From positions 620,001-684,000 of the forward strand of contig BCHU01000014.1 of assembly GCA_001599715.1 (NCBI GenBank): DNA of 64,000 bases, given 5' to 3'. How positions within the stretch are numbered: the first letter of the stretch is position 1; every line of letters begins with the position of its first letter. The DNA comes from Phaeotremella fagi. Taxonomy: Eukaryota > Basidiomycota > Tremellomycetes > Tremellales > Phaeotremellaceae. Shown in pieces: positions 1 to 64,000 of the stretch. Position numbers and translations under genes: made by a program. Under the pieces are notes generated by a model. It worked only from the letters and a program-made list of their open reading frames with translations, did no database searches and was not told where the DNA came from.

Positions 1-910
1 TCCAAACTCCAAAATCCTCTCTCTATCTCGTTGATCGGACGCTATGATTGTATTTGATATGGTGGGGTTGGTGAACTGGTCGTGGTGGTGTCAAGATGCT
101 TATCAGTGGCTATAGTATTGGTTGTCTGGTATGAATAATATCCTATCCTATTCACGGTGATCCGGCGATAATTGTTTTGAGTGGCCAGTGGGTTTTTATC
201 AAAGGGGATTGGATCGAATATTACTTCCAATGCATCCATCCCCTTCCTATAACCGTGCACTGAACATCCAGTGAATAATTGTGTTCATACATGATGATAT
301 GATGTTGTACGGGTGCGAAACATCAAAGGTACTCGTCATGGATTGATGTGGTGCCTCTTTTGGGTTGCACATGTGTCATGATAAAAATAGATTTCTTTTG
401 TCAAATAAGTTAAATGTTGTAGCTAAGAAATTCGTTGGTCTCCACATGTCGATCCACAAGGTCATATTCGACTGATGTAACGTAACGCAAGTGAATGAGC
501 CTAAGCAACAGTTGCCTGAAGACAAGGTAGAATATTGTAAATCCAGGTAAATTAACTTGAATCGTCAAGGAACGATCAAAAAAATCAAAGCTCAGACTGC
601 AATTACGATACGATGACACTCAAAGGGATAGTTACTTTAGACAAGGTATCCTTTGGCCTTCCTTTCGAAACATTACAACCATCACAGAGACAGATTACGA
701 TTCAGTCCGTAGTCACCGCCTCCCCTCCCCTCCCCAATTACCGCTGTCTTGTTTCAACGTATAAAAGATAAACATATCTGATAATCAATTTCATCTTCTC
801 TTCTGAACATCTAACTGAACATTTAAACACCTTTACAATCAATCCTACAAACAGTAGTTGACTCAACCTCAAACACAAACACAACACACGACACCAGTTA
901 ATTTGCCACA
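1..910. other. Left-edge non-coding region / promoter of the first peptide gene
   Basis: No convincing gene is seen. The two short minus-strand reading frames here (around 42-260 and 410-619) have low-complexity or unrecognisable products and no splice context. The right part is the promoter of the peptide gene starting at 911. It holds a C-rich CCTCCC tract at about 720-737, a TATAAAAG box at 760-767 and an A/C-rich leader with several AACACA runs up to the ATG. Confidence 0.6.
760..767 (+). promoter_or_regulatory. TATA box of the first peptide gene
   Basis: TATAAAAG lies about 150 bp before the ATG at 911, after a C-rich tract. A similarly placed TATATAAA precedes the paralogous gene at 12134. 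Position and sequence fit a strong core promoter; the transcription start is not visible. Confidence 0.5.
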
Positions 911-1171
911 ATGAAATTCATCGCTTTGATCACTTCACTCGCTGTCGCTTTTATGGTCGTCGCTTCACCCGTCGCTGAAGCTGAAGCTAATGCTAGTCCT
1001 GATGGAGCTGAAGCAGCTTCATTCGGAGGATTCGGTGGAGGTGGTGAGTGCTTTCGTTCATCTTATACCCTACTTTCTCAATCGACATATGTTTTCATGA
1101 TTCCTTTGACATGGGTTCTTATCTTAACTTCTCACTGATTCTTGTTGATATTAGGTGCCGGTGCTTACTGA
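911..1171 (+). CDS. Qsp1-like secreted peptide precursor, 49 aa (copy 1)
   Basis: A tiny spliced gene: exon 1 is 911-1043, the intron 1044-1154 (GTGAGT...TTAG, phase 1 inside a Gly codon), and exon 2 1155-1171. The 49-aa product has an N-terminal signal peptide (MKF, then a hydrophobic core, then ASP/VAEA), a short Ala/Glu-rich pro-region with Asn and Asp, and a C-terminal segment SFGGFGGGGAGAY. Known for the family: Cryptococcus Qsp1 is a short secreted precursor yielding an 11-residue Gly/Ala/Pro-rich peptide with Asn-Phe-Gly near its start and a terminal Trp. The resemblance in size, signal peptide and aromatic-ended Gly/Ala tail is seen; quorum-sensing function is inferred. A paralogue lies at 12134 and an OPT transporter follows at 2949. 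Read without the intron, the frame runs on to 1138, but the tail then loses all resemblance to the paralogue. It could instead be an unrelated small secreted protein. Confidence 0.7.
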
Positions 1172-1213
1172 TTTCTCAGAAGTGTTTGGTCCACTATGAG
1201 ATGAGGTTTTCGG

Positions 1214-1276
1214 GTGAGTCTTGATTGCGTATTTACTACCTCTGTGAGAGTTTTGTAGCTGATAATTGATTCTTAG
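1214..1276 (+). other. Predicted 3' UTR intron of peptide gene copy 1
   Basis: GTGAGT at 1214 and GCTGAT...TTCTTAG ending at 1276 define a 63-nt intron that begins 42 nt after the stop codon. The second peptide gene has an equivalent intron 41 nt after its stop. This is predicted from splice consensus alone. Confidence 0.55.
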
Positions 1277-2948
1277 ATTCATGTAACTCATTCGATTGAT
1301 TCGGATGTATTTTTGACATCCTTTACTACGATCCTTTCTTTCACAGTCTCGTTTCTCATCGTTATTCGTCATCATGACTCAAGATCTATCAATTCAAACG
1401 GTTGACTGATCATCCAACTCACTAGAATAGCACGATTCGTGCCACATCCATTTGAATTTACCTGCGCCATTCATTCAGTTGACCTTTACAGCAACCTTAG
1501 CCATAGATTTGGGAAGACCCAGAACGATCGATTAAAGGTTATGAAACATAACCCAATTCACGAGCCATGTAATTGAACTTTCCAGCCATTTGAAGTCAAC
1601 GTTGATCTCTCATCGGATGAGATGTTGGACCAAAACAAACCACAAACAAATGGTGGCTGGACAAAATAAGGGATAAACCAAAGTGCCTTTTCGTGTTTTT
1701 TAATTGCTGATTACGGCAAATGTTCGTCACCAAGTCGATCAATCAAGGTTTTCCTTTTAAACTTGCTCAGATGTCAAGGTTGAAAGATGTCTTAAACTTT
1801 GTTTTTTCGTTTGTGGAGTGGGTTAGTTGCTATGTTCAGTTTAACTTGATTGACGCTGCTTGTGAGATAAGATGTTTGGTAGTCAGTTGTCCTTTGTGCT
1901 TATTCGCGTCTTCGGTGGCAGATATGATATAGACGATTTTCCTCAGTACATCTCACCTGTTGAGGTTAATTACTCGGAACAAATTTGTTGATATAAGCAG
2001 ATCAGTCGAATGTAAGCCGCCTTAGTTTGAACGACGCCATGGAGACCGTTTGAGCCTTGGCGTAAGTTACTTGTGAAGTACGAAGAAGATGAGATCTAGA
2101 GATTGGATGGATGTTGGGTCCAAAATTGCCAAATCCAAAATTATCAAGTTGGATCTCTCACGTAAGAAAGAGTTGACAAGACTTGTTTCAGTGAAGACTA
2201 GAGTAACTTTGTTTATCTTTAACTAGAGTAGGTAAGTAACTTGACTGGTCATCATCTTCTACTTTAAGGAAACGATGGGACGATGAAGGGACGAGATATG
2301 AACGGAGAAACAAGCAAGTTAATTCAAGAATCGAACTGATGAGATAAGTCGAAACTAGGAAAGGAAATGAAGACTGTGAGAGATTACAGGAGGAAACGAG
2401 AAAAGGAAGATATGTAATTTTGTGATTCAGGGACCAAGTGAGGTGAGAGTGAGGAAAGAGAGTGCCTTGCCTGTCTCTCCCTTTGCTCTCCTACGTTGTT
2501 AATTAGGTGGTACAGAGATAGAGAAATACATACATACTTCTACACCTCTTTCACTACCTTACTTACCTTATAACTTGCCCATTACTCAATCAACACAACA
2601 ACAACACAACACATCTCTCAACAAACTCAACACAACACAACAACTTTCATCAACTCATATCCACATTTCAACTCTTTCTTTCTCATTATCACCACATTTT
2701 CAATCTCAAAACTCAACCCCCCCTCTTACGACTTCTTCAATTCAATAAAGTTTTAATATACAGTACATTAATATCTTGAAGAATTCATTTCTCATCACTT
2801 ACCCGTTCACAGCTTATCGACAATATCAGAGAAACCGTTGGCAACAGTGACTTTCACCTTACGCGCTCTCATAAAATAGTCGACAACTTCACTTCACTCC
2901 AACTCATCTATCACTCTTATCTCTGAATCGATACAATCTCTACCTACA
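1277..2948. other. Intergenic region: peptide-gene 3' end and OPT promoter/leader
   Basis: No gene is supported. A 70-codon frame at 1720-1932 has no recognisable product. From about 2450 the sequence becomes a CT-rich promoter. From 2580 to 2660 it is a leader rich in CAACA/ACACA units, continuing as a long CT/CA-rich untranslated leader up to the OPT start at 2949. Confidence 0.55.
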
Positions 2949-5900
2949 ATGTCCTCGGACATCCCACCACCCTCGACAGCGGGTTCCGAACAAAGTCAAG
3001 CCAGACCAACAACTTCATCCTCCAGACCTCGAACACGTTCAAAACGTCCAAGAACAGTTAGACCAGATACGACAGCTTCAGCCATTGGTGAATTACCTGA
3101 TCAAACGTTTTTCCCCGAAGGCGATGAGTTTTCAGAAGAAGGAGAATTCTCTGAAGAGGAGGAAGAAGAGGAAGGTGTTTTCGCGTTCAGGAGACCTATA
3201 ACTGCTGCTGTACCCGGTGGAGGACTTACTTCAGGTGATGAAAGTTTCGGTACGAATGGAAGACCAGATACTGGAACAAGTTACGGATTACCAACTACCG
3301 CTGGTACTCATCACACTGGATTACGATCAGTTCCTGAATCAGTCGCGACGACTGGTAACATTGATGCTGGTGGTCATTTACCTGAACTACATTATAACGT
3401 TCAAAATCCACCTATCTTCAGCGGAAGACATAATTTAAACAACAGCGCTTTTGCATTTTCAATTAATTCCGGATCTAGAACTAAAACCGCCGAATCAAAT
3501 GATACGTTTGGTAACAGTAACAGTAACGATTCACGTCCTCCTTCAAATGGTCAATCTCTCATGGCAAGAATCGCAAGAAGACGTTTGGACACTGGTCAAA
3601 CTGATATGACTGGAACCACTGATTTCAGTGGAACTACACATTTATCCAGTGAATATCCAAGAACTTCTTACGATTCAAGTAGAGATACCATGGATGGTGA
3701 ATCCTTTGGAGGTGATCTAGGTGAAGCCAGACCCAAAGCTAGACGTGTTCGTTCTTCAGCCCCCTTGATCCCAAGTACCGCTGGTGGAATGTCAAGTGAT
3801 TTCGGTACTGAATCACGAAGAGGTCAAAGTCGAGGTAGTTATGGTATGACCGAGTTGACCGGTGATATGACTGTTCCTGATGGGAAAACCACCTGGGGTG
3901 ATGGTTTGGGAGGTATGATGAAGAAGGAAGGTAGTGAAATGGGCGACGCTAGTCAAGCTGGTTTCGATGTTGATATGCTAGAAGAGGATAGTCCTTATCC
4001 TGAAGTTAGAGCTTCAGTTTCAAACATTGACGATCCAGAAATGCCTGGTACGTTTTATTCGTTTTTTGGTGCGTGTAATAGTTACTGATCCCTTATCAAG
4101 CTCTCACCATTCGATCTTGGGTTCTTGGAATGTTTTTGAGTATCGTCATCAGTGCTGTGAACACTTTCTTCCATTTCAGAAATCCAGCACCAACTCTTAC
4201 CCCTTATTTGGTCATGTAAGTTTTCTGTAGACAGAGTTTTCTTTTGTGCAAATACTAACAGATTCAAGGGTTATCGCTTATCCACTTGGTAAAACTCTCG
4301 CCTGGGTGATGCCTATACGAACATGGACTGTCCCACGTTTCCTGGGTGGTTGGTCTTTCAGTTTCAATCCTGGTCCCTTCAACATTAAAGAACACGCTTT
4401 GATCGTTATCATGTCCAACGTGTCCATCAGTACTGCATACGGTCTGTACGCCACGGTAACCAGTGAGATTTACTACAATCATAACTTGGGTGTAGGGTAA
4501 GTGAAACAGCTGTACCAGATGTGATATATTCTGCTTACGCTACTTTAGATTCGGTATTCTCTTCATTTTGACTTCTCAATGTCTCGGTCTCTCGTTTGCG
4601 GGGATTGCTCGTCGTTTCGTCGTTTGGCCAGCTTCAATGACTTGGCCAAGTGTTTTAGTCGTCGCTACGACCCTCAACACCTTCCATGCCGAAGAAGACA
4701 CTGGAGGTCGTTCAATGACGAGATATAAATTCTTTGGAATCGCTTCAGCTGCTTCCTTTGCTTGGTATTTCCTTCCAGGTAAGTCAAGTCTTCTAGATCG
4801 TCGTCGACTGTGACTGATTAAAATTTGTGTAGGTTTCCTTTTCAAAGCTCTCTCCTACTTCTCATGGGTGTGTTGGATCGCTCCACGTAATAACGTCGTC
4901 AATCAACTCTTTGGTATTTCGACTGGACTCGGGATGGGTATTTTGACCTTTGATTGGGCTCAGATATCTTGGATCGGTTCTCCTTTGACTACACCTTGGT
5001 GGGCTGAAGTCAATATTGGTTTGGGATTCGTCCTTTTCTATTGGATTCTATGTCCAATCATCTATTACACCAATGTAAGTCGTTCTTCCTCATTAGATGC
5101 AATTGGATGATTAAGCTCATTCTTGTTCTATAGGTTTGGCAAACAGCATACTTCCCTATCTCAGTTATTCAACCAGGTGATCGATTTGGTGGTGTTTATG
5201 AGATTTCATATATCATCACTCCCGAGAATACACTCAACACTACTGCTTATGCGGAATACTCCCCTGTTTACATCTCAGCTTCCTTCAGCGTGACATACAT
5301 GTTATCTTTCGCTTTGACAACTGGTTTACTCGTTCATACCGGTCTTCACCATGGTCCCAGAATCTACAGAGCTATCAGAAACATCAGAACTGAAGCTGAC
5401 GACATTCATCTTAAACTCATGAAATCTTACAAAGAAGTCGCTGAATGGTAAGTTGTCTTTCTTGATCGACCGTGTCGAATGACGACGACTGACCTCTGAT
5501 TTCTTAGGTGGTTCTTGATCGTTTTCGTTGTCTCTTTCGCTTTGAGTATCGCTGCTATCGAAATTGCAAAAACCGCTTTACCAGTTTGGGGATTATTCGT
5601 TTCATTATTGATTTCTTTCGTTTACGTCGTCCCTTCGTCTTTCATCTTCGGTATGACAGGTATCGAACCTGCTTTCAATCTTATCTCTGAACTTATTCCT
5701 GGTTATCTGTTCGCTGGTCAAGCACTTCCAGGCATGGTAGGTTTTGGTTTATTTCTTTGTCTTTTGTTTAGTGGGGCTGATGAATGGGTATTTTAGTTGT
5801 TCAAAGTTTACGCTGTTCAATGTCTTTATCAAGCCATGAATTTCATTCAGGATATGAAACTTGGTCATTACATGAAGGTTCCTCCTAGATCGACTTTCAT

Positions 5901-6819
5901 TGGTATGTTGTATCTCCTTCTTCACTGTAATGTCTGTCATCTGATCATCACCTTGTGTAGCTCAATTATCAGCTTGTTTCGTATCTTGTTTCGTGCAAGT
6001 CGGAGTGAAAGAACTTCTATTCCACATTGTTCCAGATATCTGTTCAAGTGATCAAGCTCAATCGTTGACCTGCGCAACGACTGAGACTTTCGCTGTATCA
6101 TCCGTCATTTGGTATGTCCCCTTTTCCCAAAATTTGATGGAGTTCCCACTAAAACTATCATAGGGGTCTCGTTGGACCAGGCAGATTATTCAGTAAAGGC
6201 GGATTGTACAATCCACAACTGTACGCTCTTCTCGCTGGTGCCCTTTTACCAATTCCACTATGGCTTTGGGTCAGGAAATACCCTCGATCAATTTTCCGAA
6301 ACGTCAACATCCCAGTCGTATTGAACAGTGGTCTCTACATCCCTCCTGCGACCGGTTTCAATTATTCCAGTTGGTTGGTCGTTGGTTTCATCTTCCAATT
6401 CTTCCTCAGACGTAGATTCTTCGCTTGGTGGTCAAAGGTATGGAGTTATTCTTTTGCTGTGTCGTTCCTGATTTACTGACGATGGGTTTTTTTAGTACAA
6501 TTATATTCTTAGTGCTGCACTCAGTGTTGGAACTTTGTTCTGCGGAATCTTCATCTTCTTGGTTCTTCTTTTACCTGGAGCATCAGTGAATTGGTGGGGT
6601 AATTCAGTCTATATTAAGAGTAGGTCATTCATTCTTAGGGCGTTAAAGGTTGAAGTGGGACACGATACTGATATTCGTTTCTTTTTGTAGCTGCAGATTG
6701 GCAAGGTGTCGCCGCTTACTTGACAGCACCTGACGAAGGCTTCGGTCCAACTACTTGTAAGTGAAAGCAACCATTCGTGAGGGAAATGGTAGCTAACCTG
6801 ATGTACAGGGAAAGTATAA
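2949..6819 (+). CDS. OPT-family oligopeptide transporter
   Basis: An integral membrane proton-coupled oligopeptide transporter with about 14 exons. The N-terminal ~360 residues form a long hydrophilic cytosolic extension rich in Ser/Thr/Gly, with an acidic Glu run near residues 57-76. The intron after DDPEMP joins ALTIRSWVLGMF, after which come the membrane segments. The OPT signature NPGPFNIKEH is at about 4366-4395. Later family blocks include FGISTGLGMG, GVYEISYIITPE, FIFGMTGIEPAFN and GGLYNPQLYALLAGALLPIPLW. The last intron (GTAAGT...ACAG) gives a short ...GPTTWKV ending at 6819. Substrates are small peptides or metal-peptide complexes. In Cryptococcus neoformans an OPT protein (Opt1) imports the secreted peptide Qsp1, which makes the neighbouring peptide precursor noteworthy. 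Family assignment is secure; substrate is inferred. Splice sites were assigned by eye. Confidence 0.93.
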
Positions 6820-7266
6820 TTTTGTATAAGTTCAGAATGGGGTTTTTTGGGTGAACTAGAGCGGTTTCAGTTTTTCAGTTTTCAATTTTAGGTTTCTTCT
6901 TTTTTGGTTGGTCGGTTGCTATATTTATATTTAAAAACCATTTTTCTTTTTTCAATCCCCCTGATCCACCTCCTCACATATGTCTATCGTCGCTTTCATA
7001 CTTCTTTCTTCTGAATCTGCTTGTTTGAATCGTTGGTGTTCATGTACTGTTGATATCTGACCCCCTTCTCGTAATCGACTGCCAGTTGCCACTCAGTAAA
7101 ACGCGCTTTGTTGATTTTGACTTTCGTTTCTAGACTGTTAATTCTCAAATACATCTATATCTATAACTTATACCCAACATCAAGCGTCTATACACTAGCA
7201 TTGAAAGCTTCAGTGAAGCTAGACAACTCACCAATTAACTCTACAAAACCAAGATAAAAACAATAG
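6820..7266. other. Intergenic region between OPT and alpha-actinin
   Basis: T-rich 3' end of the transporter gene (runs of TTTTT, about 6840-6950), then a C/T-rich promoter and an A-rich leader before the alpha-actinin start. No open frame of interest. Confidence 0.5.
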
Positions 7267-10246
7267 ATGATGCTAGATAGAACGAAATCCAGAGATGGGA
7301 AATCCCATAGTCGATCACAATCACTTGGCGCAGGTTTGGGTAGCGTCCCAATGAGTCCTGGGGGTAGTAAGAATGCTTCACCTGTTATGGGTGCAGAGAA
7401 TGAATGGGCTGATATACAGGCCAGGTACGTTCACGTTTTCTTTATCTCTTTGAGAGCTGAGGTAGCTGATTGACTTTAGAACTTTTTGTAAATGGTATGT
7501 ATCTATTTGTTCTGTTTACTATAACGATTAACTTTTACAGGCTTAACACTAAACTCGAAAGTCATGATCTGGAACCTATGACTTCATTGGTTAGAGATTT
7601 CTCTGATGGTGTTAAACTCATTCAGGTATTTTTCGGTCTCTCTATATACATCTGTTGTTGAAACTGACTGTACAATTTAGCTATTGGTAAATTCATCTCA
7701 CTAATACTATTAATACCAGTCTGAGTTGAACTGATCGAATTGGTTTCAGGAAATCATGTCTGAATCCAGTTTAGGTCGATATAATAAGAAACCTGTTATG
7801 AGGGTACAAAAAGCTGAAGTAGGTTATTGTTTATTGTTATTGATAGTTGAAGAATAGATTGCTGATCATCTCTCTCTCTTTAGAACGCTTCGAAAGCTCT
7901 TCAATTTATTAGAGATAGGGGAGTCAAATTGACTAATATCGGTGGGTTCTATCTTCAGCTATTTCTTGAACCTCGAGTTAATGTCCTTTAGGTCCTGAGG
8001 ACATCGTTGATGGGAATTTGAAATTGATTTTAGGAATGGTGAGGGTTTTGTTTTGACTTTCTTTTTGTATCGACTGACGTCTTTTAGATCTGGACTCTGA
8101 TTCTGAGATTCACTATCGCTGGAATCACGTATGTCAAATCTTCTTCAGTTGTCTATTCACAGAATTGATATTCAATTTCAAAATAGCGAAGAAGGTCTGT
8201 CAGCTCGAGACGGTTTATTACTATGGTGTCAACGTAAAACTGTCACTTACGCACCTTTGGTCAACGTCGTCAATTTCAAACAAAGTTTTTCAGATGGTTT
8301 AGCATTGTAAGGAATCAACTTAATTCGTGTAGCTGACAAATAGATGTGCTCTCATTCACCATCATCGACCTGAGTTACTTGATTTCTATAAACTCGATCC
8401 TAACGATAAAAGAGGAAATACAGAATTAGCTTTTAAGGTTGCTGAACAGGCGTTAGGAATTCCTGTGAGTGTTATTTTTCTATTTTGAAGGGGTTGAATT
8501 GATCGGTATTTATTTAGCGATTGTTGGAAGTGTCTGATTTGTGTGATGTTGAAGTACCAGATGAGAGGTCGGTGATGACTTATGTCGCTGAGTTTTTCCA
8601 TAAATTCTCTTCTGAGGGTAGGTCTGTAATACGCACGTAAACTGACGACCTCAGATAAAGCCGAAACGGTAGTCAGAAGGGTTGAGAAATTCGCAGAACT
8701 CATGCGAAGTATCTGGTAAGTGTCACAACCGAAATATTACTGATACCCAGGACCAACAAAAACGATTTCGAACGTCGAATGGAGATTCTCATCGATTCTT
8801 TGAAGACAACTCAGAAAACATGGTTGGATAGTCCAAGTCCTGGCTCTTATCACGAGGCAATAACAGGTTTAGCTCAGTTTGCGGATTACAAGAAAACGAG
8901 TAAACGAGGTTGGGTGAAGGAGCGTCAGGAATTGGCTGCTTTGTATAGTAACATCCAAACGAAGTTGAGGACGTATAGTCTTAGATCTTGGGAACCTCGT
9001 GAAGGGTTACGATTGAATGTGGGTTTCTGAATCTGGCTTCTCTCTAACGCCTGTACAGGATCTCGAACGAACTTGGCAAGAATTTTTGGTTTCTGAAGGA
9101 GTCAGGAGCAGGACCATCAATGCTCAAATCAGAGAGTGAGTGGTAGGTTATCGAGCATTGCTGATTTCTAGAATCAAAGAATCTCTACGAAAAGCGTTTG
9201 CTCAAGTCGCTCTCGATTTCATGTCACGTCTGCAGAAAATCGAACAGGCTATTGGAGCTCTCAAGGGTTCTCTTCCAGTACGTATATCATTCTGATTGAA
9301 TTAATGCGATAGGATCAAAAGCAAACTTTGTTGAAACTATCGGGCGAAATTCCTCAACTCCAACATTATTTGAAGATGGAGGGTTACGCGGCTAATCAAA
9401 GTTGTTTGGAGGCTAAAGTTGAGGAGAATGATTATACTGTTTTGACGGTTGATGATTTGGAGTGGGAGCTTGAATTGGTTGAGGCTGGTCTAAGGAAGAA
9501 GGTTGCTTTCATTGATAATCAGGTAAGTGTTGGCGATGAGACATTGAGTCGGATACTGATAGGGTGCTATTTAGATGGTTTCGGCTAATCATAACAATAT
9601 TACTCCTGCGAAATTGGAGGAGTTTGAGGGTACTTTTAAACATTTCGATAAAGATGATACAAATGTAGGTCTTATTAATGAGAAGAACTGATCGATGACA
9701 GACATTGAATGTTTACGAAATGCATTCAGCTTTGGCGAGTTTGGGGATCGTTTATGCGGTTCGTGGATTTTCGTTATTTGTTGGTGAAGTTTAGCTTACG
9801 ATAGAGCAGGATGAAGAGATTGAAGCTATCTATGTTGCTTTGGAGAGAGACTTTGGATCTGTCAATTACGAAGCTTGGTTGGCTTTATTGGTGGGTGAAC
9901 CTGAATGTGTTCAATCTAACCAGTGATGTAGGTCGACATCACCCGAGACGACTCTTCATCTCCAGAACAGGTTCGCGAAGCTTTCCGAGGTATGGCTGAT
10001 GACAAGGTAGGTGACGTCGATTTGGACTTTACTGATTCATAGCCCTACGTGACCGAACTGGACTTCAAACATGCCAGTCTACCTCCGGAGACGATTCGAT
10101 TCTTCAAAGAGGTCATGCCCATGGTTCAGCCAGCTCAGACCGACGGGTTGAATGACGGTCCGGGATACGATTGTGAGTCCCATTTTGAACTTACTTCTAA
10201 CCGTTCAGATCATGGCTTTTTGGAAACGGCGTTCTCGAGAGGATAA
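7267..10246 (+). CDS. ain1: Alpha-actinin (actin cross-linking protein)
   Basis: Cytoplasmic F-actin cross-linker of the contractile ring and cortical actin, equivalent to fission yeast Ain1. About 18 short exons. A Ser/Gly-rich N-terminus is followed by two calponin-homology domains forming the actin-binding domain: CH1 from WADIQARTFCKWLNTKL to [14 protein letters not shown], and CH2 from [14 protein letters not shown] to [11 protein letters not shown] helical spectrin-type rod of about two repeats follows (about 8660-9590), then a C-terminal EF-hand pair. The first EF loop, DKDDTNTLNVYE, keeps acidic positions 1, 3 and 12. The second is degenerate and probably binds no calcium. The rod is shorter than the four-repeat animal form, as usual in fungi. 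The ATG at 7267 is used; the next codon is also Met. Seen: both CH domains and the EF region. Splice sites were judged by consensus. Confidence 0.92.
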
Positions 10247-11822
10247 GGTTTTTTTTTCTTTTCACCGCAGTTAACGGGATTCCAAGAGTGGTTATAAAAA
10301 GAAATAACGAAATAGATATTCCAATTTGTATTTGATACCTAGCATACTGTATGATGATAGATGTAACTTGTGTTTACCAATTTCTGGTATCAATTTCCTA
10401 ATGCGTCCGTTTTGATCAAGAGGCGATGTGATAATATGACGTAGAGCTATACCGAGCAACGAGATTTGGCGCAGTTACATAGGCGTAGGCGCAGTTACCA
10501 GTAACGAGAAGAGTTGAAACAAACAAATCCCATTTGACCGTTGGAGCGGGAATTTGTTTTTCGAATGGGAACATCTCGTCCGATCGGAAGTAAGCTGGGT
10601 AAAGAAGAAAATTCGATGGAAGGTTCGAAGAAGGGAAGGAGCAAGGAAAGAAGTAAAAATAACTACAGAAACTACGGTACACGTAGTCTCAGAAGTGATC
10701 GCCCGAAAGTGTTTCTCAGTGCTTAGAACATTTCACCGGGTAAAATAGAAGACGATCAAAGTGTCACCCCTCGGGTTCCAATGGCGTCAGAAAATGATGT
10801 GCCAACTTTAGTAAGATCTTCAGCCCAGATCAAGCCCACGATCGATTCTTGATCTTATGGTTTTGACTTCAAAGTTGGTTGGGTAAAATAACCCTAAATT
10901 ATAGTTCACGCTAAGAAGCTCTGGACATGAATGGAAGCGTTGGGGTCATGCTGCTGCACAAGTTACAACCCAGACCCACCTGGCCAATGGTTACAAGTAT
11001 TATTGGTGCCACCTAGCCACTTTATCTTTCTGTGATCAGTGCCTGAAAGAAATCAGCCACGGGTTAGGCACCATTTTGCTGTGTTGTTTGATTTTGATTT
11101 GTTGAGGTTTATTTCCTTTTAAGGTAATTCATCCCACAGTGTCTGAGATATTCACCCGACGGGTTCTCTTCTCGCGCCTACTTGACCTTCTGGAATCCAC
11201 CTCTCTAATTGTTCCGAGTCACTTTATAGGTTATTTTTAATGCACAACGTCAGACTTAATGGTTGGTGGGGAGGTTGGAAATCAATCCTTCTGATAGATT
11301 CATAGATTCTCTATGGATGTTGGTCTTCATGGTGTTGATATGAGCGTCACGACGTAATCAGTGGCAGGAGCTTAAACGTGCGATCAGTTAATATTATTCC
11401 ACAGTCAAGCTTCTGCTTCATATGATCGGTCAAGTTCCAATTTACGCTCCACAAAAATATAAAAATCGCGCGTTCAAGCCACGAAAACACATAAAGCCCG
11501 ATGGGAAGCACTGAGAGATTTTGATTCTCTGTGAAAAAATAAATGACACGTTGGGCTGCGGTGCATGTGCTGTGATTTTATTTTATGAGGCAGGAACACC
11601 GACACGGTAACCTAACTGGGTTTAACTCAAGGTTAGAGAGTTGAGTTTTTATGACCTGGAATAGAATGATGAGCACAAGGTTCACGATAGGTATTTTTCC
11701 TGTGGATGATATACCCGGCTCAGGGGAATTCGAGAGGAAGAAATCTAGACGGGGCAAGTCGGGATGCCGAGTCTTCACCAGAATCTCCTGGGATGGATAC
11801 AGGAGAACCTCTTGACGCACAT

Positions 11823-11840
11823 AAGGGAATTAAGGGAATT
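11823..11840. repeat. Tandem AAGGGAATT x2 in the peptide-gene upstream region
   Basis: Two perfect adjacent 9-mers about 300 bp before the ATG of the 48-aa peptide gene. The second unit overlaps a copy of GGGAATTCGAG that also occurs 110 bp further upstream (11724-11734). These are candidate regulator binding sites; no factor can be named. Confidence 0.5.
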
Positions 11841-12007
11841 CGAGGTACATAAGCCTTTGAATGGGCACTACGAAGGTTCATGGCCAAGGCACATGTTAAA
11901 AAAACGCCATACACTTTAAACGCCACCCCTGCGATGTTAGAGAACGAGGTTGTTTGAGAGTGGGTAAGACGGGTCATTGATGGATTTTTACGTTTGGAAA
12001 TCAGAGA

Positions 12008-12015
12008 TATATAAA
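12008..12015 (+). promoter_or_regulatory. TATA box of the second peptide gene
   Basis: TATATAAA lies about 120 bp before the ATG at 12134, the same arrangement as in the paralogous gene (TATAAAAG about 150 bp upstream). Confidence 0.5.
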
Positions 12016-12133
12016 CTGATCGACTTGCCCCCCAGGATTTATTCTTTTAACCCAAGATCTACTAGCTTACTTTTTATAAACCTCTAATTCTACCCAACCT
12101 ACGTAACCAACCCAACCAACCACTTTTAACACA

Positions 12134-12339
12134 ATGCAATTCGCCGCTGTCTTCACTGCTCTCATCGCCGCTACCGTCGCCGTCGCTGCTCCTCTCACCA
12201 AGACTGCTGCTACCGCCGCTGCCTCATCTTCAGGTGCTGCTGGTGCCGGTTTCGGTGAGTCTTTTCGTTACTACTTGACAACCATTCCTTGTACTGACAT
12301 GTTCTCTCTTTAGGTGGTGGTGCTCCAGGTGCTTGGTAA
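12134..12339 (+). CDS. Qsp1-like secreted peptide precursor, 48 aa (copy 2)
   Basis: Exon 1 is 12134-12254, the intron 12255-12313 (GTGAGT...TTTAG, phase 1 in a Gly codon), and exon 2 12314-12339. The product is 48 aa: a signal peptide (MQFAAVFTAL, then an Ala/Val core ending AVAAP), a Thr/Ala/Ser pro-region, and the C-terminal tail GAGFGGGAPGAW. The tail shares with Cryptococcus Qsp1 the Phe-Gly start, the Gly-Ala-Pro-Gly core and the terminal Trp; this copy is closer to Qsp1 than copy 1. The intron sits at the same place and phase as in copy 1 (911-1171), so the two are paralogues. Secretion followed by proteolytic release of a C-terminal peptide of about 10-12 residues is inferred. It could alternatively be a small cell-wall or effector peptide. 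Confidence 0.72.
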
Positions 12340-12380
12340 ATGTTGAATGTTTAGATAGATTGTTTTCCTTCTACGACTAT

Positions 12381-12445
12381 GTAAGTTTAATATTATTGAT
12401 CACACGTTCCTCAAACACCTTTACTGATCTCAACTTCTTCTTTAG
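12381..12445 (+). other. Predicted 3' UTR intron of peptide gene copy 2
   Basis: GTAAGT at 12381, branch-like TTACTGAT at about 12421 and TTTAG ending at 12445 give a 65-nt intron starting 41 nt after the stop codon, matching the arrangement in copy 1. Confidence 0.55.
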
Positions 12446-13700
12446 TCTCATACTTTCTCACTTTCCAATCGACGACCCTTGTTATCTTTCTTTACGAACC
12501 CCGTTATGGAGACCATTTAAAAACCTTTTAATCGGACGTTTAAATCAACCACCTTTTCATCCATCTTCCTATAAAAACCACTTTATCTACGCCGACCCTC
12601 ATCCTCCCATCTCCTCATCCTATTTTTTTTTGGGATGGTGTAAGGGGGATAGGTCAACGCAGGTCGTGGCGTATATATATGACTTCTCTCTGGCTTTTTA
12701 CGATTATGCATTTTGCCTTTTTAATTCTTTAGATACTTTTTTGTCATGCACTTCTTTGTTTTCGTCACGATTACAGAGATCACTTCGGTTGTGAGATGAT
12801 AAATCATATCGTCATGACTACCGTTGTCATTTCACAGTTGATATCTAAGAATAACCTTGGTTTCGACGTCACTTCGTTACCTTCGCAGTAAGCAGAATTG
12901 CCCCCGGACCAACGACAGGAGATAGTTAAGGATATGTCGACTTATCGTAAGTGGATAAAAAAGCTTACGACACCCAATGTTCAAAATTGGTTAGTCTATT
13001 TTCACATATGGTAACTGGTAACTCGTTACTTAAGGGCTTCCGATCACAGGATGAGGTAAAGGTAGGTTTTCGGTACATTCAGTTCAAAGACAATTTATAA
13101 CATTAACGTTGTTCGGAAATACAACTGGTATTTGTATCTTGAGATTATGTATGTTAAGGACGAAATTAATTATTGCGACAGAGCTTTGAGATTGTTTCAA
13201 TTCATTCATAAATTAATTAAATGAGTTGTTGAGGGTTATTAGGGCTTGAGAAAATTGGATTTAGTCCTTGATACTGAGGCAACGTTTGTTGTTTCTTGTC
13301 ATGCTTCGTAATTGTGCTTGTAGTCTCTCAAGACCATGGCCAAGTCAGAGCCAAGATGATCGAAGACGTTGGATATGTACATGCTATACTGAACTGTCTT
13401 CTGATATTACACTTATTTGACGTTATGAACCTAGATTAGTGTGCCCTACACGACTGTTTCTGCGCAGCTTCATCCATTTTTTGTTCTCCATCTACATAGT
13501 TAGAGCGGGAACGTATCTAGATATGGTGTTCATGCATAGGGCATGCATGAATCTTGTACGCTGGAGACAAGATAGCGAGAGCTTAATTATCACTGAGCAC
13601 AAGTCACGTGATCGTCCAGAAAAAGTTGAAATATTCGATCTGTCAATTCAGCTTTCGAATGCTGAGATTCATTTAGCTAATCATCAAAATTCAGAGCGAG
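12446..13700. other. Gene-poor region upstream of CTU2
   Basis: It holds the 3' end of the peptide transcript (C/T-rich to about 12800), then AT-rich sequence with no supported gene. A 153-codon plus-strand frame at 12333-12794 is rejected because it reads through the 3' UTR and its intron. A CACGTG site lies near the right end. Confidence 0.5.
13614..13621. promoter_or_regulatory. TCACGTGA E-box upstream of CTU2
   Basis: A perfect palindromic TCACGTGA about 80 bp before the CTU2 ATG. In fungi CACGTG is bound by Cbf1-type bHLH factors. Binding is inferred from the motif only. Confidence 0.4.
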
Positions 13701-15470
13701 ATGTCTTGTCCAGTACCCAACGATCAAATAGAATCCAACGATAAAGACAAGGATGAAGGTGCAGAACTCATGCCTCGTAAGTCTGGTCGCAAAAACACTC
13801 ATCCAATGCTGATCAATCTCCTCCAAAGGTCGAAAGAAAATAACCGACAAAACGACATGTCAACGATGTAAAAAATCCAAAAGTCTCTACGTAATGAGAT
13901 CAATAACCTACTGCGCCCCCTGTTTCCAACATACAACCTACATCCGATTCGTCCGTCAACTCAATCCACCCCTCCTCCCAGAATCAACCAAAATCAACAT
14001 GAAAACCTCAAGTTTAACCGTCCTCCGTCCACCGAAACTGGATACTCAAGTTCTGATAGGTGTCAGTGGTGGAGCTGGTAGTTTAGCCATGTTGGATTTT
14101 TTGGTTAGTAGGAATTACGTTGGGAAGGGAGATGGAAGGGTTTATGATCGGACTAAAGGTGAACGGGAGATTGTTTGGGATAAGGGGACGGTGGTTTATG
14201 TTGAGTTTTGTGGGGTTGTGGGAGGGTCTTTTGATAGGTCTGAAGAGATGAGACGGGTTGCTGAGGAGAGGTGTTTGGGGTTTGTTGGGTTACGAGCGGA
14301 GGACGTTTTTGATGAGACGTTGGTTGAGAGGTTGACCGGTGTTAAGGGGGTTGAGAGTGGACTTCTTTCGACTAATTTCTTGCAGAGGGGTGAGTTTATT
14401 TGTTTCATCAGAAATGATATATTAAACTCAATTCAAATAGATTTCCCTTTCATCGACACATCCTCATCCTCATCGTCCACTTCAACTTCTCTCGAAAAAC
14501 TTCAACCACTACTTTCATCAATCCCACCTTCCTCAAGACCTGCACTCCTCTCCAACATCCTCTCAGCATTATTGAACCTAACAGCCCAAGCTCTTCCAAA
14601 TATCTCACATCTTCTACTCGGTGAAACGGCAACCAGACAAGCTCAAAGGGTAATAGCTGGATCAGCTTCAGGTAGAGGTTGGCAATTACCACTTGAGTTA
14701 GCTAGTTCGATCGTCCTACCTCCTTCATCAATATTACCTTCTACAGATGGACGTCAAGTGATTCAAATGAAACCGATGAAAGATATTACCGTTAAGGAAG
14801 CGGCGTTTTTATGCAGATTAAGTGGTCTCGATACTATGAATTCGAGACGGTGGGATCAGGTTGGATCAGGGAACAAGAATAAAGGTGCAGTCTCTAGTGT
14901 GGAAGTCGCTACTGAGCGTGAGTCGTGGTTTTCTTGGGTATGAGGGTTGAAACTGATCGATATAATCTAGAATTTATTGCTGCTTTAAGCGTCACTCACC
15001 CTGCTACCGTTTCAACGATCACTAGGACAGGCGATAAACTCGTCTTCCCAGGTGAAGATACCGAAACCCTTTGTCCAGTTTGTGAAATGTAAGTCCATGT
15101 TCGCAATCAAAATATCGGAATCTAATGAAGCTACCGCAACAGGCCAATAGATCCTACAGCCTTAGAATGGAAAGCCCGAAGCGCCTTGAACAAAATACCT
15201 GAAAAGGGAGAATCGGATGTAATCGTTGAATCTACGAATGTGGACGATCATTCGCTATATCCACTTCTATGTTATTCATGTCAAACGACTTTCACACCGA
15301 CCGTTATACCACGGGACAACGAGTTGGTGGAGAAGAGTTCAACTTTGTTGCCTCTCTGGATATCTCAGAGAGTTCATCAACGTCAACAGAGGGATGTTGG
15401 GAGGGAAGAGATGAGATCGGAGATTGAGGAGTTTATTATTGCTGATGAGGAGGGTGAGACTGGTTTGTAG
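13701..15470 (+). CDS. CTU2: Cytoplasmic tRNA 2-thiolation protein 2 (NCS2/CTU2)
   Basis: Subunit of the cytosolic CTU1-CTU2 complex that makes the 2-thio group of the wobble uridine (mcm5s2U34) in tRNAs for Lys, Glu and Gln, using sulfur relayed by URM1. Exon 1 (13701-13776) encodes an acidic leader. Exon 2 starts RRKKITDKTTC and carries the N-terminal zinc site CxxC...CxxC (TCQRCKKS and YCAPCF). A degenerate PP-loop follows (LIGVSGGAGSLAMLDFL), where CTU2 lacks the full nucleotide-binding motif of its partner. The C-terminal part has two further CxxC pairs (LCPVCEM and LCYSCQ). Introns lie after NFLQR, after EVATE and after VCEM. Length and motif order fit the fungal family. The start at 13701 gives the longest product with a clean exon-1 donor. 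Confidence 0.88.
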
Positions 15471-15832
15471 CTTTGAGTGGGTTCGTGTATCTTAGTTGTA
15501 TTTATACGATTTCTGCTATTCTACATCTTCCGAATGTCGGAGGTGCCACTACTGTATGACTGATGAAATAGTAAACGACAAACGATCAATCCTGGAGCTT
15601 TATTATCTTTTGAGTCATTTATAGTTGTGTGTGAGTTGGTGATTCTTCATCTTGCAACATTGAGATTGAGATTCAAAGACTTGGGAGTGTCATTAACGCG
15701 TTCAATATAATACTAGTCTTATGGTGATAGCACCCGGTTATAAGTCGAGCCGACCACACATTCACCATCTTCAATCCACACTTCCTACCTCTTCCACGAC
15801 TCCAAATAACAAAAAAAACAATCCATCCAACA
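15471..15832. other. Intergenic region between CTU2 and the isomerase gene
   Basis: 3' end of CTU2, then a short promoter with a C/A-rich leader (about 15750-15832). No gene seen. Confidence 0.5.
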
Positions 15833-16890
15833 ATGTCACCCTACACCCTCCTAACTCTAACCAAACCACACAAAACAGTCTGGCAAATCTCACTAAACTC
15901 CCCACCAGATAACAGAATAACCACTGATCTCCTACAAGAACTTTCCTCAGCTTTAGATCAAGTTGAGAAAGAATGGAGAGAATCGGGTGGTGCTTTATCA
16001 CCTCTACCTGATAAACGGGGTGAGAACAAAGGAGCGGGAGCGCTGGTTTTGAGTAGTAGCTGTCAGAGATTTTTTAGTAATGGATTGGATTATGAGAAGA
16101 GTTTGAAGGTTGAGAGGTTTTTTGAGAGTAGGTTTTTAAAATGTTTTGGGATTTGGGTTCGGGAGTGATACAGATTGACTCTTTTTTGGTAGATCATTTC
16201 GACCCTGTTTTGTATAGACTACTTACTTTCCCTTTGATCACTATTGCTGCTGTTAACGGTCATGGTACGTTTCTTTTTCTTCGTATGACTCTAGATCGTC
16301 TTAACACTGATGTTGGGTAGCTTTCGCCGGTGGGATGATGTTGGCTTTGGCTTGTGATCATAGATTCATGACTTCAGGCAAAGGGTTGATGTGTATGAAC
16401 GAGGTAAGTTGAGTCAATAAGTTCAGTCTATATCTCACTGATAATGCTTGACAGATTACATTCGCATCTCCCCTCCCAAACTCTTTCCCAGCTCTTCTCT
16501 CCATCCGATTCCCAAACCCAAAGGATATCAGAGATACACTATTAGCTAAAAGATGGACACAGAAGGAATTGCTAGAACGCGGTTTATTGGATGAAATCGT
16601 GGATGACGGGGATGGAAAGAATGATATCCTTTTACGGAAGGCTATCGAATTTGGAATTAAGGAAGGGGTCAAGATTGGACCTGGAAGTTGGGGGAGCATC
16701 AAGGTTCGTTTGCAGATTTTTTTGGCTCCTTGGATGCAGGGCTGGAGCGGGAACTGATACGATGAGTTAGGATGGATTGTTTCATTCTGTTCAAGACGCT
16801 TCTCGATCTTTGAGACCGGTGGTTTTCCCTCACCAGGAAGCTAAGATGTTTTGGCAAAGGGTTGGGGTAAAGGATAAAGCCAAGTTGTAA
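15833..16890 (+). CDS. Peroxisomal enoyl-CoA hydratase/isomerase family protein
   Basis: Crotonase-fold protein, most like the delta3,delta2-enoyl-CoA isomerases that shift double bonds during beta-oxidation of unsaturated fatty acids. Five exons. The N-terminal strand block WQISLNSPPDNRITTDLL is followed by SSSCQRFFSNGLDYE. The oxyanion-hole segment is VNGHAFAGGMMLALACDHR, and the NEITFASPLP block carries the Glu at the position used as catalytic acid/base in isomerases of this type. The protein ends ...KDKAKL. The terminal Ala-Lys-Leu is a peroxisomal targeting signal type 1, so a peroxisomal site is inferred. It could instead be a hydratase. The single conserved Glu, rather than two, favours an isomerase. 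Confidence 0.82.
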
Positions 16891-17209
16891 ACAAATTGGG
16901 GGAGGGTTCAACCTTTTGGTTCGTTTATGAAGTCTTTGCGGCTCTGAATTTGTGGAATATATATTGTATCTGTGATATGTATGTGTATGTAGGCAGTCTG
17001 TCATGTACCATTCTATTCCATGCTGTCTTCAATTCTCTTCTTCTAAGGTGACTAATTACGAGAGCGGGCCTACGTCATGATTTGGGTGAAACTGACTAAC
17101 TGACGCTGTGAATGTGGTTGTGATTGGACGTTTATCTTTAAACAGCATCTACTATTTACTATCTTATAACTATAGTTAGTATTCAGTATCCAGTATACAC
17201 CACACCACC
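16891..17209. other. Intergenic region before the PX-domain gene
   Basis: 3' UTR of the isomerase gene, then a short promoter with an ACTATAACTATAG stretch (about 17155-17175) before the ATG at 17210. No gene. Confidence 0.5.
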
Positions 17210-20200
17210 ATGGCAGATAACAACACAGGGAACCTCCCTTATCAACCAAGAAAACCAAGGTCATCAAAACCTGATAGACCTTTACCACCACCTCCTCCAA
17301 AAACTTCTATCAACGATAATGACGACAACGACGAAGAGGTATTAACAACCAATGATTTCGAACAAGCTCAATCATTAACTTCACCTCCATCTCCACCACC
17401 ACAAGTTCCAGTTAAAGATCTACCACCTCGTCAATCATCTATCAACGCTAGACCTAGACCACCCGTTCCAAAGACCAAATCATCCAGTTCATCAAATGCA
17501 ACAGTTCAATCTCCAGTTGGTTCGGGTGCCCAAACTTCAGCAGCTTATTTACATCCTTATCATTCAACTTATCCAGTTAACGATACTTCACAACCACCAA
17601 CTACACTTACACCGTTACGTGCACATTATCTGAAGAAAACTTTGGTGAATCTACAACTCGGTCATGAACTTAATTTGATAACTGATCCAGTACTTGGTGC
17701 CAACGCTTTGGGCTTACTTGGTGATCCATTCGTTATACCCGAAAGTGCCAGGCAGGATGCTATCAACAGAATATCTCAGGCTGATGGTACCAATACATCC
17801 GTTTCAACGAATACTAGAGGTCCAATAGGTGATCTACCATTCATCAGATTCATGTTCCATCAATTCTTGTTACCATTCCCATTCCTCGCTGCAGCACCAC
17901 CAACATTCTGGTCACACAAAGTTCAACCTTTCCTAAGTAGCTTCCTAGCTACCACAGGGGTTTCACAACATTCAACGAATCTTTCCAAAGCTGATCAAGC
18001 GGTTGCTGATAGTTTATTAACGAAAGAGGAGTTGAAGGAGGCTAACGATAGGAGGAAATTATGGGTCAAAATCGAAAAACATTTATCGTTGATGTTTGGA
18101 GTTGGTATTAAAGTTGTAGGGGGTGAAGAGGTTGTTAGGATTGGTCAGGCTGAATTGAGGAGATTGGAGGCTATTCAGGAAGAACGACGGAAGAAATGGC
18201 AATTGACTAGAGGGGATCGCGAGAATGGGATTTCGTTCGATGTTAATGTCGTCGGTGTACGTTTGGTCGTTGAGAAGGGAAGAGTCAGGAATAGGAGTCA
18301 CGAGGTGGGTGGTTTGGTGCATTATAAGTATTCGAGCTGATTCCGTGTTAGGAATTCTTGATTCGCACCAGAAGGACTGGTGTGCAAGACGTGTTCGTTT
18401 CGAGAAGATATGGAGATTTTAAAAGATTAGCTGATGAGGTAAGTTTTGGGTCGAGATTATATCACTTTTTGGCACTGATCACCAATCTGCGTTCTCAGCT
18501 ACGACTCGCTTTCCCAGATTACCCCCTTCCAGCACCTCCACCAAAAGACAAATCTACGACAACAGCTCCACCGGTTGCAGCTTCATATGGTTACAGTGCC
18601 TACAACCCTTTACGTGTGATTTATGGTAACGGACCTGCTACCCCAACTTCCAATCCAGGTACACCAACTTCAGCAACGTCGACCAATTCCATGGAAAATC
18701 AAGAATCAGCTCCACTATCAAGAGAAAGAAATCGTCTGACTCTCAGGGCATATCTTTTAACAATCCTAAATCTCCCTTACGTCCTCGACTCACCGATCTT
18801 ACGTTCATTCTTATTATCAGCACCTACAACCTTAACACCACCTGAAGCTCTTGATACTCAGAGAAGACTTGAGGCTGATGCAGTACGGGAAGAAGGTAGA
18901 CGTCGATTCCGAGAGGAAGCTGAAAGAAGAGTCGAAGCTTTACGTGAAGGTTTGGCTCAATTCAAGGGCGACGTTCTAAACAAGAACGGAGGTTTGAAAG
19001 GGGTATTCGAAGTTGTCAGAAGAGTTGAAAAGGTCGAGGATTTACCTAAAGCCGAAGCTAGTGTTTTGGAATGGGGAAGAATATCGTATGTCATCTAGCG
19101 ATTGATTCTCGTGCAATGAAACTGATATGATGGATTTCAGATTGGCAGCTACTATTTTCCAAATTTTTGTGGCTTCAGATACAGCTTCTGAAACTTTACA
19201 GAATTTAAAGAGATTACATGGTCTTATGCCTTATTTCGTCTTGAAGGGTATTTTGAAAATCTCAAATCCAATGGCTATGATTAGAGGTGAGTCAGTGAGC
19301 TTTGGACCAAAGGACAACAGTTGATGAATTCTAGGTGTATTGGATCTCTTCCTTGCTAGACCATTTGGAGGTCAGAGTTTGATTCAGAGGTCAGTTTCAG
19401 AGCACTCTAAGGGGGACGAAGCTGACTATCATCTTAGAATGTTTTCTCAGAGTTTAACCGAAGACGTCAGATTGATCTCTGAAGACATCGAAAACGTTAA
19501 AGAAAAAGTTGACGATCCGGTTCTTTGTCAAAAAGTTGAAGCGTATGCCAACGCCCCTTATGAAATCCAAGAGATTTATCGTAGAGATGCTCGTAAGTAA
19601 TCCATTCCTCAGAGAGAAGTCGCGCTGATAGCTTGACGTTACAGTTACAGAAGGACTTGATCTCCTGGTAGTGATTTTACGATCACCCGAAATGCCGTCC
19701 CTCTCACGACCACAATTCCAACGAGTTTTCCGAGCTTCGAGAGCGTACAAAGAATATAAAACATTCCAAGCTGATTTGGAAGATTCAGATGATGATATGG
19801 GACCTGATAATGATGACGCATGGTTATTCGAGGATTTGAATATCTTGATGAAACTTTTAACGAGGAAGAAGGAGAAGGAAGCGCTTTTAGCTTTGATCTT
19901 TGAGGTTAGTGCAGAAGTTTTTTCGAAGGATTTGAGAGACTTTCGACTGACGTTTTGATTTAGGGTGTAACGGCTGAATTGTTGAAAGATATTATCACTA
20001 TTTTCTATACTCCACTAGCACAGGTTTACAAGGCTGCTAGTATTGCGGATTCATTGGGTGATTTGCAGAACTTCTTGAATGACATGATCAGAACTGTTGA
20101 ACAGGTCGAGGAATGTGAGTGAAACTTCTGAGACTCGTAATTCAATCTGACATCTTGTATAGTGGCACAGGAAGACCCTCAAAGGACCGTACAAACATTT

Positions 20201-21102
20201 ATCGACCTTGTTCAAAGACATGAACAAGCGTTCTACACCTTCGTCCACAACGTTCATTCAAAGGGACAAGGATTGTTCGACTCTTTAATGGGATGGATCG
20301 AACTATTCCTCCAATACGCCAGAGACGGCCTACCGCAACCAATCGATTTGGAATTCTTGTTACCCCATTCCGGACCTGAACGGGAGGCGATCATGAGAGA
20401 AGTCGATTCGATCGCTCAGTATCATTACAAAATGAAAGTTGCTCATGAAGAAAAGATTCGTCGGAGATTCGCCACTAAGGAATCTGCGACGACTGACGAA
20501 GAAGCTGCGCTGTTGGATTCTGTCATGGCTAGTCTTAGTATTGGGGAAACGGCTGTTGGTGAAGCTGGGGAAATCGCTGATGAAGAGAGTGAAGATGAGG
20601 ATGACGAGGATGATGATTATGAAGAAGAAGCTTCTGAGACCAGTTCGAATAAAAGAGATTCATTGATCATATCACCAACACCAACAACGAACGATTTACT
20701 CCAACCACCTCAATCTGGTAACGGTACCGGTAACGAAACAGACAAAAAGAAAAGAACAGAATCACAAAGTTCAACTGGTAGATCTTCAATTGATAAAATC
20801 AGATCATCGTTAGATTTCAAGCGATCTTCTAATTCTTCGTCACCTGTGCCTCCACCACCTGCTACGGCTAGACGATCACCTGTCCCACATGGAGCTGGGG
20901 CTAGTAAGAAATCTAGAAGGAGGAAAGCTAGATTGGCAGCTCAGGAACTTTTGGTTCAACCGGAGACAAAAGCTATTAATGAATTACGACCTCTTTTCGT
21001 GGAGATTGTATGTTATTTTTCTTAAAATGATGGTTCATTAACTGATATGAAAATGATTTTTAGATTCGACCTTTGCTGGTCATCAAAAAAATTGACGGTT
21101 AG
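17210..21102 (+). CDS. PX-domain lipid-binding protein of the fungal PXB/DUF3818 family
   Basis: A large (roughly 1,150-residue) peripheral membrane protein. The N-terminal ~110 residues are disordered and proline-rich (RPLPPPPPK). Next is the PX-associated helical domain, starting about LTPLRAHYLKKTLVNLQLGHEL. The PX domain follows (about 18230-18950), with the phosphoinositide-contact block RRYGDFKRLADE and a PDYPLPAPPPK loop interrupted by a Ser/Thr/Pro insert. After it come the helical DUF3818-type region (QNLKRLHGLMPYFVLKGI, then MLKL-type helices) and a late low-complexity acidic stretch (EDDEDDDYEEE) with KSRRRKARL. The closest known relative by architecture is budding yeast YPR097W, linked to ergosterol and lipid-droplet organisation. 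Function here is by family only. The last exon after ...LFVEI encodes IRPLLVIKKIDG and a stop at 21100-21102. Confidence 0.8.
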
Positions 21103-21423
21103 ATGCGATGAACCTTTATTCACTGGTTGAAGAAGGTATTTTATGATGGATGTCTTTTGACGCTTTGTTTTTTTGTTTTAAACGTAATTCGATCCCTAAT
21201 TTCTTGGTATCTCTTTCGTGTTTTGTTTTCTTTTGTTTTTTGGTCGTGCAGGTTATGATGTTTATTACATGTACACGTACAAAATGGGATGTGAGTTTCA
21301 ACGATTGTAATTTTGGGAATTTGTTCAAAGCGCTATCCATTTCTCTCTTTCATTCCATTTAGATTTGATAAACATCGAAGAAACCCATTGAATTGATGGA
21401 TATATTCGTCAACAAACCCCCAC
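21103..21423. other. Convergent intergenic region (PX gene / SEN2)
   Basis: 3' ends of two convergent genes. T-rich on the plus strand (21150-21260). No supported gene. Confidence 0.5.
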
Positions 21424-23177
21424 CTAATCACGTCTTCTAGCAGGACCGAATCGACTCTACAAATGCAAAGATTTTAGTTTCAATGGTTCAGAGAGAATCA
21501 ATGTCAACTTACAAGTACCACTTCCCGTATCGTATATCGCTGAAGCAAATCTTTCATTCCAATATTATATTTCAAAGATCCATCCACCAATTTCCTATTC
21601 TCGGGAAAAGAACTTAAAGACGGTATAGTGATATAAACAAGGATAACGACCTATATCCAGTAATCAACCATTTGTAATACCAATCAAGAATCAAGAAGGA
21701 CTTACTTTTTGAACCAAAGAGTTAACTCTCATAATAGTGTTCATCCATTTCCAACTCGTCCTTTCGTTATACCAATCAGTGTTTCCGTGTGGTGAACCAA
21801 TCCGATCTTCGGAACATGAATAAACAGGTATCAACACGCATGAAAACCTGTTATCCCTGTTAGCATAATTCGGAAATGAGTGACGCTTGACGTACATGGA
21901 ATGACTAAACACTGGACCTCTTTTGTATAATAACCAATCTGAACAGAATTTGATTCCTGGTTTGACTACCCAACCTAGGGATCTGAAATGATGATAGGCG
22001 AGGTAGGAGACTAGGAATGGGTCGTCGGGGAGTAATTGTGTTTTGGTTGATGTTGATGTGGGGCTTGGGGTCGGGGTGACGAATATTGAAAGTAATGACG
22101 GTGTTGGTATGATCGTTTCCTAGATTTTAAACCTTTCTTCAGTTACATTTCGTGATGGTACTAAGATACGACATACGGCTTTTGGGTCATAGATTTTCAA
22201 AACTCCTATTGAACTTAGGAACCATGCTTCCTCAAGACTTAGTTGTAAATGTTCCATTTCTTCAATGAGATCTTCGTAGATTATATCATCGTCTTCATTA
22301 AGATCTTCCTCTGTTTGAGATGGCACAACAGGTACGTTGTCCGCAACAACAGTAACGGTGGGAACGACATGGTTAATACTCGTTGTCCCAGTCGACGTGG
22401 AACTATTAGGAACAACTCTCCCCTTGCCCTTCTTCCCTCTATTCCTATTAGAATCCGGACGTTCAGGTCGAACAAGGAATGTCTGTGGTGTTAAATCCAT
22501 CGTAGAAATAGGTTGTATCGAAGAAGTAGAAACTTCATCCACACTTTGATTATCGTCCAAAGAAGAAACAGCGGGAATGGAACCATGAACTAAAACTGCT
22601 TCAGCAGCTTTGGCAGCGTTCAACATAGCCTCTGCTCTATCTATCTTGAATTGTTTTCTGGCTTTACGTCTGTTCTCACGCATCTGTTCTGCCATCAAAG
22701 CTAAAAACGAGGCATTAGTTTATCAGTTCAAATCGATATCAAATGCCAGTTGAACCTACTATCTCCTCCTTTCAATAAACCAACCCGACGTTCTTTCCAA
22801 CTAGGTTCACTCCTACTCAAACTCCCCTTCCCAAAAAATCCACATCTAAACAAATAATCCATATCCCTCCTCTGACGAATCCAAACCGATCGACTCGATT
22901 CATCATATTCACCCACGACCACGTTAATCTCGATAAGCTGGTTGTTAGTGATTGAAGCTAGATAACTACGTGGTGGATTGGAATGGTATGGTGAAGATGG
23001 GAGGAGGAGCGGGAGCGGGGTTCCATATTTTTTGTTGTTGGCTTGGGTGCGTTGACGGGCTGCTTGTTTTGAACTTTGGTCTGGTTTGGGGAGGGGGATT
23101 GAGGGTCCAGAGATTGGGGTGGGGTCTGAGAGATTTGTTGGGTTTTCAGTGGATTGATTAGGGGATTGGGAGGACAT
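21424..23177 (-). CDS. SEN2: tRNA-splicing endonuclease subunit Sen2
   Basis: Catalytic subunit that cuts the 5' splice site of intron-containing pre-tRNAs in the SEN complex (Sen2, Sen34, Sen15, Sen54). The Ser/Pro-rich N-terminus is followed by an FGKGSLSRSEPSWKERR block and a basic helix (EQMRENRRKARKQFK). A long Ser/Thr-rich linker with an acidic EDDDIIYED stretch leads to the endonuclease fold. Visible there are YHHFRSLGWVVKPGIKFCSDW, then FSHS with the catalytic His joined by an intron (GTACGT...AACAG) to FSCVLIPVY. A late Lys before the VILVYITIP strand is the likely catalytic Lys. The last exon gives REVVLSRFGPARRRD, the family's C-terminal REVV...PARxRD ending. Six or so exons. All three catalytic positions look intact, but the Tyr was placed by context only. 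Confidence 0.87.
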
Positions 23178-23509
23178 GATGAGTTGGTAACGTTATTGAT
23201 GAAATGATAATAAATGTTACAAGTAATTTAACGAAATTCAAAATAATTCGAGTGGTCAGTGGGGCACCGGTGATTTCCCATTTCACCATCTTTCGGGTTA
23301 TCGTCATGGTGACAGATTCTGTTGGTTCACGCAATGCATAAGCCAGGCAGTTTCTGCCAGTGAAGCAGAGTGAGCTAGTAAAAAGAATCCCAACTAAATT
23401 ATCCACGAATCCCAATCCTTCTATCTTCTACGTTTATTCGTTAAAGTTCTCATTACCCGTCTATAATTCGATGATCAGTAAAAAAGAAATAAAGAATTCA
23501 AGCCCAAAC
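23178..23509. other. Intergenic region between SNF5 and SEN2
   Basis: Promoter of SEN2 and 3' end of SNF5, both on the minus strand. No gene seen. Confidence 0.5.
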
Positions 23510-25718
23510 CTACCTAGCTTCCCTCATACGTTCCTGTTCTCTACGTTCCATCTCCTCCATCGTCAAATCCACAATAACAGGTGTGAAATCCTCACGTTCC
23601 CACCAATCTCTCCAAACCCCAACCAAAGCTTTCGCACCATGTCGATTCGAAACTCTAGGTAAAGCCCCACGTTCGAATTTAGCTTGTTCACTTGGATGAC
23701 TGTTTAAGAACAGTTCTAGTTCCAAACAATCTTTTTTGTGTTTGATCAATTCCTCGTGGATCGCGCATGTTATTAATGGGATGGCTTCGCCTGTAAGACC
23801 TAGATCTTGACAGTATTGTTTGGCGAACACTGAAGGTGGGAGGGAGGATGATAGATCCCATTCTATTCTGTCTCTTAATATTGACGTGTAGATTTGAACA
23901 TCGAGCTGGTTGGGCGTTAGTTTAACATCAACAGTGTTAGACGTACATTAACGATGATTCGACAATCAGATTCACTCCATATTTTCTCCTCAAGTCCTTC
24001 GTCACCTAACATATCAACGTCCTCTTCTTCAACCGCATCTTCACCCCATAAAACATCATCACAAGTGACTTCAGGATCACTGACATCGATTGCCACAACG
24101 TTTTGAGCCTCTTCTACCTGCGTTCGAATTAATTCAGCTAAAGTCGTAGCGTAATGTTCTGGAATCCCCAAATCGTGACAAAAAGTTTTGGAGAATAGTT
24201 CAGGGCTGATGAATGTTTCTATGGGAATGTATAAGCGTGTCACCCTGACAGATGAGATTCAGACGTACCATTAATGTTCCACAAAAACCTATCTTTGATT
24301 TTGATACCTGGAGTATCAGGATGATTCGATGGAACATCAATATCCACTGATATAGGTACTAAAAGTTCGGGACGTTGTGCAGCTTCTTCGAGTTCATTTT
24401 CGTTACTAAGATACGCGGATTATCAGTACAAATGACATTCCCGAGAACCATGACTTACACATAGATATGCTGCGTAAGACCTTTTTTAACACTTCTAACC
24501 TTCTCTCCAGGAACTCTATCACCCAACCAAGTCCAACCTTTCTCCAATTCCTCCCTCTTCTTCCTCAATTTACCAGCTCTCATCGTAGCCTGAACTTCAG
24601 CACTATTCAACCCCGCCCACGAAGAGTTGACATTCAGATCACGTCGACTACGTTGTCTATCCCTTCTGACACCGTAAGAACCATCTTCCGGATCAGATGG
24701 AGCTTCACCAATATCCTCCTCCTCCTCATCTTCATCTTCATCTTCGTCGTCATCAGAATCTTTCTCCGCATAAGAGACCCTACCAGTCTTACGACCCGAT
24801 TGAGTAGTCCTCCCACCAGTCCTTGGGACCGGTGAATCTAATCTAGGTGTAGAATTACCACTTCCACCTCTACCTAACAAAGTTTCTCTTTCCAATTCAG
24901 CGAAATAGGCTTCACGTTCTCGAGGTCCACCAGTTACGTTTTCAGGTTGAACGAGTCCAGTGATTCCAGTACGTAATCTTGATGGATAGGTTGTTATCAA
25001 CCCTTGTGAGATGGGAGCAGTTTGGAAAGTTGGATCACGAGTTGGTTGACTGGGTGGTGGGATGAAATATCCTAATGGGCCTGGTGGATTTAAGGGGAAA
25101 TAATAGTTTTGGGTTACGGGATTTTGTTTGGGTGCTTGTTGATGTTGGGAGTATTGGGGGTTGGTGTTGTTGGATGATCTTTGGGGGTAGGGTTGGGGTC
25201 TGTAGGTGTTTGAAGGTTGTTGAGAAGATCGAGGTGTGTAGGGTCGAGTGTTGGTGTAACTTGAGCCAGCTGCTGACATGGTGGGTTATGGTTATGGTTG
25301 TGAAGGATGAGATGGATGAGGGATGGGTGAGAACCAAAAGATGATGATAGGAAATAGATCGATGTAAAGTAGATGTAATGAAACAGGAACAAAAAACAAA
25401 TACAAATACAAGGTTGCGTTGGAGTTAAAGGGAATTTGACGCGGTCATTTGGGATTTCAGTACATACAGTATATATTAAATGTTCGAGATGGAACGTCAA
25501 TTACATGAATAAAGTAACAATGCAAGTAGAAAGGAAGAGAAAAGGATAATCAGTAATGCATACGCATACAATAGACAAACTCATTACTCACCGACACCAC
25601 CACCCCCATTCATCTGGTAACCAAGAGACGGTATAGTTGGTATTGAAGGACCATTAATTGTCAACGGTGTATTATTACCACTACTCCTTGAAGATCTGTT
25701 CCGTATAGGATATGACAT
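23510..25718 (-). CDS. SNF5: SNF5/SMARCB1-family chromatin-remodelling subunit
   Basis: Core subunit of a SWI/SNF- or RSC-type remodeller (Snf5/Sfh1 family). The main body begins with a Gln/Pro/Tyr/Ser-rich disordered region, an acidic run (DDDEDEDEDEEEED, about 24700-24760) and a basic RRDRQRSRR patch. The two SNF5 repeats follow: LVPISVDIDVPSNHPDTPGI...DRFLWNINETFISPE, then a second copy around LDVQIYTSILRDRIEWDLSS...PEVFAKQYCQDLG-like sequence. It ends in a Glu/Arg-rich helix (EMERREQERMREAR). The start is taken at 25718. A 42-codon exon (25592-25718, beginning MSYPIRNRSS) ends in a GTGAGT donor. It joins in frame, across an AG-free intron, to CAGCTGGCTCAAG just inside the ATG at 25279. 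If that splice is wrong, the protein starts at 25279. Snf5 versus Sfh1 cannot be decided. Confidence 0.85.
25274..25579 (-). promoter_or_regulatory. AG-exclusion zone in the first SNF5 intron (distant branch point)
   Basis: Read on the minus strand, no AG dinucleotide occurs between about 25579 and the acceptor ending at 25273. That is about 305 nt, where about 19 AGs would be expected with even base use. A branch-like TTACTGAT lies just inside its upstream end (about 25550). AG exclusion from branch point to acceptor is the established mark of a distant branch point. The acceptor itself is a tandem CAGCAG. Confidence 0.6.
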
Positions 25719-25933
25719 GGTGTAAACACTGATGTTGATGTCGATGAATAGGTTGATTTCACTATCAAAGGTGTCGTTTTCGCCATCACTCACTAGAGTA
25801 GGGTTTTTGTCGCGTTTGCATTTAAATGGGAGGAACATATAAATTATACATTCGGAAGGGTCATTACCGATAACCATCGAGTAGACTTGATTACAAAGTA
25901 CAAAATATTTCCAAGAATTACAACCAAGAAACA

Positions 25934-26850
25934 ATGTTTACAGGTCTAGTAAGCTCCCCCTCCTCCCCTCCCCCAACCCAACTAACCAAGAAAAAAACAA
26001 AGATAGAACACATATCCGAAATCTCAGAGATAACACCAACGACTCATCAAGATGGATTCACGTTCACTCTCAAAAACGCCGAACCTATCTTGAAAGATTG
26101 TTCTGTTGGTGATAGTATCCAAATCAACGGTGCTTGTTTGACCGTTACCGAGTTCGATAAAGATACTTTTAAAGTTGGGTTGGCGCCTGAGACTTTGGCT
26201 AGGACTAATTTAGGTAGGTTACTTCCTATGGTTTTGGTAGTGAAGGGGGGGATTGTACACTTCGTTGGAGATGGAATGACTTGATATCATTTCCTGGGAT
26301 TCTAAAAACAAAACTCCTAATACGTTTCGTGGTAATGTCGTCCTAACCTCAAACTCAGGTTTACTAAAAGTAGGCGATCAAGTGAACTGCGAAAGAGCAA
26401 TGGCAGCACATACCCGATTCGGAGGTCATTTCGTCCAAGTAAGCCCTCCCCCATACCCATCTCATTGAAAAAAACATACCAAATAAAACCTCAAAGGGCC
26501 ACGTCGACGGAACCGCCAAAATAACATCCAAAACACCAGACGGAAATTCAATTCGTTACACCTTCACTCTCCCCACCCCAACCCTTCTCCCATACATCAT
26601 AGAAAAAGGATACATCACGATTGACGGTGCATCGCTTACCGTTACCAACGTTTCCTTGGGAGAATGTTCGTTTGGGATCATGTTGATTAGTCATTCTCAA
26701 GGGAAATTGACACTTACCAAGAAGGAGGTTGGGGAGGAGGTTAATGTTGAAGTTGATTGTGTTGGGAAATACGTTTTGGGTAGTTTTGATCGGATTGAGG
26801 CTTTGGTTGAGGGTTTGGTTGAGAGGAAATTGAAGGAGAGGGGGTTGTAG
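25934..26850 (+). CDS. RIB5: Riboflavin synthase
   Basis: Catalyses dismutation of two 6,7-dimethyl-8-ribityllumazine molecules to riboflavin and a pyrimidinedione, the last step of riboflavin synthesis; a homotrimer of twin lumazine-binding barrels. Three exons. Barrel 1 starts with the family MFTGLV and carries ILKDCSVGDSIQINGACLTV. After an intron, GLLKVGDQVNCERAM...RFGGHFVQ|GHVDGTAKI covers the barrel 1/2 junction with the conserved GGHFVQGHVD block split by the second intron. Barrel 2 has YIIEKGYITIDGASLTV and IMLISHSQGKLTL. It ends KLKERGL. A small Ser/Pro/Lys insert follows residue 7 in barrel 1. It is divergent from SNF5 across about 215 bp. The flavin pathway reappears at 34091 (riboflavin kinase). 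Confidence 0.95.
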
Positions 26851-27041
26851 GTGGTTTTTGATGTGGTTTAGAGTATTGTTGGATGTAGATTTGCATTGAT
26901 AGGATAATATTACTTTTCAATTGGAACGGCGGCAGCGCACTGTTACACCACATTCTCATGTGCATCTGCATTAACTTCTACTAATACTGAAACATACTCT
27001 CCACTCCACACAATATGAATGACCCAGCCAACACCCTCCCC

Positions 27042-27065
27042 ATCAACCCATCAACCCATCAACCC
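27042..27065. repeat. ATCAACCC x3 tandem repeat
   Basis: Three perfect 8-bp units followed by ATCAG, lying in the short gap between the convergent riboflavin synthase and CWF19-like genes. No function suggested. Confidence 0.6.
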
Positions 27066-27079
27066 ATCAGATCAACAAC

Positions 27080-29685
27080 TTACTTAAGGAAAGGTGCCAA
27101 AGCCTTCTTGAACTTTACAGCGTCCTCTTTCTCCTCATCATCAGACCTAGCACAATCCTTCCAATTGATTCGATGTTGTAAACCCAAAAGTGAAGCTATA
27201 ACAGTTCTAAAAACAATCAAAATCAACTGTCAACATAAGGACTCACCTTCCAAACTGCAAATCAAACCCCCCTTTCAACAGATGAACCAACTTCCTCCCA
27301 TCCGGACAATCAACTCTGAAATAATTCCCTTGACTGCCCAAACGACTCAAAGCTCTTTCCGGTTCGTCTTCAAAATCAATCCCCAATTTCAAACCTGCAC
27401 TAATAAAACTTTCTGAAACTTTTGATGCGAGTTCTTTCGGGATTGGTATGACTTGAATATGGGCGTGACCGCCTTTCCCACTTAATCTACCGATTTCAAA
27501 TGATACTGGTACGGCGTTGTATTTCTCGTAACATGATCGAAGGGATGATTTGTAGGATTCTATTTCGGATAGGATTGGGATCGCGTCTGATGCTGGGATT
27601 GAGAGGAGGGTAGGGTGATGGGCTATAGGGATTATCTGGGGAATCGTTTTAGCTGAATACGAGCGAAAGATCAATCAGCTGGATCAATGACTCACCAAAA
27701 CATGCCCTCCACCTGGGACTGTCGACTTGAATCCACGCTCCTTGACCTCTTTAGTGCTGGTAGGAATTAATTGACCCTTCGGAAGGGTAACATAAGTTTC
27801 AGATCCAATCCCAACAATCAAATGCTTCGTGACCTTTGGATTTGAAAGACAAAACCAACCTGAGAATCGATCAGTAAGGCTATCCAAAAGTAAATCAATT
27901 CAACATACATTCCTCCGGACCTAATTCCTTTCGTTTACTCCTCTCCGCTTCACGTTCTAGGACCAGAGGACAATCTTTGATATAATGTTGAGCTTCGACT
28001 CCACACGCTCGACAGTTGTATCCAGCCGGTGGCGCTTTTGGTTTTCTCTCGACGGTATCTTTGTTCGGACATTCACGTAGGAAATGACCACTCTAAAAGT
28101 GTGTGAATCAGTTGACAATCCCGATCTAATAATCTAATCTAATCAACTGACTCACCTGATGGCAAATATTACAAACGTATCCTGGTGGAGGGACGGAGAA
28201 ATCTGTCGTTTTTTGAGGACAATCTTGAATCCAATGCTAGACGGTGGACTGTGAGTCTGGATACGAGTCTGGATAGGTATCGACTTACACCAGGTAGATG
28301 ACATATTTTACAAACATAATGCTCAGGTGGAGGGCCATGTTCTGATTACAAGTCAATACCGTACTTCACGCACAAACCAATCCATACTTACCTGTTTTAC
28401 CCTTTTTCGCACCAAACGAAGAATCTTGATCGTCCAGAGCTGCCCTTTTCTTGCTGTCTATAGGTATACCGGTTGGTGATAGAACATAAGGGTTGGGTGT
28501 GGCATTAGCTGGACGAGGCGGTATGGGTGAAGAAGGTGTTTGAGCAGGAAGAGTGAATGCGTAGAACCACTAAGTGTTTGTCAATAAAAATAAATAAAGT
28601 ATTGGAACAAGTCGAACTTACTCTAGCCTTCTTACCCTCTTTAGGAGTTTCGCCACCCAAAGCACCCAACTTAACAGCTCTACTCCAACGTTCTTCTTTT
28701 CCATTAGCCCCAACCCAACCAAAAGGTTCCCTTTCCCAAAACCCTTCACCCTGCCCCCAAAACATATATCTTGGTCGAGTCGTCTTAACGACTTCAATAA
28801 GTGGTGTGGCGGGTTCGGCGAGTGGGAAACCGAGAGAAGGGAATGAAGGGGAGAGTAAACTTAATGAAGGAGGTGGACTGGAGAGGAGGAGGAGATCTAC
28901 ACCGGTGAAAGCTGAGGGAAGGGCTTTGGTGATTGTTCGAGCGGACGCTAGGGAGGTTGTTGATTCGGATGTGGGGATTGGGGCGAATAGTTGATTGGAG
29001 AGAAGTGAGTTTACGGAGGATTGAGTCATGATTGGTGAGAGTGAATCCTGCTTTTTGTCAGCTTTAGTCGGCGTCGATCCGCAGAAAAGAAGCTCACAGT
29101 CTCCTCTCCAGATTCATATATTGCTGAATCATAATGCGAACCAACACAAGCGATCTTCAACCCCTGAGCTGTGGTGAGAACAGTAGACTTGCCTAGAGAA
29201 ACAATCAGCTCGAATACAAGAATCTCGTAGAAAATAAGCTGACCTAAGAACACTAGATTGTTCGCAATCTCTCCACCAGATTCATAAATCCTCTCTTTAA
29301 CCGAGATAGGTAAATCGAATTTCCCCAAGGTGAAATACGTGGGTACGGGAACTGCAAAAAACCCAGTCAAATAAATTCAAGAAATCAACAGAAAGACATA
29401 CAACTCAATCCAATGACTTCTGTACCATCACTATCCTCTTTAAACAGATCGCCTGTGATCACACATGCATCGAATGGTCCATGTTTAGCGTTGATCGCTG
29501 TAATCTTTGAGATCAACGAGGAAAGTTCGGAGAGAGGTGAACCTATTGCCAAACTGAAGTTTAGGTTGAGAGGGATTGGAAAAGTTATTGGTTGAGTTGA
29601 ATGGGGAGGTTAATTCGTCAGCTGGTATATCTTTGGATGGGAAACATGTAGCTTACACTTTCAATGGTGAAGGTTGCATTGCCAT
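27080..29685 (-). CDS. CWF19-like protein (Drn1/CWF19L1) with zinc knuckles
   Basis: Nuclear RNA-processing factor of the CwfJ family, linked to the spliceosome and to lariat debranching by Dbr1. Exon 1 starts MAMQPSPLKV (ATG at 29685) and joins LAIGSPLSEL...HGPFDACVITGDLF, the metallophosphoesterase-like N-terminal domain, followed by FPVPTYFTLGKFDLP and IACVGSHYDS. The middle carries three CCHC zinc knuckles: CKICHLPGHWIQDC and CNICHQSGHFLREC (both CX2CX4HX4C), and CRACGVEAQHYIKDC (one residue longer, CX2CX5HX4C). The C-terminal CwfJ part has the HIT-like block WFCLSNPKVTKHLIVGIG and GGHAHIQVIPIP, then QGNYFRVDCPDG and the last domain ending KKALAPFLK at 27080. About 10 exons. Domain order matches CWF19L1 rather than CWF19 itself. 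Confidence 0.87.
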
Positions 29686-30330
29686 CTCTGTTCACTTTGG
29701 TTTTAGTTGTTATATGTTGATTTGAATCAGCATCTCTGGATTAAGAGCTTTCCTTCGAAATCTCAGCATCATAGTTTGTGCCACGTGAGTTTGATTCCGT
29801 TGATTTCCTGTTGTAGTTTGGCGTGGCCTAAAATCTGAAATTCCTGAATACAAACTTGGTAACTTCACAAATTTTACAATTACACAACATGATCAGCGAA
29901 TTGAGTCTATTCCTTAGAACATCTCTTCGAGTTTCTCTATTCAGTGCCATATGACTCCTACGTATTTTCGTGCAGTATCCCATCGGAGCTCTTTCCTAGA
30001 ACAGAGCAAATTCATCAATAAATCCTAAAAAAGATAAAAGTGGCATTCTGCTCACTTGTAACTCAACAAACAAAACCTGAACTTGTCAGGGGTATTTGGG
30101 ATGAGGTTCCTGAAGATTCCAGTTAACCTGTTCAACACAAAGGTTATTGTTGCCGTAATATCAAATTAGGGTGATCCATGCCAAAGCCAAAAAGTTGAAA
30201 ATCGCAGTCTCGGTCGATGGACGAGCCTCAGCCCACAGACGATGAAAACAAATCGAGCAAACTTATATCAAGGAGAGAAAGATTTTCCTTCTTCATCTTC
30301 TTTTCTTAGTTGTTATTCATTCACGTAGAA
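29686..30330. other. Divergent promoter region (CWF19-like / secreted protein)
   Basis: No gene. A CACGTG lies at 29782-29787, about 97 bp before the CWF19-like start on the minus strand. TATATCAAGG at about 30266 precedes the plus-strand secreted-protein gene by about 65 bp. Confidence 0.5.
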
Positions 30331-31519
30331 ATGCTTTCGTCTTTCATTGGATTATCGGTTCTTTCATTCTTGGTTTCTGTCAGTGCAGATCCAGCTATTA
30401 CTTGTAGTACAACCCCGAGTTTCGGACAAACTTACAGTCCACCTACTACCTGGTAGGTATATTTTTTCAAGACCGAACAGAAAAACTGACGAAGTGAATT
30501 TTCTTAGTCCACCATTAACTGGTTCCACATATTTATATGGAACTAATCAACGTTACCTCGCAGCCACGTCTGCAACTTTGACTTGCACGTGAGTAAAACA
30601 ATCCCTTCGTTCAGTAGATTCAACACTAACGAATCATGATCACAGTTATTCAGGTGGTACGACCACCTCCAGCAACACACCCCGTGACGAAGGTGAAGAT
30701 GGACTTGAAGCTAGAGCCGATCCCACAGTTGGTTGTACAAGTTCATACGATTTTACCACGGTAAGTAAGAAAAAAACGTCTTTCACTTAAAATGGAATCA
30801 TCACTAAATCTCAATTTGTATAACAGAACACCTGGGTTGTCACTTCAGGACCAGGTTCATGTCCAACACCCCAAGTCCAAGCTGGTACTCCAACACCCTC
30901 AGGTGGATTCTCCAATAAAAGAAGTCTCCAAGAATTCTCAGCTAGAGCTTCCGATCGTATGTCTATCTCGTTGGCGATATCACACCTTTAGCAACTAACT
31001 ATGGTGTATAGCAAACTACCCATACTCCTGTCCATTGACTTCTGGAAGTCTATATCTCTCTGCTACTGTTTTACACGCTGGTGATCCATTTGCCCAAGAT
31101 TTCACTTCAAACGGTGGTATAACTTATTCATCTTTCACTTATGAATGTCGGTAAGTAATCCTCTATTGAATATAGAGCTGCCAATTAATAAATTGAAACC
31201 ATCAGTTACGGACCAACTTATCACAATTACGATGCCCCAGTCTCCTGTGTCTACGGAGCCGTAAGTTCTTCCTCATCACCATTCGTCTGAAGTTCACTGA
31301 GCCATTCATTCCTCATAGAACGGAGTAGTATTAGGTCTAGGTCAAGGTTACAACGGCCCCGATTGTCCAACTACATTGTGTAACACCGGAAGTCTAAGCT
31401 ACAGAAGAAGTAACGATGACGAGTCAGTCGTTGCTAGACAGGTTAAACCTTCCAAACTTAGAAAGCGGGATGTCATCGATGGTAAACAACGTTTGGAGAG
31501 GGAGGAAGAGAAAATTTAA
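30331..31519 (+). CDS. Secreted cysteine-rich protein with two similar modules
   Basis: Not recognised as a known family. A clear signal peptide (MLSSFIGLSVLSFLVSVSA) precedes a mature chain with about a dozen Cys, spread over about eight exons of typical size. Two halves look alike. The first has CPPLTGSTYLYG...ATLTCTYSGG, the second CPLTSGSLYLSA...FTYECRYGP, so each has a CP-x3-GS-x-YL start and a TC/EC-x-Y-[SG] end. Between them is a Ser/Thr/Gly-rich linker with a dibasic KR (FSNKRSLQ). The tail holds a second dibasic cluster (KLRKRDVIDG) before a highly charged end (REEEKI). The KR sites are candidate Kex2 cleavage points. An extracellular or wall role is inferred from the signal and disulfide content only. 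Confidence 0.75.
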
Positions 31520-32170
31520 TTGAGATTTGAGGGGTGTTGGTACTCTTTAATAATTGATATGTTTCTTTGGTTTTATGGGTTCGAAAAATGAATATAATAT
31601 TTATTGATTTGTCGGTCATGTTGTTGGACGTTGATCCAATGATGAGTTTCAAACTTTCACTTGTGGAAATGTCAATTTGGTTACAAGTAGTTGATACTGT
31701 TAACACCGCCTCTCGCCACTTTTGTCAATCCAGCGTATTCCCATTGGTCTTCCCAATTCTTCAATTCTAGAATTACTTTCTAGATACCGTGAAGATCCAC
31801 AGCTTACAAATTCTCTGCCGCTCTCACGGGGAGTTTTGTCGATCCAGCATAAACAAACCTTTTGTGGAAGTTCAAAAATAGAATTACAGCCAGACTCGGC
31901 ATGGACCGGTAAAGTGATGTCAGATGTTTACCGAGAGAAGAAGGTGGTGTAGGCTGCTGACAACGTCGACCAATCTCTTTGGTCAAGATTAATCATATAT
32001 CTTCTTGACAACAACATCCATATCCATTTATATCTTTACATATCACAACAACAAACACTCTAAACGAACTCACCATATTTGCAGCAAATAAGTGATCCAA
32101 CTTCATCCCCCAATCAACTCATCAAATCCAGTTTACACTAACCGACCCCTCGCCGCCCAATCCTCCAACA
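31520..32170. other. Intergenic region before the TMEM14 gene
   Basis: 3' UTR and terminal region of the secreted-protein gene, then the TMEM14 promoter with C/A-rich leader (about 32000-32165). Short frames on both strands (31473-31986) are not credible. Confidence 0.5.
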
Positions 32171-32656
32171 ATGGTAGGTAAACAACAAAGCGTTAACTAT
32201 CATAGCACTAACCCCAGCCCAGTCCCACAAACCTATTGCCGGTATGGCAGGTCTCTCACTCCTAGGTGGAATATCAGCTTATACGATGTACAACTCGTTC
32301 CCTGCTTTAATCCTGTCTTTCGGTATTGGTAGTGCGATGGCTTTGAGTAGTATGCGAATCAGAGATGGGTTGAGTTATGGTTATGAGAGTGCTGCTGGTA
32401 TGTCTAGTTCTTACCTTTGAACTCAACTACAGTTGTTGATGATCTTGTAGCGAGTTCTGCCGCTTTGATGATTCCAACTATTCGGTATGTCGTTTTAGAA
32501 TCAGATCATCTTGTCTTGCTAATCTTTTACGTATACTCTAGACGAGCTTTCATGACTCGTGCTCCACTTCGTATTGGTCTCGCCGCACTCGCTACAGCAA
32601 GTACAGGTTATTACGTCAAAGAAATCTCAGATCATAAACAACTTCAACTGGCTTAA
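32171..32656 (+). CDS. TMEM14-family membrane protein
   Basis: Small membrane protein of the TMEM14 (UPF0136) family; animal TMEM14C works in mitochondrial porphyrin import, and fungal members are mitochondrial or ER proteins of unclear role. The first exon is the ATG alone. The donor GTAGGT follows immediately at 32174, and the acceptor CCCAG at 32222 joins SHKPIAGMAGLSLLGGISAY. Four hydrophobic helices are visible: AGLSLLGGISAYTMYNSFPA, LILSFGIGSAMALSS, SSAALMIPTIRRAFM, and LRIGLAALATASTGYYV. It ends KQLQLA. About 110 residues, normal for the family. A nearer acceptor at 32217 would break the frame. Confidence 0.82.
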
Positions 32657-32904
32657 CACTGAATGGGAACCATAGTCGAGGTCGATCAGTAATAACGAAG
32701 ATGTACGAATACGAGTCAGAACATAGTCGAGTCTCATGGTTGGTTATCGAACGGAATTCATGTTTAATAGTATAGTCTCAGGAAAATCATGCATTGTTAT
32801 CATTATCAGATCGGAGATATTTGTGCGAGGTATAGGAAATGCTATTTTACGATTATCGATCAAAGTTGGGCTGGTCGACTGGGAGCGTCCTATTGGATCA
32901 TCAG

Positions 32905-33835
32905 TCATAGGTTTCTATACCATTGTAATGAATGGTAGATTTTTGGACTTACACGAATCATCACACTAATCCTATGTCCTTCTGATAAACGATCCCCATT
33001 CCAAACAGAGGATTCATGATCATAAGGTAAAATAGAGTGTTTGTACGTATACCTAATAGAATCTCTGAAACCGATTTTTTTGTCAGTTCGTCGTTGAAGA
33101 TTGAATAGAAAAAGGAAATACCTCTGCAAATAGACACTTCCGTTGGGTAACAAAACGTCCCATCCAGACCCGTCATCCACCCTCTCCAACCGTAACACCC
33201 TCTCCGAACCAAGTGAGCATCCAATAATCAAACTCCCCGAGGCATCGACGTTATCCACATGAGGTAGTATTTGGCCAGTTGGTGAAAGATGCAGAAAATG
33301 GGTGGAAGTGTTTGATGGTGGGAGAATCTTCGTATCGATTGCGGTCGAAGTTGGAAGTAGACCGTACAACCTTTGGAATAATTCATTTAGCTCCGGTGCA
33401 TGAGTTAACATGGGTAAAGATGAAACTAGAGTTTCCCTATAATCATGGATAACAGAATCATAATGTCCCTAAAGAAAAGATCCATCAGTCCAAAACCCAT
33501 CTCCCAAAATTCAAATGAAATACCTCCTGAAATCCATAATTCCCATTAAACAACACCTGCAAATCCGTAGAAGCTTCTTCGACAGACGAAGAAGATTTCC
33601 GTGATTTCCTACGAGTCTTTGAATCGCTTTTATCAAGTTTCCAAAGTGCACCTAATATCATTTGACGAGTTTCGCTGAAATGAAAGAAATTCGGATAGAA
33701 TTGGAATTCTTCTTTGGGTGGTGTTGCACAACGGTTTCTGTTGATTGGTTTGATGTATTTTGTTATTTCGTTCACCGACGATGTTGTATATGATCTTGCT
33801 CCCCTTTTTAATGTGGGTATGAAGAATCTATTCAT
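32905..33835 (-). CDS. ALKBH7-like mitochondrial 2-oxoglutarate/Fe(II) oxygenase
   Basis: AlkB-fold dioxygenase with a mitochondrial presequence: MNRFFIPTLKRGARSYTTSS, rich in Arg/Ser with no acids. The ATG at 33835 is preferred over an upstream in-frame ATG at 33880 because it begins the presequence. The catalytic core has the iron-binding HVD (GQILPHVDNVDASG), SLIIGCSLGSERVLRL, and a distal His in YKHSILPYD. RISVMIR holds the Arg pair that contacts 2-oxoglutarate. ALKBH7 proteins act in mitochondria (programmed necrosis and metabolism in animals; RNA targets also proposed). The C-terminus is uncertain. The open frame ends at 32905, but a GTAAGT directly after RISVMIR could splice onward. 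Confidence 0.75.
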
Positions 33836-34090
33836 TGTTATTGTTCTTTTATCATTCTTTAGATGGTTGTTCAATGTCAAGATTCTTCCAGGATTTGATT
33901 GCGGTATAGGCTAGGTCCGAATTGATAACGTTAACGTTTACAAAGCGAAATTCATCATCTATCTCTTTCAACTTTTCTTCGCATATTATAAGAAATCACA
34001 AAATAAACAGATCAGTTTAAAGACCAGGACCAGATCTCCTTCTCAAGCATTTCGACTTACCGCAAGATTCAAAACATTTCTTTACTCAAC

Positions 34091-35214
34091 ATGGCATCAT
34101 CCTCGTCACCTCTTCCACCAGCTGCACCAATGGCACCGATCTCACGATCAAGTCGACCAACAATCGTAGGACCTGATCAACCCGAACCACCCTATCCTAT
34201 CCAACTCGAAGGAATAGTTAGTAAAGGTTTTGGAAGGGGTGCGAGATTCCTAGGTATACCTACGGGTAAGTTTTTTCTTGTTTATGACATATGGAGTTGG
34301 AGCTCTCATATCAGTCTGTGACTATGGAATCGTTTCGATTGTGGATATACATTTAGCTAACTCCAACTCCGTGTAGCCAATCTACCAGACTCCTCCCTAG
34401 GTCCGCTAAACGATCTTCACCTAACAGGGATATACTACGGTTTCGCAAGAGTTCATCCATCCCTAACCACCCCACTCCCCTCAGCCCTTCCATCAAGAGT
34501 AGGCTCCCCCCATCCAGATCTACATCTCTCAAGTCCAAGCACAACCCACTACCACCCAAGTGTCCCAAGAGAATCAAAAACCAACCCCCTATCTCCAGAA
34601 GATCTTTTATCTTTACCCGCACAAACTGCTCCTTATCCGCCTGACTCTGTTGAAGGTGTTGTAGGTGGTCCGAAACGACTTGATGAGGAGGACGGGAAGG
34701 TTTGGCCTATGGTTATGAGTGTTGGATGGAATCCTTATTTCAAGAATGAGAAGATTACTGCTGTGAGTTTGGGGTTTTATTTTTTCTTCTGGGAGTTGGA
34801 CTTTCATGGGAGGAGACCATTTTGGGGGTGCCAATGACTGCAGAGGACTTGGGCAGCTTTCTGAGAGAAAACGGTACCTCACGATCTATTCCATTTACTC
34901 TCTTCGATTTCCTCTCTCGTATCTGAAGAATAGTGCACTGACGCACCCCACAGGAAGTCCACATCATGCACCCCTTCTCCCACGATTTCTACGGACACGA
35001 AATGTCAGTCCTAGTCTTAGGCTACATAAGACCTGAATTAGATTACATATCAAAAGGTAAACCCAACTCTTCACGCAGGACTCGTCATCCACTAACATGA
35101 ATCGTAGAAGCACTTATCGAAGATATCCAGTTCGACGTTAAAGTCGCTTTAAACTCTTTGGCAAGGGAGGAATATGCTAGATTCGCTTCTGATCATTTCC
35201 TTATTGGTGCTTAG
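34091..35214 (+). CDS. FMN1: Riboflavin kinase
   Basis: Phosphorylates riboflavin to FMN using ATP. Four exons. The N-terminal 45 residues are Ser/Pro-rich. Then come [22 protein letters not shown] and the IPTANLP block (the PTAN motif binds metal/ATP), split by the first intron after IPT. YYGFARV follows, then an insertion of about 80 residues rich in Pro and Ser. The core resumes with [20 protein letters not shown] and [28 protein letters not shown], where the Glu of EVHI is catalytic in this family. It ends SDHFLIGA at 35214. Bidirectional promoter with the ALKBH7-like gene (about 255 bp). Confidence 0.93.
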
Positions 35215-35770
35215 GACGGTATTTGTTTTTGAGGAAATCGTGCATTTGTATTAATTGACTTGGTAGATTATGATTATAGAATTCATGATGTTAGCTATAC
35301 TGCAGCACATGGTATCCTCATTGCGTAGGAGAGATAGAGTCCAGCCTCGATGCCTTCATAAGTACTGTAACTTTGCGTCGAATCTAGACTTTCATTTCGA
35401 CAATTTTGCGCTCACACTGGTACAAAGGATCATCCCACGATTCTCTGACCTCGCTGACAGAGGCTGTGTACCTCTATCCCGAAAGGAAGAGTATTGAGAT
35501 ATGATAAAAGGATTAAAGGAAAACTCTTTTGTAAATGTATGACGATATCGGTTTGCGACAAATGTCAATGAATGGAGAGTACACTTATTGGTGTAATCTG
35601 TTTTTGTTCATTTGCTCCACAAGAAGACTCGTCACAGTCTTTACCGTCCTTTCTTCGTTCGGAAGGCTCAACGTGAGTCAGTGATATTACTGTACTGCAG
35701 AGTATCATTTCTTCTTCTTTTTCTTCATTCCCCTCTTTCTACAATATATATTTTCAATCACTCTTCATCG
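35215..35770. other. Intergenic region before the tandem gene array
   Basis: 3' end of riboflavin kinase, then about 300 bp without a credible gene. CT-rich promoter and ACAATATATATTTTC (about 35740) before the first array gene. Confidence 0.5.
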
Positions 35771-36460
35771 ATGTCTAAATCAATTCACAGAGGTAAGCTT
35801 CTAATCCTTCTTATTCGTAGCAAATCAAATCACTGATCTGTGTTATTAGCCGTAGATCTTAGTGACTCGAGTCATGCAGAGGCTTTGAAAGCAGCTGCTT
35901 CAAGAATAGCTAACAACTGGTCAACCAGCCTGACTCTATCACATCTGAAGAAATACAGAAACATTAACCCAGACAGTTTAGATCCAGTCACTGACTTCTG
36001 TCAAACTTGTTGGGATATTACCAGCTTAGAAGCAGGAGTAGAAATCTCCCCAATGCCACAGTGAGTTTGACTACATCAATTCCTTTAAAACGTGTTGATA
36101 CTGATAAAACTACCCTTCAACTTCACAAGGAGCTTTCTAGAACAAAACACCAAGGAAATCTATAAGAATTCGAACATCTCAACAATCAAGGCTGCCCTGA
36201 CAAAGGAAGAAGTAGAGGATGCAGACAAAATTTTGCGTCCAATGCGTACTTCTGAAGAGGAGGTTAAATCAGGAGGAGAAAGTGATGAACATGCGCTTGC
36301 TGCTAGGTTTGCTGTTGTCGCGCATCACGCCTATCTTGGGAACATAGCGGAGAGTCTTGGAGAGAAAGTCGATTGGGATGCGATGAAAGAACAACTTATC
36401 ATGCAAGTTCAGTCAGAGTCGAAGTCGGAGAATGAAAGTGGAGGGAAGACTGATAACTGA
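35771..36460 (+). CDS. Tandem-array gene A, unknown family, 187 aa
   Basis: Three exons: 35771-35792, 35850-36060 and 36130-36460. The introns are phase 1 and phase 2. The product is hydrophilic and helical, with no signal peptide or membrane segment and no domain I recognise. Exon 2 carries HAEALKAAASR near its start and ends ITSLEAGVEISPMPQ at the junction. Exon 3 has a charged region (EEEVKSGGESDEH), a helix AARFAVVAHHAYLGNIAESLG and a Ser/Glu-rich tail. Exon layout and motifs match the genes at 37215 and 38716. Function unknown; cytosolic or nuclear location is the default inference. Confidence 0.65.
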
Positions 36461-37214
36461 GTGTCGAGATAGGACAAGGTAAAGAGTTGATTAAGGTTGA
36501 GATTCGGAAATGATTGTACAGTGTTGATGAAATTTTGTGAAGACAGTTTGACAGTTTACCACAGATGAAGCACCTGTGGTAACCGTATTATGCTTCTGCA
36601 TTTTCTTCACTACGACCCGAGTGCTTTGTTTGAAACTCACCAGGATTCTGCACAGTATCATGACACTGAACATTATTCCAGTAGAATGAATGTACCCACT
36701 GATCACAATACGTTGTTAGGTCGGAACATTTGGGTACCAGGAGGACAATATATTGGACGGCGTACGATCCATGCTGCCATACAGCATCTTTTGAATAAAA
36801 CATGAATTCCCCTTCAAGGATAACGTGCATCTAGACATACCTCTATTCTTAACTACAGTTGTCTCCTTGTTTTTCTCCTTCGTGTCCTACTCAGTGTCGA
36901 GCTGTTCTCAATTGTCATGTGGCGCTGCCTCCGATGTTTACAGCAGAAAAATCCTCCTTCCACCAGTTGACATCGTGAAGTCCGTTGACTTCTCGCCACC
37001 AATAATGATTCTTACATTGATATAAAGATTTCGGCAATTCTCCCTTATGAACAGAGGAAGAAAATGATGATTGGATTTTTTTCGGGTTTCTCCTCAGAAG
37101 TCATCGTTCAAAGGATCGGAAAACTGTCAATATTTCTAATTAAAAACACAACCCAGCTTTCGTTTCTTTCTAATTTTCTTTCCACTCTTCCCCAATAAAT
37201 TATTCTACCTCATC
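36461..37214. other. Spacer between array genes A and B
   Basis: No gene. Contains a perfect 9-bp inverted repeat TTACCACAG / CTGTGGTAA (36556-36564 and 36574-36582) just after gene A. Short frames at 36590-36830 on both strands have no recognisable product. Confidence 0.5.
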
Positions 37215-37890
37215 ATGACGGCAAAAACAAGTATGAGTGATTATCCTGGTAAGTCTTTCATGAGAAGTCACTGAAAAAATATAAGGACTAACGAGGTCAC
37301 ACTGTACAATCAGATTCCGCCTTCGGTAGTTGTACTTACATTGATACTCTGAAAGAAGCTTACGAAAGAATTATGGATCACAAAGTAACAAATCTCACAC
37401 TAGCTGATTTAGAGAAGTTCAGACACAAAACCGAAGTCGTTAGATCAGTCAACCCTTTCACTGAGTATGCTAAATGCATTGGGAATTGTATCACATAGAA
37501 GCAAAAATCACTCCAATTCCTCCAGTACCCGAGTGAGTGATTGGCGACTGTTTTTGTTATCAGAGATCTATCTGAGTACCGACGTCTCACAGCGAATTTA
37601 TAGCCTACCACAAAGAGTTTATCGAGAGCTATCTATCGGACTTCTGGAATCAAAGTAAGAAGGATTTTGCTTCCCTCAAAAAAAGCCACGAGCGAAATGG
37701 AACACTGGAAGTCTACGAAGAAAAAATTTCAGCTTGGCTGAAAAAATTCAGTGAGCCATATACTGAAGACGAGAAATGGAGTTATACAGTCGGAGAAGTG
37801 GTAGCGAGAAAAATAGATTACTTCGAAACAATGGAGAGGTATCTCAAGGAGCTGGAGGAAATGGAGAGAAGTAGTGTGGCTGGATCATAA
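37215..37890 (+). CDS. Tandem-array gene B, same family, frame disturbed in exon 2
   Basis: Exon 1 is 37215-37248 (phase 1), exon 2 begins at 37314, and the last exon starts at 37593 and ends SSVAGS at 37890. Exon 2 carries YIDTLKEAYERIMDHK and NPFTEYAKCIGN, then meets an in-frame TAG (about 37496). The homologous end EAKITPIPPVPE lies in another frame just beyond it. Removing GTATGC...ACATAG (34 nt) as a micro-intron restores the frame; otherwise this is a frameshifted copy. The last exon is lysine/glutamate-rich and helical (EFIAYHKEFIESYL, YLKELEEMERSS). The second conserved junction is phase 2, as in A and C. Function unknown; the gene may be a pseudogene. Confidence 0.5.
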
Positions 37891-38715
37891 GAAGGAGACC
37901 TGTTTTATATAATTTCTTCCATAGTGGATTTCACAGTAGTCAGTTGTGGATTGAATGAATAAATGTTTAGTTATGCGTCTTTGATCCAATTCATAAGAAG
38001 AGTGCATTGGATGCGATTCGTCTTATAAAGAGAACTCACACTGTACTCGTACTTCAAACACCATTATGGCAGAAACTAGTCAGGTGGCAGCTAAAATCTG
38101 TTTCTTAGAGAAAGGTGGACTCTTTAGTAAAGTGGCTGTACATCCCTACCATTACAATTGAAAAACTATTGAGATTTTATCAGAAGGAATCTGGCCAGTT
38201 TTGCGGACCGCGTCATATCCACCACACTTCCATTACAAGGTGTAATGTACAAGTTCTGTTCAGTGATCTGAAGTGGCGCTGCCTTCAATGGTACCACAAA
38301 CCTCAACATCGCATGGCCTTGCTTAAAACTCCTTAACTTCCCGCTTATCAATTCGAAAATCTCGGTATTCATCGGTCAAAAGTTGAAAAGAAATACTGTT
38401 CTCTGTTGCAAGTCGCGCCGTGAAAGTCGAAATGCGTTTCAGGCGATCTTCCTTTGTAATAGTAAGCGGAGAATTTGGTCACGAAAACAAAATATATTTT
38501 ACATGGACTTTTACGCAGAAGGCTCAACTATTGTAAGTCTCGACTTCTTTGAGAAGACCTGAAAAAGGCGCTACTTGTCCTGATTTATAGCTGATTTCGT
38601 CTTCTTTTTCTTCCAACTATCCTTCATTTTCTGGGGATTTGTTTTTACATATTTTTAACCCCGAAAGACCTAACAGCGGCAGTACAGTTTATCCCTCGAT
38701 ACAGTAACGACAAAG
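37891..38715. other. Spacer between array genes B and C
   Basis: No supported gene. A TATAAAG (about 38024) and an ATG at 38065 (MAETSQ, 31-codon frame) look like the promoter and start of a decayed fourth copy, but no downstream homology was found. The right part is the promoter of gene C. Confidence 0.4.
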
Positions 38716-39310
38716 ATGCGCTTACCAGGTAATTCGAAAGTTTACATGTGTCAGAAAATTGCTAATTATTTGTCTTCAGATGAAGCCTTTGATGGTTCAG
38801 TCCATACAGAAGCTTTACACAAAGCATGGGATCGCGTCTTTGGTGAGGGTGAATCTGAATTAACCCGAATCAATTTAGAATATTTGGAGAAGCATAAGAA
38901 AGATTTAGAGACTACCGTCGAGCCTTTTAATGATCTGGCTCAAACAATGTGGGAGCTTTTGAGTAAAGAGGCGGGTGTCGAGCTGTCAACAATGCCTCGG
39001 TGAGTTGAATCGAAATTCTTGATTGGTATTGATATTATTCCTGAAAAGAACTTTCTTTGATGCCATGACGAAACGTACGATGGAAGGTATGATGGCGTAC
39101 GATCAGGCCGAAGAGATTGCCTTCCGAATAGCCAACTCTCTGGGTCGAGCTTTGGGTAAACAAGATACTCAAGAAAACTCTGAGTCCCAAGATCAAGAAG
39201 AAACAGAAACTGTCGAGGAAACATATAGTCGAGCAGTAGAGTTTGCCAAGTTTGTCCGAAATTCAGTCGTTCTGCAACTCGAAAAAAACCTAGGGGGAAG
39301 TGTCGATTGA
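38716..39310 (+). CDS. Tandem-array gene C, same family, 164 aa
   Basis: Exons 38716-38728, 38780-38999 and 39049-39310, with introns in phase 1 then phase 2 as in genes A and B. The start MRLPDEAFDGS parallels the PDSAFGS of gene B. Exon 2 has HTEALHKAWDR and ends LLSKEAGVELSTMPR, nearly the same as LEAGVEISPMP in gene A. Exon 3 has TFFDAMTKRTMEG, a Gln/Glu-rich acidic stretch (NSESQDQEETETVEE) and a final helix with EFAKFVRNSVVLQLEKNLGG. Soluble, helical, no known domain. Intact and probably functional; role unknown. Confidence 0.65.
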
Positions 39311-40090
39311 GGAAGGGCTTTCGAAAACGATCAAATGCGAGGGAATTTGTTTTTTTGGTATTCGGGACCTTGATTGTAGAGTGAGGGATTGTAGTCGTTA
39401 AGTATTTTCAGCTTGTAGTTACCACTTCTTCTTTATGAAATGTGAAAGTTTGCGTGGTGGAAAAACAGCATTTGGCATTGACGGTCACTCTCTGGAGTCC
39501 AAGTTCTGCATGGGCGCGTTTATTGTAAGGTTTCTAATTATTCACCAAATGTCAAACATGAGTCTCTACGTCGACTGGCAATCAACATATTCCATATGTG
39601 GGAATACTACCAAATCGAAAGAGTTAAATCAGAGAAGAGACGCCATGGTCACAGTTTGCAGTCGAGTACTGGTACTCGTCACGTTTTTTCAATGAAATCG
39701 AATGCATTGTCTCGATTATTCAAGAAATACTAATACTATAATGATACCGTATTAATAGGGGGGGTATAAAATGGTTTTTAATTAATATTAGAAAAAAACG
39801 TATAACGTATCTAAATGAAAAGTTCAGAATACTCCTAAAACCCACTTATTTTAAGAAAAGAAAGAGAAGAAGAAAAAAAGTTTTGGTTTAATAATTATAA
39901 GCTAATAAATCATCGATTTATTCCCCCTTGGAATTTATCTGGTATCAACCCCCCAACCCCCCTTTCTGACTACTATGTTATATTGAATTAATGTTTTCGA
40001 CGTAATGAATTACTTTTATTGGATTTTTCGATAATCTTCGTGTTGTACAACCATCATTTTGATTTGTTTCAAGACCGCGACCGCCACCAC
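39311..40090. other. AT-rich intergenic region after the array
   Basis: No gene. From about 39715 to 40000 the sequence is strongly AT-rich with G7 and C6-type runs (GGGGGGG about 39758, CCCCCC about 39948). No transposon ends or terminal repeats were recognised. Confidence 0.5.
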
Positions 40091-42400
40091 CTACTCTTCT
40101 TCATCATCATCAGCCAATTCCGTAGCCATCATCTCATCGACCAATTCCTTAACCTCCTCTTGATCCTCAACAGAAATCCTATGATGATCATGTTTCTTCG
40201 TTCCCCCCACAACGACCTGACTCCCACCATTACCCAAATTATACCCGTTACCCCCATTATTCACCCCGATCCCCCGTCCGAATCGTTTCATAGCCCCAAC
40301 CTGAGTTTTATAGCCTTCCAACAATCTCTCTATCCAACCGCCTTTAGGGAAAGTCTTCTGCCACTGATTATGTAAATGTACCGTCCAGACATGTCCGATT
40401 TTTTCTTCTAACAGTTCACGACCACTTCGACCGACTTCACCTCTTCCATCCCATCTTCTTCCTCCCCATTCTTCTGGATCTTTGTCGAAGGGATCAGGGA
40501 AGCGGACGTCGGTTCGACAGTTTCGTGGATCGGCGAAACACCAGGGTAAGACGCTGAACGGTTTGTGGTGGGCTGCGAGGAGTCTTCGATGGAGTTTTGA
40601 ATAGAGATGGGCTCCCCAGGTGAAGGTGTTTGGCGCGGGGAGGGGTGATGAGGCCATGATATGGAATGCTTCGCATAGGTAGGGTGAGTGTTTTCGGAAA
40701 TGCATCAACGCTCCGTTAAGTGTGAAATAGGGTTTGTCTGTGGGTTATCAGCGCGTGTCGACTCAATCTTCATCTCTACACTTACCATAACAATCCCATT
40801 GGGTAACGAATTCACTCTCGACTAAAGGGTGTAGATCTCTCGTGAGAATTTGATCCATATCCATCCAAACTCCTCCGTAATGCCATAAAACCAATAATCT
40901 AACTGCGTCACCATCGACCCAAGCTCGTTCATCGAACAAACCACCGCCTTCCATACCACTCAGCAATCCCTCCAATTCCGTACCCTTGGTTAAATGGTTC
41001 ATGTCAACTTGACGAACTTCGATCAAATCCCCCCAATCTTCTAAAAATGGTTTCACGTGTTGATTGGATGATATGGTTTCTGCACCGTTCGTCCACATTA
41101 TCAATTTACTGTGTGACAATGGTTGAGTCGCTATCCATGCGTTCAGTGTTGCTGTTTGTCTTTCACCGAATGAAAGTAAATCCGATCGCCAATAGGTGTG
41201 ATACGTCAAATGAGTCAAGGGTTCACCAGGGGTTCTTTGAACGGTCGAAGAAAAATCATAACATGCCATTCCTCTTCTCATCGATAAACCTGGTGCTAGG
41301 AGTTGTCGTTTAGGTCCAAGATGCTGCGTTAGGTTGTAGTGCGGTGAGATGTTGTGTGAATCGAAACATCCTTTCAGAGGTGTTATTTGATCGATTTCAG
41401 ACCGTATCCATTTTTGAGAATAGATGGCGAACTCAAACTGAATCTCGAATTTCCTTTTGAACAATATGATACCGTATATCAACGTGAACAACAGCACTAC
41501 ACCAGCCAGGATAGGTTGATACCACCACGGCGATTGTGAAGACATTTTTCGAGACGGCGTCCCACCCCACCATTTCCACCACGAAGAATTAGATAAATGT
41601 CGTCGTCGATGAAAAGGTAGATAAGTGAATGAACTAGCTCTTGATCTTTTCTTTGATGGTTTCACACGATGAGGTGTCCCGCTACCGTTCCCACTTCCAT
41701 TCATTTGATAGTCCATCCCATCCTCTTCAGACTCTGTAGCTGTCGGAGGAACGACAGGTTGCTGAATCGACTTTCGTCGAGCTCTGGGAAATCCGTAAAC
41801 TGATCCTTCGTAATAAGGTGTTGGATATCCGTTGGGCAAGATAGTTGAGGATGGAATAAGAGAAGAAGGTGAGAGTGATTCGTCGATATCGAGTATCGTG
41901 CTTGAAGGGTATGGATTAGACGTGTTCAAAGGTTGAATAGCTGGATCTATAGAATGTAAAGCTCTAGAGGGTAAAGGTCGACGCTGTGAAACAGTGCTTT
42001 GGTGTGGATGTGAAGCTGTAAACGAAACTCTACCAACTGAAGATGGTGATTGAGAATTTGAGGTTTCTGAAGGTTGAGAAGTAGGTAATTCGTCACTTGA
42101 AGATAGAGAAAGTCTTGGACCGTTAGAAATAACTGATGGTGCCCTGCGATAAAAGGTCAATAATCACATCTATACGTTCCACCCTGAAAAGTCTCAAGAT
42201 AGATATCACACTTACCATCCAGCATCAGACCATCCACCTAAATTACTGCTACCTGCTTCACTTTCTGTACCGGTTTCAGCACCATCTTCATTTTTGGTAG
42301 GTTTCCAATGGCTGTTACCGTTCCCGTTCCCGTTTCCGTTGTTGTTATGACCATGTCCATGAGCTTTAGGTGGAGCTAAATTTCTTCTTTTATTGTCCAT
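40091..42400 (-). CDS. Type II membrane glycosyltransferase with DXD motif (GT32-like)
   Basis: Golgi-type glycosyltransferase. A very long cytosolic N-terminus (about 270 residues) is low-complexity, with NGNGNGNGN near residue 20 and Ser/Thr/Pro-rich stretches. It is followed by one membrane segment (ILAGVVLLFTLIYGIILF). The luminal catalytic part has YHTYWRSDLLSFGERQTATLNAWIATQ and LIMWTNG, then RLLVLWHYGGVWMDMDQILT. That last block carries the metal-binding DXD (DMD) and GG(V/I)WMD pattern of GT32 and alpha-1,4-glycosyltransferase families. TWGAHLYSKL and HLHNQWQKTFP follow. The acidic C-terminus ends LADDDEEE. Intron sites fall after SDAGW and after VTQWDCY. The sugar donor and acceptor cannot be read from sequence; capsule or wall glycan roles are only possibilities. 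Confidence 0.8.
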
Positions 42401-43062
42401 GACTCTTGAGTCTGAGTCTGCTTAGCAGTTGGGATTGAACTGCGCTGCGGACAGTACTGCGACGCGTGACAGTCAACTTGCGATGGAATGAGGTGGATAG
42501 TATTGGCTAGGGCGATGAATGGTTGTTGGATGTATAGTGTTGATATAAGAGTCTTGACGATATGATGGAGAGATGTAAGAGATGAAAATCTTTTTAGTTG
42601 ATAAAAGTCCAAAGGTCCAGTGTAAAGTCAAAAGTTGAAATTAAAATGAAGCAAGTCAAAAATGAAGGTTATAGGAGGAGGACCAGAGATAGACTGGGCT
42701 TAGCGTATTTTCCGGCTTAAGCGCACCGAGTCACGTGGTACCGATTATAGGAGGGGGGTTGTTTAAAGAAAGAAAAGGGGGATTAGTGCCACACTAAGTA
42801 TCCACTCTATAACGCCGAAAGACGGATCGGCTATAACGGCAAAGGTAGTGCCACACGTGTTGCGTCACCAGATGTCTGAATTGCCACTCCAATTTCCCCC
42901 TACCAGCTATACCTCGTTCTATAACCTTCCCCCCCAACTAATAGATCCATAAACATCTACTCTTCATCTTATATCTATACCAATCAACAACATCAATATC
43001 AAGTAAGTATCTGATATCACCCACCACCCCCACACCCACACTCACACTCACACCCCATAGTC
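42401..43062. promoter_or_regulatory. Bidirectional promoter of the glycosyltransferase and porin genes
   Basis: Contains two CACGTG E-boxes, in GTCACGTG (42730-42737) and ACACGTGT (42853-42860), followed by TGCGTCA (42861-42867). TAGTGCCACAC is duplicated at 42784-42794 and 42846-42856, as is CTATAACG at 42807-42814 and 42831-42838. Porin leader is C-rich. No gene. Confidence 0.5.
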
Positions 43063-44384
43063 ATGTCTCAACCAGTACCACCATCATGGAAAGTAAGTCC
43101 CCCCCTTCCTCCCCCTCATCTCCCTTCCTTCTCTCTTGACGCGTCTATACCACCTTCATATCCCCCTTTCCAAATACTAACACCCCACCCTCCAGGACTT
43201 TGGAAAGTCATCCTCAGACCTCCTCCTCCGTGACTACCCAATCCAAGGTACCTCACTCGAAGTTAAAACCCTCACCCCATCCAACGTCACCTTCAAGGTC
43301 GCCGGTACCAGAGACGACAAATCAAACGCCATCGCTGGTGACATTGAGGGTAAATACGTTGATTTCAAAAACGGTTTGACTTTCACCCAAGTAAGTCGAA
43401 CTCTTTCTCAACATGATCCTTTTCCTTACTAACTCACACACACTAGGCTTGGACTACCACCAACCTTCTCAGAACTCAAATCGAATTAGAGAACCAAATC
43501 GCCAAAGGTCTCAAACTCGACCTCGCTACCACCCTCAACCCAGCCAAGGCTCAAAAATCAGCCATCCTCTCTGCCATCTACAAGCAACCTTCATTGCACA
43601 CCCGTGCCGTTGTTGACCTTTTCAAGGTAAGTTGGGGACCTATCCATCATCAAAAAGTTAACGAACGTGTTTATTGACACTTTCACTTCTTAGGGTCCAA
43701 CTTTCACCGCCGACACCGTTCTCGGTCGTGACGGTTTCCTCGTAGGTGCCGAGGCCTCATACGATGTCCAATCAGGTGCCATCACCCGTTACGCCGGTGC
43801 CGTTGGATTCTCAGCTCCAGAATACGCCGTCACCCTTCACGGTTTAGGTAACCTCTCAACCTTCTCTGCCTCATACTACCACAAGGTTTCAAAAGATGTT
43901 GAAGCCGGTGCTAAGGCTGTTTACGACACCAAATCAACCACTGGTGGTGTCTCACTTGAAGTCGGTGCCAAGGCTTACCTCGTATGTCAACTTGTGTTTT
44001 TTGTTACCATTTTCGTGATTGACTAACAATTGTGCAGGACAACGCCGCTTTCGTAAAGGCCAAGATCAACAACGCCGGTGTCCTCTGTCTCGGTTACACC
44101 CAAGCTCTCCGTCCAGGTGTCAAGGGTACGTCAAGTTGTACACCCACTCCCAAGAAAAGCAACTGACATCTAAACAGCCGCCTTCGGTGTCGCCCTCGAC
44201 ACTGCTAGACTCAACGACTGTAAGTCGACCCCTAACACAAAACACTTGATCTAACACTAACGACCAAAATAGCAACCGCCGGTCAAGCCGCCCACAAAGT
44301 CGTAAGTTGATCTCAATCACTTGGTATATACAGTATAATACTGACATGACAATCCAGGGTGCCTCATTCACTTTCAACTCGTAA
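43063..44384 (+). CDS. POR1: Mitochondrial outer-membrane porin (VDAC)
   Basis: Voltage-dependent anion channel, a 19-strand beta-barrel that passes metabolites and ATP across the outer mitochondrial membrane. About seven exons; exon 1 encodes just MSQPVPPSWK. Visible blocks are DFGKSSSDLLLRDYPIQGTS (N-terminal helix and first strand), TQAWTTTNLLRTQIELENQI, GPTFTADTVLGRDGFLVGAEA, RYAGAVGFSAPEYAVTLHG, NNAGVLCLGYTQALRPGVK and ...HKVGASFTFNS. The last matches the family's C-terminal beta-signal. Length (about 290 aa) is normal. Third codon positions in these exons are noticeably C-rich (ACC, GCC, CTC), which suggests high expression. Confidence 0.95.
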
Positions 44385-44795
44385 ACGCGCTCGTCGTCGT
44401 TGTCGGTGCGGTGGATAAGCAACAGGGGTCAGAATAAAGTAAATAAACAGATAAATTTTTAAAGTGGATGTTCTTCTCTCTCTTTTTTTTTTCTTTTTTT
44501 TTATGGTTGGTACAATTCGATGCAAGTTTTGTCTTTTCCTTTCTCATTCAGGAATTTTCCTGGTGATTGCTATCAGAGTTTTTCACTTCGACTTCGTTCG
44601 CAGATGGAAAGCTAGACTTCCATGACGAATGACACGCTGAAAGTTCGGTAATAAGGATATGATATGGATATGCATCGTCTCGACGAATAAATACAACCAG
44701 AAAAATTTCAGAATATACAAATCCAAGTCATAATACCAATAAACCGATCAATCCCAAAAAAGGTTGTACAGTATCCCAACCACCCAACGTTGACC
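44385..44795. other. Convergent intergenic region (porin / PDK1-type kinase)
   Basis: Poly-T/C tract at about 44477-44503 just after the porin stop, consistent with a 3' processing region. No gene. Confidence 0.5.
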
Positions 44796-47700
44796 TTAAG
44801 CCTCACCCAAAAAACGTTTAATCGCGAGAACCCAAGAATCCCTCGTTTCAGTCGAATCAGTGAAATAATTGAACGTCTGCGAGATCTATCCATCGTTTTC
44901 AGCCCAAATCCTTCAAAAAACCTTTGTTGAAGAGACAAAACTTACGGTAACGACGTTAAACCCTTTACTTGATTTCTCAACACAATCAATGACCAAATTA
45001 GGTAAACTTCCGCCCAAACCGTTAGTCGATTGAATACCCGTTCCAGTCCCCCTAGCAAGGAAAACACATTCGTTCTTGATTTTCATCTCCTCATCTTTTA
45101 TCAACAACAACCTCGGGAAATCAGTTAAGATCAACGATCGACCGGTTTTAGGTTCACTACGTAAGAAAGATGGGAGGATTGAGTTGCTCTTTCCCGATTT
45201 GAGGGTTATCGGGGTTTGAAGGATTATGGATTCGTTTTGGAGGAGTAAGGAATTCCTATTTCAAAGGTTCGTCAGTTTCAGTTTCTGTTATGGGGATAGA
45301 GCTTGATTTACCATTTACCATTTTCTTCATTGTCGTATTCCTTCGTACTTACTCCTGAAGCTGAATTGTTTCCAGTTCCAGTTCCAGTTCCAATTCCAGT
45401 TCCAGTTCCAGGACTATGACCAGTACCATCTTTACCAATCCCAATACTCTCCAACAACCCACTCAAAGCCATTCGACCACTCCCACTACTCCCAGTCCCC
45501 GTCGAACCATTCGACCAACCCCGTTTCTTCTGTCTACCCCCATCGTTAATCAACCAACCTCTTCTAGGTAAACCCAAAGAATTCGAACTGTTATTAGAAG
45601 ATCTTCGATGACGATCGACGAATTTAACGGCGTCAGCTGCAACTGGTCCGTCGAACGTTGGTTCGAGTCTGTGATTCCTTCCATCTTGGGTTCCCACGAT
45701 AGGGTGGGGGTGTTCGATGTTATGATCACGATCATGAGCGTCGTCGTATTCGAAACCTCCATCTGATCCTTCATCATCAAACACGGCCCATACATCAGGA
45801 TTCTCAATGTTACTGATAGTTTCTTGGGGTTTCGTTATCCCAGTTGATATTTTGGGAGCGGTTTGATTCCATAAATGACCGAAATCAGTGGTTCCAAAGA
45901 AAGGATGTGATTTGATTTCACTGGGTGATGGTCGTTGAGTTGGATCGAGGTTCTAAACAAGGTATCAGGGATGACAGGTATTGTTCACATACCAAAACCA
46001 ATTCAACTAATGCTTTAGCATCTTCATCGAATCCCTCAGGATATTCCATTTCTCTCTTCAAGATCTTCTGGAAAGTGAGATAATCAGTTCCACCTCTGAA
46101 AGGTGGTCGGCCAACGATAAGTTGATAGAGAATACAACCGAACGCCCAGATATCAGAACTATCGTCGTAAGCTTCAGGATTCTTTTGATTTGACTTTCTA
46201 ATACTCACGCAATGACTGCAGCTTCATTCCTCAAGACTTCTGGACTAACGAAATCCGCCGAACCAACAAAACTCCTTTTACGACCGTCATCAACTTTATC
46301 TTTATCTCTATCGTTCGTCTCATCTTTCTCTAATAATTTAGCTGATCCGAAATCGGTCACTTTGATTCTCATGTCGTCGTCGAGTAGAATGCTACAAGAA
46401 TAGATTAGTGGGTATTTCTCCGGGAAAGGTAGTTCGAGTACCCACTTTTCAGGTTTCAAATCCCGATGGATTACCCCTCTTTCATGCATGAACTCGATAG
46501 TATCGATAAGTTGAGCAGCGTAGAATCTTGCAGAATTGATATCGAGTGAACCGTACTAATCGAATCAGCTATTGCCCCAAACGTCATGAGACATCAACGC
46601 TCACTTTACGAATATAACCCAACAATTCTCCATTACTAGCCAAATCCAACACGAAATCTATCGACGACGTCAATATCCAAACACCCACCCGGCCAAAGAC
46701 GAACTTACATAAACTGGTAGCATCAGCAAAAGTCACGAACAATCTGATGATTCCAGGATGACCTTGATAACTGTTTTTCGAGGATTTGACCGATCTCTCA
46801 GAAGGCGCCAAAGATGTTCTTCTTGGTTTAGGCGTATAAATCCTATCCTTCTCTCTATCGCGTTCACGTTCGCGCTCGGGGGTACTGGTGACAGCATCTA
46901 TCGTTGGTGAACTACTAGGTGAGAGATATGATCTTGAAGTTTCTTCGTTTAATTCGGAATTTGAAGTTGAATCTTTGGATGGAATCGTTGGTTCTACAAT
47001 GTGAATGGCTGGTTTTGGTATTTCATTGTCGTTGGTATTGTTACCATGGATTATACCGTTATAAGGTGTTGATGGTGGTGAAGATAAACAAGGACTTTCA
47101 AGTTCTTCAGCTCTTTCATCAACCATTGAAGGTAAATTCGCTCCCATCGATGGTCTTCTAACAGAAGCTTTGATAACAGGTGATAAAGGTGCACTACTAC
47201 CTAAAACAGTTGATGAATCGCTTGAATTCGTAGCGATAGATAATCGATTATTGAAATAACTACCACCACCAGATTCAGGTATAGTGATAGAGATCGGTGA
47301 AGTCGATGGAATCCTGTTAGGCAAAGCGGTAGAATTTGACGGTGTCAAACTTGAATTAGAAACTCTCTTTGAATTGCTGTTGTTATTGTTCATGTAAACT
47401 GCACCACCAGATGAAGAACTTGACATCCCCCTTCGATGACCATGTCGATGTGGGGGTGGTGTTGGCGTTGGAGAAGATTGACGAGGTTGAGCGAGACGAA
47501 CTAAAGCGTCACGTTCAATGTGAGCGTATTTAGTTTTCTTCTCAGCGACCAGATGAGCTTGATTAATGATTTTAACGGCGTATTGTCGATTAGGTCTGAG
47601 AGTCGTTGGTGAATTGGTAGAATTAGGTGCGGCGACTGCTTGCACGACCTGAAAGTTTCATTAGATATGAAGTACAAAACCTTGACTTACAGTGCTATAA

Positions 47701-48686
47701 CTCCCTCTACCCAATTCTTCACCTAACACGAAATCTTTGACAGACGGTTTAGCCTTGGCACTCGAAGTGGAATGATTCGAAACCTGACTCTGTCGTCTCT
47801 CCCTCTCCCTATCCCTCCCACTGGTCGCACCAACACTATCCCGTGACGAATCTCTACCTTCCCGATCAACACTCAAAGTCCTATGTCTGTTATCATGGAA
47901 ATGTCTAGTTGGAGAGGTCGGATGACCACCCCCACCCCCGTGAAAATGATCATTCAAAATACTAGGTCCACGGAATGACGACGGTGAAGTTGAAGTTGAA
48001 GTTGATGATGGACCTGGTGCGTTGTTTTTAATGAAATCATCAACTTGATCCATTGAGATGGTTACTCTCAAAGCACTAGGTGTTGGGGGTACCGAATCTC
48101 CTGTTCCTAATCCAACATAATTTGGGAATCGGTTTGCACGGGGTGTCGTCGGACTTGTATTCATCGTGTTATGGGTGGAGATGTTTGCGCTGGAAAGTGG
48201 AACTGAGGTTGATCTAATTGGGAATCTACTCTCTACTTGATACCCGTGATTCGTCTCATCGTTCGTATCGTCATGACTATCGATTGGAGAAGTGACAATA
48301 GCAGGTGGGGGTAAAGTCGACGTTCTACTTCGTGGACCGTTCCTCAAAAATCCACGATTGGAACCTGATAAATTCGGACTATCCCTTCTAGAAATATTGA
48401 TAAACGATCCGTTCCCACCACCACCACCACCACCACCGGTGGTGGTAGGATTCGCAGAGGACGGTCGACTAGGAACAGATTCTACATCGCTAGTAGCAGC
48501 AGTTCTAGTTTCCAGAGGTGGTGGTTTAATGGGAGCAGCGACAAGTGACGATGAAGTTGATGAAGTTGTGGTTGTAGATGTTGAAGACGAGGTTGAAGCG
48601 TTTCTTTGGACTCCTGGTTGGTTTAGTCGGGGGAAGATTGGATAATTGGAATTAGGGGGAGGCGTTGGATTCATCGTCGTTGCCAT
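44796..48686 (-). CDS. PDK1-type AGC kinase with C-terminal PH domain
   Basis: Master AGC kinase (Pkh1/2, Ksg1 in yeasts) that phosphorylates the activation loop of other AGC kinases in sphingolipid/TOR-linked cell-wall signalling. The N-terminal ~330 residues are Ser/Thr/Pro-rich and disordered. Kinase blocks are GEELGRGSYSTVVQAV (Gly loop), YAVKII (Lys), HPGIIRLFVTFAD, IEFMHERGVIHRDLKPEN, VTDFGSAK, SFVGSADFVSPE (activation loop and APE-like end) and DIWAFGCILYQLIVGRPPF. About 240 low-complexity residues are inserted between ALVRLAQ and HPGII. A long acidic, Gly/Thr-rich linker precedes the PH domain, which ends NYFTDSTETRDSWVLAIKRFLGEA at 44796. About eight exons. The TTCCAG repeat encodes the GTGTG run in the linker. 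Confidence 0.88.
45370..45411. repeat. TTCCAG hexamer repeat (7 units, one imperfect) in the kinase coding region
   Basis: Seven hexamers (the fourth is TTCCAA) encode an alternating Gly-Thr stretch in the linker between kinase and PH domain. Such in-frame hexamer arrays are prone to length variation between strains. Confidence 0.8.
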
Positions 48687-49183
48687 TTTCTTCGAGTTTG
48701 GGTCGACGAATGACGGAATGTTCCTTTGTCAGACGATGAACTGGAGTTTTGATTATCTTCTCGAAATTTTCACAGTCGGTCTTTGGGAGGTTTATTAATG
48801 GGAAATCCACGATGGTATCTCTAATAACCTAGTTCAAAGATTGATAGAAAGGATTTGACCGGGGGATTTAAACCCAGAAGTTTTTCGTATAAAGTAAAGT
48901 CGCAGTTAGGACAGAAAAGCGATGTCAACGAAGAAACAATTTTGAATTAAGATGTTGGGTTGGGTTAATGATTGAATGTTGTCATGGTAATTATAGAGTC
49001 CATTAGATGAATTGATGACATTGTTGTAATGAAAGAAGTATGAAAATGAGAAATGATGAATCAGAATCAGAAGCAAGTGAAAGTGACAGTAAATGGTGGG
49101 GGTGGGGGTTGAGACCTGTATTTACATTTCATGTGGCAACAACAACAATCAAGTGAGTTCTCGTACTTGTAATCTATAATCTA
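48687..49183. other. Promoter region of the PDK1-type kinase
   Basis: Non-coding between the CLASP stop and the kinase start, both on the minus strand. Contains the long T/C-rich upstream region read on the minus strand. No gene. Confidence 0.5.
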
Positions 49184-52100
49184 TCATCGTCTCCCAATCA
49201 ACCCATTCATCTCCCCTCTAACCCTCTCAACCCCATTCAACAAACCCCCACTAGAATCTCTACGATCCAATCCCCCACTAACAGTCGAGGAAGGTAACAA
49301 ACCGTTCTTCTCCATTAAATAGATACACAGATCCTTCTGACCAGAATTCAAACTGGGGAACAACGACAGAGTTTTAGTTGAATCCATGAGAACACATTGG
49401 ATACTTAACAGCAAGGTTGATGCTGATTGACGAGTTGTTATTGTTTTGGATGAGAACGCCTGCGGGGTTTATTAGCTTTTGGTGAGATTGAGATGAAGGG
49501 GGACTTACGTCCATGACGATATTCTCTAAACTCCTTGATTCAACTTCAACAACTTCAGCAGGTAATTTCAACAAACATAACCCCATGCCATACAACCCGA
49601 ACAGGTACCCAGCAGCAACAGCTTTCTCTCCTTGATTAATGGATACAGACGAAGTCGACGTGGTAGATAAAGACAACCCATCCACGTCCACCAGATCTTC
49701 ATCGGTCTCATGACCATGTAGAATCAGATAACGATCCAAAGCTGCTCTGATTACAGTTAGGAAATATAACGGATCAGAAACTTCGATTAGAAGCGATAAT
49801 AAGGAAACGGTTGATTCAAGAATCTAGCAAAATGTCATTATCAGCATTGTCTTACCAATAAATCGTATTTGACTTACGATACTATTTCTTGAAGATCGTA
49901 AGAGGAACAACGTATCACACAACCCAATATCCTTATTCTCAAATAAGATCCATTGATTCTGGACCAATTCCCATAAAACAACTAAACCTTGTTCAAGTAA
50001 ATCACCAGGCTAAATTAAGATTTCAGCACACCAGTCTCCAAAAAGCATGATAGAACCCACCTGATGTGGTTTCAAGAATTTCAATAAATTCTCAAACAAC
50101 CTATCAAACAATTTATCGTCATCCCAGATCTTCCTGTCTTCTTGAATATCATCCGTCTCGACCTCGGTAGAGGTGTTGGTATCGATACGATGTTCAGTAG
50201 AGAACAAAGCTAGTTTCTGTAAATTCCTTAATTCGACGGTACCGTTTTCAAGAGCTTTCAAATCAGGTTCGACCGACGTTAAAGAATTAGAACTTGATTT
50301 CAATGGTGTAGCTTTATCCAACACTGATTGATTTTAATCAGTTATCGACTCATTACGAAGCATTTCATGTATAACTCACATTGTTGTCTTCTGATCCACC
50401 ATGATCGTTCATGTTTCCTCTCTTTCAATTTATCAATCATCAACGGAGTCATCATTCCTCCTCTTGGAGAATCCTCCCAAATCCTACGATGTCCATTGAC
50501 AGGTGTCGAGAAATTATTCATCCCATTCCCATTACTACCAATGTTCATATTTGACAAATTCAACCCCCGTGCTGGTGTCACAGGTAAACCGGAAACAGGA
50601 ACGTTCTCATCATCATAATCAACCAATTGTCTAGCGGCCGAAACAGCTTGTGCAGCTTGTGAATTCAAAGCTTCGATTGTCGGTATCGAACTGAAACTAT
50701 GATTATTCCTCGTGGGAGTCGATAACGACATTCCATCATCATCCCATTCAGTTAAATCTACACTGTGGTTAACATGATGACCACCCGTTTGGTGTTGATT
50801 CTGAACACCCGTGTTAGATGGAGCAGGATTCGAAGGTAGCACTTTACGTGAAAGTGTCGGAGTTCTCAATGACATTGTACCTAGACCAGAAGTCGATGAT
50901 CCAGGGGATCTAACCGAAGTCTTACTTTGTGTTTGAGTTTTCGAATTAGAAGGTCGACGTAAAGGTGACATCCTTGGTGAACCCAGTGACGAAGGAGGTG
51001 AAGCAGACAGAGTACGTGCAAGAGATGAAGATCTCGAACGTGACAAGGGATCAGATACAGGTAACGGTTTAGTCGTTGATGAAGTTTGTGAAATCGAGCG
51101 TGACGGTGAAGAAGTTGTTGATTTCAAATTTGGGATTCTCGATTTAGCAGAGATAGAAGGTACAGGTGAAGGAGATGTTTTTGGTGAAATCATCGAAACC
51201 GGTCGTGAAGGTTTAGGGGATTGTAAAGAAGATGATGTGACGGGTTTTGGTGAAGGTGAAGGAACTTTTACCAGTTCGTCAACAACCCCATTACCTGTTC
51301 CGTTTCCATTTCCATTTTGTTCAGCAGCTTTGGCAGCTTTTCGTTTTTCAGCTAACATAGCACTAACAGCTGAAGGTACTCTTCTAGTAATCGTTTTACC
51401 AGGTGCAGATGCAGGTGCCGATCCGGTACTACTAGGAGCCTGTGAGTTCGAACCGCCGTTTGGATTAGCTTTATCCAATTGTTTGATCGCAGTCGAATCC
51501 AAAGTATTCTTCAAATCGCCAGATTGGACGGGCCAAACAATCGAGAAAGACCAAAATGCCAATCTCCCAAGTTCACGTACAGCCGGTGAAACATCTGCTA
51601 AAGCCTTTTTCAAAGAATTCTCAATCATCTCCAGTAAACCATGTTGAGATTCGATGTGATGTTTCTGTTTAACACTGTGAATGTCTAGAAAAGTTTTCAA
51701 ATGTCCAATACAGTATTGACGAGTTTGGACGTTCTTCTCTGAAATACCTGTTGAGATGTGGGTGATGAATAGTTTTGGTGAGACCGTTGTATGTGTTATG
51801 ATTGCTGTTAAAGCTTTTTGAGATTTGTCGGCAATGATTTTTTTGGTAAATCCGCTGAATCACAAGAGTTAGACATGGACTAATAACGTTGACATGCTGA
51901 CCTACGCCATTTTACCCAAGATAGGCAATAAACCTTCAACAAAATGATCCAAACCCGAATGTAGATACTCTGTCAATTCCAAAGTAACAGCGCAAGCCTG
52001 TTGAGCGACAGTCGTTCTCAAACTCAGCAGCTGTATAACGTGTCAGCTGGATCAAATCAGAGTTCAGTAGCATTAGCTCACCGTTTTACCGATCCCCTCG

Positions 52101-53465
52101 ATAACACCTTTCAAAGCGACGACAAAAGAATCTGGATATTTCTCATACGATTGACCTCTCAACATCCCTCTTATCCTAACCAGAGATTTCTCTCTTGCAG
52201 CCCAGTTATCTTCAGTTTCTTTCCCCTAAAGCCAAATATCTGATCAGCTGAAATCAAGTGAAATGGGTCAAGACCTACTTCGAAATAAGGAATCATGACA
52301 CTGAATTCATTCTCTAAATCACGTCCACTAGCAACCTAAAACCAAAATCATCAATACCAACTCTCCAAGTATAGTTCAAACTTACATAAACCACTTCAAC
52401 CTCGTCAACCGGTGTAGGTATCGCTGAGATCATTCCCAAATCGTCCAAAGGAGCTACAGCAACTTCTGTAGCAGGAGTTGAAATATTTGAGACTCCACCA
52501 CCACCGAGTATACGATTCAAGATAGGTTTCGAAATCGTTTCTCTGACGTTACGGGCTAACATTAATTTCTTTAATTCAGATCTAGCTGCTGGGGGTGTAG
52601 ATTCTGGTGAAAGAAGGGCAACGGTAGTCTAAAAAGTAAGGTGTCAATACAAATACAGCTTTTCAGTTATAAGGATTGTTTAATTCTAGCTTACCTCCCT
52701 AGCTTGATCCCTAACGTTGTGATCACTATCTTCCAAAAGATCAACTAAAATCGGTAACCAAGGTTTAAGTTGCCATTTAACCACCGTATCACCCCGTAAA
52801 ACCAAAATCAATTTCAAAATCTCAACCTTAACCCTCCAAGATTTAGTATTCAAAGAATCCTTGATAACCCTTTCCCAATAACCAGATAAATTCTCTTTCT
52901 CTTTCCCTTTACTGAGATTCAGATTCGGTGATTTGATCCCAATCCCATGATCCAATTGACTGTGATCGAATTCATAAGATCTTTTAGCTAGTAGGATAAC
53001 ACTTAACGAGGCTGATTTATTGATTCTTTCTTTGGGATCGTTGAGTTTCTCTATTAATGTTGGGAGAAGGTTGTGTAAGGCTAATTGGAGATCTGAGTTG
53101 GTTGATGGGATTAATGGGAGGTAGAATGGTAGATAGGATGTTAGGGTTGCTGTTATGAGTAAGTTGTGTGAGGATCTGAGTAGTGGTGTTATGAGTAGTG
53201 TTAAGGCGTTGATTGATTCTTTTGGTAACTGGATAGTTGGGATTAGAATTTGCTTTTGTTTTGGTGTTAACTTCTTGTTACTTACTTCTGATGTTTGTTC
53301 TAGTTTCAAACCGAAGAATTGGATTATATCGACTTTCTTGTCGTTATCTATAGAGAGTTACATTGTTGAGTTCGTGAAATACGATTCCAATCCGTGCTTA
53401 CCTGCATTCTTCAATTTGAGGAGGAAGGCTCCTACCTCTTCTTCGGACAGTGGTGATTTGGTCAT
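49184..53465 (-). CDS. CLASP-family microtubule-associated protein
   Basis: Microtubule plus-end and spindle-midzone rescue factor (Stu1/Cls1 family). Starts [21 protein letters not shown]-type HEAT repeats follow ([47 protein letters not shown]). A second HEAT region (about 51500-52570) contains [24 protein letters not shown], a CLASP_N hallmark. A long Ser/Arg/Pro-rich basic region follows (about 50640-51480). It includes KSRIPNLKS, an SxIP motif of the type bound by EB1, and several RSxS patches for microtubule-lattice binding. The C-terminal helical domain has [14 protein letters not shown] and [21 protein letters not shown] segments and ends MNGLIGRR. About 14 exons. Family assignment rests on domain order. 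Confidence 0.87.
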
Positions 53466-53817
53466 GACGTTGACAGAGGTTGATGTAAGGGTAATGAAGT
53501 GATCTTCAAGATGTTAAGCTACTGATTAATCTGATTCACAATCTAGTGGGTATAATATAAGAAGTGATGGATATAGTTTATGGTAGATGAATGAATGGAA
53601 GGAAGAACATTTGATGTGTTGTTATTGGTGTGTTGTTTCAACTTATAAATAGCGTGGCATTCATTCATTCATTGAATTGCACCATTGTCCATGCAATGCC
53701 TTGTAATCTGCTTCATACTGCATATCAACTCATAAATATATACCACGCCCACGACCAGTACCTATATACATTCCAACATCGCGTCACTTCCAACCCCCCA
53801 ACCCCCCTCAATCCCCT
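53466..53817. other. Intergenic region between the RNPS1-like gene and CLASP
   Basis: 3' end of the RNPS1-like gene and CLASP promoter, both minus strand. Contains ATTCATTCATTC (about 53662). No gene. Confidence 0.5.
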
Positions 53818-55004
53818 CTAATCCTTCGAAGGACTAGGACTTCTACTAGCCATCTTAACACTAAGCACACTATCCGATCTTGAACGTCTCCTAACCGACC
53901 TAGACCTTGAACGTGAAACCGATCTAGTCCTAGATCTAGAAAGAGATCTCGTTCTCGAACGAGACGCAGAACGTGAAAGTGATCTTTTCTTATTTCTATT
54001 CCTAGAAACACTAACACTCCTACTTCGACTACGACTACGACTAGGACTCCTAGAATAAGTTGGTGAACGTCTACGACGATATTCTGGTGATTTCCTTGAA
54101 TCCCTTCTTCGAACTGGACTTCGAGATCTTCGTCCACCGTTACCGTTATAACCACCTCTATATGAATCACCTCCACGCCCACCACCACCCCTTCCACCAC
54201 CACCTCTACCTCCACGATTCCCATATCCGTTATCACCAAACCCACCACGGGGTTTATAACTATCAATATTGTTTCGATAGTTGTTTCGTGGGGGTGAACG
54301 ACGATTGAAATCTCCTCTACGGGGTGGGGGGTTACGTCTTGGGGAGGGGGAACGTGAATAGGAGGGTGATCTTCGACGACGGGGTGGAGATCTGGAACGT
54401 GAACGGGAACGAGTTATTGAACGCGGTCGACGGAAGGGGGAGACGAGAGCTGGAGTTGGTAATGGATGTTCTGAAATCTGTGATATCAAACGTTAGATTC
54501 ATCAAACGTTAAGAGTTGAATCAAATTCTATCCTTCCAACTTACCATTACTTTAAGTATCGATCCATCTAATTGACCACCATCCATATGTTTAACAGCTT
54601 TACTAGCTTCTTCCGCCGATGAGAATTCCAAAGCAGCTTTCCCACGATTAAGACCGGCTAGATCAATCAAGTGAACATCAGTAACTAATCCCAACAAAGA
54701 AGCAAATCAAAGTTGTGAACATGAACGTACAAACTTTGAACAAAGGTAAATCAAGTCCCGTAACTTTCCCATAAAATCCAAAAACATCTTCTAAATGACC
54801 ACGATGAACGTTCTTGCTTAATCCAGAAACGACAATGACTTTATGTTGACTATCGGTGTCCATGGTGGTCTTCCTTTCTATTGATCTGGATCTTGATCTC
54901 GAGAGTGACATTGAAGTATCTCTACCGACGTCTCTGGATCTTTTTACTGGTGATCGAGTAAGTGATTTGGTTGATCTTGATCTACCTCTTTCTCTTTCTG
55001 ACAT
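53818..55004 (-). CDS. RNPS1-like SR protein (exon-junction / splicing activator)
   Basis: RNA-binding protein with one RRM between two RS regions. Start MSERERGRSRS at 55004; N-terminal Arg/Ser dipeptides precede the RRM. RRM blocks: HKVIVVSGLSKNVHRGHLEDVFGFYGKV, then VTDVHLIDLAGLNRGKAALEFSSAEEASKAV, ending KHMDGGQLDGSILKV. The HMDGGQLDG end is typical of RNPS1, which joins the exon-junction complex and the ASAP/PSAP complexes. The C-terminal region is RS-rich with an RGG box (RGGRGGGGRGGGG). Introns split the RRM. SR kinase phosphorylation of the RS repeats is expected from family knowledge. Confidence 0.82.
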
Positions 55005-55174
55005 GTTGTTGGATGTGGATGTAGAAGTAGAAGGTATATAATGTATGGTGGTGAGGTTGAAATTATAAGGTGATGCTGTTATATCTATGTATTGCCGAAT
55101 GTGGCACATACAATCTGATGGTGTTTACAGCTACAGTCAACTCTGACTACAACATATTATCATCAACAACAACA
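55005..55174. promoter_or_regulatory. Short bidirectional promoter (RNPS1-like / MED9)
   Basis: Only 170 bp separate two divergent starts. Contains CAACAACAACA before the MED9 ATG. Confidence 0.5.
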
Positions 55175-55674
55175 ATGAGTATCCAACCGAATCCAAATCC
55201 TCCTACCACCACCACCCAACCCCTCCAACCAGGAATCTATACCTCAATCCTACCCCAAGTAGATCTTCTTCTCGAAACCATCCAAAATCTATCCAACGAC
55301 CAAAAGCAAAAGACTTCAACCTCCAATCCAGAATCAGATTCATTAAAACAAATCGAAACGGTAAGTCCAGCCGTCTCGCACCAAGCACTGCCTAATCCGT
55401 ACTCCCGTACTAGATATCAAAAGAGATCAATGATAAATTAAGAGTCATGCGGCATTTCACACTTTCACTTCCTGGTGGTGGGATGTCTATTGAGGAGATT
55501 GATAAGATGATTGAGAGTTTGGAAGGGGAGGCTGAGAAACGAAGGTATGGTTTCTTTTTTCGCTGTTCTTATTATGTTACTGATAAGATTGTTTGGTGCG
55601 GTTATAGAGCTATACTTAGGATTTTTGCGCAGACTCGTTTCCCGACTGTTGATTCTGTTTCTAATGAGGTTTAG
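55175..55674 (+). CDS. MED9: Mediator subunit Med9-like
   Basis: Small helical subunit of the middle module of Mediator. Exon 1 (55175-55360) has a Pro/Thr-rich start, then SILPQVDLLLETIQNLS and a Lys/Ser-rich spacer to KQIET. After the intron comes ISKEINDKLRVMRHFTLSLPGGGMSIEEIDKMIESLEGEAEKRR. The last exon gives AILRIFAQTRFPTVD, ending at 55674. The order 'ILP..., long helix with K-L-R-x-M, a P-G-(G)-x-x-(S/L)-(I/P)-E-E turn, final helix' is the Med9 pattern. The last intron is a multiple of three with no stop, so unspliced reading is also open. Assignment is by pattern, not search. Confidence 0.68.
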
Positions 55675-55895
55675 GTTTAGGTGACATTGGTATTTTGGAT
55701 TTTGGGTTTAAAAGGTTGTATCCATTCTTCATTTCATGTAGCATATTCACTTCATTTTTCCTTTCATGTAATCTCTAATCTCTCAACAATTATTCAATTA
55801 TTGCATTTACATGAATGGTGTTTATAATCCACATATCCCTGATCTATAATGTTTTATTATCTCAACGTATTCTCGTTCAAGAATAACCATCCAAT
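55675..55895. other. Convergent intergenic region (MED9 / mitochondrial SSB)
   Basis: Short AT-rich 3' region of two convergent genes. No gene. Confidence 0.5.
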
Positions 55896-56660
55896 CTACT
55901 CTGCATCCGCCTCAACGACTCCAGATTCATCATTCTCACTCTCAGGTTTGATACGGTTAATCACTGTGATACGTTCTACAGCCCAAATCAGCACAACCAC
56001 ACTAATCCCCATTCCTGCGGTGTGAACTTACGATGTCTAAGTAAAACACGATCCGGTATAGGTGTTCCATCAGGAGCTGGGTTGGTAGGTCTCATCTCTA
56101 GTTCAGCTTCGACATAAACCGTTGACCTAAAGCAGAAATTCAACTTCAATTCGAATCTGCGTTATAAGGTAGATTGTTTCCTTACCCTTTCCCAACTCTC
56201 GCTAAAGATTTATGTTGATTCTCGTTAAATGCGAAAACTGTATGCCAAGATGTTGTAGGTTGTTGACGAACTGTTTTGTGTCATTATAAATATAAATATT
56301 TCCAATAAATAAACGTACCACCTGAAGCGTCAACTGGTGGAATACCAGTTGCTGTAGCTACAGTATATCTAATATATAAATCAGCTTGAATACCACCAAC
56401 AGGAGACTGATAACATACGAGTAATATGGTTTCCCACTACTAGTCTCTCTTAGTGTTGGATCAGCACCGAGTCTACCTATCAAGGTCACACGAGCTAAAT
56501 CGAGAGCTGGTTTCGATGTTGAGAATGACTGGGAGGTTGGAGTGAGGTTAGGATGGATGACGAGATGTGATGGATATGAACGTGGACGCGGACTTACTCT
56601 GGAGACTGAGGCTAATTGGATTGCCCTTGGGGATAGGACTTTTGATGATAGGGATAACAT
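55896..56660 (-). CDS. RIM1: Mitochondrial single-stranded DNA-binding protein (RIM1/SSB)
   Basis: OB-fold ssDNA-binding protein for mitochondrial DNA replication. Five exons. The presequence MLSLSSKVLSPRAIQLASVSR is rich in Arg/Ser without acids. LARVTLIGRLGADPTLRETSSGKPYYSYTVAT follows, the bacterial-type SSB start. After introns, TTSWHTVFAFNENQ carries the conserved Trp, then ARVGKGSTVYVEAELEMRPT and VLLRHQRITVINRIKPESE. A short acidic tail ends EADAE. Length (about 160 aa) is normal. It lacks the long acidic tail of bacterial SSB, as usual in fungal mitochondria. Confidence 0.93.
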
Positions 56661-56928
56661 GGTGATGGATTATGGATAGAGAACAAGAAGATGAGAATGA
56701 GGATGATGATAGATGATACTTGTATGGTGGATCAATTCATGTCAACAATCGATCACAGGTGCCACAATGCAATGTATGGTTTATAACCTATCGGGATTAT
56801 ATCGGTGTTATAATTTCGAGGTTATTTGGGTGGCAACAACACCACCACCATCTATCTATCACATCCACATCCTATTGGTACAGACAGCAAGGGCAGATGC
56901 CTTATCTCAAGGTGTTGGTATCTTAACA
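56661..56928. promoter_or_regulatory. Bidirectional promoter (mitochondrial SSB / TFIIB-like)
   Basis: About 270 bp between divergent starts. No distinct motif recognised. Confidence 0.45.
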
Positions 56929-59900
56929 ATGCCCCAATCTTCCATCCCCACCCCAGTCCCAGCTACAGATCCAATATGTCAATACTGTAGACGTTACAAT
57001 CAAGGTCTCCAATTCCTAGAACGAAGTAACTCAGGTGATTGGGCATGTCCAAAATGTGGATCCATAGATGAAACCCTCTCAAACGCTTCAAAACTAGTAG
57101 ACGTAAATCCAAACGGAGCTATCCACGATGAAGATCAAACAATGGCAGTCAGAGATGAAGCTTGGGTAACATGGCAAGATGCGAATTTCATGGTAAGTCG
57201 ATATTCTTGCCCTTGATATGATTGTTTTTTACGCTTAATCTAATAAGTTGAACAGAAAGGTTTAGATCGTCTACTTGAGATATACTTGATCCATCCTGAA
57301 ACTTGTTTACTTTCACAACCTTGTCCTCAGTTTTTACCTGATGTTAAAAGGATTTATCTACGGATCAGGGATTCTGAATTTGAGAGTAACGGTTGGAAAT
57401 CTAAACTCATCAAATCTGAGGCTAGGAAACTTAGATATCATTTAGCTATTGCTATCAAGTTGACTGTTCAGGAGAACAACATCATGTTCATCAATATGAA
57501 GATCAATCCTGGAGTTGGTGGTTTATCAGGTAAAATCGTTGGGGATGGTAGAATTCCAGTCCCTAGTTTGAAAGAGTTAATCGTAAGTATCATGTTGTGT
57601 AACAACACAAAGTATTATACTAATTTCACTCCTAGGAACGAGGTTCAAAACTTGGTCCCGGTCATGAAGGCTATTTCGAAACCATGCCAGCACTCATCAA
57701 AACCCAAAAACGATTCGCCAAACTAGTCAGTAAACCAGCAACATCTCGAGACCTAATCCTATGTGAAGTTCTCGCATTTATCAACCAACTCAAAGACATC
57801 GTCGCAATGTCACACGAAGACAGGATAAAGCATCTAAAGACGAAACCTAAAAAACGTCAGTGGACCGAAGGTGATTGGGATCATTTGAAGAATATTGATT
57901 GGGATCAGGTCCTTATATGTTCCGAAGGTCTGTTTCGTGCTCAACAATGTGTCAAACTTTGGTCGATCAAACATTCATCAGCTGCACCTATAGCTTTAGT
58001 CATCGCTTCGATCCAATCAACAACTGGCGCAATCGTACCTCAATTCTCATTGATAGCTGGTGAATTAGCTCATAAATTTGGTGTAAGCTATGCAGGAGCG
58101 TTGGAGCGATTAGTCGAAATCAAAAAACTCTTAATCACTTGGTCAACTTCGTTCCCTGATGCTGGGATTGAAATTCCACATGTTGGAATACCGAAAAGAG
58201 GTGGTATAGGAGATGGTTTACGTGGATACGAATCGGATCATCGAAAACCCATACCGGAACTTGAAATTGGTGCTTTAGCTGGGAAAGTGATCTCCAAAGA
58301 ATGGAGAAAAGTCATGTTAACTAGATTAAGACTTAATCTACCTGTTCGACCTTATGACACGCAACTCACCAAGGCGAGAATCATGTTTGCAGCTGCAACT
58401 CCCCCTGTTGGGTTACGAAGGAATAGGGTTGATCCACCTGGTTATCCACCTGGATGGAACGCCGCTAGGGCTTCTGGTATGGCTTCAGTTGTGACTGGCT
58501 CGTCTGGTGGCTCATCACAATCATATTCGGCGGAGGCTGCTCATGTCATTCGACCTGAACATGTTGCGCGAAGATTATATACCACTTCTTCAACGTCTTC
58601 TTCACCCTCCCGATCTAGATCAAACAGTGCTAGACCTCCCACATCAAGACGACGGAACAAGAAAGAAATCACAGCATCAATGCCGTCATCACCACCGAAA
58701 AATAAATATTCTCTCTCATCGGTCGATCCAGATAGAGTTGTGAATGTTGAAACGTTACTCGCTAACGCTGATCACTCCTCCGACGAAGATTACGACAAGG
58801 ATACAGATGATGACGAACCGACACAAACTTCACCAGGTAGTTTAGGATTGAATCTCGGTGAACCAGTGAAAAATCATGGTTCATTGATAAGTTTCAGTAT
58901 TGGACCTAGTGGATTTTCAACCGAGGTTTCGAAAGAATCAAACAACTCCATTCCCATTGGACCGATTGCTCCGTCGACTTTCGTCCCTCGAAAACGTTCT
59001 TCTGAATCACCTGTATCTAGTGGTAGCATATCAGATGTAGAACGGGCATTGAAAAGATCACGAGTTTCTGGTACGGCTAGTCGAACAGTTTCTCCTTATC
59101 CCCCTTCGATACCTCATTCGCGAACTACTTCTTCGATTGACCTCGCTCGAAGTCAATCCGTGGGATCTTCGCATGTCAAATTGAACGTGTCTGCATCGAC
59201 ATCAGGGTCACCTTCAACATCAAGAGGAACATCTCGTCAACCTTCACTGACATCAGATAAATACGATACCTCCCCATCACCACTTTTATCAGTCACGTCA
59301 TCCCTCCAAGACCTACCTCAAATCTACGACAACTCGTCAGAAAGTCATATAGGCTGTCTATCAAAAGAAAGACCGTCATACATTGTATTCCGAGAAACAC
59401 GAAATCAAATTCCAATCCATCATAAATTACCTGACCAAGTTGTGAAAACAATTTTGAAATGGTTAGCGAAATTGCGTATTTCCGGTGAAATCCCTAGAGT
59501 TATTACGATGGATTATCTGAACTCTTTAGGTTTGTTCATTGAGAATCCAAGAATCAACGAAAAGGATGAAATCGATTTACACGAGATTGATCTTTGTGAA
59601 TTCGTATATTCAAAAATAGATGTTTGGTCACCTATAGAAACGCTTTTACGAATCGGTATCAAACTGAAAGAAATTCCTGTACACTATCTCACCCATTCGA
59701 TCCTTGATTTCAAACTCGTAACAGAACATTACAAAGATCAAGAATTATATCTCGGAAAATTGAAACCAACTACAAGTGCGAATCCGAAAAAACCTTTGGA
59801 ACTAGATGAAACCGGTTTAACACTTGACAAAGAGATTGAATGGTTGTTCGGATACGAGAACGAAAATTTCAATGATTATTTCTTAACGGAGGAAGAGAGT

Positions 59901-60454
59901 TTGGTTCGATTGAGACAAATGGAGGATATGGGTTGTTGGGATGAGTTGGAGGATGAAAACGATTTCGATGGCGATGAAATCAGAAATCTACCTGGACTAG
60001 ATTTCTTGAATACCAACACGTATCCGAACGACATTCAAGATCAAAATCAACCAATTTCTGAAAATTCAAAGGAAACCATTCACAAATTACGACAAACTTT
60101 TGTAAGTCACCTCCTATACATACATATAACGTTGAACACTAATTAAAAAAAAACGCCTAGGCTAAACAGATATCGGTCAAGAAATCCAAAGCTACACCTA
60201 ATCAGTCTAAGAAAATCAAATCTACCAAGAAGGGGGATATCGAGAACGGTCAAGAAGATCTGGAACAAACTTTGAGTCTGGGATATGATTTGGATTTGAA
60301 TTTCGATGGGGTGGAGGTTGACGATGATGATGACGATGAGGACGAGAGTGAGGACGAAGAAGGAGATGGGTATGAAGAAGAATTCGAGGAGGATGAGGGG
60401 TATATGAATCCGAGTTTGACCCCGATGAAGGGTAAGGGGAAGATCAAGAGGTGA
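56929..60454 (+). CDS. Divergent TFIIB-family protein (possible BRF1-like TFIIIB subunit)
   Basis: A nuclear protein of about 1,000 residues. An N-terminal zinc ribbon (ICQYCRRYNQ...SGDWACPKCGSID) spans residues about 17-47. Two cyclin-like regions follow. The second reads SSAAPIALVIASIQSTTGAI...ELAHKFGVS, like the TFIIB second repeat. A long Ser/Pro-rich linker (about 58500-59400) precedes a C-terminal segment DKEIEWLFGY...NDYFLTEEESLVRLRQMEDMGCWDEL. That segment resembles the TBP-binding domain of Brf1 (D-x-Y-x-L-T-E-E-E...W-x-E-L). The tail is basic (KKSKATPNQSKK) then strongly acidic (VDDDDDDEDESED), ending KGKGKIKR. Exon breaks fall after ANFM, after SLKELI and after RQTF. TFIIB-family membership is likely; Brf1 identity is tentative because the zinc ribbon and repeats are weak. 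Rrn7/TAF1B is an alternative. Confidence 0.6.
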
Positions 60455-60808
60455 TGTTTTCTGTGTCATATACCAAGATCAAATATATATCAGCATGTAT
60501 CTTATATCTACACTCGTCTTCGTATTCAACGTAGATCTTATTCAACAGCATGCATCATCGTCTCATGAAATGAAAATTGTACAAACAGATTATGTTGAAA
60601 TTGAATTAATTGAGTCAATCATTAAAAATATTGAAAGGTACGTTTAGATCCTAGAAAATAAAACTTGAATACTATATCATACAACGAAGAAAAGATGATG
60701 TGTATTAATTAATTCCAATTCAAAAAAAAGAAAGAGAAGGTTATAAGAGTAAGAAAAAAAATCAATTGATTTGATTATACTTTTTCATTTGAGTTCGTTC
60801 CCCGTTCA
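60455..60808. other. Convergent intergenic region (TFIIB-like / Rim15-like)
   Basis: AT-rich 3' region of two convergent genes, with AATTAATTGAG and A-runs (about 60600-60760). No gene. Confidence 0.5.
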
Positions 60809-63800
60809 TCACGGACTCAAATTCCTATTGACATTGGTGCCAGCGCTCAACTCGAAACCCAATTTAGCGAGACATTTGATTAAATCAGCTTTCGATACTG
60901 GTTTAGCTAAGACTGCGGAGAACAGAGTTCCCTCTTCAGTAATTGATTTATGTTGTTCGTAGGATGTACAGGCGATAACTTTTTAATTTATCGTTAGTTT
61001 AGGTAAGAAGAGTGTGGAAGTAGTTTGACTTACTTGGGGTACTTTGATTATGATTACTTGTTGATCTTATCATTCTAGCTACTTGTTCACCGTTGACTAC
61101 TGGCATATGGATATCACAGATGATCACGTCGAACCCTGATCCTCGATCAATATCAATCATAATGTGAAGTCCGAAGCAACCCACGAATTCCACCCATAGT
61201 AGCAGCCAAAGCGCCTGGACCATCTTCCACACATATACATCGACATCCCATCCTCGTGAGTAAAGTTTCCAAGATCTATATCAATTCCGTCAACAAAACC
61301 GTAACTAAACACAAACCGACAGAAGTCAAAATCAACACCTACCTTCTGTGAAATTGGATTATCCTCAGCAATCAAAACATCCAAAGCTCGATCCCCACTG
61401 CCATAATGTAAAGTAGCCTTCCCATCAGGACTCTCCAAAGGGATAGAAATTAAGTTATTAGAAGATCCAGTCTCCTGTAAAGACTGTTGACGTTTCTGTC
61501 TCCAAAGCTCCATACTGGTTTTACTGCCATCACTGAAAGCGCTGCTCCCAGATCCAGCCCTGATTCTCGTTGGAGCAGAATTCCTACGTAATTCACTATC
61601 ATCGGATGATTTGACTCTATCCAGGGCGTTCAATTCAGACGGTCTTCTGAAATGTTGCGGGACGTTGATACCAGGTGTCAGAGGTGGATTGGAATTTCTC
61701 GAAGGTGTCGACGCAGCTGATGAAGTAGAAGTCGTAGGTGATGGAGGTCCATTTGGTACAGTACTGTCACCGGATTTATGTGCTGATCGACTCCGAACTC
61801 TAACAGATAAACTTCGTCGATGATCCCTCATAGCAGGTGCAGATTCCAAAGTTTGTCCAATAGGTGCCATAGAGTCGACGCGAAGCTTTCGAATAACATC
61901 GTCGTTAGCTTGTTTCAAGACTGGTAAATTCTTGAAATTGAATTGTCCAAAATCGTCCTGTGAAGATATATCCTCGATGACAGCTCCCATTCCCTTATTG
62001 GCTGAAGAGTTGATATCGACAGCTCTGGTATGTTTCAGTACTTGAGTTCCGTCGTCATCATGGAATCCATGTGTAGCACCTCTAGCGTCAAAGTAATCAG
62101 TCGATTCAGGATCGGTAACATCAGGAACGAAACTCGCTTCACTCGTCGTGATAGTCTTCCAATCGATACCAGCGAAGAAAGCATGTTGTTTAACTTCATC
62201 AGCTCCTCTAACTCCAAGTCGTCGAGATGGGTCCGAACACATCAATCGATCCATCAAATCCCTAGCCTCAGCCGAAATTTCAACTTCATCATCGTGCCAT
62301 TGGATCCTTCTTGATATCACGTTATCGAAAACCTTCTCAGGTGTGTCCGCGTGGAAAGGTGGGAATCCATATAAAAATTCGTAAAGTACCACACCGAGAG
62401 CCCACCAATCAACAGCTTTGTCGTCTGTACCGATACCAAGAATACTTTCTGGACATAAGTAATCTGGCGTACCAACGAATCGAGGAGGTTCACGACCTAT
62501 CGTAGGTGGTGTACCAAGATCCGAAGAAAGTCTAGTAGCCGTCGACATTTGTCGCATATGTTTAGGAATAATACCACTGGCAGATTCAGAACCACTCGAC
62601 TCGTCTGCTGAACCGGTATCATTCAATTGACCAAAGTAGGATTGACTCAGGTTAGACATGGGGGGAGGAGGTAGTAATTCCGGTGAAAGCAGAGGCGAGT
62701 CGGCAGAAGACATGGAAGGCGTACGATGGGTTGTCATTCGTCTAGTCGATCCTCGTAAAGATGTACCACGTAAGTAAGCCGGTCGAGGTCCACCGACTTG
62801 ACGATTCAAAAGACCAATCCTTGAAAGACCGAAATCTGTTAATTTCAAATGACCCCTCGAATCGATAAGTAAATTGTCAGGTTTGATATCACTAAACAGA
62901 AACTCAGTTAAAACCGTGTTGAGTGAAAAGTGGAAACTTACCGATGAACGATATTCCTAGCATGCAGATATTCCAAACCCAAAACCACTTCAGCTATATA
63001 ATTCCTCGCCCAATCCTCGGAAAGACCACCAAGTTGTTTCACCAGTGTTGCACAATCCCCACCATTAAGATATTCCATTACCAGATAAAGATATTCTTTA
63101 CTCTGGAAAGAGAAAAACAGTTTAACGACATGAGGAGAACTAGCTTGATTCATCAAGATCGTTCGTTCAGCTTTAACATTCGTGATTTGATTTTTAGCTA
63201 TCATGTCTGATTTCTTCAAAGCTTTGATAGCGAAATAATCGCCCGTCGCTACTTTCTTAGCTAGATACACGGAACCGAAAGCACCTCTACTGATAGGTTT
63301 GATGATTTCGAAATCTTTGATTGAAGGTGGTGCTGTACGAGGTAAAGCAGCTGATGGAACTCTAGGTGAAAGAGGTGCATCTTTCATGAAAGCCCTTGAT
63401 GTTGAAATACGACGAGCATGACTCAGTCTTTCAACAGGCACCAATAGGGGTGAAGGAACTTTGACCTCGGCTGGAGCGTTCACAGGCGTTTGTGAAGCCA
63501 CGATAGCAGGAGTGGGTTGAAGGGTTGGCATTTCACTAGTCGTTCTTGAACTCGTAGGTCGATGTGGATGACCTTGTGTAATCGGTAATCTAGCCTTGGG
63601 GGCAATCTTCCTTGGTCCAGGTGGTGAGGTGTCAGGATTATTGATATGACTGATAGAAGTAGGTTCAGTGGGCGATAAAGCGATATCACCAGGTTCAGAA
63701 CCACTTTCAGATTGACTACCCTCCTCTTCCTCAGCCAACATCTGATTAACCTTATCTTCCCATTCATGTCTAGTCTTCTCAGAATACCGAATAGTACTCT

Positions 63801-64000
63801 GCATCCTACCCACAGCTTTCTGTTTCTTTCGAAGTTGATCTTCGACATGAGTGAAAAGCAAAGCCAAAGCTCGATCACTAGTCTGAGGTCTCTGCCAACG
63901 CGTGATTCTCAACAACTTGTCGTCCGAATCTTTATCCAAATATTTCTGAACGTTGAACGGTAGATCCGCTTCATCCTCCCGTACAGAAGGAGTTTCGATC
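60809..64000 (-). CDS. RIM15: Rim15-type kinase with receiver domain (5' part beyond window)
   Basis: Large nutrient-signalling kinase (Rim15/Cek1 family; Greatwall-like), partial at the right edge. Visible order from the N-side: a helical stretch (RALALLFTHVEDQLRKKQ), a Ser/Pro linker, then the kinase. It has ISRGAFGSVYLAKK, YFAIKALKK, HARNIVHR|DIKPDNLLI, LTDFGLSR, an insertion of about 115 Ser/Pro-rich residues, and FVGTPDYLCPES. Next are DWWALGVVLYEFLYGFPPF and an AGC-type C-tail (SFVPDVTDPESTDYF). A low-complexity linker leads to a receiver domain: DVLIAEDNPISQK, FDVIICDIHMPVVNG with the phosphoacceptor Asp, VIACTS and AVLAKPV. The stop is at 60809. The Rim15 kinases act downstream of PKA/TOR and phosphorylate endosulfine (Igo) proteins in yeast. 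The reading frame stays open to the window edge. Confidence 0.9.

What the first reader, a model, noticed from the sequence alone, without database searches (positions are those of the whole stretch)
911..6819. Qsp1-like peptide precursor directly upstream of an OPT transporter
A 49-aa spliced secreted precursor with a Gly/Ala-rich tail and terminal aromatic lies about 1.8 kb before an OPT oligopeptide transporter on the same strand. In Cryptococcus neoformans the peptide Qsp1 is secreted, matured by a protease and imported through the OPT protein Opt1 to act inside cells. A genomic pair of Qsp1-like precursor and importer would be a candidate secreted-signal/uptake cassette. Seen: both genes and their order. 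Inferred: functional coupling.
Basis: partly seen in the sequence, partly recalled or inferred. Interest (0 to 1): 0.9.

Follow-up and report, generated by a model that had tools for sequence, protein, structure and literature searches.

The report
Qsp1-type peptide genes beside Opt1
A fungus related to Cryptococcus appears to carry a small family of genes for secreted peptides beside its counterpart of the transporter that imports the Cryptococcus quorum-sensing peptide Qsp1, which suggests that the two parts of this cell-to-cell signal have stayed neighbours through evolution.

Summary
Both gene models read as the finder said: precursor 911-1043 + 1155-1171 (49 aa), transporter 2949-6819 (13 exons, 1062 aa). 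The transporter is the orthologue of Cryptococcus neoformans Opt1: 65% identity, shared N-terminal extension, best match by identity in its genome; the C. neoformans sequence used carries three published CNAG_03013 residues. In C. neoformans QSP1 (CNAG_03012) and OPT1 (CNAG_03013) are also neighbours, and CNAG_03014 is a dolichyldiphosphatase; here a single-copy gene of that kind lies 10 kb away. So the pair looks like an old linkage. New here: two further precursors of the same plan flank it (one 1.0 kb upstream, outside the window; one at 12134-12339): 48-49 aa, signal-like start, Gly-rich tail ending GA-Y/W, no dibasic site, phase-1 GTGAGT intron near the end. None like them was found in 100 kb around five other OPT loci. 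A one-gene tree tentatively places the species outside the sampled Cryptococcus and Kwoniella. Not shown: sequence homology of the tails to Qsp1 (not beyond composition), transcription, processing, transport.

The parts
911..1043 (+). Precursor gene B, exon 1: signal-like start, acidic/Ala pro-part, start of Gly-rich tail
   Evidence: Reading frame and GTGAGT donor; TATAAAA 151 nt upstream of the ATG
1044..1154 (+). Intron of gene B, phase 1
   Evidence: GTGAGT...TTAG
1155..1171 (+). Precursor gene B, exon 2: last residues (...AGAY) and stop
   Evidence: Splice and translation
2949..6819 (+). OPT oligopeptide transporter, orthologue of C. neoformans Opt1; 13 exons, 1062 aa
   Evidence: Gene model; 65% identity to C. 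neoformans P0004; alignment through the N-terminal extension; best identity in own genome; tree
12134..12254 (+). Precursor gene C, exon 1: signal-like start, Ala-rich pro-part
   Evidence: Scan, relaxed rule; whole-genome search with C finds B as the only other match, E 0.018
12255..12313 (+). Intron of gene C, phase 1
   Evidence: GTGAGT...TTTAG
12314..12339 (+). Precursor gene C, exon 2: end of the tail (...GGAPGAW) and stop
   Evidence: Splice and translation

Best explanation
The locus is the counterpart of the QSP1-OPT1 locus of Cryptococcus. Three paralogous genes (A just outside the window at C14:619675-619878, B at 911-1171, C at 12134-12339) make short secreted precursors. After removal of the signal peptide, a cell-wall subtilase of the Pqp1 kind (not Kex2, since there is no dibasic site) would free a C-terminal peptide of about 10 residues, roughly FGxx(G/A)(P/A)GA(Y/W). 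The Opt1 orthologue encoded between the peptide genes would import these peptides, to act inside the cell as a density signal on a WOPR/zinc-finger transcription network. Shown by sequence: the gene models, their likeness to each other, the orthology of the transporter, the neighbourhood shared with C. neoformans. Inferred: expression, secretion, cleavage, import, signalling.
For: OPT orthology: 65% identity to C. neoformans P0004 over residues 380-1000. P0004 has P358, M484 and W932, the residues published for CNAG_03013. P0004 against the own genome matches this locus at 45-79% identity per segment and other OPT genes at 30-46%. Linkage: CNAG_03012 and CNAG_03013 bound one intergenic region on Chr3 and one inversion hits both. 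CNAG_03012 is Qsp1, CNAG_03013 is OPT1. CNAG_03014 is a dolichyldiphosphatase; a single-copy PAP2 gene that I read as this enzyme lies at C14:610517-609724. Family: A, B and C have the same plan and phase-1 GTGAGT introns. Pairwise alignment against segment shuffles: B-C 0 of 5000, A-C 1 of 5000, A-B 37 of 5000. Parts list: three S8 subtilase loci, one with a PA domain, one Kex2-type, one with an I9 pro-domain; CNAG_00150, which is Pqp1, is placed in the pyrolisin subfamily. Two WOPR loci.
Against: Tails against the Qsp1 11-mer are not clearly better than shuffles of the same letters: 301 (A), 146 (B) and 797 (C) of 5000 reach the observed score. The tails lack the final PW of Qsp1. No homologue of B in the protein database. 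In whole-genome searches A finds only itself and B only itself, though C finds B. A and C passed only the relaxed scan rule. The dolichyldiphosphatase is on the other side of the cluster than CNAG numbering suggests, so the neighbourhood is rearranged. Orthology of the subtilase and WOPR genes was not tested. No transcript, peptide or transport data.
Confidence: 0.65

Rival explanations
1. The transporter is Opt1, but the small genes are an unrelated local family of glycine-rich secreted peptides (cell-wall, antimicrobial or of unknown use) that sit beside it by descent or chance and are not its cargo.
For: Tail similarity to Qsp1 is within composition; no database relative; Gly/Ala-rich secreted peptides are common in fungi (recalled).
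Against: The same two kinds of gene are neighbours in C. neoformans. In the stretches scanned (274.2 kb in all) the family was seen only around this OPT and not near five others.
Confidence: 0.25
2. One of A-C (probably B, next to OPT) is the true Qsp1 orthologue, and the other two are diverged copies with a different role, for example antagonists. This is compatible with the best explanation for B alone.
For: B lies directly 5' of OPT, as inferred for CNAG_03012. B and C are closest to each other. A has weaker OPT-like codon use, 0.60 against 0.80 (B) and 0.73 (C).
Against: All three keep an intact frame, hydrophobic start, intron and GA-aromatic end.
Confidence: 0.3
3. The small ORFs are not genes but chance readings.
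For: Very short; found by spliced reading only; no transcript evidence available here.
Against: Three copies with the same plan, intron phase and donor; TATA-like boxes 98 (A), 151 (B) and 126 (C) nt upstream of the start codon; codon use of B and C like that of the OPT gene; alignments beyond shuffles; control scans nearly empty.
Confidence: 0.05

Closest known systems
Qsp1-Pqp1-Opt1 quorum-sensing system of Cryptococcus neoformans (CNAG_03012, CNAG_00150, CNAG_03013)
   Same: Short secreted precursor beside an orthologous OPT transporter; Gly/Ala/Pro tail with FG and GA-aromatic; a PA-domain subtilase and two WOPR genes exist in the genome; dolichyldiphosphatase-like gene nearby.
   Different: Three similar precursors, where the papers seen speak of one; tails end in GAY/GAW without PW; tail similarity not significant; neighbourhood rearranged; species falls outside the sampled Cryptococcus and Kwoniella in a one-gene transporter tree.
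Kex2-processed secreted peptides and lipopeptide mating pheromones of fungi (recalled)
   Same: Small secreted precursors.
   Different: No dibasic Kex2 site, no internal repeats, no C-terminal CAAX box in A-C.
Bacterial peptide quorum sensing with import through oligopeptide permeases (analogy drawn in PMC7537855, passage seen)
   Same: Export, outside maturation, re-import, action inside the cell.
   Different: Different protein families; OPT is not an ABC permease (recalled).

Membership tests
Opt1 orthologues | OPT (PF03169) fold with long N-terminal extension | tested here: met
   PF03169 matches across the locus; N-terminal extension aligns with C. neoformans, C. depauperatus and Kwoniella botswanensis
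Opt1 orthologues | Mutual closest relative of CNAG_03013 | tested here: met
   P0004 is taken as CNAG_03013 from three residues. This locus is its best match by identity in the genome; P0004 was the only row labelled C. neoformans among the 120 of 590 listed. The best single E-value went to another OPT (C6), one long exon, at 37% identity
Opt1 orthologues | Imports Qsp1-type peptide | not testable with these tools
   Needs an uptake assay
Qsp1 precursors | Short secreted pro-peptide | tested here: met
   48-49 aa with hydrophobic N-terminus by a Kyte-Doolittle window; no dedicated signal-peptide predictor was available, secretion itself untested
Qsp1 precursors | Gene adjacent to OPT1 | tested here: met
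   B is 1,777 nt 5' of the OPT; adjacency in C. neoformans from passages of PMC2848560, PMC3618354, PMC8187385
Qsp1 precursors | Mature peptide sequence like NFGAPGGAYPW | tested here: inconclusive
   FG and GA-aromatic shared, but 146-797 of 5000 letter shuffles do as well; terminal PW absent
Qsp1 precursors | Sequence homology to the published Qsp1 precursor | not testable with these tools
   The precursor sequence was not found in the papers held or in the protein database
Qsp1 precursors | Cleavage by Pqp1 | not testable with these tools
   A candidate PA-domain subtilase exists at C2:576451-577638; its orthology and the cleavage were not tested
Lipopeptide mating pheromones | C-terminal CAAX box | tested here: not met
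   A, B and C end in GAY or GAW; no cysteine
Kex2-processed peptides | KR/RR sites and repeats | tested here: not met
   No dibasic pair in A, B or C (read from the translations)

The most novel reading that the evidence does not exclude
Outside Cryptococcus and Kwoniella, one Opt1 orthologue is shared by a small set of diverged, self-made peptide signals encoded around it: a eukaryotic signal-and-importer gene cluster in which the importer stays constant while the peptides multiply and change.
Probability: 0.45. Interest if true: 0.82.

Novelty: new variant of a known kind. Interest (0 to 1): 0.7.

Why it matters
Qsp1 is a fungal peptide quorum signal that acts inside the cell after import (PMC7537855, passages). 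PMC9790007 (passages) says that key parts of the system are distributed within Cryptococcaceae and suggests a recent origin. A linked precursor-importer locus outside the sampled Cryptococcus and Kwoniella, with three peptide genes, would move the origin back, give a natural series of peptides for finding which residues Opt1 reads, and suggest that signal and importer stay together as a gene cluster, as is common in bacteria but rarely described in fungi (the comparison is recalled).

Tried and rejected
Protein search with precursor B: 4 candidates, none at E <= 10. A profile of the published Qsp1 peptide (padded with X, plus the published inactive analogue) found no protein of similar length sharing three words, so the database cannot settle the homology. 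A genome-wide DNA pattern for FGAPGGA with up to 2 mismatches gave 35 matches against 16 for the reversed control; I translated 9 of the 35, unspliced, and saw no small secreted precursor among them; the other 26 were not looked at. Pheromone and Kex2-peptide readings were rejected on sequence. The Pfam DIM match of B (E 0.23, 12.2 bits, cut-off 20.8) was taken as chance signal-peptide similarity. NCBIfam and PDB gave nothing for the first exon of the dolichyldiphosphatase-like gene. The original papers on Qsp1 (Homer 2016; Tian 2018) are not held, so the published precursor sequence and the distribution survey were not seen; what they say is taken from papers that cite them.

Full report
What is there. 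The window lies at C14:620001-684000 of a 22.6 Mb fungal assembly in 24 contigs. The small gene B reads 911-1043 joined to 1155-1171, 49 aa: hydrophobic start, an acidic/Ala stretch, then ASFGGFGGGGAGAY and stop. The transporter reads from 2949 to 6819 in 13 exons with 12 introns of 52-71 nt and gives 1062 aa without a break. Both are on the + strand, 1,777 nt apart. These are gene models; no transcripts were available. The finder's description is correct.

The transporter is Opt1. A protein search with its residues 380-1000 found 590 proteins, of which the best 120 were listed; Cryptococcus, Kwoniella and other Tremellomycetes head the list, with C. neoformans P0004 at 65%. PMC8092252 (passages seen) gives mutations of CNAG_03013 (OPT1) at P358, M484 and W932; P0004 has P, M and W at those positions, so I take P0004 to be Opt1. 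The window protein aligns with it through the long N-terminal extension. Searching the own genome with P0004, the window locus matches at 45-79% identity per segment and other OPT genes at 30-46%; the best single E-value went to another OPT gene (C6), one long exon at 37% identity. The family search shows five other OPT loci, two on C4 and three on C6; such counts are lower bounds.

The linkage is old. From passages seen: CNAG_03012 and CNAG_03013 bound one intergenic region on Chr3 (PMC2848560; PMC8187385); one inversion hits both (PMC3618354); CNAG_03012 is Qsp1 (PMC6687208; PMC6115741 calls it a quorum sensing-like molecule and puts it first among the highly expressed cellular transcripts of its Table 2, as far as shown). 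Opt1 residue numbers rise with the Chr3 coordinate, so with the CNAG numbering I infer that QSP1 lies 5' of OPT1, as B does here; the strand of QSP1 was not seen. CNAG_03014 is a dolichyldiphosphatase (PMC9765290). Here a single-copy PAP2 gene with the GMPSSHSQ motif that I recall for that enzyme lies at C14:610517-609724 on the - strand, about 10 kb from B (PAP2 50.1 bits, cut-off 27.2, from a two-exon model). It lies on the precursor side of the OPT rather than, as the CNAG numbers suggest, beyond it, so the block is rearranged but not dispersed. The comparison is with C. neoformans through papers only; no other fungal genome could be searched.

B is one of three. A scan with rules set before its result was seen (ATG, at most one intron, 28-90 aa; relaxed rule: hydrophobic start, at least 6 G/A in the last 15, aromatic in the last three; strict rule: more G/A, aromatic last residue, a K or R near the start) over the window and 20 kb upstream gave three hits in 84 kb. 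B met the strict rule. C at 12134-12339 (MQFAAVF...GFGGGAPGAW) and A at C14:619675-619878 (MNPITIF...GFGQSGPGAY), which ends 122 nt before the window starts, met the relaxed rule. In 100 kb around the five other OPT loci the scan gave one unlike relaxed hit (89 aa, ending CFE). A further 20 kb of C14 flank and 70.2 kb elsewhere gave none; of the 70.2 kb, 40 kb were arbitrary stretches and 30.2 kb were ten loci brought in by a DNA pattern, so not random. The rest of the 22.6 Mb was not scanned this way. All three genes have one phase-1 intron with donor GTGAGT near the C-terminus, 5 to 8 residues from the end, and the first 15 intron bases of B and C agree at 13 (read). Global alignments against shuffles within three segments: B-C 0 of 5000, A-C 1 of 5000, A-B 37 of 5000. 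A whole-genome search with C finds B as the only other match at E 0.018; searches with A or B find only themselves. Order on the + strand: A, 1,032 nt, B, 1,777 nt, OPT, 5,314 nt holding a CH-domain gene, C.

Against the reading. The tails resemble Qsp1 (NFGAPGGAYPW, printed in PMC5959062 and PMC5959073) in FG, in Gly/Ala/Pro content and in GA-aromatic, but shuffles of the same letters reach the observed score in 301 (A), 146 (B) and 797 (C) of 5000, and the final PW is absent. The protein database held no relative of B and nothing for Qsp1 itself at similar length, so direct sequence homology is untested rather than refuted. The case for Qsp1 kinship rests on place and plan.

Other parts of the system. 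Qsp1 is secreted as a pro-peptide, cut outside the cell by Pqp1 and its action needs Opt1, after which it acts inside the cell (PMC7537855, passages). Pqp1 is CNAG_00150, placed in the pyrolisin subfamily of subtilases (PMC5371821, passage). This genome shows three S8 loci: one with a PA domain (C2), one Kex2-type with a P-domain (C5) and one with an I9 pro-domain (C10). The PA-domain one is the Pqp1 candidate; orthology was not tested. Two WOPR (PF09729) loci exist; which, if either, is Liv3 was not tested. A, B and C have no dibasic site, which fits a non-Kex2 protease.

Where the species sits. In a tree of 27 OPT proteins (the window's and 26 that I chose from the 120 listed) the window's falls outside Cryptococcus and outside Kwoniella, beside Cryptotrichosporon, Vanrija and Cutaneotrichosporon with support 93/89, which is not a starred branch; its highest identity is 68%, to Tremellales sp. 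Uapishka_1. Holding it together with the 13 Cryptococcus and Kwoniella rows is rejected (AU p 0.0096); with Cryptococcus alone p 0.003, with Kwoniella alone p 0.0004, the last weakened by Kwoniella not being drawn as one clade. The 13 rows by themselves form one side of a branch with low support, 53/75, and the groups were named after the tree was seen. This is one gene under LG+G4, so the placement is tentative. PMC9790007 (passages) says that key parts of the Qsp1 system are distributed within Cryptococcaceae, citing Homer 2016, which is not held. I found no paper describing Qsp1-type precursors outside that group or a multi-copy cluster (searches, in an open-licence library only).

Verdict. 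Confirmed observation; interpretation supported at the level of locus and transporter, and extended to a three-gene peptide family. Signalling is inferred. It is a new variant of a known kind.

Noticed in passing
about C14:619924-620013, across window position 1: A tandem array of a 7-mer (CCAAACT) lies right after gene A and runs across the window start (seen).
   Followed up: no
window 7267-10250: Gene with a calponin-homology domain (alpha-actinin or fimbrin-like, recalled) between the OPT and precursor C, same strand; CH match 25.2 bits on one exon, just under the cut-off of 26.
   Followed up: partly
window 13700-15470: Multi-exon gene that looks like the tRNA-thiolation factor Ncs2/CTU2 (by eye, from recall; no Pfam hit on two ORFs), downstream of precursor C.
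   Followed up: no
window 15731-16890 and 17180-18340: Enoyl-CoA hydratase-like ORF (22.8 bits, cut-off 27) and a PX-associated (PXB) domain ORF (90.2 bits, cut-off 27).
   Followed up: no
L011:4343-7179, - strand (C14:614343-617179): Multi-exon gene between the dolichyldiphosphatase-like gene and gene A; looks like a fungal transcription factor by eye, no Pfam hit on two fragments.
   Followed up: partly
G000:C18:58130-58799 and C6:1059027-1059495: Two WOPR (Gti1/Pac2) loci; one may be the counterpart of Liv3, a factor downstream of Qsp1.
   Followed up: no
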